From Porphyromonas pasteri (lineage in GTDB: Bacteria > Bacteroidota > Bacteroidia > Bacteroidales > Porphyromonadaceae), in the NCBI RefSeq assembly GCF_014647755.1, contig NZ_BMPU01000003.1, positions 186,001 through 250,000 on the forward strand: a DNA stretch of 64,000 bases, read 5' to 3'. Position 1 is the first letter of the stretch, and each line of letters begins with the position of its first letter. The position numbers and the translations under genes were made by a program. Of the stretch, positions 1 to 64,000 are shown one piece after another. The notes under the pieces were generated by a model. The model searched no databases. It was not told where the DNA came from and saw only the letters and a list, made by a program, of their open reading frames with translations.

Positions 1-2936
1 TGGATGTAGTCGGTCTTAGCGATGCGGACATCAGACTTATTGTAGTTTGTGTAGGCATTGCTCAGGTAGGGGTTAGCCTGACGGTGAGCATCCGTAGCGA
101 TCACAGGGACGTTCGTACGCTCTTCGTCACCAGCACGCAGCCAGCGGCGGTTGAATTCCTTACCCATGACCTGGTGGTCATTGTACTTCGTAGCGAACTG
201 CTGGGGCAGGCGCATCACGCCACCGAAGGAGTAGTAGACGTAGACACCGAGGCGGAAGTTCTTGAAGCTAAAGCTATTGTTGATACCACCCTGATCGGTA
301 GGCGTCAGAGTACCTGAGTAGAGGAGATAGTCAATTTCCTCGGGATTAGAAGCCGTCCAAGCGACCTGTCCACCACGCTTAGGGCTGGTGATGTGGCGGC
401 CATCAGGCAGGACATCAGCACCGTTAGGGAGGAAGAAGCGAGGATGCCCGTTCTCATCCAGCTTGTAGAAGGGGATGGAGAAGAGTGAGTTCAGAGGGTA
501 GCCCTGACGAGCAGCACCGTCCGTGAGGTTCGTCACTGAGGGGCTGGTATTGAGGCGCGTCACCTTATTGGTATTGCGCGAGTAGGTGATCGAGGTTGAC
601 CATGAGAAGTCGCGGGTGCGGATGTTCTGCGTAGTCAGCGAGAGCTCAATCCCCTTGGCACTCATCTGAGCGACGTTCCCATAGAGATAGTCGACGAAGC
701 CACCAGTACCCTGAGGGAATACCTGGTCGATGAGGTCACGACCCTGACGATTGAAGAGGGTGATACCTGCTGAGATACGCTCATCGAAGAGACCGAAGTT
801 GAGGCCCCAGTTGAGCTCATACATCTTCTCATAGGTCAGGTCATAGTTAGCAGGCTCATTGATATAAACCCCAGGCTCGATGAGGTTAGCATCCCCGAAG
901 AAAGGAAGGAGGGTCTTCAGACGAGGCAGTGCGTTGTGCACGTAAGGGATCGTCCCCGACATCCCGTAGGAGAGGCTCATCGAGAGCGAAGACAGGGGCT
1001 TGAGCTTGGGGAAGAAGGCTTCTTGATCAATAGACCAGTTACCACCGACGTTCCAAGTGGGGATATAGCGGATGGTGCGAGCACGACCGAACTGGTTCGT
1101 CCCTTCGCGGCGGTATGAAGCATTCACACGGTAGCGACCGAGGAGAGTATAGTCGACATTACCGACGAGAGAGACCCCGCGGTCCAGCGTGGGATGGATG
1201 CTATAGTACTGCTTGCTCTTGTTACGCAGGTTCGTGAAGAGCAGTGGTGAATAGGTAGTCAGATAACCGAGGTTATAGTTGACCCCATAGGCATCGAACC
1301 ATTCATTGAGGTGACGCTCTTCGAAGACTTCGAGACCAGCGACAGCCGAGAGGCTGTGCTCGCCGTTGCTACCAAAGGTGTCATTGTAGTGGGCCTTGAG
1401 CTGACCGTCGTAGCGCTCATCGATGATATTCTGCGAATTGCGAATACCACCATAGGGCATCACGATCTGAGGCAGAGCCGTGGGGTCATCAAGAGGCTTG
1501 TAGAGGTAATCGCTATAGCTACGGATGATACTCTTGCTGATATTGCGGTACACCTCTGCGGCATTGGAGTGCTCATCGCGGTCGGTCACACCATACTGGT
1601 CACGATAGCGGAGTGCGCCGAGGGCAGAGAGTCGAAGCTGCGTGATGGGCTGCCAGTCGATGGTAGCCTGCAGAGAGAGGTTAGCCGTCTTGTAGTCACG
1701 AGTATTGTGCTGGAGCTCGTGCTTGATATTGAACGGCGTGTAGTCATACGCATAGAAGGTATTGGGATCCAGCGTACGGCTGGCGATAGGAGCATAGCTA
1801 CCGGGGCGCCAGTCACCCCCATAGTGCACCTTGCCGTAGGAGGCCGTGGAGCGGATACCGAAGCTCCAGCCCTTGAAGGGGCGGAAGTCAGCGTTGAAGT
1901 TGAACGAGTAGGTCTGAGAGTTCTCGTACTTATTCCACCCTGGATCAAGGTTAGCGTTGAGCGAAGCATAGTAGTTCGCCTTCTGCGTACCCGTAGAGAA
2001 AGTCAGGGTATGCTGGTGACGAATGGCGTGCTGGAAGAGCTCCTTAAACCAGTTCGTATTACGAAGCTCCGCAGCACGCAGGTAAGCAGCACGACCTGCA
2101 TCGGTATTGAGTACACCGTACTCACCAGTCAGGTCATTGTAATTATAGATGCTATTGTAGAGGTGGCCATAGACCCCATACTGCGAGGCGATGAAGACAG
2201 CCTCGTTGTCAAGGCTCTTACCGTTGGCCATCTCATTGAAGACAGCCATCTGGTCCTGAGAGTTCAGGATATTGAACTCACGGTAGGAGGGGATGGCACG
2301 GTAGGTAAGCTCGGCCTGATAAGTGAAGGAGTTCGTCCCCTGCCCAGCCTTACTCGTGCGGACGGAGATAACCCCCCCGAGGGCGCGCTGACCATAGAGG
2401 GCGGTTGCAGAAGCGTCGTTGATGACCTGGAAGCTCTGGATGTCGCTCTCAGAGAGACCGGGCAGAGCGGCTGCGATGAGACGCTTAGCTTCGGGAGACG
2501 CAAGGTCTGCGACGTTGAAGTTCTTGTCTTCCTTATAGATCACTCCATCGATGACCCACAGAGGATAGTAGACGCTTTTCACCGATGTAGCCTGACGCAT
2601 AGAGACGACCGTAGTGGTCTCCTTCTTTTCAGGGGCTGCATTGGGGAGAGTAACTTGCATGGGCGTGGTCGTAGCTACCAGCTCTACAGTTTGCTTCCCT
2701 GTCAGAGTAAAGACAAGGATCGTCTTCTCGGCTACTTGAATTGAGAAGGTACCGTCAGATGCCGTGGTGGTATGCAGTGCCTTATCCTGCTTAGCAGATA
2801 CAGAGACGCCAGCGAGGGCCTTACCTTCGCTGTCGATGACTTTACCTTTAGCTTGGATAGTCTGCGCACACACGGGCATCGCACCCATGACCACGAGGAT
2901 CAGGGCGACGAATAGACTACGTAATCGAGTTAGCAT
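1..2936 (-). CDS. SusC/RagA-family TonB-linked outer membrane receptor (C-terminus outside window)
   Basis: This is the N-terminal 978 residues of a SusC/RagA-type porin, which imports glycans or peptides across the outer membrane with a SusD-like lid and TonB energy. Translation from the ATG at 2936 gives a signal peptide (MLTRLRSLFVALILVVMGA, cleaved near AQT). A carboxypeptidase-regulatory-like domain follows at about residues 26-105. The plug contains PLWVIDGVIY and DASATALYGQRALGGVI, both hallmark SusC plug motifs. The rest reads as beta-barrel, rich in aromatic residues and Asn. The frame is open to base 1, so the C-terminus and any susD partner lie outside the window. A TAnnTTTG box sits 44 bases upstream of the start. 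The family is certain; the substrate cannot be read from the sequence. Confidence 0.93.
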   Translation of the reverse strand, partial: MLTRLRSLFVALILVVMGAMPVCAQTIQAKGKVIDSEGKALAGVSVSAKQDKALHTTTASDGTFSIQVAEKTILVFTLTGKQTVELVATTTPMQVTLPNAAPEKKETTTVVSMRQATSVKSVYYPLWVIDGVIYKEDKNFNVADLASPEAKRLIAAALPGLSESDIQSFQVINDASATALYGQRALGGVISVRTSKAGQGTNSFTYQAELTYRAIPSYREFNILNSQDQMAVFNEMANGKSLDNEAVFIASQYGVYGHLYNSIYNYNDLTGEYGVLNTDAGRAAYLRAAELRNTNWFKELFQHAIRHQHTLTFSTGTQKANYYASLNANLDPGWNKYENSQTYSFNFNADFRPFKGWSFGIRSTASYGKVHYGGDWRPGSYAPIASRTLDPNTFYAYDYTPFNIKHELQHNTRDYKTANLSLQATIDWQPITQLRLSALGALRYRDQYGVTDRDEHSNAAEVYRNISKSIIRSYSDYLYKPLDDPTALPQIVMPYGGIRNSQNIIDERYDGQLKAHYNDTFGSNGEHSLSAVAGLEVFEERHLNEWFDAYGVNYNLGYLTTYSPLLFTNLRNKSKQYYSIHPTLDRGVSLVGNVDYTLLGRYRVNASYRREGTNQFGRARTIRYIPTWNVGGNWSIDQEAFFPKLKPLSSLSMSLSYGMSGTIPYVHNALPRLKTLLPFFGDANLIEPGVYINEPANYDLTYEKMYELNWGLNFGLFDERISAGITLFNRQGRDLIDQVFPQGTGGFVDYLYGNVAQMSAKGIELSLTTQNIRTRDFSWSTSITYSRNTNKVTRLNTSPSVTNLTDGAARQGYPLNSLFSIPFYKLDENGHPRFFLPNGADVLPDGRHITSPKRGGQVAWTASNPEEIDYLLYSGTLTPTDQGGINNSFSFKNFRLGVYVYYSFGGVMRLPQQFATKYNDHQVMGKEFNRRWLRAGDEERTNVPVIATDAHRQANPYLSNAYTNYNKSDVRIAKTDYI

Positions 2937-2979
2937 AATCAAAGTTGATGCATTGTTGTGTTAGTGCGAATTGCGGTAG

Positions 2980-2987
2980 CAAATATA
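2980..2987 (-). promoter_or_regulatory. Bacteroidota -7 box for the SusC-like gene
   Basis: On the minus strand this reads TATATTTG followed by C, matching TAnnTTTG. It would give a leader of about 38 nt before the ATG at 2936. No clear -33 TTG was found. Confidence 0.5.
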
Positions 2988-3308
2988 GATAAAAAGCTAT
3001 ATAAAGAACCTTCGAAAATAGGCCCAACTTCCTAAGATTTTTAACGAACAAAACATTCCACCTACTCAGCCACTTCCATCACGTCATTCTGCCACATTTT
3101 GCCATAATTCAGCCAGCGAAGAGGCACAAACTCCGTCAAAAAGTGATGGCATACTGATCGGAAAATTCTTCACTTTTCACCCAATTTTCCCGTCTCACAC
3201 GCCTCCAAGAAAGCACGAAAGAGCGCAAGCTATCCCCTACCCCTATATCTCAATGTATGAAACACATCGGGAGAGCGATAGGTCAAGCAATAGGAGGTGC
3301 AAGAAGGA

Positions 3309-3430
3309 GGCTATATGGGTAGTAGAAGAAAGCTATATTGGTCGACGGGCTGACCTATACTGGTCGGTGAGGCCACCTATATTGCTCCACGCGGTGACCA
3401 ATATAGGTTCGACGAGTGACCAATATGAGA
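3309..3430. repeat. 22-bp-phased array of 12-bp near-palindromes (array 1)
   Basis: Six 12-bp units start at 3309, 3331, 3353, 3375, 3397 and 3419, exactly 22 bp apart. Examples are AGCTATATTGGT, ACCTATACTGGT and ACCAATATAGGT. Each unit is roughly palindromic around an AT-rich core, while the 10-bp spacers differ. The array runs straight into dispersed-repeat copy 1. The 2937-3308 stretch to its left shows no gene and is AT-rich near the promoter. Confidence 0.8.
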
Positions 3431-3870
3431 CTGTTGCGGGAGAGTGCTGTCCTCTATTTAGAGCGCTATGGCATCGCGCACCCAATCCCCCGATATGCCT
3501 CTCCAAAGTGACCGATCAAGCCCTTCGCCTTATCGCGAGTATTCCTCTTATCCAGCGGAAGGAAAAGTGTCCTTCTCATGAAGAAAAAAGCGCCTTCCCG
3601 TAGTGGCTTTCTTCTATCTATGCACGTAGTCTTAAAGACCAGGTACGTAAATCCAAATATCCACGTACGTAGATATTAGAGCCACGTACGTAGCCCCAAC
3701 TTATCTGCCACTCGTCCACAACTTTTATCCATACGCGGAGCAATAACCTAATAGAGATCTCTTCACAAAGCTATATAGCTTCGCACCGAAAGCTATATAG
3801 CTTTCTTCGCCATCCTATATAGCTCTACACACGTACTCATATACCTATAGGAGCAGCGACCAATACTGGT
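3427..3870 (+). repeat. Dispersed intergenic repeat, copy 1
   Basis: This copy begins near GAGACTGTTGC and shares the family blocks: GATATGCCTCTCC, CTTCGCCTTATCGCGAG, TCTTATCCAGCGGA, a poly-A stretch, and four ACGTA sites at 3623, 3644, 3666 and 3687. It then has TGCCACTCGTCCACAACTTT and a 22-bp-phased run of CTATATAG units at 3769, 3791, 3813 and 3835. It ends with an ACCAATACTGGT unit at 3859. Six related copies occur elsewhere in the window. No credible protein is encoded. Confidence 0.85.
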
Positions 3871-3907
3871 TCCCACCCCTACCCTCCGCGCGACTCCACT
3901 CTACTGC

Positions 3908-3970
3908 ATAAAAAAGCCCCTCCCACCGAAGGGCTGACCACTCAGGATCAGCCCCTTCGGTGGGAGGGGC
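3908..3970 (-). terminator. Rho-independent terminator of the Tricorn-like gene
   Basis: The inverted repeat pairs GCCCCTCCCACCGAAGGGC with its partner ending at 3970. On the minus strand the hairpin is followed by a run of six Ts (plus-strand A-run at 3910-3915). Confidence 0.85.
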
Positions 3971-4039
3971 AAGGGGGATACCTTGAAGTAGCAAGAGCAG
4001 GAGGTCTTCGCTACCTCAAAGGTGAAAGTGCGGGAGAAG

Positions 4040-7000
4040 TTACTTCTTCTTAATCGTCTTCATCATCTCCTGTACGGCACGCTCGAGCTGGACGTCACGA
4101 CCAGAGAGGTAGTCGGCAGGCGTGTTGTAGACCTCGATATCAGGCTGTAGCGTCTGGTTCTCCATAGCGACACCATTGACATCGGCGCAGGTAACTTCAG
4201 GGATACCGAAGACGATGTAAGGATTGATCTGCGTTTCCCACCAGACGGCCGTCATCGTACCTGCGACAGGCGTACCGATGATCTTACCGAGACCGAGGGT
4301 CTTATACACCCAGGGGAAGCCATGACCATTACTGTAGTTCCCTTCGCTCACCAGGACGCAGCTGGGCTTAGTCCACTGCATGATGGGGTCATCACCGATG
4401 TACTGACCACGAGGCGTGAAGCGAGAGTAGAGCTTACCACTGAGCAGGAAGACGAGGTCTTCGTGGAGCCAACCACCACCATTGTAGCGGGTGTCGACGA
4501 TGACTGCATCATAATTACGGTACTTACCGAGGAGCTCCTTGTAAGCATTGCGGTAGCTGTACGTATTCATCGAGGGCACGATGATGTAGGCAATACGGCC
4601 ACCACTGAGCTTCTCGACCATATCCTTACGCTGCTGTACCCAGCGGCGGTGGAAGAGATCCTTCTGCGTAGACTGACCGATGGGGCGGATGAATTCCTCG
4701 AAGCGCTTACCCGTCTTAGGATCGTGGAAGGTGACGCTGACGCGCTTACCGACCTTGCCATTAAGGTAGAGCTCTACGGGACGATCTGCATCGATCACTT
4801 CGCCATCGATCTTCTCGATGATCATACCGGCCTTGATCTTGTCACCGAAGTGCGTGAGCGGACCACCAGCGAGGATCTCCTCGATCTTGAGGCCATTGCC
4901 CGTGTGCTTCTGATCGTAGAAGGCGCCAAGGTAACCCGTCTGCTTAGCCCAACGCTTGGGGAAGACACGACCACCCGTGTGTGAAGCATTCAGCTCACCG
5001 AGGATTTCACTGAGGAGCTCAGCAAAGTCTTCATCATTATCAATGTGGGGGAGGAACTTGCGGTAGGTCTTGCGGTAGTAGTCCCAGTCGACACCATGGA
5101 GGTTGACGTCATAGAACTTCTCCTTGACCTGCTGCCATGCGTGGTCGAAGATATACTCACGCTCAGCTGCGGGACGATGCTCAAACTCAGCAGCGAAGCT
5201 GATAGCCTTGAGTTGACCACCATCGAGCTTATTGAGCCCAGAGGACGTGCCGACATAGACGGTCTTCCCATCCTGACCGAGCGTCAGACTACCACCACCG
5301 ACACGTGCGCTGAGGAGCTTCGTAGACTGCTCTTCGAGGTCACGCTCCCAGAGGTCGTAGGAGTTCTCATACTTAGCGATGTAGTAGAGCTTCTTACCAT
5401 CATCGGTGATGACAGCGTCAGAGAGCGAGCCCGAGGCGCGCGTCAGACGGACCGTACGATGATCCAGATCGGTGAAGTCAGGCGTGAAGCCCTTGCTTTC
5501 CTTCGTATCCTTATCATCCTTTGCATCCGTCTTAGCCGACTTCTTCGTGGACTTCTTCGCAGGCTTCTTGGTATCCTTCTTCTCGTCGGTCTTCTTGTCC
5601 TTAGTCGTAAGGTCAGCGAGTTCCTTGCGGAGCTCCTTATCTTCCTTCGAGAGCTTGAAGTCTTCGTAAGCCTGGCGGTCGAGGAACATCAGGTAGTAGT
5701 CACGCTCTGCACCCCAGCTACCATGACTGCGGTAGCCCGCACGGTCGGAGGAGAAGAGGACGGCCTTGCCCTTCATAACGAACTTACCCGAGCCTTCGGA
5801 GTAGCCACTCTCGGTGAGGTTCACGATCTCACCAGAGCCATCAGCCTTGACCATAGCGCAGTCAGGGTGCTGCCAGCCGCCATGACCGATATAGTCAGCG
5901 AGGATCCACTTGCCGTCGGGGCTCCAGCGGTAGCTGATATCGCCGTCGGAGTAGGAGTAGTTGAACTTCTTATCGAGGACCTTGTAGTCACGACCGGACT
6001 TGAGATCGTGGACGTAAATACCCGTGCGATCACGCAGGTAAGCCACCTTCGTGCCGTCGGGAGAGAAGAGAGGCTGGAAGGACGCTTCCTTATTCTTCGT
6101 CAGCTGCGTCTCCTTGATGTCACGCGAATAGACAAAGAGGGGGTCATCCGAGCGATTCAGCTCAGCCATATAGATATTCCACCCGCCATTGCGCTCAGCG
6201 GCGTAGACGATCTTCTTGCCATCGTGGCTGAAGTCGACATCACGCTCTTCTTCGGGGGTGCTGGTGAGGCGCTTCGTCGTGCCGTATTCGGTGTGAGTGA
6301 CGAAGACATCACCGTGGACGATGAAGGCAATTTCCTTATTGCTGGGAGCGACGGCAAAGGACGACACGCCATCACGGATCGTCTCAGGATTGATAGCCGA
6401 TTCCTCCTGGTCACGGACGATAGAGACATTCACCTTCGTGGGCTGACCACCAGGCGTCTGAGTGTAGATCTCGCCATCGAAGCCATAGCAGAGCGTGCCA
6501 TTAGAGGCAATAGAGAGGAAGCGAACGGGGTCCTTCGTGAAAGAAGTGATCTTCTTGTCGGCAGCGGCAGCCGTAGCAGCATCACGGTGGTAGACATTGA
6601 AGGAGCCTTCGCGCTCACTGAGGTAGTAGAAGCCGCCCTTGCTATCCCAGACGGCATTACGGTCTTCACCGCCAAAGGTCGTGAGCTTCGTGTGCTTACC
6701 ATCCTTGGAGCGGAGCCAGATATCACGCGTCACAGGAGAGATAGCATGCTTACGCCAGATATCTTCGTAGCCCTTGACGTCGGTGTAGAGGATCTCGCCA
6801 CCACGCAGCGAAGGCATCAGCATAGGATAAGCACCGTAGAGCTTGGGGCGGGCAATAGTCTTAGAGAGGTCAAGCGAGTAGGTCTGTACGAACCAGTCCC
6901 AGGGATACATACCATCCTTGACATCTGGCATGACGTAGGACTGGAAGAGGAGCGTAGAGCCATCAAGGAAGGCGACGGGCACTTCCTTCTCGCTGCTATA

Positions 7001-7321
7001 GGTCAGGCGACGCAGACCTGAGCCATCAGCCTTGACGATATAGACGTCCTTGCTCCCCTCACGGTCAGAAGAGAAGGCCAGCGAACGGCTGTCGGGACTC
7101 CAAATAGGGGTACCGTCATAAGCGGCATTAGAGGTAAGGCGTAGTGCCTGCCCACCAGCCGTAGGTACGGTGTAGATATCCCCCTTGTAGCAGAAGGCGA
7201 TCTGCGAGCCGTCGGGACTGATCTGCTGATGGCGCAGCCAAAGGGGAGATCCTTTCTCTGCATAAGCCAGAGCTGGTAGAGCCAAAGCCGATGCAAGAGC
7301 CAAAGTGAGTATTCGTTTCAT
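4040..7321 (-). CDS. Tricorn-like S41-family protease, secreted
   Basis: This 1093-residue protein matches the Tricorn protease architecture: two N-terminal beta-propellers with PD40/WD40-like blades (for example QISPDGSQIAF and WSPDSRSLAFSSDREG), a C1 helical domain, a PDZ domain (about residues 800-890) and a C2 serine-protease domain. The likely catalytic His is H781 in NASHTGG, and the likely nucleophile is S997 in NYSNGHGFPW. The ATG at 7321 is chosen because it begins a clean signal peptide (MKRILTLALASALALPALAYA); a longer frame to 7438 has no such start. Export to the periplasm or surface suggests peptide breakdown for nutrition. A Lys/Asp-rich low-complexity linker of about 45 residues follows the propeller region. 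The gene is monocistronic with its own terminator. Confidence 0.93.
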   Translation of the reverse strand: MKRILTLALASALALPALAYAEKGSPLWLRHQQISPDGSQIAFCYKGDIYTVPTAGGQALRLTSNAAYDGTPIWSPDSRSLAFSSDREGSKDVYIVKADGSGLRRLTYSSEKEVPVAFLDGSTLLFQSYVMPDVKDGMYPWDWFVQTYSLDLSKTIARPKLYGAYPMLMPSLRGGEILYTDVKGYEDIWRKHAISPVTRDIWLRSKDGKHTKLTTFGGEDRNAVWDSKGGFYYLSEREGSFNVYHRDAATAAAADKKITSFTKDPVRFLSIASNGTLCYGFDGEIYTQTPGGQPTKVNVSIVRDQEESAINPETIRDGVSSFAVAPSNKEIAFIVHGDVFVTHTEYGTTKRLTSTPEEERDVDFSHDGKKIVYAAERNGGWNIYMAELNRSDDPLFVYSRDIKETQLTKNKEASFQPLFSPDGTKVAYLRDRTGIYVHDLKSGRDYKVLDKKFNYSYSDGDISYRWSPDGKWILADYIGHGGWQHPDCAMVKADGSGEIVNLTESGYSEGSGKFVMKGKAVLFSSDRAGYRSHGSWGAERDYYLMFLDRQAYEDFKLSKEDKELRKELADLTTKDKKTDEKKDTKKPAKKSTKKSAKTDAKDDKDTKESKGFTPDFTDLDHRTVRLTRASGSLSDAVITDDGKKLYYIAKYENSYDLWERDLEEQSTKLLSARVGGGSLTLGQDGKTVYVGTSSGLNKLDGGQLKAISFAAEFEHRPAAEREYIFDHAWQQVKEKFYDVNLHGVDWDYYRKTYRKFLPHIDNDEDFAELLSEILGELNASHTGGRVFPKRWAKQTGYLGAFYDQKHTGNGLKIEEILAGGPLTHFGDKIKAGMIIEKIDGEVIDADRPVELYLNGKVGKRVSVTFHDPKTGKRFEEFIRPIGQSTQKDLFHRRWVQQRKDMVEKLSGGRIAYIIVPSMNTYSYRNAYKELLGKYRNYDAVIVDTRYNGGGWLHEDLVFLLSGKLYSRFTPRGQYIGDDPIMQWTKPSCVLVSEGNYSNGHGFPWVYKTLGLGKIIGTPVAGTMTAVWWETQINPYIVFGIPEVTCADVNGVAMENQTLQPDIEVYNTPADYLSGRDVQLERAVQEMMKTIKKK

Positions 7322-7548
7322 AGTCGATACGGATGTGTATAGAGTGGTATGTGCGTGCGGATGGCCTGCATGCGGAGGCTTAAGGCCCACAGCTCCCCAA
7401 GCGATGAAAGCGCCCTTGCAGGCTAAAGCTTCCAGCAAGCCGAAGTCTCAGGTAAGAGGCGCTCCGAAATCGAGCACCTATCCCATGAGATATCCCCGTG
7501 AGGAAGCCTCCTCTACTCGGGGAACGAGTGTACGGGAGCGAGTGGGAT

Positions 7549-7602
7549 AAAAAAGAAGAGAGCCCCCGAGACACACGGAGGTGCGCTGGAGGGCTCTCTT
7601 CT
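7549..7602 (-). terminator. Terminator of the exbB-exbD operon
   Basis: AGAAGAGAGCCC at 7554-7565 pairs with GGGCTCTCTTCT at 7591-7602. The plus-strand A-run to its left gives Us at the 3' end of the minus-strand transcript. Confidence 0.85.
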
Positions 7603-7633
7603 GAGGGAATAATATCGGAGAGAGAAGCGTGAC

Positions 7634-8107
7634 TTAGTCGTTACGCTTACGAGCCGAGTAGCTTAGGTTAAGTGCGTCAGCACGTCGGAGCTCTTCCTTG
7701 ATCTGAGAGATGATGTTCATCTTCGTATCCTTATCGGCCTTCAGAGAGACCTGCATAAGGCTGCGACGCTCGTCCTTGATCTTCGACTGTGACTGCTTGA
7801 GGTAGCTATACACAGCCGTAGGATTCTGCGTGACCTGGTCGTTGAGCTGAATCGCTGAGTTAGACCCGTACATCTCGCGGTATTCCTTGTTGGGCTTACC
7901 GACGTAGATGAAGGTAACGAGCGACTTTTCTTCGAGCTTCGTAAGCTCAGTAGCCGTAGGCAGGTTACTGAAGCTCACCTTCGGGGTAACCTCACGGATG
8001 GTCGTAACCATCATGATGAAGAAGAGGAAGGCGAATACCAAGTCAGGGAGGGACGAAGTGTTTAGCTCGGGCATCTCACGCCCACCTGATTTACTGAATT
8101 TACCCAT
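7634..8107 (-). CDS. exbD: ExbD/TolR-family biopolymer transport protein (second copy)
   Basis: This 157-residue single-pass inner-membrane protein has an ExbD-like N-terminus. A short cytoplasmic segment is followed by MPELNTSSLPDLVFAFLFFI, where the Asp at the start of the membrane helix is the conserved proton-pathway residue. The remainder is periplasmic and includes a coiled, Lys/Glu-rich tail. ExbB/ExbD complexes use the proton motive force to drive TonB-dependent receptors, two of which flank this operon. It is the last gene, 5 bp after the upstream exbD, so co-translation is likely. Two different ExbD proteins per operon are usual in Bacteroidota. Confidence 0.9.
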   Translation of the reverse strand: MGKFSKSGGREMPELNTSSLPDLVFAFLFFIMMVTTIREVTPKVSFSNLPTATELTKLEEKSLVTFIYVGKPNKEYREMYGSNSAIQLNDQVTQNPTAVYSYLKQSQSKIKDERRSLMQVSLKADKDTKMNIISQIKEELRRADALNLSYSARKRND

Positions 8108-8112
8108 GTCTT

Positions 8113-8730
8113 TTACTTCTTTGCAAGGTTAGAGAGAGCCATTTCAGAGATATGCATGGGATATGCATCCTGGACAGACTTCTTCTCGGAAGGGGAAAGC
8201 GCCTCAAACGTCTTGCCACCGAACTCCTTCTTAGCGAAGGCATCCCAGACCTCGTTGTAGGCCTTGATGAGTTCGTTCTGGACATTGACGTACTGCTGGT
8301 AGCTGGTCTCGACCTCATTCTTGATCGAGATAGCATAACCAGAGGTGATGACGGTACGCTCACCCAGCCCTTCGATCTCACGACGCTCAAGCTCAGGGAG
8401 GAAGGGCTTGTTCTCGGGGTTCGTAATGAACTCGACAGCGTAGTCCTTCAGCTCATCCAGCTTGACGGGGATGAGCTGGTCGATGCCAGACGCATCCTTA
8501 CGCGAGATCACGATCTCGTCAGCGCGGTTGACCAAGAGTCGCATGATGTTGCGGTCATTGATCTCGATCTCCTGCTGCTTCTGTTGCTTTGGAGCCATCG
8601 GAGGCAGACGCCTCTTCAGACCCTTATCAGTATCCATTGAAGTTGTAATCAAGAAGAAGATAAGCAACATAAAAGCGATATCGGCCGAGGACGATCCGTT
8701 GATGCCAGGAGTCTTTCTTTTCAGAGCCAT
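8113..8730 (-). CDS. exbD: ExbD/TolR-family biopolymer transport protein (first copy)
   Basis: This 205-residue protein starts MALKRKTPGINGSSSADIAFMLLIFFLITTSM. The basic cytoplasmic head, the Asp in SADIAF and the single membrane helix are typical of ExbD. The C-terminal periplasmic domain is longer than in the neighbouring exbD and includes an insertion of about 60 residues rich in Glu and Lys. It probably forms a heteromeric ExbD pair with the downstream copy in the TonB energising complex. The order in the operon is exbB, membrane protein, this gene, exbD, with gaps of 26, 36 and 5 bp. Confidence 0.9.
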   Translation of the reverse strand: MALKRKTPGINGSSSADIAFMLLIFFLITTSMDTDKGLKRRLPPMAPKQQKQQEIEINDRNIMRLLVNRADEIVISRKDASGIDQLIPVKLDELKDYAVEFITNPENKPFLPELERREIEGLGERTVITSGYAISIKNEVETSYQQYVNVQNELIKAYNEVWDAFAKKEFGGKTFEALSPSEKKSVQDAYPMHISEMALSNLAKK

Positions 8731-8766
8731 AATGCTTTTTGTTCTATTCGTTACTGATTACAACCG

Positions 8767-9243
8767 TTACTTCCCGAGGAATCTCTTGGATACACCGCCC
8801 CAGACGACGGCACCGAGGGTGACGACGAAGAGGACGTAGGTGGAGTAGAGCCACATATCCGTGACCTTCAGCCAACCACTGGTGTTATAAGCCTGCGAAG
8901 CTTCGTTAAGCCCCTTGATAGCCTCACCACTACCGATAGCATAGCCGAGGATGAGTGAGACGACGAGGACGACGACGGAGATAAGGTTGGACTTACGGGC
9001 TACAACGTCCTTGGTCTTATTGGTAGCGATGCTACGTCCAGCGAAGAAGAGCGTCGCAAGGACCGTGACGATGAAGAGGAAGTACGTCCAGTAAAGTAAG
9101 ATACCCGTAAACGCATAGTCCTTATTGCCCTTAGCGTCGAGCTCCGAGCCTCCCGCGAAGAAGAGGACGAAGATCAGTACGCTGAGCGCCAGGAGGACTA
9201 ATAAAGTCGTGCTGGATACCTTGCGTATCTTAGTTACAGCCAT
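8767..9243 (-). CDS. Conserved membrane protein of the exbB-exbD operon
   Basis: This is a 158-residue protein of unknown function with four predicted membrane helices (about residues 12-31, 46-67, 85-105 and 128-150). The loops are short and include a Lys-rich segment (ATNKTKDVVARK) between helices 2 and 3. It sits between exbB and the first exbD with short gaps, so it is probably transcribed with them and may belong to the same proton-driven complex. I do not recognise a catalytic or binding motif. The function is inferred from position only. Confidence 0.8.
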   Translation of the reverse strand: MAVTKIRKVSSTTLLVLLALSVLIFVLFFAGGSELDAKGNKDYAFTGILLYWTYFLFIVTVLATLFFAGRSIATNKTKDVVARKSNLISVVVLVVSLILGYAIGSGEAIKGLNEASQAYNTSGWLKVTDMWLYSTYVLFVVTLGAVVWGGVSKRFLGK

Positions 9244-9269
9244 TTCTTTATTGTTGTTACAGGGTAGGA

Positions 9270-10118
9270 TTACTTGTTCTTCTTGGCATCGTACTTGACG
9301 ATCAGGTCAAGCAGCGTGATGGAAGCGTCTTCCATACGGTTGAGGATGCCTTCGACGAGAGAGAGGATGTAGTTGTAGAAGATCTGAAGGATCAGAGCTA
9401 CGATAAGACCACCGATGGTCGTGATAAGAGCGACCTTCATACCACCAGCGACGACCGTTGGGCTGATATCACCGACCTTTTCGATGTTATCGAAGGCCTG
9501 GACCATACCTACGACCGTACCAAGGAACCCGAGTGAAGGAGCCATAGCGATGAAGAGCGTGATCCAAGAGAGGTTCTTTTCGAGCAGACCACCCTGTACA
9601 CCACCGTAAGATACGACAGACTTTTCAGCGATGTCGATACCCTGGTCAGCACGCAGGAGAGCCTGGTAAGCGATAGAAGCGATAGGACCGCGCGTGTTGC
9701 GAGCTACTTCCTTAGCCTTTTCGATGTTACCTTCTTCGACGAGAGCCTTTTCGATGTCGCGCAGGAGCTTGTCGGGGTTGACGTTAGCCAGGTTGAGGTA
9801 GATGATACGCTCAAGGCAGATAGCCAGACCGAGGATGAGGGCGATGGCAACGGTAGCCATAAAGTCTGCACCCCCTTCGATGAACTTGGTCTTGAGCTCC
9901 TGGTGGAAGCCCGTTTCAGCTACAGCTTCTTCACCAGCGACCTGGTCAGCAGCGGGAGCAGCAGCTACAGTAGCGGCAGAGTCAGCAGCGGGAGCAGCAG
10001 AATCAACCTGAGTCGTAGCGGCAGCAGCAGCGCTATCTGCATTCTGAGCCGTAGCTACATTAGCCATACCTACAGAGAGGAGACCCACGCAAGCAGCGAT
10101 TGCGAATAACTTTTTCAT
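9270..10118 (-). CDS. exbB: MotA/TolQ/ExbB proton channel protein
   Basis: This 282-residue protein has an N-terminal signal-like segment (MKKLFAIAACVGLLSVGMA) and then an Ala/Asp-rich low-complexity stretch of about 35 residues. The ExbB core follows, with a first membrane helix near residues 87-107. The conserved region WITLFIAMAPSLGFLGTVVGMVQAF and the helix GGMKVALITTIGGLIVALIL form the channel signature. ExbB pentamers surround ExbD helices and convert proton flow into TonB motion. It is the first gene of the four-gene operon. A possible TAnnTTTG box lies at 10258-10265, giving a leader of about 130 nt. Confidence 0.93.
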   Translation of the reverse strand: MKKLFAIAACVGLLSVGMANVATAQNADSAAAAATTQVDSAAPAADSAATVAAAPAADQVAGEEAVAETGFHQELKTKFIEGGADFMATVAIALILGLAICLERIIYLNLANVNPDKLLRDIEKALVEEGNIEKAKEVARNTRGPIASIAYQALLRADQGIDIAEKSVVSYGGVQGGLLEKNLSWITLFIAMAPSLGFLGTVVGMVQAFDNIEKVGDISPTVVAGGMKVALITTIGGLIVALILQIFYNYILSLVEGILNRMEDASITLLDLIVKYDAKKNK

Positions 10119-10257
10119 GTCGAGTTGTTTTTGTGAGTTAGTTAGTTCTATTTATTCGTTTCTTCTTGTTCCTATAACGTATTGAAAGCACCACAAGCAG
10201 ATGGAGGAGTACTGCATTCCCGCCATAAGGCAGGGCGAGTGTAGAGCCTTTCGGCAT

Positions 10258-10265
10258 CAAAAATA
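10258..10265 (-). promoter_or_regulatory. Possible -7 box for the exbB operon
   Basis: The minus strand reads TATTTTTG, fitting TAnnTTTG. The leader would be long (about 130 nt), so the assignment is tentative. Confidence 0.35.
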
Positions 10266-10373
10266 CAGCTTTTCCAACCGAAAAACAAAATCATTGTTCA
10301 CCGAACTTCAGTTGAGCCGTCTTCCCGCTCCACAAGAGGGCGTCCGATGCTTCGTCTAACACAATAGTATATA

Positions 10374-10800
10374 GAGACTGTTGCCTATAATCCTGCCCTC
10401 TATTTAGAGTACCAAGGCATCGCGCGACCAATTCCCCGATATGCCTCTCTGAAGTGGTCAAGCAAGCCCTCCGCCTTATCGCGAGTATTCCTCTTATCCA
10501 GCGGAGGGAAAAGTATCCTTCTCGTAGAGGGAAAAGCACCTTCATGCAGTGAGTTTCCTCTGTCTATGTACGTAGACTTAAAGACTAGGTACGTCAGTCC
10601 AAACATCCACGCACGTAGATTTATCGTCCACGCACGTAGCCCAAACTTATCTGCCACTCGTCCACAACTTTTATCCCTATGCGGAGCAACAACCTAATAG
10701 AGGTCACTTCACAAAGCTATATAGGAATCAGTCCAAAGCTATATAGCTTTCTTCGCCATTCTATATAAGCTCTACCCACGCATCCATACACCTATATGAA
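10374..10800 (+). repeat. Dispersed intergenic repeat, copy 2
   Basis: It starts AGAGACTGTTGC and carries the full family order: CCGATATGCCTCTC, CGCCTTATCGCGAG, CTTATCCAGCGGAGG, four ACGTA-type sites at 10567, 10588, 10610 and 10633, TGCCACTCGTCC, and 22-bp-phased CTATATAG units at 10693, 10715, 10737 and 10759. It fills the gap between the exbB operon and the TonB-dependent receptor. No gene lies here. Confidence 0.85.
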
Positions 10801-10802
10801 CA

Positions 10803-10843
10803 CCTCTGCCGTCCAGCACGCGAGGTGCAGTGGACGGCAGAGG
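10803..10843 (-). terminator. Hairpin after the TonB-dependent receptor gene
   Basis: A perfect 13-bp stem (CCTCTGCCGTCCA with its complement) lies just past the stop codon. There is no strong T-run, so its terminator strength is uncertain. Confidence 0.6.
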
Positions 10844-10855
10844 CGGGGAGATGAG

Positions 10856-13153
10856 CTAGAACTTCACCGACAGGTCGACACCGAGGGTACGAGGTGCCGA
10901 AGTCTGGAAGAGACGGCCCAGCGGTGAGGCTGCTTGGAAGACCGTGTAGCTATTATCCGTGAGGTTGGCTCCCCACAGCGCGAGCGTGTAGCGATCGTAG
11001 CTTAGCCCGAGGCGAGCACGCAGCGTAGACTGGAGGGACTCGCGGGTCGTATTGTCTTCACGCCAATAGACCTCGCCGAGGCCAGCGTACTCGACTTCGC
11101 CCAAGAGGCGCAGGCGGCGTGAGAGCGGCTCGTTCGCCGAAAGCATAACGCTATAAGTATGGCGCGGGATGAAGGGGACGAAGTTTCCCTTCTTCGCTGC
11201 TGCCGTCTCCTCGGTGAAGCGGGCATCGGTGAGGCTATAGTTGAGATGCGCACGGATCGAAGACCACAGACGCTGCGTAGCGGAGAGCTCGAAGCCCAGC
11301 GTACGGGACGAACCTGCATTACCGACCATACGACCTGCCCCCGAGGCGACGAAACGCGTCAGCTGGAGATCACGCACCTGCATCAGATAGACCGAAGACG
11401 AGAGCTCCAGCCCTGCCGATGGGAGGGCATAGCGAGCTCCGAGCTCATAGCTCCAGCTGTGCTCAGGCTTGTAAGTCGTCGCCGAAGCGATCGTCGAGCT
11501 ATCGAAGCCCCCGCGCCCCGAGATCTGTGCCTGGAGTGCCTTCTGCTGGGCAGTAGTGATAAGATCGGAGAAGGACTGCTCATTGAAGCCCCCCGTCTTC
11601 ACCCCACGGCTCACGGTAGCATAGGCACGGAGTGTCTCTGTAGGATGCCAAGACACAGAGAGCTTGGGCAGGAGATTCCAGTAGCCTACCGACTGCTTCC
11701 CCTCAAGATGAACGGGAGGGGCGGTAGCCAGAGCCTGAGTCGCCCCTGCCACAGCGAGGCTCAGCTCATAGCCACGGGAGTCGTAGTCGATCTCGTGATG
11801 CTCGTAGTCGAGGCGCAGCCCACCGGTGATCGTCCAGGCGGGAGTGAGATGGTAGGCACTCTCGTGGTAGAGCGCCAGCCCCCAGTCGGGCATACGGAAG
11901 TCGTTTGCATTCGTTCGATCCGAGCGCGTAGCATCGTAGTAGACGAGCGAAGGCATGGCGGGGACGCGCTGCTTCAGGGCAGCCATCGCTTGATTGATAA
12001 GTGCACTCAGCCCACCATAGGAGAAGGTCACGGGGGCCTCTACACGCTTGGCATCGTGGTAGCCGAAGAGCCCGACACTCCAGTCGTAGCGGCTGGGACG
12101 CTCGCCACGGAGATTCTTGAGGATGAACTCCTGCGTCAGCCCATGCTCACGCAGTCCCTGTGTGACGTGGAAGTACGAGACAGGGAGGGCATCCATATCC
12201 ATCTGCGTCTCATCGAAGAGGTACTGATAGCTCGTCGCCGACTGGAGCTGTACCCCACCCCACTTATAGCTGAGGAGATAGCGCAGCGTAGCCGTGTGAC
12301 GCTTGTAGCTCTCGGGCGCATCGGCCGAGAGCGGAAGTGGCTGCTTGGTACGAGGGTCGTCCGTACGGTAGGGGAAGCCTCCCTGCTGGACGTAGTCGCC
12401 CGAGAGGGAGAGGGCCATCTCAAGCTGCTCCGTAGGGCGATACTCGAGCTTAGCGAAGCCGCCTACCATACGCAGACTATCTTGATAGGCCTGACGGGTC
12501 TCATTGTAGAAGTAGCCACGGCGGGTCGTCCCCGAGAGACCGTAGCTCAGCCCCACCTTGTCGGAGAGTCGGAAGGCCTGCTCGACGGAGCCACGCAGGA
12601 GGCGGTGCGAGCCTGCTGTGAGCTTTGCTTCACCCCCAGGCTGGTCGAAGGCCGAGCGCGTGTAGTAATTGATGATGCCCGACATCGCATTGCGCCCGTA
12701 GAGCGTACCCTGCGGGCCACGTAGCACCTCGACGCCCGTGATGCCAGGGATATCGAAGTTGAAGCCCGACTTATTCAGCACGGGTACCCCGTCGACGTAG
12801 AGCCCGATGGTCTGCCCCGAGCTACGTGCACCACTCCCACGCAGATAGATGGCGGCACTGCGCTTCGAGCCGTAGTCGGGCACGAAAAGGCTAGGCACGC
12901 GCCCCGTGAGGTCCGTGATGCTCTGCATACGATACTGACTGAGGTCACGGCTCGTGATCCACGTCAGCGCTGCTGGCTGACCTACTGAGGGAGCGGTAGG
13001 GCGCTGGGGGACGTAGGAGCGGATGACGACCTGCTCGATAGCATTGGTCTGGATGCTATCCTGCTCCTCTGCATGGAGACTCATGGGCATAGCCATAAAG
13101 CCGAGCGCAAAGAGCGGGAATACAAGTAGCTGTTTCTTATTCTTGGTAAGCAT
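10856..13153 (-). CDS. TonB-dependent outer membrane receptor (iron-complex type)
   Basis: This 765-residue receptor has a signal peptide ending near SLHAEE and no N-terminal regulatory extension. Its plug domain carries ITDLTGRVPSLFV, SAAIYLRGSGARSSGQTIGLYVDGVPV and VEVLRGPQGTLYGRNAMSGIINY, which are classic plug motifs of the iron-siderophore receptor class. The beta-barrel ends in ...DLSVKF with a terminal Phe, as outer-membrane barrels do. It would import an iron complex or similar ligand using the ExbB/ExbD proteins encoded next door. The ligand is unknown. A TACCTTTG box at 13233-13240 gives a leader of about 70 nt. No Fur-box-like site was recognised. Confidence 0.92.
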   Translation of the reverse strand: MLTKNKKQLLVFPLFALGFMAMPMSLHAEEQDSIQTNAIEQVVIRSYVPQRPTAPSVGQPAALTWITSRDLSQYRMQSITDLTGRVPSLFVPDYGSKRSAAIYLRGSGARSSGQTIGLYVDGVPVLNKSGFNFDIPGITGVEVLRGPQGTLYGRNAMSGIINYYTRSAFDQPGGEAKLTAGSHRLLRGSVEQAFRLSDKVGLSYGLSGTTRRGYFYNETRQAYQDSLRMVGGFAKLEYRPTEQLEMALSLSGDYVQQGGFPYRTDDPRTKQPLPLSADAPESYKRHTATLRYLLSYKWGGVQLQSATSYQYLFDETQMDMDALPVSYFHVTQGLREHGLTQEFILKNLRGERPSRYDWSVGLFGYHDAKRVEAPVTFSYGGLSALINQAMAALKQRVPAMPSLVYYDATRSDRTNANDFRMPDWGLALYHESAYHLTPAWTITGGLRLDYEHHEIDYDSRGYELSLAVAGATQALATAPPVHLEGKQSVGYWNLLPKLSVSWHPTETLRAYATVSRGVKTGGFNEQSFSDLITTAQQKALQAQISGRGGFDSSTIASATTYKPEHSWSYELGARYALPSAGLELSSSVYLMQVRDLQLTRFVASGAGRMVGNAGSSRTLGFELSATQRLWSSIRAHLNYSLTDARFTEETAAAKKGNFVPFIPRHTYSVMLSANEPLSRRLRLLGEVEYAGLGEVYWREDNTTRESLQSTLRARLGLSYDRYTLALWGANLTDNSYTVFQAASPLGRLFQTSAPRTLGVDLSVKF

Positions 13154-13232
13154 TGGGGATTATGAAGCTAAGGGTGATGCGCTGACACGGGCGAAGGCAC
13201 TCCGTCAGCACTCCGTCTTGGATAAATCACCA

Positions 13233-13240
13233 CAAAGGTA
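13233..13240 (-). promoter_or_regulatory. -7 box for the TonB-dependent receptor gene
   Basis: The minus strand reads TACCTTTG then TGG, a good match to TAnnTTTG. It lies about 80 bp upstream of the ATG at 13153. Confidence 0.55.
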
Positions 13241-13390
13241 GAGCCCGCACCTGCTGCAGCGAATAAAATCACCAATTTCACCCCGAATTCACCTCAAAAA
13301 AGACCAGACCCGCCCTATCCTCCCCTCCGATAGTACACATCTATCCTCCCGCTCCTCAGAGTAGGATTCACGGGGACGGAGCGAAGGGAT

Positions 13391-13398
13391 TATCTTTG
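13391..13398 (+). promoter_or_regulatory. -7 box for the outer-membrane protein gene at 13434
   Basis: TATCTTTG followed by C matches the Bacteroidota -7 element. The ATG lies 36 bases downstream. Confidence 0.6.
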
Positions 13399-13433
13399 CG
13401 CTGTGAAGAAGCCCTTCACTTAGCCCCGTCATC

Positions 13434-14639
13434 ATGGCCAAATACTTCCACTTCTTACCTCTCCTCCTCACGCTCTTCTTTGCGTCCGACCTCGGAGCAC
13501 AGACCTACTACCGCAGTGAAGAGCCTCACTGTACCGCCCCGAAGGATAGCACGACGCTCCTCGGTCTGGACGTCGTCGGCGAAGGCTTCTTCCGCAATGA
13601 CGAATACGCCTCCGACCTCGTCGCCGACTATACCCTCCCAGGCTATCGCCTGCGAGCCAACCTCAGCTACTGCCCCGAGACCCATCTTCCCATCGAGCTA
13701 CGTCTCGGTGTCTACAACCTCTACTACTGGGGTGCCACACGCTACCCGGCCGCCTTGGCCTATCAGGACCTCCCCTACTGGCGGGGCGATGGTGACCGCT
13801 ATACACGCCTGCGCCTCCTCCCCTACTTCCAGGCGTCGATACAGCCAGCAGCAGGCTGGGCTATCCTCCTGGGGCATCTGCAAGGCGGAGAGAAGCACCG
13901 ACTCATCGAGCCGCTCTACAATCCTGAGCTCAACCTCACCGCAGACCCCGAGATGGGCCTGCAGATTCGCTACGAAGGGCAGCGTACCCGACTGGACACC
14001 TGGGTCGACTGGCAGAGCTTCATCTTCCGAGGCGACAAGCATCAGGAGGCCTTCGTCTTCGGGCTCAGCACCGCCCAAGGCTTTGACTTCAACCCCACCG
14101 ACCGCCTCGAGCTCCAGCTCCAAGCCGTCGCCCACCATCGTGGTGGCGTGCTGAATGAGCGAGCCGACACCGTGCACACCTGGCTCAATGCCGCCCTCGG
14201 TGCAGTGTACAGCCATCACTTCGCCCTCCCTAAGCACCCTCTGACGGTACAGGCAGGGCTCTACGGCCTTGCCTATAGCCAGCGGGGCGAGCACTATGCC
14301 TCAGACAAGGGCTGGGGCTTCCTCGCCACAGCGGGCCTGAGCTGGCGACGCTGGCAGACAGAGCTAAGTCACTTCTACGGGCACGACTTCATCAGCCCGC
14401 TGGGCATCCCCTTCGCGCAGAGCGTCGGGCGTGCGGGACGAAGCTACCTCCTCACACATCACCCGTGCTACACCGCTTGGCAGGGGAGCTACCGCATCAT
14501 CGAGTCCGAGGCGTACACCTTCGGCGTGAGTGGTGGGCTCTATATCCACCCACATTCGGCACATAGCACCAGCTCCTTCATCGAGGCCTACCTGAGCATC
14601 TCACCACGCTTCACCCTCCTCCGTAGGCAAGGGCAGTAG
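13434..14639 (+). CDS. Predicted outer-membrane beta-barrel protein, unknown function
   Basis: This 401-residue protein has a signal peptide (MAKYFHFLPLLLTLFFASDLGAQ). The mature part is full of alternating aromatic and polar strands such as RLRANLSYC, LRLGVYNLYYW, RLDTWVDWQSFIF and LAYSQRGEHYASDKGWGFLATAGLSWRRW. This pattern suggests a transmembrane beta-barrel of about 16 strands. I do not recognise the family. It stands alone with its own promoter box and a downstream hairpin. It diverges from the TonB-dependent receptor and converges on the superoxide dismutase gene, so the context gives no strong functional hint. Confidence 0.8.
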   Translation: MAKYFHFLPLLLTLFFASDLGAQTYYRSEEPHCTAPKDSTTLLGLDVVGEGFFRNDEYASDLVADYTLPGYRLRANLSYCPETHLPIELRLGVYNLYYWGATRYPAALAYQDLPYWRGDGDRYTRLRLLPYFQASIQPAAGWAILLGHLQGGEKHRLIEPLYNPELNLTADPEMGLQIRYEGQRTRLDTWVDWQSFIFRGDKHQEAFVFGLSTAQGFDFNPTDRLELQLQAVAHHRGGVLNERADTVHTWLNAALGAVYSHHFALPKHPLTVQAGLYGLAYSQRGEHYASDKGWGFLATAGLSWRRWQTELSHFYGHDFISPLGIPFAQSVGRAGRSYLLTHHPCYTAWQGSYRIIESEAYTFGVSGGLYIHPHSAHSTSSFIEAYLSISPRFTLLRRQGQ

Positions 14640-14664
14640 CCCGCCCTCTACCCTATTACGCACC

Positions 14665-14696
14665 GAGGCCCACCCCGCATCAGCAGGGTGGGCCTC
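14665..14696. terminator. Hairpin between convergent genes
   Basis: GAGGCCCACCC and GGGTGGGCCTC form an 11-bp stem between two convergent stop codons. It probably serves both directions. T-runs are weak on both sides. Confidence 0.65.
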
Positions 14697-14723
14697 GTCG
14701 TTATCGTAAGAGGAAAGAGCCGA

Positions 14724-15458
14724 CTACAGCTGCACGCCCTTAGCGCGAGCTTCGTAGCGACGCCCTACGACCTCCCAGTCGATGATCTGCCAGATGGCAC
14801 GCAGGTGGTCGGCACGGCGATTCTCATAGTCGAGATAGTAGGCGTGCTCCCAGATATCGATAGCGAGGAGGGGCACACGACCACGAGTGACGGGCGTACC
14901 GGCATTCGAGGTCTTCTCGACGTAGATATCTCCAGCCTCATCGGTAGAGAGCCAGAGCCAGCCCGAGCCGAAGATCTCTCCACCAGCCTTCTCAAAGTCC
15001 GCCTTGAAGGCATCAAAGTCCTTGTAGCTACGCAGGAGAGCTGCACGCAGAGCCCCCTGGGGCTCCGTGACGCGACCTGCTTCGTAGGGGCGGAACTGCT
15101 TGAAGTAGAGGAGGTGATTCAGCAGCTGACCTGCATTATCAAAGATCGCTCCCGAGGAGAAGCGTACCAGACGCACCAGATCCCGCTCCTTGATATCATT
15201 CTCACGCACGAGCTTATTGAGCTTGTCCAGATAGCCCACGACGTGCTTGCCGTAGTGAAGCTTGACGGTGCGCTGGCTGATGACAGGCGCAAGCGCATCG
15301 GTAGCATACGGCAGGGCAAAGAGCTGGAAGGGAGGCTTAGCAGGCTCTGCCGTAGCGGCAGGTGCTGTAGCTGTAGCCTTCGTCGTCTTCGTCTGGGCTG
15401 AGAGTGAGCTGATGGCGAGGGCTCCCGTGAGGAGCAGTGCAAGGGATTTGATTCGCAT
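14724..15458 (-). CDS. Exported Fe/Mn superoxide dismutase
   Basis: This 244-residue protein converts superoxide to peroxide and oxygen. All four metal ligands of the Fe/Mn-SOD family are present: H68 (in KLHYGKH), H115 (in QLLNHLLYF), D201 and H205 (in DIWEHAYYLDY). GSGWLWLS and TSNAGTPV also match. Unlike cytosolic SODs it begins with a signal peptide (MRIKSLALLLTGALAISSLSA) and an Ala/Thr/Pro-rich linker, so it should act in the periplasm. The ATG at 15458 is chosen because it starts the signal peptide. The second His of the usual KHH is replaced by Val (KHV), and HTFYW is changed to HLLYF. It lies 34 bp after the PepSY-like gene and is probably co-transcribed with it. Confidence 0.9.
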   Translation of the reverse strand: MRIKSLALLLTGALAISSLSAQTKTTKATATAPAATAEPAKPPFQLFALPYATDALAPVISQRTVKLHYGKHVVGYLDKLNKLVRENDIKERDLVRLVRFSSGAIFDNAGQLLNHLLYFKQFRPYEAGRVTEPQGALRAALLRSYKDFDAFKADFEKAGGEIFGSGWLWLSTDEAGDIYVEKTSNAGTPVTRGRVPLLAIDIWEHAYYLDYENRRADHLRAIWQIIDWEVVGRRYEARAKGVQL

Positions 15459-15492
15459 GATGAAGGTGGTAGGGTAAATAGGTGATAGCCGC

Positions 15493-15933
15493 TTAGTCGT
15501 CGTAGCCGACGATCTGGTAGCGCGAGTCGAACTGGATCTCAAGGCCAGAGCTAAGCTCTACCTTGTAGCCACGGCGCTTGCGCTCGATCTGTACGATGGA
15601 CTCGCCAGCATACTGAGCACGCAGGGCATTGATGATCTGAGCGGGGATGAATGACGTAGGCAGGGCGGTACGCTTGCCGTCGACCTCCTTCCACTCACCA
15701 CGAGAGGAGAACTCGATCTCGGTACCATCGGCAAGGAGTACATCGTAGGTCGTCCCTGAGAAGTCACGATCTTCCTTCGCCAGGGACACAGTGCGTCCGG
15801 CGAAGTGCTTCGCGAGGAAGAGCTGGGCGGCCTTAGGCAGTTGCTTAGTCTGGATGACGCGGTCGCTACCTGCACGCAGACTGAGGGTCGTGAGTACGAG
15901 GAGAGCGAGGGTCAAGGTCAGAAATCTCTTCAT
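15493..15933 (-). CDS. PepSY-like (DUF2874-type) periplasmic protein
   Basis: This small exported protein (146 residues from the ATG at 15933) has a signal peptide MKRFLTLTLALLVLTTLSLRA. Two similar halves follow: KAAQLFLAKHFAGRTVSLAKEDR...YDVLLADGTEIEFSSRGEWKEVDG and AQIINALRAQYAGESIVQIERKRRGYKVELSSGLEIQFDSRYQIVGYD. This duplicated helix-then-strands layout is the hallmark of DUF2874/PepSY-like proteins, which are common in Bacteroidota and often bind small ligands or inhibit peptidases. The upstream Met at 16047 is rejected because it precedes the signal peptide. It precedes the secreted SOD by 34 bp, suggesting an envelope stress role. That role is inference. Confidence 0.85.
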   Translation of the reverse strand: MKRFLTLTLALLVLTTLSLRAGSDRVIQTKQLPKAAQLFLAKHFAGRTVSLAKEDRDFSGTTYDVLLADGTEIEFSSRGEWKEVDGKRTALPTSFIPAQIINALRAQYAGESIVQIERKRRGYKVELSSGLEIQFDSRYQIVGYDD

Positions 15934-16074
15934 AATCTGAATTACTTGTTTGAGGGTGAATAAATGGTGTATTACCATCGCTATAACGTGAGGCGGAGAG
16001 AAAAGGTTTTTTCCTCCAAAAACCCACCCGAAATAACCACCTATCAAACAAGAATATAGCGGGACTAAAAAGCA

Positions 16075-16175
16075 ACCAGTACTGGTCAGCGATCGGACCA
16101 GTACTGGTTGACCATAGTGACCAGTACTGGTTCGCAGTCGGAGCAGTACTGGTCACGCGGGTGACCAGTACTGGT
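16075..16175. repeat. 22-bp-phased array of ACCAGTACTGGT palindromes (array 2)
   Basis: Five units start at 16075, 16097, 16120, 16142 and 16164. Four are the perfect 12-bp palindrome ACCAGTACTGGT and one is AGCAGTACTGGT. Spacing is 22, 23, 22 and 22 bp, and the intervening 10-11 bp are not conserved. The array stands alone, without the rest of the dispersed repeat. Confidence 0.9.
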
Positions 16176-16198
16176 TGATTTGGGGGGATCACAAAGCA

Positions 16199-16237
16199 CT
16201 ACGGGCGGGGCGACCACAGAGGTCACCCCGCCCGTAG
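16199..16237 (-). terminator. Terminator hairpin of the large lipoprotein gene
   Basis: CTACGGGCGGGG...CCCCGCCCGTAG forms a strong GC-rich stem just past the stop codon at 16264. The following T content is modest. Confidence 0.7.
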
Positions 16238-16263
16238 CGGATAGTCAGGACTTCACGAAGCCC

Positions 16264-18432
16264 TTAGTGATTGTCACCCTGATAGGTGAGCGAATAGGGA
16301 TGCAGGACGCGAGCACTCCACTTAGCAGCTTGCGAAGCAGAGCTATATTCCTCATTGCCGTAGAACCCATAGCGCCCGATACAGGGAGCCGTGACATAGC
16401 GCCCACGGCTGTCTGGACTGAAGTTCGAGGGATCAAGCGACCAGTAAGCAGCACGTACCCCACGCTGCTTGATGTCCCCTTCATACGTACCAGGGACGAA
16501 GAACCAGCGTACGACCTTATTCGCTGTATTCTGATGATCATCCCAGAAGGACTGAGGGATGAACTCCTTGATATCCCCGACGAAGTACTTACCGAGATAG
16601 ACTGCCGTAGCCTCGATATAGCACATATAGGGGTTCTTACTATTGGAGCCCTTACCCGTGTAGAAGACGGGCGTGAAGCGGTAGACCGCCTGATGATCGC
16701 TACGCACAGGGCGGCCTGCGACGGCTGCGAGCGTGTCGTGACGGAAGAGCAGTGAGGTAGAGACGTGCTTAGCTCCATCAGAATAGGTGATGACGCGCTC
16801 GCGACGAGGCTGCTGGAGCTTACCGCCCTCGATCGGAGTGAATACACGCTCAGCCATGACGATACGGCCATCGGAGACGGCTGGAGGGGTATTACCGTCA
16901 TAGCGCTTGTTGCTATAGAAGACGGCGTTGCTACGGGTGATCCCTGCTAACGCCAGCGTGTTGTGGTCAGGGATATAGTAGTTCGTCCCGTCGATCTGGA
17001 TGGGAGTCGTCTGACGTGGCTGTGCGGGATTAGAGCGATCCAGATAGCGGCTGAGCTGATCGAGCGTGAAGAGGCTGACATTCTCATTGATCTGCTCCTC
17101 GGTCTCTGGGAGGAAGAAGAGACGAGGCTGGGTCTGCTGCTTGCTACCTGCAGCGGCATAGGAGAGGGGGCGACGAGACATATAGCCCAGCTGGATATTG
17201 GGCTGCTCATAGAGCTCGCAGTTCATATGGTAGGCCTTCCCACTCTTGAGGTTGAGGTCAGTCCCCATAATAGGCACGATCGCCATGTTAGGCTTAGCGA
17301 TGCTCTGTCCACCTTCGCTCGCACCGACAGCATAGACGTGCGTCGTGGCATAGCGCGAGGCGGCTTCTGGATCGATAGAGCGAGAGGCCTCTGGGAAGAT
17401 CACCTGATAGCTGGGGCTTGACTCTGCTGTGCCATCATTGTAGCCGAAGCTCGTGCGAGAAGCTGCGCGTGAGGTAGGATACCACACAACGACCGCATCA
17501 GAGGTCGTGCTACCCGAAGCCAGATTAGAGACGGGGAAGTCGTAGGAGTGGGTGTGGTTCTCGTAGTTTGAGCTGTAGCCCAACCAAGAGGGAAGCTCAT
17601 TAGCACCGAGCTTATCCAGTAGACCTGGGTTGAGGTCAATCTTAGCCTCGGGCAGGAGGACGTTTGAGACGACCTTGATAGCCGAGAGGCTAAGAGCCTT
17701 CGTACGGGAGTTGTGTACGGTGTAGGCTACCATCGTCCCGAGAGGACGGAGATGGAAGCTGGGATTCACCAGCTTACTTCTGCCCCCTGCAACCTTCATC
17801 TTAGCGAGGCGAGTCCAGGGAGAGGCATAGGGGACTTCAAGAGAGAAGGTCCAATTCTGCGTTGTATTGACCAAGCCCTGCTCACCACCAGCACGTAGAG
17901 ACTTATAGGTAAGGATAAGATCCGAGGCAGGGACTCTTCCAGCAGGAGTTAGATTCAGCTCGAAGTCATCGGGCACGAGGTAAAGTATGGCCTCCCACTC
18001 ATAGCGTTCGAAGGGAATGTGCGTGGGTAGATTGATAGACTCTCCACGGATCGTGAGGGCCTTCTTACCATTGCGCTTCCACTTCATCAGGGAGTAGATG
18101 TAGGGAGCTTGGCCGTTGGGCTGATTCTGCCCGACTGTACGAAGGATCACAAGCCCCTTGTACTCGGTCTTGCTTTCATCAAGCTCAAGGGCAATCTTTT
18201 TGGGGCCATTGTAGGCAAAGCCGAGGGACTTGGCTTCTGCACCAGAGCCAAGGACAGGGAGCTCCTCGGCGGATGCTTCGATATCCAGCTCGATGGACTC
18301 CCCAGTGTTGGTAGATGACAGGGTAATTCGACTGTCGTCCTCAGCGTGCGTGATGGTAGGTGCATCTGCTGTCTTGGAGCACGAAGTGCCAGCAAGAAGA
18401 AGGACAAACATTAGGCTCAAAGGCCGAATCAT
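16264..18432 (-). CDS. Large lipoprotein, possibly a fimbria-associated or adhesin subunit
   Basis: This protein of about 722 residues begins MIRPLSLMFVLLLAGTSC, a lipoprotein signal with Cys at position 18; an alternative Met lies at 18453. The mature part is Ser/Tyr/Asn rich and reads as beta-sandwich domains. The segments SGKAYHMNCELYEQPNIQLGYMSRRP and the long C-terminal region with many Trp and Tyr residues recall large tip or anchor subunits of Bacteroidota fimbriae. I cannot confirm any family. It is monocistronic, with a terminator on its 3' side and no fimbrial shaft gene nearby. Surface adhesion is therefore only a guess; the lipoprotein signal is clear. Confidence 0.75.
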   Translation of the reverse strand: MIRPLSLMFVLLLAGTSCSKTADAPTITHAEDDSRITLSSTNTGESIELDIEASAEELPVLGSGAEAKSLGFAYNGPKKIALELDESKTEYKGLVILRTVGQNQPNGQAPYIYSLMKWKRNGKKALTIRGESINLPTHIPFERYEWEAILYLVPDDFELNLTPAGRVPASDLILTYKSLRAGGEQGLVNTTQNWTFSLEVPYASPWTRLAKMKVAGGRSKLVNPSFHLRPLGTMVAYTVHNSRTKALSLSAIKVVSNVLLPEAKIDLNPGLLDKLGANELPSWLGYSSNYENHTHSYDFPVSNLASGSTTSDAVVVWYPTSRAASRTSFGYNDGTAESSPSYQVIFPEASRSIDPEAASRYATTHVYAVGASEGGQSIAKPNMAIVPIMGTDLNLKSGKAYHMNCELYEQPNIQLGYMSRRPLSYAAAGSKQQTQPRLFFLPETEEQINENVSLFTLDQLSRYLDRSNPAQPRQTTPIQIDGTNYYIPDHNTLALAGITRSNAVFYSNKRYDGNTPPAVSDGRIVMAERVFTPIEGGKLQQPRRERVITYSDGAKHVSTSLLFRHDTLAAVAGRPVRSDHQAVYRFTPVFYTGKGSNSKNPYMCYIEATAVYLGKYFVGDIKEFIPQSFWDDHQNTANKVVRWFFVPGTYEGDIKQRGVRAAYWSLDPSNFSPDSRGRYVTAPCIGRYGFYGNEEYSSASQAAKWSARVLHPYSLTYQGDNH

Positions 18433-18688
18433 ACGGTAATAAGAACCAAACATGATGAGATTAGGGATGAGCGAGGCTGCGCAGTTACGAAGCCCCTTAC
18501 AATGTTAGTAGGGTGTGTGGTACGAAAGGGGAGATGCTGCTCTCATAGGAAATACTCTATACGCACCCACGGTATATAGAACGTCTATACTAAAAACATA
18601 GTACATTCCTCTACCAATAAGATGCGCTACCGAACCATTAAATTAGTCTTTTATGAGCAAAGCGCCCCTACCCATAGAGAGGGAAGAG

Positions 18689-18739
18689 ACCAAAAACAAG
18701 CGAGGGCGGAGCGACTCCAAGAGTCACTCCGCCCTCGCT
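18689..18739 (-). terminator. Terminator of the rdgB-plsC operon
   Basis: AGCGAGGGCGGAG at 18699 pairs with CTCCGCCCTCGCT ending at 18739. A T-rich stretch (TTGTTTTTGG) follows on the minus strand. The rest of 18454-18778 shows no gene. Confidence 0.85.
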
Positions 18740-18778
18740 GTGGTAGAAGTCTTTAGATATGTCTCACACTACGAGGAA

Positions 18779-19531
18779 CTACCCTTCAGCGGGTAGAGCC
18801 GAGGCGATGGTCTGCTGCGCAAGGCGGGCTGAGGCGGGGATATGTGCCGGCGGAGTGCCCTGCTCACTCATATGAAATGCGGGGTGTACCGTCAGCACCA
18901 CGCGACGTGGATGCGGCAGGTAGGTACCACGCGGTAGGACCTCAAAGGCCCCATCGATCGTGACGGGCAGGATGGGGACATCCAGCTCCGAGGCCATCAC
19001 GAAAGCTCCCTTCTTGAAGCGGGTAAGACGTCCCGTCTCGGTACGACTTCCCTCGGGGAAGATGAATATAGAGTTGCCTGTCGCCAGGACTTTCTTGGCG
19101 TCCTCGATCGTCTGTGCAATAGAAGAGACACGCGTCTCATCGACAAAGATGAAGTGTGCAGCTTCACACGCCTTACCCACAAGCGGGAGACGGCGAAGCT
19201 CGGACTTCATCACCCACTTGAAGGGGATACCTATATAGGCATTGAGGACGAATATATCGTAGGCGCTCTGATGGTTGGCTACCACTACGCAGGGCGCATC
19301 GGATGTCGGTAGATTCTCTCGCCCACGCACCTCGACACGGCACAGCGAGACGGCCAGGCACGTCCAAGACCAGAGCTTAGTAGCTCGGCTGATGAAAGAT
19401 GCCGGGGCGCCTGTATAGCTCGCGATGATGATCGTAAGGCAGCAGACGATCGTAGCTAGGACAAGGAGCGGTCCACCTATCAGGAAGAAATAGATGAGGT
19501 AGACGATGCGACCGAGCGTGAGAGACTTCAT
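18779..19531 (-). CDS. plsC: 1-acyl-sn-glycerol-3-phosphate acyltransferase (PlsC family)
   Basis: This 250-residue membrane-bound acyltransferase makes phosphatidic acid from lysophosphatidic acid. Two hydrophobic stretches occupy the first 65 residues. The catalytic NHxxxxD motif appears as NHQSAYD, followed by FKWVMKSELRRLPLVG, FVDETR, the glycerol-phosphate-binding FPEGSR and VPILPVTIDG, all in the family's usual order. It lies 27 bp downstream of rdgB on the same strand, so the two are probably co-transcribed. Confidence 0.93.
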   Translation of the reverse strand: MKSLTLGRIVYLIYFFLIGGPLLVLATIVCCLTIIIASYTGAPASFISRATKLWSWTCLAVSLCRVEVRGRENLPTSDAPCVVVANHQSAYDIFVLNAYIGIPFKWVMKSELRRLPLVGKACEAAHFIFVDETRVSSIAQTIEDAKKVLATGNSIFIFPEGSRTETGRLTRFKKGAFVMASELDVPILPVTIDGAFEVLPRGTYLPHPRRVVLTVHPAFHMSEQGTPPAHIPASARLAQQTIASALPAEG

Positions 19532-19558
19532 AGGACTACTTATGTATTCACCTTATCA

Positions 19559-20152
19559 CTATTCATCGAGAGGCAGAGCATGGAGATAGCGGGCGAGGCG
19601 CTGGACAGCACGTCCGCGGTGGCTCATCGCATTCTTCTCCTCACTACTCAGCTCGGCGAAAGTCTGCTGGCATCCCTCCGGACGGAAGACGGGGTCATAG
19701 CCGAAGCCATGGTCACCTGAGCGCTCGAGCGTGATCTCGCCATTGACTGCACCCTCGAAGAAGTGCGTCCCGTATTCGTCGATGAGAGCGATGACGGTAC
19801 GGAAGCAGGCACGACGTGGGGCAGGCACCCCCTTGAGACGCTCCAGAAGGAGGGCTACATTCTCTTCGAAGGTCGCATGCTCCCCTGCGAAGCGTGCGGA
19901 GTAGACTCCAGGAGCTCCGTCAAGAGCCTCGACCTCAAGCCCCGTATCATCGGCAAAGCAATAGAGCCCGTAGCGCTCCCAGACGTGACGCGCCTTGATG
20001 AGAGCATTCCCCTCCAGGGTATCGGCAGTCTCAGGGATCTCCTCGTGACACCCGATGTCAGCGAGACTGACCACCTCCAGACGTCCGGAGAAGAGGGCAC
20101 GGACCTCCTCCAGCTTATGAGCATTATTGCTCGCAAATACCAGCTTTTTCAT
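19559..20152 (-). CDS. rdgB: RdgB/HAM1 non-canonical purine NTP pyrophosphatase
   Basis: This 197-residue enzyme hydrolyses ITP, dITP and XTP to monophosphates, cleaning the nucleotide pool. Family motifs are complete: the N-terminal FASNNAHKLEEV, FADDTGLEVEALDGAPGVYSARFAG, DHGFGYDPVF, and the C-terminal SHRGRA. Length is normal. It is the first gene of a two-gene operon with plsC. A TAAATTTG box lies at 20221-20228 on the same strand. Confidence 0.96.
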   Translation of the reverse strand: MKKLVFASNNAHKLEEVRALFSGRLEVVSLADIGCHEEIPETADTLEGNALIKARHVWERYGLYCFADDTGLEVEALDGAPGVYSARFAGEHATFEENVALLLERLKGVPAPRRACFRTVIALIDEYGTHFFEGAVNGEITLERSGDHGFGYDPVFRPEGCQQTFAELSSEEKNAMSHRGRAVQRLARYLHALPLDE

Positions 20153-20220
20153 ACATTTGTTTCATAAGCACAGCCTCACATAGAGCTTGAGAACTCACCA
20201 GTCAGGCTTCATGAGTGAGG

Positions 20221-20228
20221 CAAATTTA
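20221..20228 (-). promoter_or_regulatory. -7 box for rdgB
   Basis: The minus strand reads TAAATTTG then CC, matching TAnnTTTG, about 70 bp from the rdgB start. Confidence 0.5.
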
Positions 20229-20246
20229 GGGATAATAAACATATCT

Positions 20247-20621
20247 ATGGATATTGAGCAGCTGCACGACTACTGTCTCTCGCTCCCGCACAGCAGTGAG
20301 GGTATGCCCTTTGGGGACGGATATATCGTATATAAAGTCGTGGATCGCGTCTTCGCTATCATGGCTCCAGATGGCGGTGAGCCCCGGCTCTCTCTCAAGT
20401 GCGATCCCGACAGAGCTGAGGATCTCCGAGCTGCTTACCCTGCCATCATACCAGGCTACCACCTCAACAAAAAGTACTGGAATACCCTGCTCCTCGATCA
20501 GCTCCTCCCACCGAAGCTCCTTCGCTCCCTCATCCGCCACTCGTGGAATGAGGCCTCAGCTAAGCTCACGAAGCGGGTACGCACTGAGCTCGGTATCACT
20601 CCCCTACCCGAAGAAGACTAA
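20247..20621 (+). CDS. MmcQ/YjbR-family protein
   Basis: This 124-residue protein starts at the ATG at 20247 (MDIEQLHDYCLSLPHSSEG). The usual MmcQ/YjbR features follow: MPFGDGYIVYKVVDRVFAIM, RLSLKCDPDRAEDLRAAYPAIIPGYHLNKKYWNTLLLD and a C-terminal helix pair. Members fold like a double-wing DNA-binding domain but no firm function is known. An earlier in-frame Met at 20187 would add 20 residues with no family match. It heads a short co-directional run with birA and a SpoU methyltransferase gene, 38 bp before birA. Confidence 0.9.
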   Translation: MDIEQLHDYCLSLPHSSEGMPFGDGYIVYKVVDRVFAIMAPDGGEPRLSLKCDPDRAEDLRAAYPAIIPGYHLNKKYWNTLLLDQLLPPKLLRSLIRHSWNEASAKLTKRVRTELGITPLPEED

Positions 20622-20659
20622 CCCCACCTATTCACCCACCCTCAATATTACCTAAGCAC

Positions 20660-21418
20660 ATGGATACTTCACTGCTTGAATTCATCGACCAGGTAGACAG
20701 CACGAATACCTATCTCACAGGTCAGATCGCCTCGGGGCGTGACCTCCCTCAGCTCCACACCGTCGTATGCCGCCAGCAGACGGCAGGGCGTGGCATGCGA
20801 GGCAACACCTGGACCTCGCGCCCAGGAGATAGCTTGACCTTCTCCATCCTCCTGCGCTCCGACATGCTGCAGGGCAAGCAGCAGTTCGCCGTCTCGGAGC
20901 TGGCAGCCTGGGCAGTGATGCGCACCTTCGCCTCCTATATGACCGACGACCAGAAGCAGCAGCTCCGCGTCAAGTGGCCCAACGATATCTTCTACGGTGA
21001 CCGCAAGCTCGCTGGTATCCTCATCGAGCACAGCCTCACGGGAGCCCGAGTAGACTACTCGGTCATCGGCATCGGGATGAATATCAATGACGAAGCCTTC
21101 CCACCCGAGCTCCCCTCAGCTATCTCCCTGCGTATGATCACGGGCAGAAGCCTCGAGCCCATGGAAGTCCTCATCCGTCTGCATAGCGAGCTCTCACAGC
21201 TGCTCCCCGACTTCCTCCTCGGTCGCTACCAAGATGTGCACCGCCACTATATGAAGTATCTGTATCGCAGAGACGGCTTCTTCCCCTTCACCGATATCCA
21301 GGGGCAGTTCCGCGCACAGATCAAGGACGTCACTCCCGAAGGCCGCCTCGTCCTACAGCGTGAGGATGGCTGGGAGCGTGCCTATGCCTTCAAGGAAGTC
21401 CGCTTCGATGCTGAGTAA
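20660..21418 (+). CDS. birA: Biotin--[acetyl-CoA-carboxylase] ligase
   Basis: This 252-residue enzyme attaches biotin to the carboxyl-carrier protein through biotinyl-AMP. It shows VDSTNTYL, QTAGRGMRGNTWTS (the biotin/ATP-binding GRGxxG loop), KWPNDIFYGDRKLAGILIE and IGIGMNIN. It lacks the N-terminal winged-helix repressor domain of E. coli BirA, so it should be an enzyme only. The next gene overlaps its 3' end by 11 bp, indicating translational coupling. Confidence 0.95.
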   Translation: MDTSLLEFIDQVDSTNTYLTGQIASGRDLPQLHTVVCRQQTAGRGMRGNTWTSRPGDSLTFSILLRSDMLQGKQQFAVSELAAWAVMRTFASYMTDDQKQQLRVKWPNDIFYGDRKLAGILIEHSLTGARVDYSVIGIGMNINDEAFPPELPSAISLRMITGRSLEPMEVLIRLHSELSQLLPDFLLGRYQDVHRHYMKYLYRRDGFFPFTDIQGQFRAQIKDVTPEGRLVLQREDGWERAYAFKEVRFDAE

Positions 21419-22193
21419 GGCGGAGATCAAGGACATCCGCAGCCTCCACGATGCTAAGGGCCGCTCATCACAGCAGCGCTTCATCGCCGAGGGAATTAAG
21501 CTCACAGGGGAGATGCTCGGCGCCTTCCCCTGTGAGCTTCTTCTTGCTGATGAAGAGACGGCGCGTGACATCGGCCGACAGCTCGACAAGCTACCGCAAG
21601 CCCTCCGCCCCAAGCGCCTCGAGGTCGTGCCCGAGAGCTTCGACTGGGGGCGTGTGAGTTCGCAGCGCCAGCCTCAGCCCCTTCTTGGGGTCTTCACCCT
21701 CCCCCAAGAGGACGAAGGAAGTCCCATCGCCTCGGGCGTCAGCCTACTCCTTGATCGCATCCAAGATCCAGGGAACCTCGGTACGATCATCCGCACGGCG
21801 GACTGGTTCGGCATTGAGCACCTCTACCTCGCACCAGGCACCGCCGATCCCTTCGCTCCGAAGGTCGTGCAGGCCACGATGGGCGCACTCACCCGTGTCA
21901 AGATCCATCGTCTAAGCGACACAGTCACCTTCCTCAAGGGCTTCTCGGGGCCACGCCTCGGCACCTTCCTCGGGGGCGAAGACCTCTACACGACGGAGCT
22001 TCCCACGGGGAAGGACGAACCCGTGCTACTCATTATGGGCAACGAAGGTCAAGGCATCCACCCCGATCTGGAGCCGCACATCGATCGTCGCATCACGATC
22101 CCGCCCTATCCAGCGGAGAACTCACATACCGAATCCCTCAATGTAGCCATCGCCACGGCGCTCCTCCTCGGTGAGCTCCGCCGTCGCCTCTAA
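21408..22193 (+). CDS. SpoU/TrmH-family RNA 2'-O-methyltransferase
   Basis: This 261-residue SAM-dependent ribose methyltransferase starts at the ATG at 21408, inside the last codons of birA. An N-terminal substrate-binding domain (about residues 1-100, with HDAKGRSSQQRFIAEG) precedes the knotted SPOUT domain. The SPOUT motifs are LLLDRIQDPGNLGTIIRTADWFG (motif 1), LIMGNEGQGI (motif 2) and RITIPPYPAENSHTESLNVAIATALLLGE (motif 3). The target could be 23S rRNA or tRNA; the sequence does not decide this. Confidence 0.93.
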   Translation: MLSKAEIKDIRSLHDAKGRSSQQRFIAEGIKLTGEMLGAFPCELLLADEETARDIGRQLDKLPQALRPKRLEVVPESFDWGRVSSQRQPQPLLGVFTLPQEDEGSPIASGVSLLLDRIQDPGNLGTIIRTADWFGIEHLYLAPGTADPFAPKVVQATMGALTRVKIHRLSDTVTFLKGFSGPRLGTFLGGEDLYTTELPTGKDEPVLLIMGNEGQGIHPDLEPHIDRRITIPPYPAENSHTESLNVAIATALLLGELRRRL

Positions 22194-22261
22194 GGCTGTA
22201 GTCACCACTTCATTAGCTTGCCTCCCACTGCATCTATTCGGATGCATCGGGGGGCAAATTT

Positions 22262-22548
22262 ATTCGCGCGGAGGGTATGAAAAGCGCCTTCCCATAGTGG
22301 TATTCTTCTATCTATGCACGTAGTCTTAAGGACCAGGCACGCAAATCCAAATATCCACGTACGTAGATATTAGAGCCACGTGCGTAGTCCAAACTTATCT
22401 GCCACTCGTCCATAACTTTTATCCCTACGCGGAGCAACAACCTAATATAGGTCACTTCACAAAGCTATATAGGGATCAGTCCAAAATGATATAGCTTTCG
22501 CCACCCTCCTATATAGCTCCACCCACGTACTCATATACCTATACATAA
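22262..22548 (+). repeat. Dispersed intergenic repeat, copy 3 (5'-truncated)
   Basis: This copy starts within the family, near GCGGAGGG before AAGCGCCTTCCCATAGTGG. It keeps the ACGTA sites, TGCCACTCGTCCATAACTTT and the phased CTATATAG units at about 22441, 22463, 22485, 22507 and 22529, exactly 22 bp apart. The left third of the element is missing. Confidence 0.85.
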
Positions 22549-22552
22549 TAAG

Positions 22553-22643
22553 GTAGCACTTCGCCCTACGACGTGCGTGGCGCAGACAAAGAAGGAGCCC
22601 TTTAACAAAGGGATGCCCAATGTAAAGAGGTGTAAGGTGCTAC
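22553..22643 (+). other. Possible structured RNA element upstream of the lipoprotein operon
   Basis: GTAGCAC at 22553 can pair with GTGCTAC at 22637. An inner hairpin CCCTTT-AAC-AAAGGG lies at 22598-22612. The arrangement of a closing stem around an inner hairpin, about 170 bp before a nine-gene operon, could be a leader structure. No known riboswitch consensus was recognised. No other feature was seen in 22644-22811. Confidence 0.25.
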
Positions 22644-22811
22644 TTCCTCTAACAAGCTCTCCTTCACCCCTTTCTTCACCCCAATATTCACCATAAATGG
22701 GTAGGCTATCGAAGAAAACTACCTACTAACGAGGATTGCGGATAGGTGAGATTCAGTATTTCTTTGTGTCAGCCATTTATAGCGTAGGATAGCTACATAA
22801 AGTACAAACAA

Positions 22812-24017
22812 ATGCAAAGAAACATGAGCGCACGCCACCTCCCCCTGATGCTATCGCTCTTACTCTTGCTCGGCAGCTGTCATGAGTCGGGCTATGACCC
22901 TGGCAAGGAGCTCTATGAGCAACAACTGCAACAGAAAGGTATGCTTGCCCATCAAATAGATAGCCTCTTCACCAGCGCATTCACCGATCCTCTCGGTGTG
23001 GAGCGAGGATTGGAAGAGATCTACCTTCATGGAGGAGTCTCAGCTGGTACATTGAGCAGCGATCCTTTCTTCCACAGCCAAGTCACCTACATCCGCAAAG
23101 CTCTCAGCTTCAGCTTACGCGCACACTCTTTGCAAGCCCTCTTGGCAAGTGAGCACTTCGACCACTTCCAGACGATGCTTCGCCAAGGCTCAGCTGGCTC
23201 CGCGTCAGAGGAATATCCAGCTACAGACCCTACGGTACTTCTTCAGATCCGCTCCGCTCTTGAGGGGGAGCTCCGACAGTTCCTCGAGAAGGAAGCTCCG
23301 AGCTATGCGCTGCGAGACCAGCAGAAGGAGGAGCAGATTCGCACCTTCGTACAAGAGCGAGCTATCGGCCGTATAGACCAAGAGCTGGCATCATATAAGA
23401 CCTTCACGGGTCGTGAGGCCGAGCTTGAGGGGAAAGTATGGCATCAGGAGGCATACAAGCGTGGTGAGGACTCAGGCTATAGCCTCCGAATCCCCTACAC
23501 CATGGAGAAGCTCTTCGAGGGGAAGGTCACCTTCGGGCGAGACCATCAGCTGCAGCTGGACTCCCTTCAGCTCCCCACGAGCTACTACTCCTTCACCTAC
23601 GGCTACCAGCGCGGGGAGATCTTCAAGTCCTTTGAGGGTAGGGGGCGTGGCATTGACAACTCGATCTTTGCCGTGCTCAATGGCCCGATGGAGCCCACGG
23701 GACAGAGGTATTATTTCGGCGAGCGCTATCTGACGCTCATCCTTCCGCTCAAGCCCTCGACAGACTATCCCAAGAGCAGTCGCTACACCATCGCTATCAC
23801 CCTCGAGTACGATCAAGCCAAGTACAAGGACAGTCCTCGTCAGCTGATCCCCCGCTACGAATATGGCTTGGACGACACGGGACAGGAAGGGCCACTCGAC
23901 CCCTACCTCTTCTATAGTATCTACGACGAGCGCCAGCATTGGGGCACGATCCTGGTGCGAAACTATGCCCCCAACTATGTATGGGCTGGCCCTGTGAGCT
24001 TCCGTCCCGCACCCTAA
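22812..24017 (+). CDS. Lipoprotein of unknown function, first gene of the uptake-like operon
   Basis: This 401-residue protein has a lipoprotein signal (LSLLLLLGSC, Cys at about 23). A Gln/Glu-rich helical region (about residues 30-200, with KEEQIRTFVQERAIGRIDQELASYK) is followed by a beta-rich C-terminal half with many Tyr residues (YYSFTYGYQRGEIFKSFEGRGRGID). I do not recognise the family. It starts a block of nine co-directional genes with gaps under about 30 bp that includes one TonB-dependent receptor. A surface or periplasmic accessory role in ligand capture is therefore inferred. No clean TAnnTTTG box was found; TATTTCTTTG near 22758 is an imperfect candidate. Confidence 0.8.
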   Translation: MQRNMSARHLPLMLSLLLLLGSCHESGYDPGKELYEQQLQQKGMLAHQIDSLFTSAFTDPLGVERGLEEIYLHGGVSAGTLSSDPFFHSQVTYIRKALSFSLRAHSLQALLASEHFDHFQTMLRQGSAGSASEEYPATDPTVLLQIRSALEGELRQFLEKEAPSYALRDQQKEEQIRTFVQERAIGRIDQELASYKTFTGREAELEGKVWHQEAYKRGEDSGYSLRIPYTMEKLFEGKVTFGRDHQLQLDSLQLPTSYYSFTYGYQRGEIFKSFEGRGRGIDNSIFAVLNGPMEPTGQRYYFGERYLTLILPLKPSTDYPKSSRYTIAITLEYDQAKYKDSPRQLIPRYEYGLDDTGQEGPLDPYLFYSIYDERQHWGTILVRNYAPNYVWAGPVSFRPAP

Positions 24018-24030
24018 GTACCGACGAGCT

Positions 24031-24609
24031 ATGATGACACCGACACGACATATCCTCCAGATCATCCTCTTCATAAGTGCCCTATCGGCTGGACTACAGA
24101 GTTGCTTCAAGCGCGAGCTGGAGCACGAGGAGAACTACATCAATATCAAGCAGGATCCCAGTATCGCCGACAACGAAGTCCTGCGTTTCCGTACCTTCAA
24201 GCTTGATGACTATGACCGCTACATCATCTTTGGCAACAATAATGAGGTCAGTATCGACGGTACGGCACAGCTCCCACTCCTTCTATATTATGATGGTCAG
24301 AATCGCTCGGCGACGGTAGACCTCGGAGGCTGTATCTATGAGTATCAGACGCAGCTGGACAAGCTCACCTTCCGTGGGGCACTCTTGCGCAGTCCGATCT
24401 TCACGGAACCGATAGTCATAGACGCCGAGACCCTACTGAAGCGCCAAGGGAGCACGAGTCAGAGCCAAGACCGCTTCATCCTCCGCCTCAAAGCCTTCAC
24501 CCTGCCTGATGGCAAGCGCGTCAGCGTCGATGAGCGCCAGAGCTATCTTGACAAGCCTCTCGGCATCAGCATCGAGCCCCTCTATCACCTGACCTATTAC
24601 CGCAACTGA
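24031..24609 (+). CDS. Small lipoprotein of unknown function
   Basis: This 192-residue protein has a lipoprotein-type N-terminus (ILFISALSAGLQSC). The mature part is mostly beta, including VLRFRTFKLDDYDRYIIFGNNNEVSIDG, LLLYYDGQNRSATVDLGGCIYEYQTQLDKLTFRG and RFILRLKAFTLPDGKRVSVDERQSYLDK. It could fit a barrel or sandwich fold. It was compared by eye with HmuY, the hemophore-like lipoprotein placed before hmuR in P. gingivalis, but no clear similarity was seen. It lies 13 bp after the first gene and 8 bp before the receptor gene, a position where a ligand-binding partner would be expected. Confidence 0.8.
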   Translation: MMTPTRHILQIILFISALSAGLQSCFKRELEHEENYINIKQDPSIADNEVLRFRTFKLDDYDRYIIFGNNNEVSIDGTAQLPLLLYYDGQNRSATVDLGGCIYEYQTQLDKLTFRGALLRSPIFTEPIVIDAETLLKRQGSTSQSQDRFILRLKAFTLPDGKRVSVDERQSYLDKPLGISIEPLYHLTYYRN

Positions 24610-24617
24610 TACGCCCC

Positions 24618-27089
24618 ATGAAGACAAGATATATGCTCTTGCCTGGTATCTTCTCACTCAGCTTGCTTGCGAGCCTACCTACCCTCGCCCAGCAACAGGA
24701 GCCAGCGAAGAGCAAAACCGATACGACCGTGCGCCGCACCTACGTCATCAAAGAGGTCGACGTCAAGGAGAAGAAGCGAGAGAAGAAGGTCCAGAAGAAA
24801 GAGATCGGCCGAGAGGTCGTCTCCGATCGCGATATCAGCCGGCAGTTCATCCTATCGACTAAGGACTTCGTTCGCTATATGCCAGGGGTCGGCATCTCTG
24901 AGTCAGTATCACGCTATGGGAACAAAGGCTTCGCCATACGTGGGGTAGATGAGAATCGCGTATCCATCTCTGTCGATGGCTTGCCACAGGCCGAGACGGA
25001 GACAAACGTCGTCTTCAGCTCCTATGGACTCATCAACTCAGCCCGCCCACAGTTCGAGACCGAGTTCATTAAGAAGGTGGAGATCAAGAAGGGAGCTTCC
25101 TCCTTCGAGCACGGCACAGGAGCTCTCGGAGGCGCAGTGAACTTCGAGACCAAGGAAGCACATACCATGATCGAGCCTGGGCGAATCTATGGGATACAGG
25201 GGAAGATCGGTGGAGACAACATGGCCAAGGGGCGTATCTATTCGCTCGGTGGTGCAGTCGTCTATAAGGGGATAGAAGCCCTCGCTCTCTATGCTGAGCG
25301 CACAGGACATGAAGTGCGAAACTTCGGGACAGGGGAGCTACGACGTAGCATCTTCGCTACCCGACCCGACCCGATGGAGTATCGGCAGCAGAGCTTCCTC
25401 GGCAAGATAGCCTACCGCCACGGTGATCACAAGCTCACAGCCTCCTACTATAGTCAAAACAAAGTGACCGACTCTGAAGTCTGGTCCATGGAGCCCGCCT
25501 ACGTGCTCACCTCACAGCACGAGCCCTACTACTATGGGCACGACCAGGTACTGACCCGTCGCTATGACGTCAACTACCGATTCACCCCTCTCGAATCCTC
25601 GTGGCTCAACCAGCTTAATATCTATGTCAATGGACAGCAGTCCTTCCTCGACGCCGATACACGTAGCTCCATATACCGCCCCGAGATCAGCAACTTTCGC
25701 CCCAACTATCTCCCAGCAGGGACGCGCCGTCTACTCAAGGGGATGAGCTTCTACGACCAAGCTATTGCCCTCAAGGCCACCTCCAAGCCCCAAGACTTCG
25801 GAGCACTCGGATATCACTTCTTCACGCTACATGCCTCTTACCTGCATCACCATACCACAGATAAGAATGTCGACATCAGCCGTCCGCTAAACACCTACCG
25901 AGAGGGGGTGCGCTACAAGGGGCAATTCTATCGCTTCGGGGAAGAGCTACCTCAGAGCTCCTACATCTACTCCTTCCAGCGCCCAGCCGATCGAGACAAC
26001 CTCTCCGTAGCCCTCTCAGATAAGATCCAGCTGGGCCACCTCAAGCTTGACTTAGGGATACGCTATGATCTCTTCTCCTCTCGCACCCGAGACTGGCAGG
26101 GAGACAACGACTTTAACTATCTGGGATACCTCATCGGGAATCTCAAGACGGCTGGGATGGACTTTGATAAGGCCAGCATACAAGAATGGGGATTTACCCC
26201 CATGGCGATCATCAGCTATGACTTCAATCCCTACCTAAGCGTCGGCTACAAATTCTCCACAGGCTACCGCGTACCGACCTCACAAGAGCGATTCTTCCAG
26301 TACGTCAGTCTCTCTCCGGCCTTCTTCGTGCTATCGAACCCCAAGCTCCGTCGTGAGCTATCGTTCAACCACGAGTGGCATATTGGCACAGCTGATCCTA
26401 AGTACTTTGCGTACGATCTGAGCTTCTACTACAACACCTATAAGGACTATATAGAGCCGCTATATGGAGTACAGAAGGTCTTCTTGGATGGGCAGAATAG
26501 AGATGTAGCCTACTCGATCAATGAGAATAAGAAGAATGCTCGCCTCTGGGGGATTGACTTCAGCACGAGCCTCTTCCTCGAAGAACTCCTACCACAACTC
26601 AAGCGCGCGGGACAATTTATGCTCACTGGTTCCCTGAACTACTCCGAGGGGCGATTCAGCGATGGCACATCGATGCTTGCGATCCAGCCGCTGAAGGCTG
26701 TCCTCGGGCTGGACTACGACCTCCCCAAAGAGCGAGCAGGTATCAGTCTACGTGCAAACTTCCTCAAGGCAAAGGACGTCGACCAGACACGCTTCGTCAA
26801 GAGCTTCTATGGTGATGAGCAGATCAGCCAGTTCCCCTACTACTTCTTCCAGAACGCTGTGACAGTGGACCTCTTCGCCTACGTCAAGCTGGCCAAGTAC
26901 TTCACCCTGCGTGCCTCGATTATGAACCTCACCGATACCCGCTACTGGCTTTGGGATGACCTCCGCCAGATCATCAGCCCTGTGATGCTCGTCCAGCACA
27001 GCGACTTCTTCCGCGGTGGTCTGGAGTCCGTCATACGCTTCTCCCAGCCACGACGCTATGCCAACCTCTCCCTCGAATTCAAGCTATAG
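24618..27089 (+). CDS. TonB-dependent receptor, hemoglobin-receptor class
   Basis: This 823-residue outer-membrane receptor has a signal peptide (about residues 1-25, ending LAQ). A Lys/Glu-rich N-terminal segment follows (VKEKKREKKVQKKEIGREV). The plug contains FAIRGVDENRVSISVDGLPQAET and VEIKKGASSFEHGTGALGGAVNFET, which match the plug signatures of hemoglobin/hemophore receptors (HmbR/HgpA/HmuR class). The barrel carries FSTGYRVPTSQERFF near residue 548 and NPKLRRE near 573, the positions of the FRAP and NPNL boxes. No His lies between these boxes, although one is often present in heme receptors. It ends in LSLEFKL. The sole porin of the operon, it should carry the ligand captured by the surrounding lipoproteins. 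Confidence 0.9.
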   Translation: MKTRYMLLPGIFSLSLLASLPTLAQQQEPAKSKTDTTVRRTYVIKEVDVKEKKREKKVQKKEIGREVVSDRDISRQFILSTKDFVRYMPGVGISESVSRYGNKGFAIRGVDENRVSISVDGLPQAETETNVVFSSYGLINSARPQFETEFIKKVEIKKGASSFEHGTGALGGAVNFETKEAHTMIEPGRIYGIQGKIGGDNMAKGRIYSLGGAVVYKGIEALALYAERTGHEVRNFGTGELRRSIFATRPDPMEYRQQSFLGKIAYRHGDHKLTASYYSQNKVTDSEVWSMEPAYVLTSQHEPYYYGHDQVLTRRYDVNYRFTPLESSWLNQLNIYVNGQQSFLDADTRSSIYRPEISNFRPNYLPAGTRRLLKGMSFYDQAIALKATSKPQDFGALGYHFFTLHASYLHHHTTDKNVDISRPLNTYREGVRYKGQFYRFGEELPQSSYIYSFQRPADRDNLSVALSDKIQLGHLKLDLGIRYDLFSSRTRDWQGDNDFNYLGYLIGNLKTAGMDFDKASIQEWGFTPMAIISYDFNPYLSVGYKFSTGYRVPTSQERFFQYVSLSPAFFVLSNPKLRRELSFNHEWHIGTADPKYFAYDLSFYYNTYKDYIEPLYGVQKVFLDGQNRDVAYSINENKKNARLWGIDFSTSLFLEELLPQLKRAGQFMLTGSLNYSEGRFSDGTSMLAIQPLKAVLGLDYDLPKERAGISLRANFLKAKDVDQTRFVKSFYGDEQISQFPYYFFQNAVTVDLFAYVKLAKYFTLRASIMNLTDTRYWLWDDLRQIISPVMLVQHSDFFRGGLESVIRFSQPRRYANLSLEFKL

Positions 27090-27099
27090 CCCCTGCTCT

Positions 27100-28824
27100 A
27101 TGATGGACAAGATCATCAATCGCTACGCAAGCTATCTCCTTCTCTTAGGCGCCCTCTTCTGCCTCTCCGCTTGCCACCGCTCCTATGAGCCTCTACCTCG
27201 TGATGAGCGGCAGATAAGTCCAGAGGCCGGTGGACGGCTCCACATGAATCAGGCGGAGATCCAAAGCAGAGCCAACGCCTATATTCGCCAACTGGCCTTC
27301 GATTTAGCTCGTCAAGAGCTGGAGCTACTTAGTGACAAGGTGGTCCGCGACTCGCTACAAAGCGTATTAGACAAAGCTGAGAAATTCGCTGATGCCCACC
27401 TGATCTACCTCTATGATTCTAAGCATCGTAAGAGGTATCTCAATGGAAAGAAGCGTATCGCCTACTTCCTTGAGCATGGCTACCTCTCCTCCTACGAAGA
27501 TGATCCGAGCCTTGTCCTTCTGACCCTTGAGGATGGCAACTACTCTCAGCCCGAAGGTATGGACTATGTACCTCGAGACATGAGTGAACTCTATAACCTC
27601 TCGGCCTACCCTCACACGTCCTCACTGGAGATCTCAGCAGGGCAACTTGAACGCCTCGACCTGCGTGGCCTGCAAGATTTGCGCAGACTCCAGATCAAAG
27701 GGGCTAAGGATGGACTCATCGTCGATGCTACCGACTGCGCTAAGCTCCGAGAGATTCAGGTCACAGGGACGCCCAACCTCACCATACGCCAGCACCCCGA
27801 CGCCCGCTTCAAGCTCATCGTCAGCAAGAGCTACTTCTCCAGCCTTTCCAAGCTCGGCGTAGAGCAAGCGACCTCGCTCTATCTCGAGGATGTCCGTCTG
27901 CGAGATATAGATCTCCTCGGCAAGGTCAGTCCGAGCATCACATCCCTATCTATCACGGTGGAGGCAGGTGACGTCTACGGTGCTGATGGGCTGCGCTATC
28001 GTCCCCTCCCCTTTGACAACACCTTCATCACACAGCTCAGCAATCAGCTTCCTCAGCTACAGAGACTACAGGTCACCTTTGCTGAGCGCCAAGACTTCGA
28101 CCGAGCCTCCTTTGACAAGCTCAAGCTCCCTGCTCTCCAAGAGCTATCCATCGGCATACGTCCTAAGAAGGGAGCTGTAGCACGTAGTAGTTGGGGGCGT
28201 AATGTACATTTTAGCTTATCAGGATGTCCCGCACTCAAGAAGGTCGAGTTGCTCCACCTCTATGCCCCAGAGATTGACCTTTCGCCCCTTAATTCAAGTA
28301 CCACTCCCCAGCTCCAGCAAGTTCTCTTCTCAGGCGCGACGGAGACACTCACGGCACCCAGTCTCTCCCACACCTTCGCCTTCGATGTGGAAGTCGAGGA
28401 AGTCGAACAAATCAACGTTCCCCCTTCAGCCAAGAAGAAGGGCAACCTCACTCTTCGTGACTACAACTCTCGGGGAGAACTGGATCACGAATACCTACGC
28501 AGTCAGTTCGCCTCGGTCTATGGACTGGCGGTGAGTCTCCCTCCGAGCAAGTACGTCCCCCACACCGATGAGCAAGAGATCTGGTTTGCCTTCAATATCC
28601 TTGACTTCAGCGGAGAGCAGTGGCGAGGCTTCAAGGGCTTAGTCTACTTCCGAGGTCTTCACGGCACCGCTTCACGCACGATCCCAATAGACTACCTCGA
28701 CTTTGGTCACCTCACTAAGGCCAATATAAGCGCCAGCTCCATCACAGTCAATCCTGGCTGTATCGTCAAGAACGCCCCCGAGGGCCTACGCATCTACTAT
28801 GCTTCCGCTGGCCAGCAAGAATAA
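27100..28824 (+). CDS. Leucine-rich-repeat lipoprotein
   Basis: This protein of about 574 residues starts at the ATG at 27100 (MMDKIINRYASYLLLLGALFCLSAC), 10 bp after the receptor stop; ATG 27103 is equally possible. A helical region (about residues 50-130) is followed by irregular leucine-rich repeats: LERLDLRGLQDLRRLQIKGAKDG, CAKLREIQVTG, LQRLQVTFAERQDFDRASFDKLKLPALQELSIGI and LKKVELLHL. LRR lipoproteins usually mediate protein binding at the surface. Within this operon, recognition of a host protein carrying heme or another nutrient is plausible. It is tightly spaced with both neighbours. Confidence 0.8.
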   Translation: MMDKIINRYASYLLLLGALFCLSACHRSYEPLPRDERQISPEAGGRLHMNQAEIQSRANAYIRQLAFDLARQELELLSDKVVRDSLQSVLDKAEKFADAHLIYLYDSKHRKRYLNGKKRIAYFLEHGYLSSYEDDPSLVLLTLEDGNYSQPEGMDYVPRDMSELYNLSAYPHTSSLEISAGQLERLDLRGLQDLRRLQIKGAKDGLIVDATDCAKLREIQVTGTPNLTIRQHPDARFKLIVSKSYFSSLSKLGVEQATSLYLEDVRLRDIDLLGKVSPSITSLSITVEAGDVYGADGLRYRPLPFDNTFITQLSNQLPQLQRLQVTFAERQDFDRASFDKLKLPALQELSIGIRPKKGAVARSSWGRNVHFSLSGCPALKKVELLHLYAPEIDLSPLNSSTTPQLQQVLFSGATETLTAPSLSHTFAFDVEVEEVEQINVPPSAKKKGNLTLRDYNSRGELDHEYLRSQFASVYGLAVSLPPSKYVPHTDEQEIWFAFNILDFSGEQWRGFKGLVYFRGLHGTASRTIPIDYLDFGHLTKANISASSITVNPGCIVKNAPEGLRIYYASAGQQE

Positions 28825-28843
28825 TCCGCCGATGCACTTCCCG

Positions 28844-30253
28844 ATGAATAAGCTATCTCTCTACACAGCACTCTCGCTACTCGCCTTCGCTCTCTTCCTC
28901 GGAGGCTGCCGCAAGGAAGAGGTACCTCATACCACATCCACCCCGTCTGAGACTGAGGAGATACTCGGAGCTGACCGCTACGTGCTGATGACCTACAAGA
29001 GTACGACGATCCCTGCGGGTCCGATGAAAGGGCTTAGCTACAAGGAGAGCTATATCTCTTACTTCGACCACCTCCCCACCTCCGATGGAGTCAACAATAT
29101 CCTTGAGCGAAATACCCTCTTTGGGCGCTTTGGCTCGGATGGCGGTGGCCTGCTGGAGGCTCATGGCCAGATCTACCGCTACTCCAATGCGGTGAACAAC
29201 CATGCCCAAGGAGATCTCCTCATCAATAATCCCGTACGTCTCACATTCTCACCCTCAGCTCAAGCTATCGGTGAGCGAGCCTACCTCGAGAGTGATGCCG
29301 ACGGCTTTAGTCAAGCAGAGAAAAACTTCGCCATCGGGGAGCAGCTCGGCTTCCTGATCCAACCTCCCGCTATAGACCGTATCATAGAGGTGACGACTTT
29401 CGATCCCAAGACGATGGCGAAGCTCCCAGCAAAGATCCTCATCTCCGAAGCCGACAAGGAGCGTATCCGCCAGTTCATCCTCGAGAAGACACCTGCTCTA
29501 TCAGGCCAGCAGCTCCCCCGCCTCGTCCTGGGGATGAAGCTCATGGTACTGCACGAAGGGACACTGATCATGGATGCCGAGCTCCAGTCCGACTCGCGTA
29601 CCAACCTCTCTCGAGACTGCTACCTCGTCGCCTACGAAGCTAAGAACGGAGGCCGCCTCCTCTCGCTCTCCTACCTGCCGAATACAGGACGTCTCGGCAC
29701 GCCCTCCGAGCTCCTGCAGTATGCCCATGACGAAGCCGGTGACCTCTACCTCCTCGCCCAAGGAGGTGACCTCCTCGGCTTCTATCAGAACTCTCTCATC
29801 TATCGTATCCGCCATGGTAGACATGAAGTAGACCCCGACTGGCAGGTAAAGATCTCGGATCTTGGCCTCAGCTATCCCGCACGATTCAACGGGATCTATG
29901 CCTACCAAGGCAAACTCCTAACGATGGTCTCTGCCCACCAGCTATCAGCTATCAGAAGCGAGATACCCCAAGACGAGTGGCAGTACTACACCATCGATCT
30001 GGCGACACGCCATGCAGAGCCGATAGCATCACTACGCCCCTCCTCGGCCTTCCGCCAAGGTGTGAATATCGCGACGGTCATCGACGGGCGCCTCTACCTG
30101 CGCTATGTCCGTACAAGTAGCGAAGCTCCCTACAACGGATACTATACCTACGATGTCGCTACAGGCCACGCCACGCCAGCCTTCTCGGTAGCCCTACAAA
30201 GTGGCTATGTCGCCGACTTCAAGAAGATCACCCTCACACCTCAGCCCCGATGA
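28844..30253 (+). CDS. DUF4374-like beta-propeller lipoprotein
   Basis: This protein of about 469 residues starts with a lipoprotein signal (MNKLSLYTALSLLAFALFLGGC); an alternative Met lies at 28832. Repeated blade-like stretches such as DRYVLMTYKS, LLEAHGQIYRYSNAV, GDLYLLAQGGDLLGFYQNSLIYRIRHGRHEVDPDW and GYYTYDVATG resemble DUF4374 proteins. That family includes XusB, the ligand-binding surface lipoprotein of a Bacteroides xenosiderophore system. The match is by eye and moderate. If right, this operon joins a hemoglobin-class receptor to an XusB-like propeller. It overlaps the next gene by 4 bp (ATGA), so translation is coupled. Confidence 0.7.
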   Translation: MNKLSLYTALSLLAFALFLGGCRKEEVPHTTSTPSETEEILGADRYVLMTYKSTTIPAGPMKGLSYKESYISYFDHLPTSDGVNNILERNTLFGRFGSDGGGLLEAHGQIYRYSNAVNNHAQGDLLINNPVRLTFSPSAQAIGERAYLESDADGFSQAEKNFAIGEQLGFLIQPPAIDRIIEVTTFDPKTMAKLPAKILISEADKERIRQFILEKTPALSGQQLPRLVLGMKLMVLHEGTLIMDAELQSDSRTNLSRDCYLVAYEAKNGGRLLSLSYLPNTGRLGTPSELLQYAHDEAGDLYLLAQGGDLLGFYQNSLIYRIRHGRHEVDPDWQVKISDLGLSYPARFNGIYAYQGKLLTMVSAHQLSAIRSEIPQDEWQYYTIDLATRHAEPIASLRPSSAFRQGVNIATVIDGRLYLRYVRTSSEAPYNGYYTYDVATGHATPAFSVALQSGYVADFKKITLTPQPR

Positions 30254-31290
30254 TAAGCAGACGCCCCTACCTCCTTGCGCTACTCCTTGCACTCATCACC
30301 GCCTGCACCAATGATCTCCCGACCGATACCTCGGGACAGAAGAGTCGCATCCAGTTCCCCTCTTCACTCACCCTGGAGAAGCTACTCGGCGTGACGTGGA
30401 AGATCGACCACGAGAAGCAAGAGGTGATCCTCCCACAAAGTCTCGGGAACCTATCCGCTGCAGCCCGCCCCATACTCAACGTAGCAGGCAAGCATCTCAA
30501 CTCCCTCTACCTCTCTAAGACAGGGCAAGTCTATGCCACCTATGTCATCGAGGAGTTTGGGAGCACGATCTTCTACTACACAGGCACCTGGACTCTGGAC
30601 CCCAAGGCCCCTGAAGAGCTCCTTGTACGAGTGGGCTCTCCCATCGGCGGAGATCTAGAGTATCGGATGAAGATTCGTCGCTTCAACCTATTGAATAATA
30701 TGCTCACCATGGAGGCCTTCTTTGTCAATCCCGACTACAGCTTCTCGGCGCTGATGACGGGTAAAGGAGCTCAAGATGACTACTGGAGCAAGGAGACCGA
30801 TGTCATCGACCCATCCTGGAGCGAACGCAATCCGATTAGCCAAGCCCTAATAGACTATCGTACCATCCTCGGCTCCTATCGCATCGATCTTGAGACCTGG
30901 AAGCGTGTCCTCTATATCGATGACGCCCTATATAATGTCTATCCACTCCTCTCGCGCTACCAGCTTAGCTTCCAGAGCAATGGTCAGGTACTGCTGAGCT
31001 CACTCCCCGTCCTACAGTATGGGATCAATATCTATAAGGGGACGTGGCGTGTCGCTGGGAGCAAGGTCCTCCTCACCTTCCCACTCTTCCCCTTCCGAGG
31101 AGATACCGACCACTATGCTGGCACCTTCGAGATCGACGTCATCCCCCCGATAGCCACGACCTATGCGCGGCACGACGTCACCCTAATCATGGAGCTCGTA
31201 CGTGCCGAAGAGGAGTCTACCCTCGTCCATATCTCTGAGCCAGGGATGATCTCGGCTTACATTACCCTACACAAGGTCAAGTCCAAGTAG
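30250..31290 (+). CDS. Lipoprotein with duplicated lipocalin-like halves
   Basis: This 346-residue protein has a lipoprotein signal (LLALLLALITAC). Two regions look alike in pattern: LLGVTWKIDHEKQEVIL...LYLSKTGQVYATYVIEEFGSTIFYYTGTWTLD, and ILGSYRIDLETWKRVLYIDDAL...YQLSFQSNGQVLLSSLPVLQYGINIYKGTWRVAG. Each has an initial short strand, a run of strands and a closing GTW motif. This suggests two small beta-barrel domains, perhaps lipocalin-like, but no family is confirmed. It starts inside the stop of the DUF4374-like gene and ends 8 bp before the next gene. Confidence 0.75.
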   Translation: MISRRPYLLALLLALITACTNDLPTDTSGQKSRIQFPSSLTLEKLLGVTWKIDHEKQEVILPQSLGNLSAAARPILNVAGKHLNSLYLSKTGQVYATYVIEEFGSTIFYYTGTWTLDPKAPEELLVRVGSPIGGDLEYRMKIRRFNLLNNMLTMEAFFVNPDYSFSALMTGKGAQDDYWSKETDVIDPSWSERNPISQALIDYRTILGSYRIDLETWKRVLYIDDALYNVYPLLSRYQLSFQSNGQVLLSSLPVLQYGINIYKGTWRVAGSKVLLTFPLFPFRGDTDHYAGTFEIDVIPPIATTYARHDVTLIMELVRAEEESTLVHISEPGMISAYITLHKVKSK

Positions 31291-31298
31291 CTACACAC

Positions 31299-33167
31299 AT
31301 GATGATGAAAGTCAAAGCCTACCTCCTCACCCTCCTCTCGATACTTCTCCTCTCCGCCTGTCGTAGTACAGCGGAGACGCCACAGCTTGACCTCAATGAT
31401 GGAGGCAAAGGCCTGGAGCTCACGGCTCGCAGTACAGGGGACACCCTATATATCCCCTTTTCCTCCTCAGTCACCGATGAGCGCTTACAGATCACCGAGG
31501 CAGAGGACTGGATCGAGACAGAGCTTCGTCGTGGTCAGCTCCTCGTCTATGCTGCGCGCAATAGTACGCCCTTCGCCCGCCAAGCAGAGCTCATCCTCCA
31601 GATCATCGAGCGAGGAGGGCGCCAGGCAGCCCGCCGTATCACGATACGTCAGGAGGCAGACGAATCGCTGGCTACCGATAGGTATCTCTTCCCCTATATC
31701 CCTGTCTTGGGCTTCCCCTTGAGCTCGTACTATAGCAACAAAGAGAAGATCTACACGATCCCCCTTCCCGCCACTGGAGGGACGCATACCGACCCCATAC
31801 TCTTCCGCACCAACCTCTCCGGCGACCAGCTACGCATAAGCTATGACTACGGTGAAGGCTCGAGCGATTGGGTGCACGACTTACAGATCATCAAGACCGA
31901 GGATAGCTGGGGTATCAGCCTCCGTACGGATGCGATCCCGACAAGTATGGCGCAGCGTCGGGTACGCATCACGCTCGCTGATGCTCAGTTCGCAGACCAA
32001 AAGATCTCCTTTGACTACCTCCAGCTGGGGCACTCTACCGTCTCGTTTGCACACCCCGAGCAGATGTTCACAAGCCTTGGGATGCTTCCCCAGCAGATCT
32101 CTATCCCGCTGAAGACCGACCTACCGCTGAGCAAGCTCCACCTCACAGTCTACGTCGACAGTCACAACCTCGAGGGGCAGATAGAGCAGAATGGCGATGG
32201 CGAGGTGATGCCAGACTACCGCGAGAAGTATCGTAGTCCCTTCTGGCAGTACGCCATCGATACGCAGGATTATCAGATGGAGCGTCCAGCACTACAGCGC
32301 TACTTCCGACTCATCAAGAGTCCAGGTGGAGTCACCCTCACAGGGCAGACCACAACGAGTGCAGACTTCCTCGATCTCTCACTCCTGATGAGCAAGGGCT
32401 TCAGTCTCGTCTACTGTATCACCAATGATACGAACGATCAGAAGCTTTGGGGATTCCTCCAGCTACCCAACCACAACCGCCATCTCTATCTCCACAGCCA
32501 GCACAGCAAGAGCGAGGAGCGTATCACCCTTCCCGCTGAGGCATCCGAATTTGCCCTCAGCTACCGAACGAATCTTCATTATGATGATATCGAGTGGACT
32601 CGCCCGACCTTCGTCACCCTCCCTGAGCGCTCTTGGGGAGCAGAGCCCCCTGTACCCGAAGGCTCAACTATCGACTACCCCGATCTAACGAATCTAAAGG
32701 GGATACGTGTCACGGCCAACCCGCTACGCACCACCCGACGCTTCTCCATCACCGCCACCTATGGCACGTATGTAGGAAGCGAATATATAGGACCGAAGCT
32801 GGCTCCTCTGCAGTTCACTTGTGAGCAAGCGCCCTTCACGGGAGTATATGAGTTCGCCACCAGCGAAGACACCACTCTTGATCTGGCAGCCCTCCCCGAC
32901 GATGAGAGCATCAAGATGGTCGTGGCCACGATCGCCCTCACCACCAATCTCTCACAGGAGCAGATCCAGATCATCAAGCCCCAGGCACGCAGTGGCTGGA
33001 TCCAGGCAGAGCTCGGGATAGATCCCGAGACGGGCTATGTCAGCTCGATCGCCTTCTACTTGGATAAGAATACAAGTGGAGCTGATCGCAGCACCCAGAT
33101 ACGCCTTATCCCCCCGACAGGCGAAGGTCTATCCCCCATCATCTTCACCATCCGTCAGACGCACTAA
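31299..33167 (+). CDS. BACON-like domain lipoprotein
   Basis: This 622-residue protein has a lipoprotein signal (LLTLLSILLLSAC). A BACON-like beta-sandwich follows at about residues 30-120: STGDTLYIPFSSSVTDERLQITEAEDWIE...ARNSTPFARQAELILQIIERGGRQAARRITIRQEA. The strands and the final I-R-Q run are typical. The remainder is a chain of beta-rich modules ending in a segment that again resembles BACON (QARSGWIQAELGI...STQIRLIPPTGEGLSPIIFTIRQTH). BACON domains are usually associated with glycoprotein or mucin binding. In this operon it could hold a host glycoprotein at the surface. Confidence 0.75.
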   Translation: MMMKVKAYLLTLLSILLLSACRSTAETPQLDLNDGGKGLELTARSTGDTLYIPFSSSVTDERLQITEAEDWIETELRRGQLLVYAARNSTPFARQAELILQIIERGGRQAARRITIRQEADESLATDRYLFPYIPVLGFPLSSYYSNKEKIYTIPLPATGGTHTDPILFRTNLSGDQLRISYDYGEGSSDWVHDLQIIKTEDSWGISLRTDAIPTSMAQRRVRITLADAQFADQKISFDYLQLGHSTVSFAHPEQMFTSLGMLPQQISIPLKTDLPLSKLHLTVYVDSHNLEGQIEQNGDGEVMPDYREKYRSPFWQYAIDTQDYQMERPALQRYFRLIKSPGGVTLTGQTTTSADFLDLSLLMSKGFSLVYCITNDTNDQKLWGFLQLPNHNRHLYLHSQHSKSEERITLPAEASEFALSYRTNLHYDDIEWTRPTFVTLPERSWGAEPPVPEGSTIDYPDLTNLKGIRVTANPLRTTRRFSITATYGTYVGSEYIGPKLAPLQFTCEQAPFTGVYEFATSEDTTLDLAALPDDESIKMVVATIALTTNLSQEQIQIIKPQARSGWIQAELGIDPETGYVSSIAFYLDKNTSGADRSTQIRLIPPTGEGLSPIIFTIRQTH

Positions 33168-33182
33168 GCACGCTCAGCACGT

Positions 33183-35027
33183 ATGAACTACCGCATTGCC
33201 CTCACGGCGCTCCTCGCTATCCTCTCCCTTCTCTCCTGCTCACAGGAGGATCCCGCCATAGAGACGCTCACAATAGCCTCCTTAGGCTCTGACACCCTCT
33301 ATACCGGTAGGGAGTATCACCTCTCGGTCACCTCTACGCCTCGAGTGGAGTCCCCACGTCTCTCATGGAGTGTCTCCGACGCCAGCATCGCATCCATCCA
33401 GTACGGGGGCGTACTGAAGCCCCTTCGCAAGGGGGAGCTTACCGTCCTAGTCACCTCACTCCAGTCCGGAGGCAAGAGCGTACGAGCCAGCCGCCACTTC
33501 ACCCTCATCTCCTCTGGGGTCTACCTGCGTGACCGCTCGATCACGATCAATCCCCTCGAGACCTACACACTCCCCTATCGCTTCCTCCCCGAAGACTATA
33601 AGCCTACAGAGGCGCTCTCATGGAGTGTCGCCGATCCCTCCATCGCCTCAGTCGATAGCGAGGGGCGGGTACGTGGCCTCACTGATGGCGAGACGACCGT
33701 CTATGTACGCCTGGGTAATCCCCTCTCAGGCTTCTTCTCCGAGGATTCGGTAGCTGTGACGGTACGCCACCACGCAGCCCCTACCTACACCTACACGGAT
33801 GGAGTGCTGGAGCTTACGCAGAAGGTCCCAGGGCTCCTACCCATGGTCGCTAAGGAGATGCCCTACTTCTCCAAGATCATCGTCCATGGCCCGATCAACG
33901 GCTCCGACCTACTCTTCTTCAGCGAGCAGAATGCCCGCATCGATGCCCTTGATCTCTCCGATACACGCATCGTCAGTGGCGGGCGCACGGTCCTCCCGAA
34001 GAAGCGTTTCTACAGTGACCCAGAGCCTACTGCAGTGGGCGTAACGGACGACACACTACCGCGTGCCTTTGCCTCAGGGCTGACCATCAAGCAGCTCACG
34101 CTACCACGAGGGATACGCGGACTCATTGACTTCGGGCTGAGCTTCATCTACACCAGCCTCACCTTCCCCGAGGGCTATGAGGAGCTCCAGCTTGGAGAGT
34201 TTGCCACGACACGGCTACAGCTTCCTGGGAGCCTCAAGCGCCTTTACTGTGATCAGCCGAAGCTCTTCGAAGAGCAGAACGGTGGACCAAACGACCTCAA
34301 GATTTCCTCGGTGGAGGAAGAACTGCTCCTGCCCAAGGGGCTCGAGGAGCTACGAGCGCTCTTGGAGCTCAGCAGTCCGCTTACCCTCCCCCGATCACTG
34401 AAGGCGGTGACCCTTACTGGACGCTTCGATGATATCACCTTTGCTGGACCCTCAGCCATCACCACACTCAGTAGCTCCTTCTTCATCCAGCACCCCAATC
34501 AGGATAAGGGCCCTCTCTCCACGATACAGGCCAAGACGCTCCGCCTGCCTGAGGGGCTCGAGACGCTCGGAGCACGCGCGCTGGCTGCTGGAGCCTATGG
34601 CTACTTCATCAGCAATCAGCAGATCGACCTGAGGACGGCGCTCCATATCAAGCAGCTCCTCCTCCCCTCTACACTTCGGAGTATAGGCGAAGCGGCCTTC
34701 TTCTCCGCACAGATCCAGGAGCCCGTCAGGCTCCCCCAGCGCTTACGCACCATCGGTCCGCTGGCCTTCTATGCCAGTAGCCTCCCAGAGATCACGCTTC
34801 CAGAGAGCCTTCAGCGCATCGATGATCAGGCCTTCGCCCTGTGCGGATCCCTGGAGACAGTTCGTGCCCTCGGGAAGACCCCTCCGATACTGGGATCGAT
34901 GGCTTTCTTCCGTACGACAAAGCAGGGGCGTATCGAGCGTCTCATCGTCCCACAGGGCTGTAAATCTGCGTACGTCCAGGCAGGCTACGCACCGTTCTTC
35001 TTCGACATCGTAGAGGCTGCCCATTAG
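33183..35027 (+). CDS. Lipoprotein with Big_2 domains and BspA-type leucine-rich repeats
   Basis: This 614-residue protein has a lipoprotein signal (ALTALLAILSLLSC). Two Ig-like Big_2 domains follow: one ending SWSVSDASIASIQYGGVLKPLRKGELTVLV and one with SWSVADPSIASVDSEGRVRGLTDGETTVYV. From about residue 250 on, LRR_5/BspA-type repeats appear (IKQLTLPRGIRGL, KTLRLPEGLETLGARAL, KQLLLPSTLRSIGEAAFF, LPEITLPESLQRIDDQAFALCGSLETV). BspA-like proteins in oral Bacteroidota bind fibronectin, fibrinogen and other cells. It is the second LRR protein in the operon, 15 bp after the BACON gene. Confidence 0.85.
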   Translation: MNYRIALTALLAILSLLSCSQEDPAIETLTIASLGSDTLYTGREYHLSVTSTPRVESPRLSWSVSDASIASIQYGGVLKPLRKGELTVLVTSLQSGGKSVRASRHFTLISSGVYLRDRSITINPLETYTLPYRFLPEDYKPTEALSWSVADPSIASVDSEGRVRGLTDGETTVYVRLGNPLSGFFSEDSVAVTVRHHAAPTYTYTDGVLELTQKVPGLLPMVAKEMPYFSKIIVHGPINGSDLLFFSEQNARIDALDLSDTRIVSGGRTVLPKKRFYSDPEPTAVGVTDDTLPRAFASGLTIKQLTLPRGIRGLIDFGLSFIYTSLTFPEGYEELQLGEFATTRLQLPGSLKRLYCDQPKLFEEQNGGPNDLKISSVEEELLLPKGLEELRALLELSSPLTLPRSLKAVTLTGRFDDITFAGPSAITTLSSSFFIQHPNQDKGPLSTIQAKTLRLPEGLETLGARALAAGAYGYFISNQQIDLRTALHIKQLLLPSTLRSIGEAAFFSAQIQEPVRLPQRLRTIGPLAFYASSLPEITLPESLQRIDDQAFALCGSLETVRALGKTPPILGSMAFFRTTKQGRIERLIVPQGCKSAYVQAGYAPFFFDIVEAAH

Positions 35028-35052
35028 TCCCACCATCTATCGCTTATCTCCT

Positions 35053-35517
35053 ATGGCAAGCAACTCCTTCCCCAAGCGTCAGTGGTATCTCACCCCATTC
35101 CTTTTACTCTTAATCACCCTCGTCTGTGGCCTACAGAGCTGTAGCAAGGGTAGTCCTCAGGAGCCCAAGTCCAGCGGCCTCGCCGGCTCTCTATGGACTG
35201 AGGGTACGGGGACGATGCTCCTCGACTTCGTCAGTGACAGCGAAGTGCGCTTCACCCTCACGCCCTCGGGGAGCCCTCGCACGATGAGCTACACGACCTC
35301 CTATCGCCTCGAGGGGCAGACGCTCTACATCACCGACATCATCCGTACCACACCCTTCGGCGAAGCGATCCTCTTGAAGGACTTCCGCGCGGAAATCAGC
35401 TCGACTAAGCTCGTAGCCAACTTCACCACGGCATCAGTCACCATCAACCCAGAGAGCAAAACGCCGTCCTTCTCACCCCAACCGCTGAAGGGATATATCT
35501 TCCACCGCAAGGCATAG
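35053..35517 (+). CDS. Small lipoprotein, last gene of the uptake-like operon
   Basis: This 154-residue protein has a lipoprotein signal (LLLITLVCGLQSC). The body is beta: LAGSLWTEGTGTMLLDFVSDSEVRFTLTPSG, SYTTSYRLEGQTLYITDII and LVANFTTASVTI. This GSLW-start arrangement resembles lipocalin-like lipoproteins of Bacteroidota. No ligand can be named. It lies 25 bp after the BspA-like gene and is followed by a strong terminator, so it closes the nine-gene unit. Confidence 0.75.
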   Translation: MASNSFPKRQWYLTPFLLLLITLVCGLQSCSKGSPQEPKSSGLAGSLWTEGTGTMLLDFVSDSEVRFTLTPSGSPRTMSYTTSYRLEGQTLYITDIIRTTPFGEAILLKDFRAEISSTKLVANFTTASVTINPESKTPSFSPQPLKGYIFHRKA

Positions 35518-35540
35518 CTTCAGCCCTCCCCCTATGTGAT

Positions 35541-35581
35541 AGCGCCCCACCTCCCTGAGCAGGAGGTGGGGCGCTACTTTT
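35541..35581 (+). terminator. Terminator of the nine-gene lipoprotein/receptor operon
   Basis: AGCGCCCCACCTCC pairs with GGAGGTGGGGCGCT (14-bp perfect stem, 7-base loop), followed by ACTTTTAT. Confidence 0.9.
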
Positions 35582-35666
35582 ATGCTGGTAGGTGGGCTAT
35601 CACTAAAGCGTCGTGAGGCGAGGAAGTGACTTGAGAAACGCAGAGCAATAGTGATCCGCAGTACAG

Positions 35667-35767
35667 ACCAGTAGTCATTCGCACTCGAACCACTACTGGT
35701 TCGCTCTCCGACCACTACTGGTTTGTACTATGAACCACTACTGGTTTGCACTCGGACCACTACTGGT
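35667..35767. repeat. 22-bp-phased array of ACCACTACTGGT units (array 3)
   Basis: Units start at 35667, 35689, 35711, 35734 and 35756 (spacing 22, 22, 23, 22). The last four are ACCACTACTGGT; the first is a degenerate ACCAGTAGTCAT. Spacing and unit number match array 2, but the core differs (CTAC instead of GTAC). It lies between two convergent terminators. Confidence 0.9.
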
Positions 35768-35830
35768 TCGCACGCCCCTTCTCTATGCCCTTATGCTCTA
35801 CGCTTCGAGAGGAAGTGACTTCACCATATA

Positions 35831-35876
35831 CAAAAACAAAAGCTCCCCCTGTGCGAAGCGTTCGCACAGGGGGAGC
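35831..35876 (-). terminator. Terminator of pepD
   Basis: GCTCCCCCTGTGCGAA pairs with TTCGCACAGGGGGAGC (16-bp stem). The plus-strand A-rich run to the left gives the 3' U tract. Confidence 0.9.
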
Positions 35877-35905
35877 CTGCTTGATTGGGCTTAGTGTCGA
35901 GACGA

Positions 35906-37363
35906 CTACTTAGCTGCAGGGATTTCCTTGAGGACCTGCAGGAGGTGACGCCACCAGAGGTCTACCGTCTTGATCTCGATACGCTCAGCGGGTGAGTGTA
36001 CATCACGGAGCGTAGGACCGAAGGATACCATATCGAGGTCGGGATAGACATCGAGGATCAGACCGCACTCGAGACCAGCGTGGATAGCCTTGACAGCTGC
36101 TTCCTTGCCGAAGAGCTTGCGATAAGCATCAGCCGAAGCCTTCAGGATAGCAGAGTCTGGGTTGGGCTTCCAGCCTGGGTAAGAGTCGGTGACCTTGACA
36201 TCAGCACCAGCGAGCTCGAAGACAGAGGCTACCATCTCCGAAGCGCTGTCGCGCAGGCTCGTCGTGGAGCTACGCTGGCTGGTTTCGACGAGGATGACGC
36301 CGTCACGCTGCTTGATAGAAGCAAGGTTATTCGACGTCTCTACCAGATTTTCCAGCTCGTGGCTCATACCGAGTACGCCGTGAGGGCAAGCGTAGAGCGC
36401 ACGTACGAGAGCGGACTTCGTCTTGCAGTCGATGACCTGTGCAGGAGCAGCAGCGTCTTCGATATCGAGGCGGACCTTGGGGTCAACGGCCTTGAGCTCA
36501 TTGCGTACAGCAGCATCGAGCTCGCGGAGGAGTTCCTCAGCCTTAGCCTTGTCAGCGGGCTTGACACCGATGAGCGCGTGAGCTTCGCGGGGGATAGCGT
36601 TGTGGAGGTTACCGCCACCGATCTCAGCGAGGCACCAGTCGAGGTTCTTCTCGAGAGCGTAGAGGTAGCGCGTGAGGAGCTTATTAGCGTTGCCGAGGCC
36701 GACGTGGATCTCCCCACCAGAGTGACCGCCCTTGAGGCCAGAGACGGAGGCACGGAGCCATACGAGATCCTGAGGAGCAGCCTTGTACTCGGGCTTGAAG
36801 GTAGCGACGATACCCTTACCGCCGGCGCAGCCGATGAAGAGCTCACCTTCGTCCTCGCTGTCGAGGTTGATGAGGATCTTACCGGTGAGGAAGCCAGGCT
36901 GGAGGGCGAAGGCACCGGTCATACCGGTCTCTTCGTCGATGGTGAAGAGGGCTTCGATAGGCCCGTGTTCGATGTCGTCCGAGGCGAGGACGGCGAGCTG
37001 TGCAGCACAGCCGATCCCGTTGTCAGCACCGAGGGTGGTGCCGTCAGCATGGAGCCATTCGCCATCGATGATGGTACGGATGGGGTCGTTGTCGAAGTCG
37101 TGCACGGTACCAGCGTTCTTCTCGCATACCATGTCGACGTGACTCTGCAGGATGAGCTTGACACGGTCTTCGTAGCCAGGGGTAGCAGGCTTGCACATGA
37201 CGATGTTGCCCACCTTATCCTTCTTGTACTCGATACCGTGGTCCTTAGCGAACTTCTCGAGGTAAGCGATGATCTTCTCTTCCTTCTTCGAGGGGCGGGG
37301 GACTTGTGTGATCTCATGGAAGTACTTCCAGACAATCTTGGGGTTCAGCTCTGTAATTTCCAT
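35906..37363 (-). CDS. pepD: Aminoacyl-histidine dipeptidase (PepD, M20 family)
   Basis: This 485-residue cytosolic metallopeptidase cleaves dipeptides such as Xaa-His. Zinc-site motifs are in order: LILQSHVDMV (first His and Asp), TTLGADNGIG (bridging Asp), FTIDEETGMTGA (general-base Glu with metal Glu), INLDSEDEGE, and the C-terminal DVHSPAERIEI (last His). The dimerisation lid with GLKGGHSGGEIHVGLGNANK is also present. Length is typical. It fits an organism that lives on peptides. It is monocistronic and diverges from the promoter at 37470. Confidence 0.95.
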   Translation of the reverse strand: MEITELNPKIVWKYFHEITQVPRPSKKEEKIIAYLEKFAKDHGIEYKKDKVGNIVMCKPATPGYEDRVKLILQSHVDMVCEKNAGTVHDFDNDPIRTIIDGEWLHADGTTLGADNGIGCAAQLAVLASDDIEHGPIEALFTIDEETGMTGAFALQPGFLTGKILINLDSEDEGELFIGCAGGKGIVATFKPEYKAAPQDLVWLRASVSGLKGGHSGGEIHVGLGNANKLLTRYLYALEKNLDWCLAEIGGGNLHNAIPREAHALIGVKPADKAKAEELLRELDAAVRNELKAVDPKVRLDIEDAAAPAQVIDCKTKSALVRALYACPHGVLGMSHELENLVETSNNLASIKQRDGVILVETSQRSSTTSLRDSASEMVASVFELAGADVKVTDSYPGWKPNPDSAILKASADAYRKLFGKEAAVKAIHAGLECGLILDVYPDLDMVSFGPTLRDVHSPAERIEIKTVDLWWRHLLQVLKEIPAAK

Positions 37364-37469
37364 TGCTTTACTTGATGTTTACGTATAGGTAAATGTGTTG
37401 GCAGGGCGACAAGCAGCACTTTTCTCTGCCCCTCGTAGTACACTTAAGGCCTTAATCAGCGAAAACTTG

Positions 37470-37477
37470 TACCTTTG
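37470..37477 (+). promoter_or_regulatory. -7 box for the small-membrane-protein/ompH run
   Basis: TACCTTTG followed by C matches TAnnTTTG well. The first ATG (37509) lies 31 bases further on. Confidence 0.65.
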
Positions 37478-37508
37478 CTCCCAACAAATATAACGATAAA
37501 AAACAAGC

Positions 37509-37565
37509 ATGGCACTCCTTCCGATAGCACTCTTCGTCGGTGCAGTCATACTTTTCACTCTCTAA
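37509..37565 (+). CDS. Tiny hydrophobic peptide ORF (18 residues)
   Basis: The frame ATG...TAA encodes MALLPIALFVGAVILFTL, a single membrane-helix-like peptide. It is the first start codon after the promoter box at 37470 and lies 20 bp before the next membrane-protein gene. Its placement and uniform hydrophobicity argue for a real microprotein or a translated leader peptide. No homologue can be named, and chance cannot be excluded for so short a frame. Confidence 0.4.
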   Translation: MALLPIALFVGAVILFTL

Positions 37566-37585
37566 AGGCAAAGACAAAGAGTAGT

Positions 37586-37801
37586 ATGTCACTATTCCTC
37601 ATCTCACTCCTCGCTATGGGGCTCGTGGTCTTCCTCCTCTCTATCGGGGTGATCTTCAAGAAGAACGGGCGCTTCCCCAGCACACACGTTGGGGGCAACC
37701 GAGCTATGCAGCAGCGTGGTATTTCGTGCCACACGTCACAGCACAAGGACGCTCAGCGCCACAAGACTCTGGCTGAGCGCCTCGCTGCTAACGAGGGGTA
37801 A
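37586..37801 (+). CDS. Small single-pass membrane protein with Cys/His tail
   Basis: This 71-residue protein starts at the ATG at 37586 (MSLFLISLLAMGLVVFLLSIGVIF, one membrane helix). A conserved-looking cytoplasmic tail follows, with KKNGRFPSTHVGGNRAMQQRGISC and then HTSQHKDAQRHK. The GRFPxxHVGGN pattern recalls short proteins found throughout Bacteroidota, but no function is known to me. An upstream in-frame Met at 37475 would add polar residues before the helix and is rejected. It lies between the tiny ORF and the OmpH-like gene on one likely transcript. Confidence 0.8.
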   Translation: MSLFLISLLAMGLVVFLLSIGVIFKKNGRFPSTHVGGNRAMQQRGISCHTSQHKDAQRHKTLAERLAANEG

Positions 37802-37860
37802 GCGACCTCTGTAGCCCCCACTATCCCCCCGCATATCCATATACAAATCATAATCTACCT

Positions 37861-38499
37861 ATGACAAAGAAAGGTTTCGTAAGCCTCGGCACACTCGCCA
37901 TCGCACTCACCAGCTCCCTCTGCCTCTCCTCCTGTGGAGGGAACAAGGCCGAGCAGAAGTCTACCCCCACCACGCCCGTCGAAGTACAAGCTACTGGCCT
38001 GCCCATTGCTCTTGTGAACATGGACAGTGTCACCTCACAGTATAAGTTCGCACAGGAAATCAAGGAAGCGCTCGAGAAGGATGCCGCCGCTCACCAGACC
38101 CGTCTTCAGGGCAAGAGCGCTGCTATCCAGAAGGCTGCAGCCGACTTCGAGCGCCGTATGCGCATCAACGCCTTCGTCTCGGCAGAAGCCCAGCAGGCTG
38201 AGCAGCAGAAGCTCATCCGCATGCAGCAGGAAGGTCAGGCTCTCAGCGCTGAGCTCTCCGAAAAGCTCGCTCTCAAGCAGCAGTCCCTCCTCGAGGATAT
38301 GATGAAGTCGATCCGCGAACAGCTCAAGGAATACAATAAGGATGGCCGCTACAAGCTCATCCTCACTAAGGTCGGCGACAACATCCTCTACGCAGAAGGC
38401 GCGCTCGACATCACCGAGGACTTCATCAAGTACCTCAACGAGCACTACAATGCTGGCGAAGGCGTCCAGGCTAAGACGGACTCTACGGCTAAGAAGTAG
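37861..38499 (+). CDS. OmpH/Skp-family periplasmic chaperone-like lipoprotein
   Basis: This 212-residue protein has a lipoprotein signal (ALTSSLCLSSC, Cys at about 24). The OmpH/Skp core follows: IALVNMDSVTSQYKFAQEIKEALEKDAAAHQ, then two long coiled-coil helices rich in Gln, Lys and Ala (about residues 70-150), and the closing strand region YKLILTKVGDNILYAEGALDITEDFIKYLN. Skp proteins form trimeric jellyfish-like cages that carry unfolded outer-membrane proteins across the periplasm. Here the protein appears membrane-anchored by lipid. A terminator follows. Confidence 0.9.
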   Translation: MTKKGFVSLGTLAIALTSSLCLSSCGGNKAEQKSTPTTPVEVQATGLPIALVNMDSVTSQYKFAQEIKEALEKDAAAHQTRLQGKSAAIQKAAADFERRMRINAFVSAEAQQAEQQKLIRMQQEGQALSAELSEKLALKQQSLLEDMMKSIREQLKEYNKDGRYKLILTKVGDNILYAEGALDITEDFIKYLNEHYNAGEGVQAKTDSTAKK

Positions 38500-38542
38500 T
38501 ATCGCCCCTACGGGCTTCATCGCCCCAAGGCACACCGCATAG

Positions 38543-38579
38543 AGGGGGAGCAGCGTGATGCTGCTCCCCCTTATTATTT
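38543..38579 (+). terminator. Terminator of the ompH-like gene
   Basis: AGGGGGAGCAGC pairs with GCTGCTCCCCCT, followed by TATTATTTGG. Confidence 0.85.
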
Positions 38580-38616
38580 GGACCTACTCCTCCAGCCCGT
38601 ATAGGATGCAGTCTAT

Positions 38617-38716
38617 TCCTATATAGGTCGATGAGCTGACCTATATTGGTCGCGACGCGAAGCTATATAGATTTGGACTGATTCCTATATAGCTTTGTGA
38701 AGTGACTTATATTGGG
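38617..38716. repeat. 22-bp-phased array (array 4) at the end of repeat copy 4
   Basis: Units start at 38617, 38639, 38661, 38683 and 38705, exactly 22 bp apart: TCCTATATAGGT, ACCTATATTGGT, AGCTATATAGAT, TCCTATATAGCT and ACTTATATTGGG. ACC..GGT-type and AGCTATATAG-type units alternate in one register, which shows that both belong to one class. Confidence 0.85.
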
Positions 38717-39045
38717 TTGTTGCTCTGCGTAGGGATAAAAGTTATGGACGAGTGGCAAATAAGTTTGGTCTACGTACGTGGATCTAATATCTACGTACGT
38801 GGATATTTGGATTTACGTGCTTGGTCTTTAAGACTACGTACATAGATAGAAGAATAGCACTACGGGAAGGTGCTTTTTTCTTCACGAGAAGGACACTTTT
38901 CCCTCTGCAGGATAAGTGGAATACGCACGATAAAGCGAAGGGAAAAGCGTATCACTTCGGAGAGGTACATCGGGGTGCTGGGCGTGCGATGCCTTAGCAC
39001 TCTCAATAGAAGACAGGACTCTTCCGCAACAGTCTCTAAAGGCTG
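38617..39045 (-). repeat. Dispersed intergenic repeat, copy 4 (inverted)
   Basis: Read on the minus strand it begins TAGAGACTGTTGCGG near 39042. It carries the full block order: CTAAGGCATCGCACGCCCAG, CTCTCCGAAGTGATACG, a poly-A segment, four ACGTA sites, TGCCACTCGTCCATAACTTT and the phased array. It sits between the convergent ompH-like and DUF3109 genes. No gene is seen in 38500-39157. Confidence 0.85.
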
Positions 39046-39082
39046 TACAGGAATGCCCGCGCACGCTCCCCTCAAACAAAGA

Positions 39083-39121
39083 CATCGCCCCGTGATCCGA
39101 AGAGCGGATCACGGGGCGATG
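39083..39121 (-). terminator. Terminator of the dcw/DUF3109 operon
   Basis: CATCGCCCCGTGATCCG pairs with its perfect 17-base complement across a 5-base loop. TTTGTTTG follows on the minus strand. Confidence 0.9.
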
Positions 39122-39157
39122 CGTATTGGTATGTGTGAGGTGGTGCGAGGTAGAGGC

Positions 39158-39757
39158 TTAGCTCTGGCTCACTTCCGCCTCTTCGCGCTCAGCCTTCAAG
39201 AGGGCTGCGACCTCCTCCAGCTGCGTGTAGAATTCCTCACCAAAGGCGCGTATGAGCGGCGCACGCAGGAACTGATAGACGGGCACCTGGAGCTTACGCC
39301 CGAGCTTGAGCGCACATTTGCAGATCGACCACTTATGGTAGTTCACCGCCGTGAAGGTGGGGTACTTCGTCAGGCGCACGGGATAGAGCTGACAGCTGAT
39401 GGGCTTGATGAAGTCCGTCTTCCCTTCGCCATAGACCTTCTCAAGAGCGCAGGCACAGCGTCCCTGCTCGTCGTAGGTGGTGAAGACGCAGTCACGCCCA
39501 TTCACGATAGAGGTCACCTCGTCGCCATCCTCATCAAGGTAGCTGACGCCCTGCTCCTCGATGATCTTGAGGGCTGCAGGGGAGAGCAGATGGCGCACAT
39601 GGGGCAGGCACTGACGAAGCTGCTCCGCTTCGCCCTCCTCCAGCGGCGCACCGCTATCGCCTTCGACACAGCACTCGCCCTTGCACGTATCGTAGTCACA
39701 GACGAAGAGTACGTCGAAGAGGTCTTGACTGACGATCTTATCTTCTATTTGGATCAC
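39158..39757 (-). CDS. DUF3109-family Cys-rich protein
   Basis: This 199-residue protein has a cluster of cysteines in CDYDTCKGECC, CVFTTYDEQGRCACALEKVYGEG, PISCQLYPVRL and SICKCALKLG. The spacing suits a bound Zn or Fe-S centre, as proposed for the DUF3109/YkgJ-like family. It lies 16 bp after mraY, so it is probably expressed with the peptidoglycan genes although it has no known wall role. The following hairpin ends the operon. Function is unknown. Confidence 0.9.
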   Translation of the reverse strand: MIQIEDKIVSQDLFDVLFVCDYDTCKGECCVEGDSGAPLEEGEAEQLRQCLPHVRHLLSPAALKIIEEQGVSYLDEDGDEVTSIVNGRDCVFTTYDEQGRCACALEKVYGEGKTDFIKPISCQLYPVRLTKYPTFTAVNYHKWSICKCALKLGRKLQVPVYQFLRAPLIRAFGEEFYTQLEEVAALLKAEREEAEVSQS

Positions 39758-39773
39758 TCGGCAGGCCCTCCTA

Positions 39774-41042
39774 TTATCGGATCTTCAGCGTGACGATAGT
39801 CACCACAGCCAGCAGGATACCGATGAGCCAGAAGCGCATCGTCAGCTTAGCCTCGGGGATCTTAGCGATAGGACGCTTCAAGAGACTCTCTGTAGCCGCC
39901 CCGCCAGGGAGCTGGAAGTGGTGGTGCAGGGGCGCCATCTTGAAGACACGCACGCCCTTGCCCGTACGCATACGGGTGTACTTGAAGTAGAAGCGCTGGA
40001 TGAAGGAAGAGGTAAATTCAGCGATGAAGATACCGCAGAGGATAGGCAGCAGAAGCTCCTTACGAATGAGGATAGCGAAGACCCCGATGATACCACCGAG
40101 CGCCAGACTACCTGTGTCGCCCATAAAGACCTGTGCGGGATAGGAGTTGTACCAGAGGAAGCCAGCCGTCGCCCCGACGAGCGTAGCGGCGAAGATAACC
40201 AACTCTTCTGCCCCTGGGATAAACATCGTATTCAGATAGCCCGCCATATCGTGGTGCGAGGAGACGTAGGCAAAGACCCCCAGCACCACGCCGACAATAG
40301 CCGACGAACCCGAGGCCAAGCCATCGACGCCGTCGGTGAGGTTCACACCATTGGAGAGGAGCATGACGACGACGACCGTCATCATGATGAAGATGGTCAC
40401 CCCGACGATCTTCTTCACCCCTGGATCAGAAATGGGAAGGATCTCAGAGTAATCGAGGTTATTCGCCTTGAGGAAGGGGATAGAGGTCTCGAGGCTCTTG
40501 GTATCTGTGGTCTCGAAGCGAATCTCACGCACACCGCCCTCACGGACGATCTCACTATTGCGCTTGATGACGACCGAAGGGCTGAGGTAGAGCGTCACCC
40601 CGACGATGAGGCCGAGGAAGACCTGCCCGATGATCTTGTAGTGCTCCTTGAGCCCGTTCTTATCCTTCTTGAATACCTTGATATAGTCATCGACAAAGCC
40701 CAGAAGGCCCATCAAGAGCGTCGTGACGATCATCAGGATGACGTAGATATTGTCCAGTCGCGCAAAGAGGAGCGTAGGCACGAGGATCGCCATGATGATG
40801 ATGACACCACCCATCGTGGGGGTGCCCTTCTTCGTCTGCTCGCCTTCGAGACCGAGGTCACGTACCAGCTCGCCGATCTGCTTGCGACGGAGGAAGTCAA
40901 TGACCTTGCTCCCCCAGATCGTGCTGATCAGGAGCGCCACGATGAGCGCTAAGCCCACACGGAAGGAGACGTAGGTGAAGAGACGTGAGAAAGGTAAGGC
41001 AATACCCTGACGGGTCAAGTACTCAAAAAGGTGATAAATCAT
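39774..41042 (-). CDS. mraY: Phospho-N-acetylmuramoyl-pentapeptide transferase
   Basis: This 422-residue integral membrane enzyme transfers phospho-MurNAc-pentapeptide to undecaprenyl phosphate, making lipid I. Catalytic motifs are intact: KKGTPTMGG, LLGFVDDYIKVFKKD (Asp-Asp), SNGVNLTDGVDGLASG, QVFMGDTGSLALGG and MAPLHHHF. About ten membrane helices are visible. An extra loop of about 60 residues between helices (around residues 160-215) is usual in Bacteroidota MraY. It lies 21 bp after murE. The usual next gene, murD, is absent. Confidence 0.97.
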   Translation of the reverse strand: MIYHLFEYLTRQGIALPFSRLFTYVSFRVGLALIVALLISTIWGSKVIDFLRRKQIGELVRDLGLEGEQTKKGTPTMGGVIIIMAILVPTLLFARLDNIYVILMIVTTLLMGLLGFVDDYIKVFKKDKNGLKEHYKIIGQVFLGLIVGVTLYLSPSVVIKRNSEIVREGGVREIRFETTDTKSLETSIPFLKANNLDYSEILPISDPGVKKIVGVTIFIMMTVVVVMLLSNGVNLTDGVDGLASGSSAIVGVVLGVFAYVSSHHDMAGYLNTMFIPGAEELVIFAATLVGATAGFLWYNSYPAQVFMGDTGSLALGGIIGVFAILIRKELLLPILCGIFIAEFTSSFIQRFYFKYTRMRTGKGVRVFKMAPLHHHFQLPGGAATESLLKRPIAKIPEAKLTMRFWLIGILLAVVTIVTLKIR

Positions 41043-41063
41043 AATCGTGTGTAGAGTGAAATA

Positions 41064-42533
41064 CTAAGCTTCGTGAGCGAACTGCTCGAGGATGATCTCG
41101 CGGTCATCGAAGTGATGACGCACACCTGCGATCTCCTGATAAGTCTCGTGGCCCTTGCCTGCGATGAGGATCAGGTCGCCTGCTGAGGCCAGCATCGTAG
41201 CCGTGCGAATAGCCTCGGCACGGTCGGTAATAGAGAGCGTGCGGCTCAGCTCTTCGGGGCTCAGGCCAGCGCGCATCTCCTCGATGATCGCTACGGGATC
41301 TTCGCTGCGGGGATTGTCGGAGGTGAGGATGAGGCGGTCAGCACGGACTGCAGCCTCGTGCGCCATAATAGGGCGCTTACCGCGGTCACGGTCGCCACCA
41401 CAGCCGACGACGCAGATGATCTTCGCACCCTTTGAGCGAAGACTCGAGAGCGTCTCCAGCACATTGACGAGGGCATCGGGCGTATGCGCATAGTCGACGA
41501 CAGCGATATAGCCACGCTTCTCAGAGATGAAGCTCTGGAAGCGCCCGTCGACAGCGGTGAGCTCGCTCAGGCGGCGCAGGACCTCTTCCTTCGACATACC
41601 GAGAAGAGTCGCTGCCGCATATACGGCGAGGAGGTTGTAGACATTGAATTCGCCGACGAGTCGCACCAGCACCTCGACACCTGCGATACGTAGCTGCGTG
41701 CCGTAGGGATAGAGCTCGAGGATCTCCGCGCGGTAGTCAGCAGCGGCGCGCAGGGCGTAGCTGTACTTATGTGCCCGGGTATTCTGCAGCATCACGGCAC
41801 CGTTCTTGTCATCGGCATTCGTCAGCGCAAAGGCATCCTTGTCGAGCCCATCGAAGAAGCTCTTCTTAGCACGGAGGTATTCCTGCACCGTGCCGTGATA
41901 GTCGAGGTGGTCGCGCGTGAGGTTCGTGAAGATACCGCCACGGAAGTGCACCCCAGCGGCACGATGCTGCGCCATAGCGTGGGAGCTAACCTCCATGAAG
42001 ACGTGTGTACAGCCCGCGGCCTGCATACGCGCAAGGAGCGCCTGCAGCTCGGGTGCCGAGGGCGTGGTGTGCGTAGCGGGGACGGCTTCGTCCTCAATGT
42101 AGTTGCACACCGTACTCAAGAGGCCACAGCGATAGCCCGCCGCACGGAAGAGGCGGAAGAGGAGCGTGGCGATGGTCGTCTTGCCATTCGTCCCCGTGAC
42201 CCCGACGACTTGCATCGCCTGAGAGGGGTGGCCGTGGAGTGCCGAGCTGGTGAGCCCGAGCGCCTCAGCCGTAGAGCTGACGACGATATAAGCGACGTCC
42301 GCACGCTGCTCCTCGGGGAGCGTTTCGACGAGGACGGCACGTGCACCCGCCTCGATAGCGGCGGGGACGAAGCGATGCCCATCGGCATGGACACCACGCA
42401 GGGCGACGAAGAGCGTCCCAGGCTTCACGGCGCGGGAGTCTTCGGTGATATGGGTGATCTCACAGCCTGCGATGAGTGCGGGGTCGGAGGGTGAGGTATA
42501 GGCAATGCCTTGGAGGAGGGTGCTCAGTGTCAT
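41064..42533 (-). CDS. murE: UDP-MurNAc-tripeptide synthetase MurE
   Basis: This 489-residue cytosolic ligase adds the third amino acid of the wall peptide. It shows the ATP loop [15 protein letters not shown], the carbamylated-Lys region ([13 protein letters not shown]), the Mur C-terminal domain [33 protein letters not shown] and [12 protein letters not shown]. The substrate motif DNPRSEDP (DNPR) points to a diaminopimelic-type residue rather than lysine. It lies between ftsI and mraY, as in most dcw clusters. Confidence 0.96.
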
Positions 42534-42592
42534 TGTATACGGAATTTATATACGCTGATGAGGGGAAAGGGAGAAGGGAGGAGCCGTGCGCC

Positions 42593-44950
42593 TTAGGAGG
42601 CGAAGCCGAGCTCCAGGACAACCTCGGTGCCGGCTGCGGCTGGCGAGCCTGCCGGTATGGACTGCCCGATGACGTTGCCTGCACCACGCAGGCGAGGGTT
42701 GTAGCCCATCTTACGCAGGAGGTAGACGGCATCCATCGCACTCATACCGACGACGGCAGGCACACGGCCATTCGTAGCGGGTAGGGAGCGAGCATGTAGT
42801 GTCGTATCGACGGCGATGAAGAGCCCAGCGTCCTTCGGCATACGAGGCGTGGGCATACCGAGCTGCGCCATCACCGAGAGGAGTGCCGAAGCACGGCCTG
42901 CGGCGATCTCCTTCGTATACGCCTTGGGAGAGGATGAGCGACGGAGCGAATCCAGAGGGATAGGATCCTCGAGTGCCAAGAGGCTCTCGGCGATCTTACG
43001 GATGATAGGAGCTGCCATCACGCCCCCACCAGCGCTGAACTGGCTCGAGGGTCTGCGGATGACTGCGATACAGGAGTACTTAGGCGCCTCGGAGGGGAAG
43101 TACGCACAGAAGGATACCTGGTGGCGTACGTGCCCTGTGGAGTCGCGGTAGCCACCATGCCCCGAGGCGAGCTGTGCCGTACCGCTCTTCCCGCTGATAG
43201 CGACGAAGGGCGAGCGCGCCTTCTTTCCCGTACCCTCGGTGACGACACGGCGCAGCATCTCTTGGATCGCCGTCAGCGTCTCGGGCTTACAGATCTGCTC
43301 ACGCACGACCGTCGGCTCAAAGGTCTTGATGACCTGATCCTGTCTGCGGATCTCGGAGACGAAGTAAGGGCGCATATAGCGACCACCATTAGCGATCGCA
43401 TTGAAGAAGGCCAGCGTATAGATAGGAGGCACCTGCGTCTCATAGCCGTAGGACATCCAGCCAAGGGTGGTATTGTACCAGCGGTCGGGGTTGTCGGAGC
43501 GCTTACGGATGCGTGCCTTCTCGTAGCCGTCGATCTCGAGCTTGAGGTCTTCGCCGAAGCCGAGGTTACGGATCTTCTGCACGTAGTCATCGGGGCGCGA
43601 CTCATAGGCACGGGTGATGATCTTCGCCACACCGACATTACTGGACTTGATGATGGTCTGCGCGACAGAGAGACGACCATAGCCACCGTGGTGGGCATTG
43701 TGGTCACGTATGACCTTACCGCCGTACTTCCAGAGGCCGTTGCCTACGTCGATGGTATCATTGGGATGGACGACCCCGTCATCGAGGGCGACCATCATCG
43801 AGGCGACCTTGAAGGTAGAGCCTGGCTCACTCATATCCGATACGGCCATATTCACCGTCTCGTGGTAGACGCCAGGGGCGGTGCGCTGGAGGTTGGAGAT
43901 CGAGACGACCTTACCCGTCTTGACCTCCATCAGGACGACGGTACCGCTCTCCGCCTCAAGGTAGGAGAGCTGCTCGCGGAGGTTGCTCTCCACGATGCTC
44001 TGGATATTCATGTCGAGGGTCGTGTAGACGCTTGCCCCGTCGACGGGGGGCTTGCTGATGGTCTGCTCATAGCGACCCATGTTGTAGAAAGAGAGCTTCT
44101 CACCGAGCTCCCCACGGAGGAGATCGTTGTAGCGAAGCTCGAGACCGAAGCGTGCCTTCGTCAGCCCGCCTTCGGTACGGTCGTAGATATGCCCGATGGT
44201 GCGGTAAGCCAGCGAACCGAAGGGATAGACACGACGGCTCTCATTCTCCGTATAGATGAGCTTGCTGAAGAGGCGCTTCTTATACCTATTGGGGCCCGTC
44301 TTATGGATGACGAAGGGCTCTGCCTGCTCGAAGGCGCGGTACTGGACGTAGGGTACGTCGGCAGGATAGACCGCGCAGTGGCGGGACTTGGTGTCGAAGC
44401 CTTGCTTCCAGCGTGCCTTGAGCTTGGCCTTAGTGAGCTTGCGGGCCGAGAGGTCGAAGGTATTGGCCATCAGCTCGGCCAGCGAGTCAAGGCCTGCCTC
44501 GTATTCGGCGCGGAGCTTGAGGATCTGCTCGCGCTTGGCCTGCTGCTTGCTATCGCCATCCTTCGGAGGGAGGGGCTGACGCAGCGGCTCGAGGGCTTCG
44601 TGCCCGAAGTCAAAGAAGAGGCGATAGACAGGGGAGGTGACGGCGACAGGGCGCCCATCACGGGCGTAGATCGAGCCACGCATAGGCTCGACAGCGCTGT
44701 AGCGTGGGGGGTTGACCTTAGAGGCCATCTCCGCATAGCGCTTGCCGTCGGGACTGAGGATGAAGAAGACAATGCGGAGCATCACGAGGACCATCGCCAG
44801 CGAGATAAAAGCCACGACCCAGGGATAGCGGTCGTGGGTGAGGCGGTGCCACTCGACACCACGCTGGGACTTGAAGAAGAGTCCACGGGCGAGGGCCTTA
44901 GCCGCCGCGACGAAGGCCTTGAGCTTAGCGGTGATTGTACGCAGGTTCAT
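42593..44950 (-). CDS. ftsI: Division-specific peptidoglycan transpeptidase (FtsI/PBP3) with PASTA domain
   Basis: This 785-residue protein has one N-terminal membrane helix (WVVAFISLAMVLVMLRIVFFIL), a pedestal domain and a transpeptidase domain. The active-site motifs are SEPGSTFKVASMM (Ser nucleophile in STFK), SSNVG (SxN) and SGKSGTAQL (KSGT). A C-terminal PASTA domain (about residues 725-785, VPAVVGMSAMDAVYLLRKMGYNPRLR) is common in Bacteroidota FtsI. It cross-links septal peptidoglycan during division. It follows ftsL and precedes murE, with gaps of about 39 and 59 bp. Confidence 0.95.
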   Translation of the reverse strand: MNLRTITAKLKAFVAAAKALARGLFFKSQRGVEWHRLTHDRYPWVVAFISLAMVLVMLRIVFFILSPDGKRYAEMASKVNPPRYSAVEPMRGSIYARDGRPVAVTSPVYRLFFDFGHEALEPLRQPLPPKDGDSKQQAKREQILKLRAEYEAGLDSLAELMANTFDLSARKLTKAKLKARWKQGFDTKSRHCAVYPADVPYVQYRAFEQAEPFVIHKTGPNRYKKRLFSKLIYTENESRRVYPFGSLAYRTIGHIYDRTEGGLTKARFGLELRYNDLLRGELGEKLSFYNMGRYEQTISKPPVDGASVYTTLDMNIQSIVESNLREQLSYLEAESGTVVLMEVKTGKVVSISNLQRTAPGVYHETVNMAVSDMSEPGSTFKVASMMVALDDGVVHPNDTIDVGNGLWKYGGKVIRDHNAHHGGYGRLSVAQTIIKSSNVGVAKIITRAYESRPDDYVQKIRNLGFGEDLKLEIDGYEKARIRKRSDNPDRWYNTTLGWMSYGYETQVPPIYTLAFFNAIANGGRYMRPYFVSEIRRQDQVIKTFEPTVVREQICKPETLTAIQEMLRRVVTEGTGKKARSPFVAISGKSGTAQLASGHGGYRDSTGHVRHQVSFCAYFPSEAPKYSCIAVIRRPSSQFSAGGGVMAAPIIRKIAESLLALEDPIPLDSLRRSSSPKAYTKEIAAGRASALLSVMAQLGMPTPRMPKDAGLFIAVDTTLHARSLPATNGRVPAVVGMSAMDAVYLLRKMGYNPRLRGAGNVIGQSIPAGSPAAAGTEVVLELGFAS

Positions 44951-44989
44951 TGACGAATCTCAGTCGTAGGAAGGGGGATATACGTGGGG

Positions 44990-45433
44990 TTAGTGAGGCT
45001 TGGGCGTAGGATACTGGCCCGAGTCGACGAGGAGATAAGGGGGCTGGGTAGCGGGTACGAGCTGGAGCTGGTACTGGTCGACCTTGGTCGTGATGTTGTT
45101 GATACGCTCATACTCGATGAGTGCCGCCGAGGTGAAGAGGGCCTTGTAGCGGATATCCTCCAGCTTCTTCTCCAGCGAAGTGATCTCACGCAAGCTGCCC
45201 TGATAGATATAGGGCCATGCGATCATCACCCCCACGAGGAAGAGACAGTAGGCGATGAAGCGAATATTATTCCGAAGGCCGGGCAAGCCCCACAGGTCAT
45301 TCTCGATCCACTCAATGAGGCCGCGCTCGCGATCCTCTTCGCCCTCATGGGCATCGGTATAGTGGGGCTCATGTGGGGTATCCGCTTCGTAGTGGCGGCT
45401 CTCGTCGGAGGGGATATATTCGTCTGGAGTCAT
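44990..45433 (-). CDS. ftsL: FtsL-like cell-division protein
   Basis: This 147-residue bitopic protein has a long acidic cytoplasmic head (about residues 1-55), one membrane helix (FIAYCLFLVGVMIAWPYIY) and a short periplasmic coiled coil (LREITSLEKKLEDIRYKALFTSAALIEYERINNI). This layout and its place between rsmH and ftsI identify it as the FtsL of the cluster despite low sequence conservation. FtsL recruits FtsI/FtsW with FtsB and FtsQ. The acidic head is longer than in E. coli FtsL. Confidence 0.85.
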   Translation of the reverse strand: MTPDEYIPSDESRHYEADTPHEPHYTDAHEGEEDRERGLIEWIENDLWGLPGLRNNIRFIAYCLFLVGVMIAWPYIYQGSLREITSLEKKLEDIRYKALFTSAALIEYERINNITTKVDQYQLQLVPATQPPYLLVDSGQYPTPKPH

Positions 45434-45460
45434 CGGTAAGGGTAGAGGTATTGGGAGGGA

Positions 45461-46378
45461 TCAGAGAAGCTCGGCGATACGCAGCTTAGCACTGCGAGCA
45501 CGAGGATTGCGGGCGATCTCCTCGGCAGAAGGCGTGATGGGCTTGCGCGTCACCAGACGCCAAGCCGAAGCCGAAGAGCCGTAGATACGGGCATCAGCCG
45601 AGTCATCACCCTGACGGAGGAAGTTCTTGACGATGCGATCCTCGAGGGAGTGATAGGTCATCACCACGAGACGTCCGCCGGGGCGCAGGACGCGCTTCGT
45701 AGCTTCGAGGAGCTCTTCGAGAGCCGTCAGCTCGCCATTGACCTCGATACGCAGGGCCTGGAAGATGCAGGAGAGCTGCTTCTTCTCTTGGTCGGGACGC
45801 ACCAAGGGGCGGACGACGGCGATGAGATCCCCGACGGTCTGCAGAGGAGCCGTTGCTCGGGCCTGCACGATACGCTGGGCGATCTTGCGGCTCTGCTTCA
45901 GCTCGCCATAGCGGTAGAGGATATCGGCAAGAGCGGCTTCGTCATACTCGTTCAGGAGGTCACGCGCTGAGCGGCCTGCGCGGTTATTCATGCGCATATC
46001 CAGCAGGGGTGTCTCGTCACGGAAGCTAAAGCCACGCTCCATATCATCGAAGTGATGGGAGGAGACACCGAGGTCAGCCAAGAGCGCATCCACCTGCCCC
46101 AGCTCCTCATAGTAGTCCATAAAGCGCTCGAGATGGCGGAAGTTCGAGGCGACGAACGTGAAGCGCTCGGTCTCCTCGGCTCGTGCCGCAGCATCGGGAT
46201 CTTGGTCGAAGGAGTAGAGATGCCCGCCGTCGGAGAGGCGGTCGAGTATAGCACGTGAGTGCCCCCCTCCACCGAAGGTGACGTCGACATAATGGCCTGT
46301 GGGCTGGAGGTTCATCCCCTCGAGGCACTCCTCGAGCATGACGGGGACGTGATAGTCTACTGCTTGTACGATACTCAT
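45461..46378 (-). CDS. rsmH: 16S rRNA (cytosine1402-N4)-methyltransferase
   Basis: This protein of about 305 residues starts at the ATG at 46378 (MSIVQAVDYHVPVMLEECLEG). It shows YVDVTFGGGGHSRAILDRL (SAM-binding loop), LADLGVSSHHFDDMERGFSFRDETPLLDMRM, and RPGGRLVVMTYHSLEDRIVKNFLR. The enzyme methylates C1402 in the ribosomal P site. An upstream Met at 46408 adds ten residues with no family match. It heads the dcw operon here; no mraZ precedes it. The promoter box at 46396-46403 lies so close that the leader would be only about a dozen bases. Confidence 0.96.
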   Translation of the reverse strand: MSIVQAVDYHVPVMLEECLEGMNLQPTGHYVDVTFGGGGHSRAILDRLSDGGHLYSFDQDPDAAARAEETERFTFVASNFRHLERFMDYYEELGQVDALLADLGVSSHHFDDMERGFSFRDETPLLDMRMNNRAGRSARDLLNEYDEAALADILYRYGELKQSRKIAQRIVQARATAPLQTVGDLIAVVRPLVRPDQEKKQLSCIFQALRIEVNGELTALEELLEATKRVLRPGGRLVVMTYHSLEDRIVKNFLRQGDDSADARIYGSSASAWRLVTRKPITPSAEEIARNPRARSAKLRIAELL

Positions 46379-46395
46379 TGGGCTATAATGTCTTG

Positions 46396-46403
46396 CAAAG
46401 GTA
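46396..46403 (-). promoter_or_regulatory. -7 box for the rsmH-led dcw operon
   Basis: The minus strand reads TACCTTTG then C, matching TAnnTTTG. The rsmH ATG at 46378 is 17 bases further, implying a very short leader and supporting that start. Confidence 0.6.
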
Positions 46404-46502
46404 CTCAATATAGAGCAGAATCTTCATGAATTTTTCACGCCCTCCACTCTTATTTACAGCACGGGCATCGGGAGGGTGAGCAGTGCCCCACCTAAGCACA
46501 CG

Positions 46503-46540
46503 ACGGCCACCACCCCAGCGGGAGCTGGAGCGGTGGCCGT
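46503..46540 (-). terminator. Terminator of lipoprotein cassette 1
   Basis: ACGGCCACC...GGTGGCCGT encloses an inner CAGC/GCTG pair. Almost the same hairpin follows each of the four tandem lipoprotein genes. Confidence 0.8.
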
Positions 46541-46573
46541 ACTATATCGCGCGATGTGGCGGAGAGAAGCGGA

Positions 46574-47116
46574 CTACTTCGTACCCGTAGCCGTGATCTT
46601 CAGATCCAATCCTTGATCGGCAAGTGCCTTGAGGATGATACCTGCTTCGCTATTAGCAAAGTGGCTCGGGGGCATCTGATCCAGAAGGTTATTAGCGACA
46701 GCAATCTCCAGCTTGAGCTGGCCGTCTTTGCGAGCGACACTGCCGAAGGGGAAGTTATGCACGGAGAGCTTGCCATCCTTTAGAGCGACCTCAAAGGTCT
46801 TCTCTACGCCGTCGACGACAGAGATGAGGGTTGCCTTTTCGCCTGTAGTCTCACCCACGATCTTGAGCTTTGAGGGAGCTACAGTCAGCCCATTAAAGAT
46901 AGAAGCCTTGAAGATGTGATCTGCGACCTTGTACTCAGTGCCGCCAACGGTAATTGTCTCAGGGGAGACCGTTACGTCACTGAGATTCCACACACCAGCG
47001 AGGATGTCGGGGAAGACACATGGTAAAGGCTCTTGGGGCTCTTCTTTAGCACATGAGGTTGTGCCAAGAACGAGACTACCAAAGAGAAGAGCTACTGCCC
47101 ACTGCTTGATACACAT
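46574..47116 (-). CDS. Tandem paralogous lipoprotein, copy 1
   Basis: This 180-residue lipoprotein (MCIKQWAVALLFGSLVLGTTSC) is the first of four adjacent paralogues of 176-180 residues. After the lipid Cys and a charged linker, the body reads LAGVWNLSDVTVSPETITVGGTEYKVADHIFKASIFNGLTVAPSKLKI, then a variable middle, then HNFPFGSV and the invariant tail DQGLDLKITATGTK. A small beta-rich, possibly lipocalin-like fold is likely. I do not recognise the family. The middle matches copy 4 more than copies 2 and 3. It has its own promoter box and terminator. Confidence 0.85.
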   Translation of the reverse strand: MCIKQWAVALLFGSLVLGTTSCAKEEPQEPLPCVFPDILAGVWNLSDVTVSPETITVGGTEYKVADHIFKASIFNGLTVAPSKLKIVGETTGEKATLISVVDGVEKTFEVALKDGKLSVHNFPFGSVARKDGQLKLEIAVANNLLDQMPPSHFANSEAGIILKALADQGLDLKITATGTK

Positions 47117-47184
47117 ACCACTTGTTAATTATAGTTATACTCCCGACGTAGAGTAAGACAAGCGTCCATCATCTTGGGAGAGAG

Positions 47185-47192
47185 CAAATGTA
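47185..47192 (-). promoter_or_regulatory. -7 box of lipoprotein cassette 1
   Basis: The minus strand reads TACATTTG then C, fitting TAnnTTTG. It lies 69 bp before the ATG at 47116. Confidence 0.55.
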
Positions 47193-47229
47193 CGAAATAG
47201 CGGTAACTATGTTCCCCACCTAAGCGTAG

Positions 47230-47269
47230 CACGGCCACCACCCCAGCGGGAGCTGGAGCGGTGGCCGTG
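47230..47269 (-). terminator. Terminator of lipoprotein cassette 2
   Basis: CACGGCCACC...GGTGGCCGTG repeats the hairpin of cassette 1, just past the stop of copy 2. Confidence 0.8.
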
Positions 47270-47301
47270 CTATATCGTGCGATGTGGCGGGGAGAAGCGG
47301 A

Positions 47302-47832
47302 CTACTTTGTACCCGTAGCCGTAATCTTCAGATCGAGTCCCTGGTCTGCGATTGCCTTGAGGACGAAGGCACCTTCACCCTGAGTTAGGAGGTCTGAAGG
47401 CATCTGCTTGAAGAGGGTATTCGTGATGGAGATCTCCATATGGAGCTGGTTACCTTCGCGGACGACACTCCCGAAGGGGAGGTTATGAGCAGAGAGTTTA
47501 CCATCCTTCAGCGCAAGCGTCAACTTCGTATTAACACATAAAGCTCCAGTGGTAAGCACAGCCGTCTTGCCTTTGATATAGACAAACCTGGGCTCAAAAA
47601 CCAGATTAGTAAAGAGAGCACTCTTGAAGATGTGGTCTGCTACCTTATACTCCTTGCCCTCGATGGTGATGGTCTCGGGGGAAATCGTCGGCTCACCAAG
47701 ATCCCACGAACCCTCCAGATACTTAATAGCGACACTTGACTTAGGTCCATTGGGGTCGTCCTTAGAGCACGAAGCCGCGCCGAGGACGAGACTACCGAAG
47801 AGAAGGGCTACTGCCCACTGCTTGACATTCAT
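47302..47832 (-). CDS. Tandem paralogous lipoprotein, copy 2
   Basis: This 176-residue lipoprotein begins MNVKQWAVALLFGSLVLGAASC. Its first 50 residues (through YLEGSWDLG) are almost identical to copy 3, and its C-terminus DQGLDLKITATGTK is identical to all copies. The centre (SALFTNLVFEPRFVYIKGKTAVLTTGALCVNTKLTL) differs strongly from copy 3 and even more from copies 1 and 4. The pattern of fixed ends and a changing middle suggests recent duplication followed by diversification or gene conversion. The function is unknown. Confidence 0.85.
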   Translation of the reverse strand: MNVKQWAVALLFGSLVLGAASCSKDDPNGPKSSVAIKYLEGSWDLGEPTISPETITIEGKEYKVADHIFKSALFTNLVFEPRFVYIKGKTAVLTTGALCVNTKLTLALKDGKLSAHNLPFGSVVREGNQLHMEISITNTLFKQMPSDLLTQGEGAFVLKAIADQGLDLKITATGTK

Positions 47833-47966
47833 ACGACTTATACATTAGATAGGTTAAAATTATGCGTTCCTAAAGAGCGGGTAAGGCAAGCATCCTGCAC
47901 GCGCTCGGGGTGTGAGCGAACATACCGATAGCCCGACGAGGATATCCCTCAGGCTATAGCACTCCG

Positions 47967-47974
47967 TAAAGGTA
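47967..47974 (-). promoter_or_regulatory. Possible -7 box of lipoprotein cassette 2
   Basis: The minus strand reads TACCTTTA, one base from TAnnTTTG, at the equivalent place to the boxes of the other cassettes. Spacing to the ATG is longer (about 135 bp). Confidence 0.35.
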
Positions 47975-47987
47975 TCAAATAATCACA

Positions 47988-48027
47988 CACGGCTACCACC
48001 CCAGCGGGAGCTGGAGCAGTGGCCGTG
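47988..48027 (-). terminator. Terminator of lipoprotein cassette 3
   Basis: CACGGCTACC...GTGGCCGTG is the same hairpin with two changed bases in the stem. Confidence 0.75.
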
Positions 48028-48059
48028 CTATATCGCGCGATGTGGCGTGGAGGAGCGAA

Positions 48060-48590
48060 CTACTTCGTACCCGTAGCCGTGATCTTCAGATCCAAGCCTT
48101 GATCGGCAAGTGCCTTGAGGATAAAGCCACTCTCACCCTGAGTTAGGTGCTCTGAGGGCATCTGCTTCAAGAGGGCATTTGTGATGGCGATCTCCAGCTT
48201 GAGTAACTTACCCTCACGGACAACACTCCCGATGGGGAGGTTATGTACGGAGAGTTTACCTTCCTTCAGAGCAAGCTTCATGCTATGTTGAACGCAATAG
48301 CCAACGGCGCGAAGCTCAGCCGTCTCGCCCTTGATCAGGATAAATCGAGGCTCCCAACCCAGCCCAGTAAAAAGGAAAGTCTTGAAGATGTGGTCTGCTA
48401 CCTTATACTCCTTGCCCTCGATGGTGATGGTCTCGGGGGAGATCGTCAGCTTACCAAGATCCCACGACCCCTCCAGATACTTAATAGCGACACTCGACTT
48501 AGGTCCATTGGGGTCGTCCTTAGAGCACGAAGCCGCGCCGAGGACGAGACTACCGAAGAGAAGGGCGACTGCCCACTGCTTGATATTCAT
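48060..48590 (-). CDS. Tandem paralogous lipoprotein, copy 3
   Basis: This 176-residue lipoprotein (MNIKQWAVALLFGSLVLGAASC) shares a near-identical first third with copy 2, including SKDDPNGPKSSVAIKYLEGSWDLG, and the common tail DQGLDLKITATGTK. The middle (TFLFTGLGWEPRFILIKGETAELRAVGYCVQHSMKLAL) is distinct. Like the others it is probably surface-exposed and small. Each copy carries its own promoter-like box and terminator, so they need not be expressed together. Confidence 0.85.
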   Translation of the reverse strand: MNIKQWAVALLFGSLVLGAASCSKDDPNGPKSSVAIKYLEGSWDLGKLTISPETITIEGKEYKVADHIFKTFLFTGLGWEPRFILIKGETAELRAVGYCVQHSMKLALKEGKLSVHNLPIGSVVREGKLLKLEIAITNALLKQMPSEHLTQGESGFILKALADQGLDLKITATGTK

Positions 48591-48673
48591 ACGACTTATT
48601 CATTAGATAGGTTAAAATCATGTATTCCCGAAGAGCGAATATGGCAAGCACCCCACTCGCACTCAGGACAGAG

Positions 48674-48681
48674 CGAAGGTA
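48674..48681 (-). promoter_or_regulatory. Possible -7 box of lipoprotein cassette 3
   Basis: The minus strand reads TACCTTCG, one base off TAnnTTTG, 83 bp upstream of the ATG. Confidence 0.35.
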
Positions 48682-48723
48682 TGAAATAGCAGTGACTATA
48701 CCAAGCACGCTCCTCCTAAGCGC

Positions 48724-48767
48724 ATCACGGCCACCACCCCAGCGGAAGCTGGAGCGGTGGCCGTGAT
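48724..48767 (-). terminator. Terminator of lipoprotein cassette 4
   Basis: ATCACGGCCACC...GGTGGCCGTGAT, the longest version of the shared cassette hairpin. Confidence 0.8.
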
Positions 48768-48796
48768 GTGTAGTTAGATGTGGAGGAAGAAGCGGA

Positions 48797-49327
48797 CTAC
48801 TTCGTCCCCGTAGCCGTGATCTTCAGATCGAGTCCCTGATCTGCGATTGCCTTGAGGATGATCCCTGCTTCGGTCTTAGCAAAGTGGCTCAGAGGCATCT
48901 GCTTCAGGAGGTCATTCGCGACAGCGATCTGCAGCTTGAGCTGGTTGCCTTCGCGCACGACACTACCGAAGGGGAAGGTCTGGAAGGAGAGCTTGCCCTC
49001 CTTCACCGTGACGTCGAAGGTCTTCTCTACGCCGTCAACGACAGAGATGAGGGTAGCCTTTTCGCCTTCGATCTTGACCTTAGAGGGAGCTACGCTCAGC
49101 CCATTGAAGATGAAGGCCTTGAAGATATGGTCTGCGACCTTGTACTCGGTGCCGTCAACGCTGACAGTCGCGGGGGAGAAAGTGACCCCACCGAGGTTCC
49201 ACGTACCTGCAAGGTCTTCGATAGCGACGCTCGTCTCAGGCTTCTTGGGTTCGTCCTTAGCGCACGAAGCCGTGCCGAGGACGATAGCACCGAGGAGAAG
49301 GGCTGCTGCCCACTGCTTGATATACAT
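48797..49327 (-). CDS. Tandem paralogous lipoprotein, copy 4
   Basis: This 176-residue lipoprotein (MYIKQWAAALLLGAIVLGTASC) has a middle segment close to copy 1 (NGLSVAPSKVKIEGEKATLISVVDGVEKTFDV) and the common C-terminus. It is the most upstream of the four. A LAGTWNLGGV start after the linker again suggests a lipocalin-like barrel. The promoter box at 49409-49416 is the best match among the four cassettes, so it may be the ancestral unit. That is inference. Confidence 0.85.
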   Translation of the reverse strand: MYIKQWAAALLLGAIVLGTASCAKDEPKKPETSVAIEDLAGTWNLGGVTFSPATVSVDGTEYKVADHIFKAFIFNGLSVAPSKVKIEGEKATLISVVDGVEKTFDVTVKEGKLSFQTFPFGSVVREGNQLKLQIAVANDLLKQMPLSHFAKTEAGIILKAIADQGLDLKITATGTK

Positions 49328-49408
49328 ACTGCTTTGTTAATTATAGGTTAGAGAATGTGCTCCCACAGGAAAGGCGAGGCAAGCGCCCCGCGTGCTCTCG
49401 GGAGGGAG

Positions 49409-49416
49409 CAAAGGTA
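49409..49416 (-). promoter_or_regulatory. -7 box of lipoprotein cassette 4
   Basis: The minus strand reads TACCTTTG then C, a full match to TAnnTTTG, 82 bp before the ATG at 49327. Confidence 0.6.
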
Positions 49417-49639
49417 CGAAATGACCTGGAGCTTATTTCACTGTACACTCCTCTGGGGAGAGCCACTCACCGAGTCATCTTTTCTCAAGAAGCTAAACGC
49501 TAATGACATACCCCGCTATATACAGACAAGCAGAATACCTAATAGTGGGGATGGGGTCAAATGCCTGAAAAAGCACTCCTGCACTCCGTACCTCTATGGG
49601 GCTCGCTTCTTCGGAGAGAAAAGCTGGGATCAGTTGTGG

Positions 49640-49862
49640 AGTAACTTCCGATGAGTGCGAATAAAAGGCGCGAACGAATAGCTGATAAGTTCGATCTACG
49701 TACGTGGATCTAATGACTACGTGCGTAGTCGTTTGGATTTACGTATGTAGTCTTTAAGACCACGTGCGTGGACAGAAGGAAAGCACTACAAGAGGGGGCT
49801 TTTCCCCGCACGGGAATACCACTTTTCCTTCCGCTGGATAAGGAAAATCCCCGTGCAGGACG
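49640..49862 (-). repeat. Dispersed intergenic repeat, copy 7 (inverted, diverged)
   Basis: On the minus strand it keeps TTATCCAGCGGAAGGAAAAG, TGTAGTGCTTTCCTTCTGTC, CTTAAAGAC, several ACGTA-type sites and AACTTATC. It lacks the CTATATAG array and the left third. It is the most diverged copy. Apart from it and two promoter boxes, 49328-49951 holds nothing recognisable. Confidence 0.7.
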
Positions 49863-49918
49863 AGGGGCCAGTGAGGGGTGTTCCTCGCCTTATCTCGGGG
49901 GAGCTACGCGAGTCGTCG

Positions 49919-49926
49919 TATCTTTG
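49919..49926 (+). promoter_or_regulatory. -7 box for queE
   Basis: TATCTTTG then C matches TAnnTTTG. The queE ATG at 49952 is 25 bases further, supporting that start over the longer frame from 49853. Confidence 0.65.
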
Positions 49927-49951
49927 CACGCAGATTATCCCAACGACATTC

Positions 49952-50545
49952 ATGTTGATCAACGAAATATTTTACAGCCTGCAGGGCGAAGGTGTGCACA
50001 TGGGCAAGGCCTCGATCTTCATCCGCCTGAGCCGATGCAACCTCCGCTGCAGCTTCTGCGACACGGAGTTTGACTCGGGCACTGAGATGACCATCGAGGA
50101 GCTTCGCGACGCCATCGCCCCCTACCCTGGGCGCCGTATCATCTGGACGGGTGGTGAGCCCACACTCCAGCTCACCGAGGAGACGGTGGCTTACTTCAAG
50201 GCCCTCGGCTACCACCAGTCCATCGAGACCAACGGCACGCGACGCCCCCCCGCTGGGCTGGACTACATCACCTGCAGCCCGAAGAAAGAGGCGATGCAGC
50301 TCCTGCACCGCAACTTCCCCGACGGCGTGGGCGAATTCCGCTTCCCCGTAGGAAGCCCTGCTGACCTACCGCCAGCGGTGAGCGAGCTGCCCCCCGCTGG
50401 CGCCTATCTCCTAAGCCCCATCTTCGTCGGCGAGACGCAGAGTGAGGCGGACAAGGCGGCCATCGAGCTCTGTGTCTCCTACATCCTCGAGCATCCCGAA
50501 TGGCAACTCAGCCTACAGATGCACAAGCTTATCCACATCCCTTAG
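49952..50545 (+). CDS. queE: 7-carboxy-7-deazaguanine synthase (QueE)
   Basis: This 197-residue radical-SAM enzyme makes CDG, a precursor of queuosine and other 7-deazaguanines. The N-terminus MLINEIFYSLQGEG is typical. The 4Fe-4S motif CNLRCSFCD supplies Cys 29, 33 and 36. WTGGEPTLQ, SIETNGTRR and YITCSPKK follow in family order. The ATG at 49952 is chosen because the family starts here and a promoter box lies just upstream. It is followed 14 bp later by the porE-like gene. Confidence 0.95.
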   Translation: MLINEIFYSLQGEGVHMGKASIFIRLSRCNLRCSFCDTEFDSGTEMTIEELRDAIAPYPGRRIIWTGGEPTLQLTEETVAYFKALGYHQSIETNGTRRPPAGLDYITCSPKKEAMQLLHRNFPDGVGEFRFPVGSPADLPPAVSELPPAGAYLLSPIFVGETQSEADKAAIELCVSYILEHPEWQLSLQMHKLIHIP

Positions 50546-50559
50546 CACCGCTCTGCGCC

Positions 50560-52488
50560 ATGCTTCGGACGTCTCGTCGCCTCCTTCGTCTTTTCCCCTT
50601 AGCCCTCCTCCTCGCCCTCAGCTCTTGTGCTGGGCGCCTCCTCTCACGAGCTCGGGAAGCAGAGCGCGTGGGAGCCCACTACGAGGCAGAGCGACTCTAT
50701 AAGGAGCTCTATAAGAGCACTCCGACAAAAGAGCGACAGCGCCGTGCGCTCTACAGCCTACGTGCTGCCGAGGCCGCCTATCGAGGTAGACGCTATTCCA
50801 CGGCAAGGGCCCTACTGCAGCGCGCTCGACGCCTGCACCTCCCCGACAGTCTACTGCGAAAAAGCAAGCTATACACGACCTTATCCACAGAAGTGCTCCA
50901 AGCAGAAGACAGCTCTCCACAAGGGCTGTATGAGGTGGAGCGCTTCGATCATCTCCGCTCCACGCGGAGTGAGTTCGGGGTAAGCTTCACCCCCGACGGG
51001 CGAACGCTCCTCTTCGGGAGCCACCGTCCGACAGTCCTCTCCAAGAGCATATCCCCCGTGACGGGTGAGCCCCTCGGGCGTCTCTACCGTCTCGGCCAGC
51101 AGGCCGATGGCACGTGGCTCAGTGCCCCCGACAGCCTGCAGGGTCTTGCCGAAGCGACGGCTGAGCTTGGCACACCGAGCCTAAGCCCCGACGGACGACG
51201 GCTCTACTATACCTACGCTCCCCAGCACCAAGGGGAGCGCAATACGCCTCAGATCTGGGTCGCCACGCCCGACGAACGTGGCCGCTGGCAGCCCAGCGGT
51301 CCCCTTCGGCTCTTCGCCGATAGCACACGCCTCACAGCGCACCCCGCAGTCAGTCCCTCGGGCGCACGCCTCTTCTTCGTCAGCGAAGCGCCCGACAAAG
51401 CCCGCCAAGACAAGGAGCTCTACTACGTCGATCTCTATGGCGATGCCCTCGGTGCTCCCGTACCTATCACGGGAGTGAGTAGCACAGCCGACGAACTCTT
51501 CCCCTACGCCACGAGCGACAGTACGCTTTACTTCGCCTCCGACCGTGCGGGGGGCTTTGGCGGGCTGGATATCTACCAAGCGACACTTCATAGCGATGGG
51601 CGCACCACCCTCCTGCACCTTCCCTCCCCGATCAATAGTGAGGCCGACGAACTGACCTTCGCTCCCACCCCAGCGCCACAGGCTTGGCCGAGTGCGGAGC
51701 CCCTGGCCGAGGCGGGGCTTTTCGCCTCCTCACGCGATGATGCGCGTGGCCTGCCGCATCTGTATGAGTTCCGTCGCCGTCAGATGACCACGACGATCAC
51801 CGGCTACGTCCTCGACCGCGAGGAGGAGCCCATCCGTGGAGCGACGGTGCGCATCGTCGGGCGTCGCCCCGACGGCACAGAGCGGCTCGTCACGACCGAC
51901 AGCGAGGGGGCCTTCCGCCTCACGGTAGCGCCCGACACGGAGTACATCCTGCTGGCGAGCAGCCGGGACTACCTCAATCAGTTCGTCCGCCTGCGCACCG
52001 ATCCCCAGCAGGCGCTCAGCGAGGAGTACACGGTAGAATTCTTCCTCTCCTCCCGCGTGCGCCCCGAGGCCCTGCGTGAGGTGTACTATGCCTTCGACCG
52101 TGCCGACCTACTCCCTGAGAGCACACCCGCCCTGGAGACCCTCTACCAGATGCTCACCGACAACCCCGAGGTGAAGATCCGCCTCACCGCCCACACCGAC
52201 CGACGAGGTACAGCAAGCTACAATGCCCGCCTCTCCCAGCAGCGAGCTGAGTCCGTCGTCCGCTATCTCATCGGCCGAGGCATCGCCCCCGAGCGGCTGG
52301 AGGCTATGGGACGCGGGAGCGATGAGCCCTACACCGTCACGAAGCGCACTGCAGCCGTGCACCCCTTCCTCGCCGTGGGTACGGTGCTCACCCCCGACTT
52401 CATCGCCAGCCTCAGCTCACCCGAAGAACAGGCCGTATGCGACCAGCTGAACCGCCGTACCGCCTTCGAGGTGCGTGCCACACCTTAG
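50560..52488 (+). CDS. porE: PorE-like OmpA-family lipoprotein of the type IX secretion system
   Basis: This 642-residue protein has a lipoprotein signal (LALLLALSSC, Cys 23). It then has TPR-like helices (about residues 30-95, AERLYKELYKSTPTKERQRRALYSLRAAEAAYRG). A PD40 beta-propeller with FTPDGRTLLFGS, LSPDGRRLYYTY and FASDRAGGFGGLDIY occupies the centre. A carboxypeptidase-regulatory domain (ITGYVLDREEEPIRGATVRIVG) follows, and then an OmpA domain (YYAFDRADLLPES, LTAHTDRRGTASYNARLSQQRAESVVRYLIGRGI). This four-domain order matches P. gingivalis PorE, which links the type IX machinery to peptidoglycan. Start: ATG 50560, where the signal begins. Confidence 0.87.
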   Translation: MLRTSRRLLRLFPLALLLALSSCAGRLLSRAREAERVGAHYEAERLYKELYKSTPTKERQRRALYSLRAAEAAYRGRRYSTARALLQRARRLHLPDSLLRKSKLYTTLSTEVLQAEDSSPQGLYEVERFDHLRSTRSEFGVSFTPDGRTLLFGSHRPTVLSKSISPVTGEPLGRLYRLGQQADGTWLSAPDSLQGLAEATAELGTPSLSPDGRRLYYTYAPQHQGERNTPQIWVATPDERGRWQPSGPLRLFADSTRLTAHPAVSPSGARLFFVSEAPDKARQDKELYYVDLYGDALGAPVPITGVSSTADELFPYATSDSTLYFASDRAGGFGGLDIYQATLHSDGRTTLLHLPSPINSEADELTFAPTPAPQAWPSAEPLAEAGLFASSRDDARGLPHLYEFRRRQMTTTITGYVLDREEEPIRGATVRIVGRRPDGTERLVTTDSEGAFRLTVAPDTEYILLASSRDYLNQFVRLRTDPQQALSEEYTVEFFLSSRVRPEALREVYYAFDRADLLPESTPALETLYQMLTDNPEVKIRLTAHTDRRGTASYNARLSQQRAESVVRYLIGRGIAPERLEAMGRGSDEPYTVTKRTAAVHPFLAVGTVLTPDFIASLSSPEEQAVCDQLNRRTAFEVRATP

Positions 52489-52507
52489 CCCTCCACACGA
52501 CACAAAG

Positions 52508-52553
52508 CGCCACGGGGCTACCTTCTCCAGCGTGAGAAGGCAGCCCCGTGGCG
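52508..52553. terminator. Bidirectional terminator between convergent genes
   Basis: CGCCACGGGGCT-CCTTCTC pairs with GAGAAGG-AGCCCCGTGGCG. It lies between the porE stop and the glutaredoxin-like stop. Confidence 0.8.
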
Positions 52554-52585
52554 TAAATGGGGACTATAAAGGCGGAGCTATGCGC

Positions 52586-52882
52586 TTAGCAGCCCGAGCC
52601 GTCGATACTGCAAGCAGCACCCTCGGCAGGACGTGAGCGCAGGCCGGCATCCTCTGGGGAAAGCGTCACACGCCCATCCTCGAGTACGAAGCAGGGAATA
52701 CCAGCCGCACCGCGTGCCTTGGCAGCAGCGAAAGCAGGGTCATTGTCACGGAGCTTGAGGAACGCCTTGAGCTGGCGGATATCGAGTCCGAAGTCTATCA
52801 CTTCGTAGCGGGCATCGCCCTGGACCTGATCCCAGACGTACGTGCAGTCGGGGCAGGATTCCATTCCATAGATCTTGATCAT
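52586..52882 (-). CDS. Glutaredoxin-like thiol protein
   Basis: This 98-residue protein has the thioredoxin-fold start MIKIYGMESCPDCTYVWDQV with a CPDC active site at residues 10-13, the cis-Pro loop GAAGIPCFVLEDGRVTLSPE, and a Cys-containing tail ending GSGC. It is short, as glutaredoxins are. It likely reduces protein disulfides or carries a metal centre in the cytosol. It is followed upstream by a rhodanese-domain lipoprotein on the same strand, 72 bp away, so the two may form a sulfur-handling pair. Confidence 0.85.
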   Translation of the reverse strand: MIKIYGMESCPDCTYVWDQVQGDARYEVIDFGLDIRQLKAFLKLRDNDPAFAAAKARGAAGIPCFVLEDGRVTLSPEDAGLRSRPAEGAACSIDGSGC

Positions 52883-52954
52883 TGTCTTATTATCGGGTCA
52901 TTAGGCACCACGAGAGGGTGCAGTGATGAATTAAGGAGTAGGGAAGAGGTGGGC

Positions 52955-53341
52955 TTACTTGACTACGGGGCGACCCTCAGCCGTCCAGCGCATATAGCCG
53001 CCCTCCATATCGCGCACACGGAAACCCTCGGCCTGCATATAGGTAGCAGCTGCATTGCTTCGCTTCCCGCTACGGCAGTAGAGGTAATAGGTACGCTTCT
53101 TATCGAAGTGCTTGATGCCTTCGATGAAAGCAGGTTGGTCGAGCCAGTCGAGGAGCTGTGCGCCCTCGAGGTGACCTTCGGCAAATTCGCCAGGGCGACG
53201 TACGTCGAGGATGAAGGCCGTACTATCGGCACGAGCCGTCTCGATGAAGACCTCGGGAGTGAGTACAGAGACTTCTCCGTCGGGAGAGCCAAGAGCGCAG
53301 CTACCGAGAGCTGAGGCAAGGAGTGTCATCAGATAGTTCAT
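52955..53341 (-). CDS. Exported rhodanese-domain protein
   Basis: This protein of about 128 residues starts at the ATG at 53341 (MNYLMTLLASALGSC), a short lipoprotein-type signal. The single rhodanese domain shows AFILDVRRPGEFAEGHLEGAQ and the active-site loop YLYCRSGKRSNAAATYMQAEGF, followed by GGYMRW. The catalytic Cys is present, so sulfurtransferase or persulfide chemistry in the envelope is likely. An earlier Met at 53395 is rejected since it lies before the signal. Confidence 0.88.
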   Translation of the reverse strand: MNYLMTLLASALGSCALGSPDGEVSVLTPEVFIETARADSTAFILDVRRPGEFAEGHLEGAQLLDWLDQPAFIEGIKHFDKKRTYYLYCRSGKRSNAAATYMQAEGFRVRDMEGGYMRWTAEGRPVVK

Positions 53342-53423
53342 ATTAATAGGGTGTGATATGTAGGGCGAGGAGGACGCCTTACAGCTATATAACAAGCAAT
53401 GTGGGCAAATGGCTCGCTTTCGC

Positions 53424-53431
53424 TAACTTTG
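53424..53431 (+). promoter_or_regulatory. -7 box for ftsK
   Basis: TAACTTTG then TA matches TAnnTTTG, 37 bases before the ftsK ATG. Confidence 0.55.
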
Positions 53432-53468
53432 TAGGCTACAAAGAGTAGCGACAAAGCGATAAGACATC

Positions 53469-56063
53469 ATGGCTAAGACTTCAGGTAAGACTTCAAGTAA
53501 TCCACGTGGCCGCCGCCCTGCAGCAGGGGGAGCGAAGAGGAATGCACCCTCTCCGCTTACCACGCTCTTCGGTGGCCTGAAGGATCTGATGAAGGTGAAC
53601 TTCGACAACCGCCGCATCCCCACCCTCATTGGGCTGGTGCTGGCGGCGTGCTCCCTCTTCGCCTGCTTAGCACTCATCACCTTCCTCTTCTCTGGGGGGA
53701 GTGACCAGAGCCTCATCTATGCCGCTCGAGATGGCGAGGCTGCCGCTGAGCTGGGGCGCGAAGCCAAGAACATCTTAGGCCTGCCTGGGGCCCGTCTCGC
53801 GGACTACCTCTTCAACCAGCTCTTCGGCTGGGGGATTGTCTTCGCGCTCTCCTACGTCGTCTACCTCTTTGCCCACCTCATCTGGCGCCCCCGTATCGCG
53901 CCCTACCGCTACATCACGAACTTCCTCATCAATGGCTTCCTCCTGCTCTGGGTCTCCGTAGCAGCAGCAGGCCTGCAGTCGCTCTTCCCCTCGGATAGCT
54001 TCCTGCGCTGGGGTGGTCTGCGCGGTGAGGAGCTCTTTACCTATATATATAGAGGCATCGGCATCGCTGGTCTCCTCGGCGTGTTGGCCTTCACGCTACT
54101 CATCTTCGCAGTGACGTGCAGTAGCCGCGTGCTCAGCGCCATACAGAATCCTAAGGTGCCGAAGGTACCCCACGTCTCCGTCCCACGCCCCCAGGTGGGT
54201 GGCTTCTTCTCGCGCCTCTTCTCTCGCAAGAAGAAGGGCGAAGAGCCCCAGAGCGAAGAGGAGGACGAGAGCTACAGCCAGGATGAAGATGCTTGGCGTG
54301 ACGAGCCTCCTATGCCCACCGATGACGAGGATATGGACGTGCAGGAGGAAGACCCTACGCCCTACGTAGTGCATACGCCTCCGACGACCACAACGGCTAC
54401 GACTGCGCACACCGCAGAAGCAGCCCCAAGTGCGACATCCTTCAGCCGCACGACGACCAGCGAGCCTTCGGACGTCCCCGAGATGATCGTCGAGGAAGCG
54501 CCAAAGGATGATCTCGTCGAGGACGGTGACCGCACCGCCCCCGAGCCCTTGGCTCCTGGCATACAGCTCGCCCTCTATCGCAAGCCCACCATCGACCTCC
54601 TGCGGGACTACGAGCAGGGCGGCACGGGCATCGACATGGAGGAGATCGAGTACAACAAGCAGAAGATCATCGACACGCTCGCCAGCTTCAAGATGAACGT
54701 CACGCCCTGCAAGGCCACCGTTGGCCCCACCGTGACGCTCTACGAGGTCATCCCCGAGTCGGGTATCAAGGTCTCCCGCATCAAGACGATGGAGGACGAC
54801 ATCGCCATGAGCCTCAAGAGCGAGGGCGTACGTATCATCGCCCCCATGCCAGGCCTTGGCACGATCGGTATCGAGGTGCCGAACTCCACCCCACAGACCG
54901 TATCCATGCGCTCCATCCTCGCCTCACGCAAGTACCGTGAGCAGCAGGAGAAGATGGAGCTCCCCATCGGTATCGGCAAGACGATCACGAACGAGCCCTT
55001 CATCTTTGACCTAACTAAGATGCCCCACCTGCTCATCGCAGGGGCTACAGGTCAGGGGAAGAGCGTCGGGCTGAATGCCCTCATCACCTCGCTCCTCTAC
55101 AGCAAGCGCCCCGAGGAGCTGAAGTTCGTCATGGTCGACCCCAAGATGCTTGAGTTCTCTATCTACGAGGAGATCGAGCGTCACTTCCTCGCCAAGCTCC
55201 CCGATGCCGAGCGCGCTATCATCACCGACATGACGAAGGTCGTGGCGACGCTGAACTCCCTCTGCATCGAGATGGACAACCGCTACCGCCTCCTGCAGAC
55301 CGCAGGGCGCGCCGTGCGCAACATCCGAGAGTACAACGAGCAGGTCCGCTCCGGTGCCCTCAAGCGTATCGACGGACACGAGATCCTCCCCTACATCGTG
55401 CTCATCGTCGACGAGTTCGCCGACCTGATGATGACCGTAGGCAAGGAGGTCGAGCAGCCCATCGCCCGCCTGGCGCAGAAGGCACGTGCCGCAGGGATAC
55501 ACATGGTCATCGCGACACAGCGCCCCTCGACTGACGTCATCACGGGTCTTATCAAGGCGAACTTCCCCGCACGTATCGCCTTCAAGGTCTTCTCTATGGT
55601 CGACTCCCGCACCGTCCTTGACTCTCCTGGAGCCAACCAGCTCATCGGCCGAGGCGACATGCTCTTCTATCAGGGCAAGGATATGATCCGCGTGCAGTGT
55701 GCCTTCATGGATACGCCCGAGACCGAGGCTATCGTTGAATATATAGCGCAGCAGGAGAGCACCGGCTCCGCCTACGAGCTCCCCGAATACATCCCCGAAG
55801 GGGAGGAGAATGGGGCCAAGGGCTTCAACCCCAACGAGAAGGATAGCCTCTTCGACGAGGTCGCCCGCATGGTCGTACAGACACAGGTGGGCTCGACGTC
55901 GAATATCCAGCGTAAGTTCAACATCGGATACAACCGCGCTGGCCGTCTCATGGACCAACTCGAGGGCGCCGGCATCGTCGGCGTACAGGAGGGCAGTAAG
56001 CCCCGCGAGGTCTACATCAAGGACCAAGCGACCCTCGAGCAACTGCTGCAGAAGCTAAGCTAA
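53469..56063 (+). CDS. ftsK: FtsK/SpoIIIE DNA translocase
   Basis: This 864-residue protein pumps chromosome ends across the closing septum and helps resolve dimers. Four membrane helices occupy about residues 45-225. An acidic, Pro/Thr-rich linker (about 250-370) follows. The motor has Walker A GATGQGKSVGLN near residue 523 and Walker B YIVLIVDEFADLMM, with MVIATQRPSTDVITGLIKANFPARIAF between motifs. A C-terminal winged-helix gamma domain (NIQRKFNIGYNRAGRLMDQLEGAGIV) recognises the polar KOPS-type sequences. The following lolA-like gene starts 47 bp later. Confidence 0.96.
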   Translation: MAKTSGKTSSNPRGRRPAAGGAKRNAPSPLTTLFGGLKDLMKVNFDNRRIPTLIGLVLAACSLFACLALITFLFSGGSDQSLIYAARDGEAAAELGREAKNILGLPGARLADYLFNQLFGWGIVFALSYVVYLFAHLIWRPRIAPYRYITNFLINGFLLLWVSVAAAGLQSLFPSDSFLRWGGLRGEELFTYIYRGIGIAGLLGVLAFTLLIFAVTCSSRVLSAIQNPKVPKVPHVSVPRPQVGGFFSRLFSRKKKGEEPQSEEEDESYSQDEDAWRDEPPMPTDDEDMDVQEEDPTPYVVHTPPTTTTATTAHTAEAAPSATSFSRTTTSEPSDVPEMIVEEAPKDDLVEDGDRTAPEPLAPGIQLALYRKPTIDLLRDYEQGGTGIDMEEIEYNKQKIIDTLASFKMNVTPCKATVGPTVTLYEVIPESGIKVSRIKTMEDDIAMSLKSEGVRIIAPMPGLGTIGIEVPNSTPQTVSMRSILASRKYREQQEKMELPIGIGKTITNEPFIFDLTKMPHLLIAGATGQGKSVGLNALITSLLYSKRPEELKFVMVDPKMLEFSIYEEIERHFLAKLPDAERAIITDMTKVVATLNSLCIEMDNRYRLLQTAGRAVRNIREYNEQVRSGALKRIDGHEILPYIVLIVDEFADLMMTVGKEVEQPIARLAQKARAAGIHMVIATQRPSTDVITGLIKANFPARIAFKVFSMVDSRTVLDSPGANQLIGRGDMLFYQGKDMIRVQCAFMDTPETEAIVEYIAQQESTGSAYELPEYIPEGEENGAKGFNPNEKDSLFDEVARMVVQTQVGSTSNIQRKFNIGYNRAGRLMDQLEGAGIVGVQEGSKPREVYIKDQATLEQLLQKLS

Positions 56064-56098
56064 GCCCAAGGGGAATGGGCCGTTTTATCATTACTTTA

Positions 56099-56106
56099 TA
56101 ACTTTG
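56099..56106 (+). promoter_or_regulatory. -7 box immediately before the LolA-like gene
   Basis: TAACTTTG matches TAnnTTTG and ends only 4 bases before the ATG at 56111, so transcription from it would be leaderless or nearly so. Confidence 0.45.
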
Positions 56107-56110
56107 AGCT

Positions 56111-56776
56111 ATGATTATGCGACGTATCATCATGACGCTGAGTGCCGCTGCCCTGCTCTGCATGGGAGCCATAGCACAGCGCAAGGCTACCCCCGCAGCC
56201 CCTACTTCTTCCGTCACTCCACAGAGCCTACTTGAGCGTGCTGAGGCCAGCCTCTACCGCACTGGGGCTACCGTGGTAGACTTCTCTACGCAGCTCCAGG
56301 ACAAGGCTGGACGCAGCGCTGGTTCGACGACGGGTAAGATGCACCTCCAGGGTGATGCCTTCCGCCTCGAGTACGGGACGATCACGGCGGTCTACACCGC
56401 TGGGACGCTCACCTACTACGATAGTGCTGAGCATACCCTCACCATATCCAAGCCCTCGCAGGACGAGCTCCTGCAGATCAACCCGCTCTACTTCCTTCGC
56501 TCACGCGCTCAGGGCTTTGCAAGCCAGCTCGAGGGGAAGGTAGGTGCTACTGCTGTCGTGGCCTTCACCCCACAGCAGAAGAGCAATATCTCCCGTGTCG
56601 TGACGACCTTCCAGACGAGCAATGGGATCCCCACGCAGCTGGTCTTCACGGCTAAGGACAAGAGCGTCTTGACCGCCCGTGTCGCGAAGGTCAGCCCTCG
56701 CACAGCCTATGCCGCGAGCTTCTTCACCCTCTCGGCGAAGAGCTACCCAGGCTGCGAAGTCGTCGACCTCCGCTAA
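56111..56776 (+). CDS. LolA-like outer-membrane lipoprotein carrier
   Basis: This 221-residue exported protein has a signal peptide (MIMRRIIMTLSAAALLCMGAIA). The half-barrel LolA-like body follows: TVVDFSTQLQDKAGRSAGSTTGKMHLQGDAFRLEYGTITAVYTAGTLTYYDSAEHTLTISKPSQDELLQINPLYFL. Family members have this repeated strand pattern and the phrase with Y-D-x-x-x-x-x-L-T. LolA carries lipoproteins from the inner to the outer membrane, of which this window encodes many. It lies between ftsK and the mla ABC genes, 30 bp before mlaE. Confidence 0.82.
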   Translation: MIMRRIIMTLSAAALLCMGAIAQRKATPAAPTSSVTPQSLLERAEASLYRTGATVVDFSTQLQDKAGRSAGSTTGKMHLQGDAFRLEYGTITAVYTAGTLTYYDSAEHTLTISKPSQDELLQINPLYFLRSRAQGFASQLEGKVGATAVVAFTPQQKSNISRVVTTFQTSNGIPTQLVFTAKDKSVLTARVAKVSPRTAYAASFFTLSAKSYPGCEVVDLR

Positions 56777-56806
56777 GTAAGCCCACGCCCTCCAAGTAGA
56801 TACTCA

Positions 56807-57553
56807 ATGGAATTTAAGACCCTCGCCGAGGTAGGCGAGTATACACAGCTCATGGGACGCGTCTTCACGCTGCCCATGCGCTGGCGGATGTTCTTCCGCT
56901 CCGTCATCCGAGAGATGTACAGTCTCGGGGTCGGCTCTCTCTGGATCGTCTTCATCATCTCGCTCTTCATCGGTGCGGTGATCACGATCCAGCTGTCGAT
57001 CAATATGACGAACCCCCTTATCCCACGCTTCACCATCGGCTACTCCACGCGTGAGATCATGATCCTTGAGTTCTCCTCGACGGTTATGTGTCTCATCTTG
57101 TCGGGTAAAGTCGGCTCGAGCGTCGCCTCAGAGCTAGGTACTATGCGCGTCACCGAGCAGATCGACGCGATGGAAATCATGGGGGTCAACTCTGCGAACT
57201 TCCTTATCCTACCCAAGATCGTAGGCTTCATGGCCTTCATCCCCGTGCTCTCGGTCTTCTCCATGGTCACGGGTATCGTCGGGGGGTATATCGCCTGTGA
57301 CCTGGCGCTCTCGATGACGCACAAGGACTTCGTCTACGGGCTCCAGCTCTTCTTCACGCCCTCCTACGTCGGCTACTCGATCATCAAGTCGGTAGTCTAT
57401 GCCTTCATCATCTCCTCGGTAGCCTCCTACTACGGCTACTGCGTGAAGGGCGGGGCACTGCAGGTAGGCGCCTCGAGTACGCGCGCCGTCGTCAATAGCA
57501 GCGTCCTCATCCTCTTCTGGGACCTCCTGCTCACCAATATCCTCCTCACCTAA
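56807..57553 (+). CDS. mlaE: MlaE/YrbE-type ABC transporter permease
   Basis: This 248-residue membrane protein is the permease of a phospholipid-trafficking ABC system. Five or six helices are visible. The family signatures are IVFIISLFIGAVITIQLSI, REIMILEFSSTVMCLILSGKVGSSVASELGTMRVTEQIDAMEIMGVNS and YCVKGGALQVGASSTRAVVNSSVLIL. It pairs with the ATPase gene 13 bp downstream. A MlaD-like partner is not present in this window. Confidence 0.95.
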   Translation: MEFKTLAEVGEYTQLMGRVFTLPMRWRMFFRSVIREMYSLGVGSLWIVFIISLFIGAVITIQLSINMTNPLIPRFTIGYSTREIMILEFSSTVMCLILSGKVGSSVASELGTMRVTEQIDAMEIMGVNSANFLILPKIVGFMAFIPVLSVFSMVTGIVGGYIACDLALSMTHKDFVYGLQLFFTPSYVGYSIIKSVVYAFIISSVASYYGYCVKGGALQVGASSTRAVVNSSVLILFWDLLLTNILLT

Positions 57554-57566
57554 GCCCTTCCGTACT

Positions 57567-58298
57567 ATGATACAAGTCAAGTCGCTCGCCAAGCGCTTCG
57601 AGGACAAGGAGGTCATCAAGGGTATCGACGCCACCTTCGAGACGGGGAAGACGAACCTCGTCATCGGCCGAAGCGGTGCTGGTAAGTCCGTCTTCGTGAA
57701 GTGTATGATCGGCCTCATCCGTCCCGACCAGGGCGAAGTCCTCTATGACGGCCGTGACCTCATCAAGATGACCAAGCCCGAGCTGCTGCGTCTGCGTCGT
57801 GAGATGGGGATGCTCTTCCAGGGCTCAGCCCTCTTCGACAGCATGACGGTCGTGGAGAATGTCCTCTTCCCTATGGAGATGTTCTCCTCCGACAGCTACG
57901 ACAAGTCCTACCGCCGTGCGATGGAGCTACTGGAGCGTGTCGGCCTGGCCGAAGCCGCAAAGAAGTATCCCGCCGAGATCAGCGGTGGGATGATGAAGCG
58001 TACCGCCATCGCCCGCGCTCTGGCACTCAATCCGAAATACCTCTTCTGCGACGAGCCGAACTCCGGTCTTGACCCCAAGACCTCTACGGTCATCGACCAG
58101 CTCATCTACGAGCTCACGAAAGAGTACAATATCACGACCATCGTCAATACGCACGATATGAACTCCGTGCGTGCTATCGGCGATAAGATCATATACATCC
58201 ACAACGGACTCAAGGAATGGGAGGGAAGTAGTGCCCTACTCTCCTCGCCAGATATGCCCGAGGGCGTCCTTCAGTTCATCAACGCAGGCCGCGTATAG
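57567..58298 (+). CDS. mlaF: MlaF-type ABC transporter ATP-binding protein
   Basis: This 243-residue ATPase energises the permease encoded just before it. Walker A is VIGRSGAGKSVFVKC, the Q-loop is MGMLFQGSALFD, the signature is ISGGMMKRTAIARAL, Walker B is YLFCDEPNSGLDPKT, and the switch His is in VNTHDM. GSALFDSMTV is characteristic of the Mla/Ttg2A branch. In Gram-negative bacteria such systems move glycerophospholipids between membranes and keep the outer leaflet asymmetric. Confidence 0.95.
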   Translation: MIQVKSLAKRFEDKEVIKGIDATFETGKTNLVIGRSGAGKSVFVKCMIGLIRPDQGEVLYDGRDLIKMTKPELLRLRREMGMLFQGSALFDSMTVVENVLFPMEMFSSDSYDKSYRRAMELLERVGLAEAAKKYPAEISGGMMKRTAIARALALNPKYLFCDEPNSGLDPKTSTVIDQLIYELTKEYNITTIVNTHDMNSVRAIGDKIIYIHNGLKEWEGSSALLSSPDMPEGVLQFINAGRV

Positions 58299-58325
58299 CC
58301 TGCCCACTCCCCTTCTGACCAGCAT

Positions 58326-58991
58326 ATGTCTCTCCTCAAGAAAGATTCGCTCCTGACGCACGTCCTACTCGCTGTAGGCGCCTCCGTCCTACTCGTCGTC
58401 CTGCTCATCTACGGCCTCGACATCTACACCCGCCACGGGGACACGGTCAAGGTACCCGACCTGCGTGGTAAGACGCTCGCCGAGATGCAGCGCATCCTCG
58501 ATGATGCAGGGCTGAAGTACGAGATCAACGACTCGACGTTCTCCCGCACCGCTATCCCTGGTACCGTCCGCGAGGTCATCCCCGCACCGGGTAGCGAGGT
58601 CAAGCTCGGCCGCATCCTCTTCATCGCCATCAATGGCTTCCACCAGCGCCGCCAGACGATCCCTAACTACAAGGATCAGTCGGCCCGCCAGATCCTTGCC
58701 CTGCTGAAAGGGCTGGGCTTTGAGTCCGTCGACCAGCGCGTCGTACCTGGCGGCTACGTCGGCTCTGTCGTGGGCCTGCAGACAGCTGATGGCAAGGTCG
58801 TAGAGGCTGGTACGCAGCTACCTATCGATACGAAGCTCGTCCTCTTGGTCGCAGGTCAGGTCATCGATACGCTGGGTCTCGACCGCTATATCGAGGGATA
58901 CAGCAGCCAAGGCGATAGCACCGTCGTGCGCACGACACCAGCCACACCCGAGAAGAAGGATGACGGAGGCATCAGCAATGACTGGTGGTAA
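58326..58991 (+). CDS. Membrane-anchored PASTA-repeat protein
   Basis: This 221-residue protein has a short cytoplasmic N-terminus, one membrane helix (VLLAVGASVLLVVLLIYGLDIY) and three PASTA repeats: VKVPDLRGKTLAEMQRILDDAGLKYEIN, QTIPNYKDQSARQILALLKGLGFESVDQRVV and the region ending TKLVLLVAGQ. PASTA domains bind peptidoglycan fragments or muropeptides. No kinase domain is attached, unlike PknB-type proteins. It overlaps the rluD start by 14 bp, so translation is coupled. Confidence 0.9.
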   Translation: MSLLKKDSLLTHVLLAVGASVLLVVLLIYGLDIYTRHGDTVKVPDLRGKTLAEMQRILDDAGLKYEINDSTFSRTAIPGTVREVIPAPGSEVKLGRILFIAINGFHQRRQTIPNYKDQSARQILALLKGLGFESVDQRVVPGGYVGSVVGLQTADGKVVEAGTQLPIDTKLVLLVAGQVIDTLGLDRYIEGYSSQGDSTVVRTTPATPEKKDDGGISNDWW

Positions 58992-60135
58992 TCCTCTGAC
59001 CGACGAGGAGCTGCTCCTCGATAGCGAAGCCTGGGAAGGCGACGAAGATCTCTTCCTCCCTGATGGCACCGCCGAGGTCGAGCGCCTCGATGCCGATACT
59101 GTCTCCTATCTCCAGCATGCTGATAGCTCGCCGCTCTATGAGCACTTCCGTGTCGTAGCTGACAAGGGGCAGGCTCCTATGCGTATCGACAAGTATCTGG
59201 CTACACGCATGACGGGTAGCAGTCGTAGTCGCATCCAGCAGGCGCTCGATGGGGGCTATGTCTTCGTCGGCGACAAGCCCGTCAAGAGCAACTACCGCAT
59301 CAAGCCCCTTGACGTCGTCACGCTCCAGCTACGCCGTCCCAAGCATGAGCTCGAGATCATCCCCGAGCCCATACCGCTGGATGTCGTCTACGAAGACGAG
59401 GTGCTGATGGTCGTCAACAAGCCTGCAGGGCTCGTCGTCCACCCAGGGCACGGCAACTATACCGGCACGCTGGTCAATGCACTGGCCTACTACCTGCAGG
59501 ATGACCCCCTCTATGATCCCGCCGACCCCAACGTCGGTCTCGTCCATCGTATCGACAAGGACACGAGTGGCCTGCTCGTCATCGCCAAGCGTCCCGAAGC
59601 GAAGGCGCATCTGGCACGTCAGTTCTTCAACAAGACGACCCGCCGCACCTACCGCGCCCTCGTCTGGGGAAGACTGAAGGAAGCCGAAGGCACGATCATC
59701 GGCAACATCGGCCGTGATGAGCGTGACCGCCTGCAGATGGCTGTCTACCCCGAGGGCTCTCCTAAGGGTAAGCACGCCGTCACGCACTACACCCTCCTCG
59801 AAGAGCTGGCCTACGTCAGCTGGGTCGAATGCCGTCTCGAGACGGGGCGCACACACCAGATCCGCGCCCACATGCGCCACATCGGTCACCCACTCTTCGC
59901 TGATGCACGCTATGGTGGCGACAAGATCCTTTGGGGTAACCAGTTCTCCCGCTACAAGCAGTTCGTCCAAAACTGCCTCACGCTCTGTCCCCGTCAGGCA
60001 CTCCACGCTAAGACGCTGGGCTTCGTTCACCCCGTGACGGGCGAAGAGATGCTCTTCGACAGCGAGCTTCCCAGCGACCTTGAGCAACTCTTAGAGCGCT
60101 GGCGCACCTACGCAGCGCAGGTCGACAACGAATAA
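58978..60135 (+). CDS. rluD: RluD-type 23S rRNA pseudouridine synthase
   Basis: This protein of about 385 residues has an unusual acidic N-terminal extension (about 60 residues, LTDEELLLDSEAWEGDEDLF). An S4 RNA-binding domain (RIDKYLATRMTGSSRSRIQQALDGGYVFVGDK) comes next, then the catalytic domain. The catalytic Asp is in VHRIDKDTSGLLVIAK, and RTHQIRAHMRHIGHPLFADARYGG is the RluD/RluA signature. It isomerises uridines of helix 69 in 23S rRNA. The ATG at 58978 overlaps the PASTA gene; an alternative start lies at 58960. A terminator follows. Confidence 0.94.
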   Translation: MTGGNPLTDEELLLDSEAWEGDEDLFLPDGTAEVERLDADTVSYLQHADSSPLYEHFRVVADKGQAPMRIDKYLATRMTGSSRSRIQQALDGGYVFVGDKPVKSNYRIKPLDVVTLQLRRPKHELEIIPEPIPLDVVYEDEVLMVVNKPAGLVVHPGHGNYTGTLVNALAYYLQDDPLYDPADPNVGLVHRIDKDTSGLLVIAKRPEAKAHLARQFFNKTTRRTYRALVWGRLKEAEGTIIGNIGRDERDRLQMAVYPEGSPKGKHAVTHYTLLEELAYVSWVECRLETGRTHQIRAHMRHIGHPLFADARYGGDKILWGNQFSRYKQFVQNCLTLCPRQALHAKTLGFVHPVTGEEMLFDSELPSDLEQLLERWRTYAAQVDNE

Positions 60136-60172
60136 GCATAGGGGAAGGCCTCCCCGACATAAGTCCCATACC

Positions 60173-60211
60173 AATAGGGCGGCACGCATATATGATGCGT
60201 GCCGCCCTATT
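60173..60211 (+). terminator. Terminator of the ftsK-rluD gene run
   Basis: AATAGGGCGGCACGCAT pairs with ATGCGTGCCGCCCTATT, followed by CTATTTTA. The perfect 17-bp stem is very strong. Confidence 0.9.
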
Positions 60212-60260
60212 CTATTTTAGGAGGAGTGAAGAAGCGATCTCGTGAGCGGGGTGATACCGA

Positions 60261-60503
60261 CCTATATTGAGAGTGCTAAGGCATCACACGCCCAGCTCCC
60301 CGATATGCCTCTCCGCAGCGATACGCAAGCCCTTCGCCTTATCGCGAGTATTCCTCTTACCCAGCGGAGGGGAAAGCATCATTTTCGTGAAGAAAAAAGC
60401 GCCATCCCGTAGTGGTTTTTCCGCATCTATGCACGTAGTCTTAAAGACCAGGCACGTAAATCCAAATATCCACGTACGTAGATATTAGAGCCACGTACGT
60501 AGC
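60261..60503 (+). repeat. Dispersed intergenic repeat, copy 5 (3'-truncated)
   Basis: It begins near ATTGAGAGTGCTAAGGCATC and keeps the family order up to the fourth ACGTA site (CCACGTACGTAGC). It then stops abruptly where AACTTATCTGCCACTCG would be expected. Sequence to the right turns AT-rich, consistent with an insertion or replacement at about 60503. Confidence 0.8.
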
Positions 60504-60539
60504 TCAAAGTGGACGTAGGCGCGTCAACTATAAAATCAT

Positions 60540-60576
60540 AATACCTCCAAAGAGTATTTAATTCTTTGGAGGTATT
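60540..60576. terminator. Bidirectional terminator of the HdeD-like gene
   Basis: AATACCTCCAAAGA pairs with TCTTTGGAGGTATT, with T-rich sequence on both sides (TTTTCTGC on the plus strand). Confidence 0.8.
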
Positions 60577-60655
60577 TTCTGCAAAAAAGCACTATAGCTC
60601 TGTAATCATAGGTATAACCATAGACTTGTGCCTGTGGTATTTTACTAATTTGCTA

Positions 60656-61288
60656 TTATTTCGTAGCTTCTTTCACTTCTTTTTCGAGGTCTTCTATGCG
60701 GTTCTTTAAATCATCTGATAACTTTTGAGCAGAACCTTTTAACTTTTTCAGATTGAACGAAAGTATTACAGATGAAATACCTGTGGAGATAAATGCTAAA
60801 CCTGTGAATACTACTAATGAGATACCTGTAAAGATAGGATTAGCAATCAAAATGAACGAGAGGATAATACTCAATACGCTCACTATGGCTAAGTTCCCCC
60901 AATTCAGTACGCCTGCTTCTTTTTCTTCGAAGGCAAAACCAAGTAGCTCAAACGAACGGAATAGCAACGTAAAACCTACTACCAATGGTAATATAAACAT
61001 TGATAGGGCAGGATACATAAGTAAAAAGATACCCATTATCAATGAAATAAGTCCGCTTACCAAATACCAGCCCCAACCATTAAGATTTTTAGTATTCTGT
61101 AGGGCAAAGAAGGTTTCAATTATCCCCGATACTAAGAACGAAAGACTAAAGAGTATTGAAAGGGTAAGATAAGAATCTTGTGGTGATATAATTACCCCTA
61201 TACCACAAAGAATGAACAAAATCCCTAATATAAGGGGAATGTACCAGTGTTTTACTGATCTTCTGATGGATTTGAAAAAATGCAACAT
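60656..61288 (-). CDS. HdeD/DUF308-family membrane protein, AT-rich acquired gene
   Basis: This 210-residue protein has six membrane helices in three similar pairs, such as YIPLILGILFILCGIGVII, WGWYLVSGLISLIMGIFLLMYP and WGNLAIVSVLSIILSFILIANPIF. This is the HdeD/DUF308 pattern. The C-terminal 40 residues form a Lys/Glu coiled tail (LSDDLKNRIEDLEKEVKEATK). Members are linked to acid or stress tolerance. Base composition is far lower in GC than the flanking genes, which suggests transfer. Its promoter box TATCTTTG (61323-61330) is still of Bacteroidota type, so the donor was probably a relative. It sits between a truncated repeat and an IS. Confidence 0.85.
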   Translation of the reverse strand: MLHFFKSIRRSVKHWYIPLILGILFILCGIGVIISPQDSYLTLSILFSLSFLVSGIIETFFALQNTKNLNGWGWYLVSGLISLIMGIFLLMYPALSMFILPLVVGFTLLFRSFELLGFAFEEKEAGVLNWGNLAIVSVLSIILSFILIANPIFTGISLVVFTGLAFISTGISSVILSFNLKKLKGSAQKLSDDLKNRIEDLEKEVKEATK

Positions 61289-61322
61289 AACTTTATCATT
61301 TAAAAGATAACGACTAACGACG

Positions 61323-61330
61323 CAAAGATA
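61323..61330 (-). promoter_or_regulatory. -7 box for the HdeD-like gene
   Basis: The minus strand reads TATCTTTG then C, matching TAnnTTTG, 35 bases upstream of the ATG. Confidence 0.6.
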
Positions 61331-61351
61331 AGGATATTTTATTGATTAGCA

Positions 61352-62684
61352 AAATGAGACCATTGCGCAAGCCCATCTCCTTACAGCTTCCACCTTCTTG
61401 CCTCGAGAATTGGGATCTTTAGGCTGAGAAGAGGGATCCCTATATCTCCCCCTTGCCCCCTCTCGGGAGGATCATCCTCCCGAGAGGGGGCTTTTCTGGG
61501 CTATTGGGTGCTCTGGAGCACAAGAAGCCTAGGCATACGCTTCAGATTGTATGCCATAGCCTCCAAGATATTCTGTGTATGCGTTCGCTCAAGCCCTCGG
61601 TAGCGACATCGCCCTCCTGAAAACCACCTTCGAATACTCCCGAAGGTGCGCTCTATCAAACAGTGTATTTTGCTGATGCCGTTATTCAGTTCACGTTGTC
61701 GCTCTGTAAGCTTCATCCCCTTCTGCGCTTTGAGCATAATCCCATCAATCAAGCCGCGCTCAAGGAGACAAGCCGAGTTCTTCTTACTACAATAACCTTT
61801 ATCGGCAAGGACACTAACGCCCTGCGTAAGCTCAGCCTTCTCTATCAGCTCGGGCAATACCACCGTATCGGCACAATTGGCTGGCGTGGTAATTATGCTC
61901 TCCACCAACCCTTGCCCATCGGTCAGCACGTGCTTTTTGTACCCGTAGCGATAGTGTCTGCCTTTGCGCACCCAACGAGCTTCCGTATCCACCCCTGGTT
62001 TGCGACTTTTTAGCTCATACTGATAAGCCTGCTCTTGGGCTTGCTCTTCTTCGGTGCGCAAGTCCTCTCGGTCGTCGGCCACTTTGATGAGGATACTCCC
62101 ATCGGGAGCGTGCGGGCTATCCACAATGCTCGCATCCACAATAGCCCCTTGGTCAATACGGCTAATCCCGTGCTTCTTGAACTGCTTATTCAGCTCGCGA
62201 AGGAGCTTGTCCATAATCCCCAAGCGGGTCAGTTCAGCGCGAAAGCGACAGATGGTGCTGTGGTCTGGAGCTGGAAGGCCCATATCCAAGAGGGGGAATT
62301 CGCTGAAGAGGAGGGAGTCGTTGATCCGTTCTTCGACTTCGTAATCACTCAGGCCGTACCAGGTCTGAAGTAGTAGGATCTTGAACATCATCAAGGCATC
62401 ATAGGCTGGATTTCCTGTGGCATTCTGGGTCTTTGTATACTTCTTGTTGAGTAGTGTGCGAATACCTCGCCAGTCAACGCAAGCGCTGATCTGTCGGAGG
62501 AACGAGTGCTTCATACGGTCGCGGCGCACCTGCGTATAAACTTGCAGGAAGCTCGGAGCGGATTCGGTTTGTTTGGTAGGCATAGCTATACGATTGTTTT
62601 GGTTATGAAGATACTAAATGTCAACGGCATACGAAATGGTTAAAATCCTGTACACCTTTGAAATGCCGTGCAATGGTCTCATTT
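61352..62684 (-). mobile_element. IS5-family insertion sequence
   Basis: Near-terminal sequences AAATGAGACCATTGC (61352-61366) and its reverse complement (62670-62684) bound a region of about 1.33 kb containing one complete transposase gene. The inner parts (GCGCAAG on the left, ACGGC on the right) differ. No clear target-site duplication was found, so the exact ends are provisional. A strong GC hairpin at 61455-61491 lies just past the transposase stop, with its T-run on the plus strand. Confidence 0.8.
61501..62583 (-). CDS. IS5-family transposase
   Basis: This 360-residue DDE transposase resembles the IS1126/ISPg group of P. gingivalis. It shows an N-terminal DUF772-type region (CVDWRGIRTLLNKKYTKTQNATGNPAYDALMMFKILLL), the catalytic Asps in GAIVDASIVDSPH and SVLADKGYCSKKN, and the Glu in CLIERTFGSIRRWFSGGRCRYRG. 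The frame is complete with no stop or frameshift, so the element could be active. It reads leftwards, away from repeat copy 6. Confidence 0.94.
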   Translation of the reverse strand: MPTKQTESAPSFLQVYTQVRRDRMKHSFLRQISACVDWRGIRTLLNKKYTKTQNATGNPAYDALMMFKILLLQTWYGLSDYEVEERINDSLLFSEFPLLDMGLPAPDHSTICRFRAELTRLGIMDKLLRELNKQFKKHGISRIDQGAIVDASIVDSPHAPDGSILIKVADDREDLRTEEEQAQEQAYQYELKSRKPGVDTEARWVRKGRHYRYGYKKHVLTDGQGLVESIITTPANCADTVVLPELIEKAELTQGVSVLADKGYCSKKNSACLLERGLIDGIMLKAQKGMKLTERQRELNNGISKIHCLIERTFGSIRRWFSGGRCRYRGLERTHTQNILEAMAYNLKRMPRLLVLQSTQ

Positions 62685-63047
62685 ATTCAGCTAAGGCATC
62701 GCACGCCAAGCTTCCCGATATACCTCTCCGAAGCGATACACAAGCCCTTCGCCTTATCGCGAGTATTCATCTTATCCAGCGGAGGAAAAAGCATCGTTCT
62801 CGTGAAGAAAAAAGCACCTTCACGTAGTGGGTTTCATTTATCTATGTACGTAGTCTTAAAGACCAGGCACGTAAATCCAAATATCCACGTACGTAGATTT
62901 TAAGACCACGTACGTAGCCCCAACTTATCTACCACTCGTCTGCAACTTTTATCCCTACGCAGAGCAACAACTCTTAGAGGTCACTTCACAAAGCTATATA
63001 GCTTTCTTCGCCATCCTATATAGCTCTACCATGCACCCATATAGCTA
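62685..63047 (+). repeat. Dispersed intergenic repeat, copy 6 (5'-truncated at the IS)
   Basis: It begins directly at the IS end with CAGCTAAGGCATCGCACGCC. It keeps the remaining blocks: ACGTA sites at 62847, 62868, 62890 and 62911 (the same 21/22/21 spacing as copy 1), and phased units at 62992, 63014 and 63036, exactly 22 bp apart. The left end of the copy has been replaced by the IS. Confidence 0.85.
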
Positions 63048-63053
63048 TATATG

Positions 63054-63180
63054 GAATCATTGCGCAAGACCACTTCTTCATTACTCGTACCTTCTTCCTT
63101 CGCAAATCGGAGGCTTTAGGCTGAGAAGTTCGAAGGAGGAAAGTGCAAGCTGTGAAGAGATGGCCTTGCGCAATGGTCTC
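63054..63180. mobile_element. MITE-like element related to the IS5 ends
   Basis: This 127-bp segment is bounded by GAATCATTGCGCAAG and CTTGCGCAATGGTCTC, inverted relative to each other. The arms continue as an imperfect long inverted repeat. The right terminus is identical over 16 bp to the left end of the nearby IS, and the inner stretch GGCTTTAGGCTGAGAAG is close to TCTTTAGGCTGAGAAG inside the IS left end. It has no coding capacity. Confidence 0.7.
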
Positions 63181-63232
63181 TTCTATATGCCGATCTAACG
63201 CGCTCCCAATTCGCTCTGGCGAAGTCCAGCTA

Positions 63233-63282
63233 AGCGAAGCGAGCACTGTGCGGTCTATTGCCTGCACAGTGCTCGCTTCGCT
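63233..63282. other. Orphan 19-bp perfect hairpin
   Basis: AGCGAAGCGAGCACTGTGC at 63233 pairs perfectly with its complement at 63264-63282 across 12 bases. No gene ends nearby and no T-run follows. It could be a relic terminator, a protein site or a mobile-element end. No gene is seen between 62584 and 63497. Confidence 0.5.
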
Positions 63283-63366
63283 ATTGGCGATCAGAGGGGA
63301 CGCGTAGCTTCCTGCTAAAGAGCTCTACGCTTGTGGCTCGATAGGCAGGCACTCACACTTTTGCCG

Positions 63367-63374
63367 TACCTTTG
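63367..63374 (+). promoter_or_regulatory. Possible -7 box for the thioesterase gene
   Basis: TACCTTTG then C matches TAnnTTTG. The start codon is about 120 bp away, so other elements may lie between. Confidence 0.45.
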
Positions 63375-63497
63375 CACCCGTGTGGCACCGCATTCATTCG
63401 TACAATATTATAGGGTAAGGAAGGGCCCCGCCACAGACCTTCGGCACCCCATACCGCCCCAGCCTACGGGGAAGACAAACTAATCAAGACTACTCCA

Positions 63498-63908
63498 TTG
63501 GAATATCTATTCACCCTCGAGATGAAGGTGCGCGACTACGAGTGCGACCTACAGGGCGTCGTCAACAACGCCAACTACCAGCACTATATGGAGCATACGC
63601 GACATGAGTTCCTCGAGAGCCTGGGCGTGAACTTCGGCAAGATGCACGAAGATGGCCTGGATGCCTTCGTCACCAAAGTATCTATCTCCTATAAGAAGAG
63701 CCTGCGCAGTGGCGACCACTACCGCTCGGCACTCCGCTGTGCTATGCGTGCGCCCAAGCTCGTCTTCTATCAGGATATCCTGCACCTCGACGGGAGCCTC
63801 GCTGCACGCGGTGAGGTCGAGTGCGTCATCGTCGACAATGGGCGCCTGACCCGTGGGGAGTTCTTCGCTGACCTCCTCCGTGACGTCCTGCCCCAAGACG
63901 CCCAGTAA
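63498..63908 (+). CDS. 4HBT-fold acyl-CoA thioesterase
   Basis: This 136-residue hotdog-fold protein shows VRDYECDLQGVVNNANYQHYMEHTRHEFLESLG, where the Asp in DLQGVVNNANY sits at the active-site position of YbgC/FadM-type thioesterases. THxxx..Y-K-KS-LRSGD and VECVIVDNGR follow. It would hydrolyse acyl-CoA or acyl-ACP in the cytosol. A TTG at 63498 gives the full N-terminus MEYLFTLEMK; the first ATG, at 63522, would trim eight residues. The TTG start is uncertain. A probable mutS begins 51 bp after its stop. Confidence 0.88.
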   Translation: MEYLFTLEMKVRDYECDLQGVVNNANYQHYMEHTRHEFLESLGVNFGKMHEDGLDAFVTKVSISYKKSLRSGDHYRSALRCAMRAPKLVFYQDILHLDGSLAARGEVECVIVDNGRLTRGEFFADLLRDVLPQDAQ

Positions 63909-63959
63909 TCCCCCCTCCTCTCCCCTATCCCCCTCAGAGTAAAGCCCCACAAGCGCACT

Positions 63960-64000
63960 ATGGCAAAGAAGATCGCAGAGACCCCAATGATGAAGCAGTA
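63960..64000 (+). CDS. mutS: Start of a probable DNA mismatch repair protein MutS (cut by window end)
   Basis: Only 13 codons are visible: MAKKIAETPMMKQ, then TA of a likely Tyr. This matches the usual MutS opening, in which a TPMMKQY motif begins the mismatch-binding domain. The rest lies outside the window, so the call depends on this short match. Confidence 0.65.
   Translation, partial: MAKKIAETPMMKQ

Follow-up and report, generated by a model that had tools for sequence, protein, structure and literature searches.

Dispersed intergenic arrays of regularly spaced palindromes in Porphyromonas pasteri and related species

Introduction

Tandem repeats of 22 and 23 nt had been noted in Porphyromonas gingivalis W83, and the BrickBuilt minisatellite, located within a MITE with IS5-type TIRs, was described from this species in 2015 (Klein et al. 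2015, PMC4596501). In the present analysis, the BrickBuilt repeat was found to consist of a 12-bp palindrome, TCTCATRTGAGA, and an 11-nt spacer, CCATAGTATCC. The kind of repeat reported below is thus already known.

Dispersed extragenic palindromes are likewise formed by REP/BIME sequences with RAYT transposases. Multi-site operators and iterons contain several sites, either palindromic or direct, which lie about two turns apart and are bound by dimeric proteins.

The present analysis concerns a window of 64,000 nucleotides of Porphyromonas pasteri DNA (contig C3:186001-250000 of a 2.17-Mb genome), for which an earlier note had reported three palindrome arrays, located at 3309-3430, 16075-16175 and 35667-35767.

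Results and Discussion

Three arrays in the window

The array at 16075-16175 comprises five units at 22-23 bp, as had been described. The units start at 16075, 16097, 16120, 16142 and 16164, giving steps of 22, 23, 22 and 22 bp; four of them are exactly ACCAGTACTGGT, while the fourth (16142) is AGCAGTACTGGT, which carries one change. Calculated over 23 copies, column conservation reaches background some 10-15 bp away from the outer units, and the array is one copy of a dispersed intergenic element of about 125 bp, here termed class A.

The array at 35667-35767 follows the class A plan in the orientation opposite to the 16075 array. Its units start at 35667 (degenerate), 35689, 35711, 35734 and 35756, and four are exactly ACCACTACTGGT, each with one altered half. 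This variant half is scarce elsewhere and the array is therefore uniform internally, in keeping with the earlier proposal that each array had been homogenised. Its spacers, however, are unlike one another, so that simple tandem copying, which the differing spacers of class A speak against in general, does not explain the array.

In the array at 3309-3430, six slots follow one another every 22 bp, namely GGCTATATGGGT (3309), AGCTATATTGGT (3331), ACCTATACTGGT (3353), ACCTATATTGCT (3375), ACCAATATAGGT (3397) and ACCAATAT (3419). The slot at 3419 is cut by GAGAC, at an IS5-type TIR (GAGACTGTTGC, 3427) with which a repeat of about 430 bp begins. Both companion arrays are thus present but they are not equivalent: the 35667 array is a variant of class A, whereas that at 3309 belongs to a second class, B, and lies next to a MITE-like repeat.

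16075-16175, forward strand: class A array of five units with steps of 22, 23, 22 and 22 bp; last four units (G000:C3:202097-202175) with 1 mismatch
16063-16190, forward strand: full class A element, approximate, with short A-rich left and T-rich right edges (from column conservation)
35667-35767, reverse strand: class A variant array, steps of 22, 22, 23 and 22 bp, four ACCACTACTGGT units and one degenerate unit (from unit positions)
3309-3430, without strand: class B (TATA-core) array with six 22-bp slots, of which the final one is cut short at an IS5-type TIR (from unit positions and TIR)

Arrays across the P. pasteri genome

A genome search demonstrated that the arrays occur far beyond chance, so that the refuting outcome named in the earlier note did not come about. 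The pattern ACC-N6-GGT-N10-ACC-N6-GGT yielded 200 matches in the 2.17-Mb genome compared with 1 for the reversed-pattern control, and 200 pairs were obtained with the core pattern of classes A and B, ACCNNTANNGGT, compared with 0 for the control. Whole-genome counts stem from such pattern searches; array statistics were compiled from 800 kb of contig C1 plus the window. Within the 800 kb of C1, 139 of 158 exact units are located inside arrays, and the steps between units are 22 bp (132), 23 bp (34) or 21 bp (1). The units form 62 runs, or 57 groups once joined, with five units as the commonest size. According to a simple gene caller, 55 of 56 array groups are intergenic, as the earlier note had held for the window, the exception being a two-unit run at 136730 which overlaps a called gene. 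The genome contains about 100 of these short intergenic arrays.

A search for class A units, four at a time in the 23,22,22 register and with at most 3 mismatches, retrieved at least 48 copies genome-wide, 29 of them on one strand and 19 on the opposite one. The reversed control gave none. Complete copies follow the plan 22,23,22,22 or its mirror, with a single exception at 22,22,22,22. Class B units combine the half-sites ACCTAT, ACCAAT, ACCACT and ACCAGT, and other-core families at 22 bp are represented by CGTATACG, GTATATAC and ATACGTAT. The exchange of the core with retention of the outer ACC/GGT, first noticed between the three arrays of the window, is thus observed within the genome and also between species (see below).

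Further 22-bp palindrome arrays, e.g. with AAAACGTATACGTTTT units, are found at C1:236024 (L027:16024 region), C1:475117 and C1:696360, and CGTATACG arrays are common to P. pasteri and its closest relative, G012. Near-identical class A elements at C2:187328, 194307, 205025 and 215174 are spaced 7-11 kb apart and are probably passengers of a tandem segmental duplication. On C1, 12 class A elements are in forward and 3 in reverse orientation before the skew maximum at 444.6 kb, versus 2 and 6 after it (P 0.023, post hoc; a looser set gives P 0.10). That class A orientation follows the direction of replication on C1 is a weak, post hoc lead.

The genes beside the arrays are mixed housekeeping and transport genes without an obvious regulon, and the distances between array and gene vary. 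A coherent regulon behind the arrays was rejected because of these mixed neighbours.

Conservation of units and half-sites, and the question of pairing

Class A columns were aligned in the orientation given by the 23-bp step. Over the 23 copies, information per column amounts to 1.53-1.76 bits in the units, confirming that the units are conserved, and to 0.41-0.72 bits in the spacers. The first ten bases of the flanks retain 0.5-0.7 bits, beyond which background (0.02-0.1 bits) is reached. Conserved units between diverged spacers are a misfit with passive decay, because decay would strike both alike. Dyad symmetry peaks at the five unit centres only, with weaker peaks at the four spacer centres, which argues against extra degenerate palindromes outside the five units.

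Like BrickBuilt, the arrays are strictly intergenic and dispersed tandem repeats of about 23 bp, restricted to a species or clade. In BrickBuilt, however, spacers are conserved, palindrome centres vary, and arrays long and variable in copy number are combined with a leader and a tail, whereas class A displays conserved palindromes, diverged spacers and exactly five units, and has neither leader, tail nor TIR.

Changes within the class A half-sites are mostly C to G at position 2, and positions 1, 4 and 6 are almost fixed; since this set was chosen at no more than 3 mismatches, the frequencies are biased low. In a less strictly chosen set of 115 units, both halves match the consensus in 61 and one half is altered in 54, while no unit has two altered halves (6.3 expected; 0 of 5000 permutations were as low). 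Judged from sequence, this substitution pattern fits a dimer which would recognise each palindrome and need at least one good half. Position-specific, symmetric conservation of the units in combination with free spacers, a trait of operator arrays, is found in class A. In the open-licence papers searched, neither a fixed plan of five palindromes, in which units are conserved and spacers free, nor such a half-site rule was found.

Alternatively, the arrays could act as nucleic-acid hairpins, i.e. as terminators, mRNA stabilisers or cruciforms, either with 12-bp stems and 10-nt loops or as a single long hairpin. Predicted folding is strong for two class A arrays (z about -7 to -8), A-rich and T-rich edges are present, and the consensus sequences of class A spacers 1 and 4 are complementary. 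However, identical palindromes in an array always give strong predicted folding, the predicted folding of the 3309 array does not exceed that of shuffled sequences (z -1.1), and only 2 of 26 class A groups are situated between convergent genes. Moreover, complementary covariation between class A units was seen in 1 case versus about 6.3 expected (summed), and no covariation was seen between spacers 1 and 4 (P 0.72) despite their complementary consensus. A long hairpin maintained by pairing was rejected for class A, as covariation is missing. Exact bases are held beyond the needs of pairing, and the class A conservation pattern does not fit selection for pairing alone. Altered halves without pairing-type covariation favour sequence-specific dimer binding over an RNA hairpin, and hairpins are an improbable account of the arrays, particularly of class A. 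In seven five-unit arrays of class B, by contrast, spacer 1 agrees with the spacer 4 complement at 7.7 of 10 positions versus 6.1 (P 0.003). This complementarity within the array favours a paired structure, and class B thus includes a long inverted repeat or did so until recently. A known RNA family was discounted, since the window contains no Rfam match above the gathering score.

A putative docking element

Class A is characterised by a fixed five-palindrome plan in which the palindromes are conserved and every unit keeps at least one consensus half, and related species possess arrays of like build with other palindromes. Tentatively, and with chances we place slightly short of even, the arrays are best regarded as putative multi-site docking elements for a dimeric DNA-binding protein. 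Each 12-bp palindrome would represent a site for a homodimeric, sequence-specific DNA-binding protein, and five adjacent sites would allow several dimers to join in one nucleoprotein complex. Complexes at about 100 sites might then serve, outside genes, as stations for regulation or for the organisation of the chromosome. The elements would have spread via copying or transposition of some kind and, in each lineage, the recognised palindrome would have been turned over jointly at many sites. The mixed neighbouring genes, their varying distances from the arrays and the spacer complementarity of class B speak against this reading.

A cooperatively binding protein had been suggested previously on the grounds that all units face the same side of the DNA. 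The substitution pattern, as read from the sequence, does resemble a dimer-binding site, but the same-face spacing is not supported: 22-23 bp is not exactly two turns, and at 10.5 bp per turn a 22-bp step drifts by about 34 degrees, adding up to about 170 degrees over five units.

The arrays share with operators and iterons several sites at about two-turn spacing, a position-specific tolerance and symmetric half-sites. They differ from them in forming about 50-100 near-identical chromosomal arrays, in the replacement of the unit sequence between close species, and in having no known linked regulator or replication gene. ParB/Noc-like arrays were considered and rejected, as the genome encodes a single ParB-type HTH without link to the arrays.

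The 430-bp repeat and IS5-type ends

The view that no known repeat explains the arrays could not be maintained. The end of the 3309-3430 array adjoins the IS5-type TIR GAGACTGTTGC and the repeat of about 430 bp, and a 12-bp palindrome followed by an 11-nt spacer is the anatomy of the BrickBuilt minisatellite. Within 864 kb, the repeat occurs about 40 times, most copies being 80-90% identical, and one IS5-type end was found, at 3427, 10374 and 39026. It harbours internal palindromes (AGCTATATAGCT / ACGTACGT) at 21-22 bp. Being MITE-like and carrying palindromes of its own at this spacing, it is the local counterpart of BrickBuilt and related in kind to this P. gingivalis MITE. The following elements are located in the window:

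3427-3850, forward strand: dispersed MITE-like repeat of about 430 bp with IS5-type end GAGACTGTTGC (from copies and TIR)
10374-10802, forward strand: MITE-like repeat of about 430 bp, further copy (from repeat search and IS5-type end)
22280-22543, forward strand: partial copy of the repeat, with palindromes at 22 bp
38638-39036, reverse strand: further copy of the repeat, TATA-core units adjoining
60261-60503, forward strand: partial copy of the repeat
62690-63049, forward strand: further copy of the repeat
61356-62680, reverse strand: IS5-type insertion sequence with TIRs GAGACCATTGC and GCAATGGTCTC (from transposase 61501-62583 and ends)

The transposase of the insertion sequence (61501-62583) contains DDE_Tnp_1 and DUF772 domains, and GAGACCATTGC ends are situated at 61356 and 62670-62680. 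These TIRs are identical to those given for ISPg1/ISPg9, and the GAGACTGTTGC end is given for ISPg4 and MITEPgRS (PMC4596501). Both the 430-bp repeat and the insertion sequence thus carry ends that match TIRs of IS5-family elements and MITEs with GAGACC/TRTTGC ends (ISPg1, ISPg4, MITEPgRS; PMC4596501); such ends are lacking in the class A arrays. The insertion sequence could supply the MITE-like repeats with enzyme. A small element at 63056-63180, behind the insertion sequence, has the same right end. At 46502-49348, the window also contains four paralogous genes in tandem, each encoding about 176 aa, in repeats of about 740 bp which are 64-90% identical at the DNA level.

These elements bear on the main rival reading, in which the arrays are non-autonomous mobile elements of the BrickBuilt type, i.e. 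minisatellite-bearing MITEs without host function, whose palindromes persist through transposase recognition or recent copying. In its favour, the arrays lie between genes, are scattered over the genome and differ from species to species, an IS5-type transposase element is present in the window, and a repeat with an IS5-type TIR adjoins the class B array at 3309. The BrickBuilt repeat, found here to combine a 12-bp palindrome and an 11-nt spacer, belongs to an IS5-TIR MITE (PMC4596501). Class A, however, gave no signal of a target-site duplication at any offset, with only degenerate symmetry at the edges; an IS5-type TIR lies near 1 of 31 arrays and no flank is conserved. Conserved units between diverged spacers likewise speak against a mobile element, as does the lack of a Y1/REP-type transposase in the genome. 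With neither TSD nor TIR, a classical MITE was rejected for class A. On balance, mobile elements without host function are a possible but rather doubtful explanation; for class B, mobility and protein docking are not mutually exclusive. If the arrays are mobile elements, BrickBuilt is no longer a peculiarity of P. gingivalis but one case of a class spanning the genus, of which the phased palindrome would be a common feature not pointed out in the open-licence literature searched.

Many small dispersed extragenic palindromes are also reminiscent of REP/BIME sequences kept by a RAYT (Y1 HUH) transposase. However, no match to Y1_Tnp (PF01797) was detected in the genome by a search that was positive in 5 control genomes, and the units are short perfect palindromes arrayed at fixed spacing, as opposed to imperfect hairpins of 20-40 bp. 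With the Y1 transposase absent, this explanation is already largely refuted and we consider it very improbable. A phage, plasmid or viral origin was dismissed, because the arrays have no match in phages, plasmids or viral contigs.

Arrays in related genomes

Relatives were searched, as advised in the earlier note. The class A/B pattern ACCNNTANNGGT has 0 matches in 25 same-genus and 12 same-family genomes; same-genus genomes possess palindromic arrays of their own at 21-24 bp, with different units. Unit sequences are restricted to a single species or clade. Tandem repeats of 21-24 bp reach 72 per Mb in P. pasteri, 63 in G012 and 48 in the sampled same-genus genomes, compared with 14 per Mb for the order's other families and 2 for mostly Sphingobacteriales loci, the latter being mostly coding and hence an imperfect control. 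Within the genus, 26-37% of repeat units are dyad-symmetric at P<0.05, versus 0% outside of it.

Pairs of CCACGTGG at 22 bp number 198 and 260 in G001 and G025, and 64, 5 and 3 in three other genomes. In G001 (L136:12154), G025 (L155:12235) and similar loci, CCACGTGG units at 22 bp surround a TTCGGAGGAA core, which consists of two or three repeats at 21 bp and represents a separate composite plan. G023, about 91% identical to this clade, has only five such CCACGTGG pairs, and the array surroundings in these three genomes are too diverged for an empty-site comparison. Units of G006 and G008 are TCTCATNNGAGA at 23 bp. G006 contains a 23-bp repeat that fits BrickBuilt, with 18 units in one array; the BrickBuilt unit pattern has 82 forward and 48 reverse matches in G006 and 0 in the P. 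pasteri genome.

G012 shares about 80% amino-acid identity with P. pasteri over 248 reciprocal best hits. Its arrays comprise 48 pairs of ACCTACNGTAGGT at 23 bp and 14 pairs of ACCCATNNATGGGT at 24 bp, in which the ACC/GGT ends and the 10-nt spacer are kept and the palindromes measure 13 or 14 bp. The periods of 23 and 24 bp follow from these palindromes and the constant spacer; spacer length is thus conserved and helical phase is not, which further speaks against phasing on one face.

Four P. pasteri arrays (C1 243293, 396317, 416219 and 498536) have a counterpart in G012, where the genes that flank them enclose an array of the G012 type with another unit. In a systematic, though small, test of orthologous loci, a G012 array was present in 3 of 5 P. 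pasteri array intervals versus 1 of 159 others, with length-matched Fisher P values of 0.0045 (at least 100 bp), 0.028 (150), 0.063 (200) and 0.24 (250). This suggests that array positions persist while units get swapped; long intergenic regions may, however, simply gather repeats.

A more far-reaching version of the docking reading would be a genus-wide co-evolution of one DNA-binding protein, or a small family, with its chromosomal arrays, in which positions tend to persist and the palindrome is replaced at many loci under a rule, palindrome plus spacer of about 10 nt, that outlives the sequence. The logic is comparable to that of fast-evolving centromere repeats, and we consider this version rather unlikely. 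No such occurrence throughout the genus, with units that turn over and a spacer of constant length, was found in the open-licence papers searched. If the arrays are protein stations, close species provide a natural series with the same array plan and different recognition sequences, in which the joint change of DNA-binding specificity and many chromosomal sites becomes directly testable.

Three more G012 arrays (L237, L239 and L242) are located at rearrangement junctions or synteny breakpoints, and at these the matching P. pasteri flank also leads to an array.
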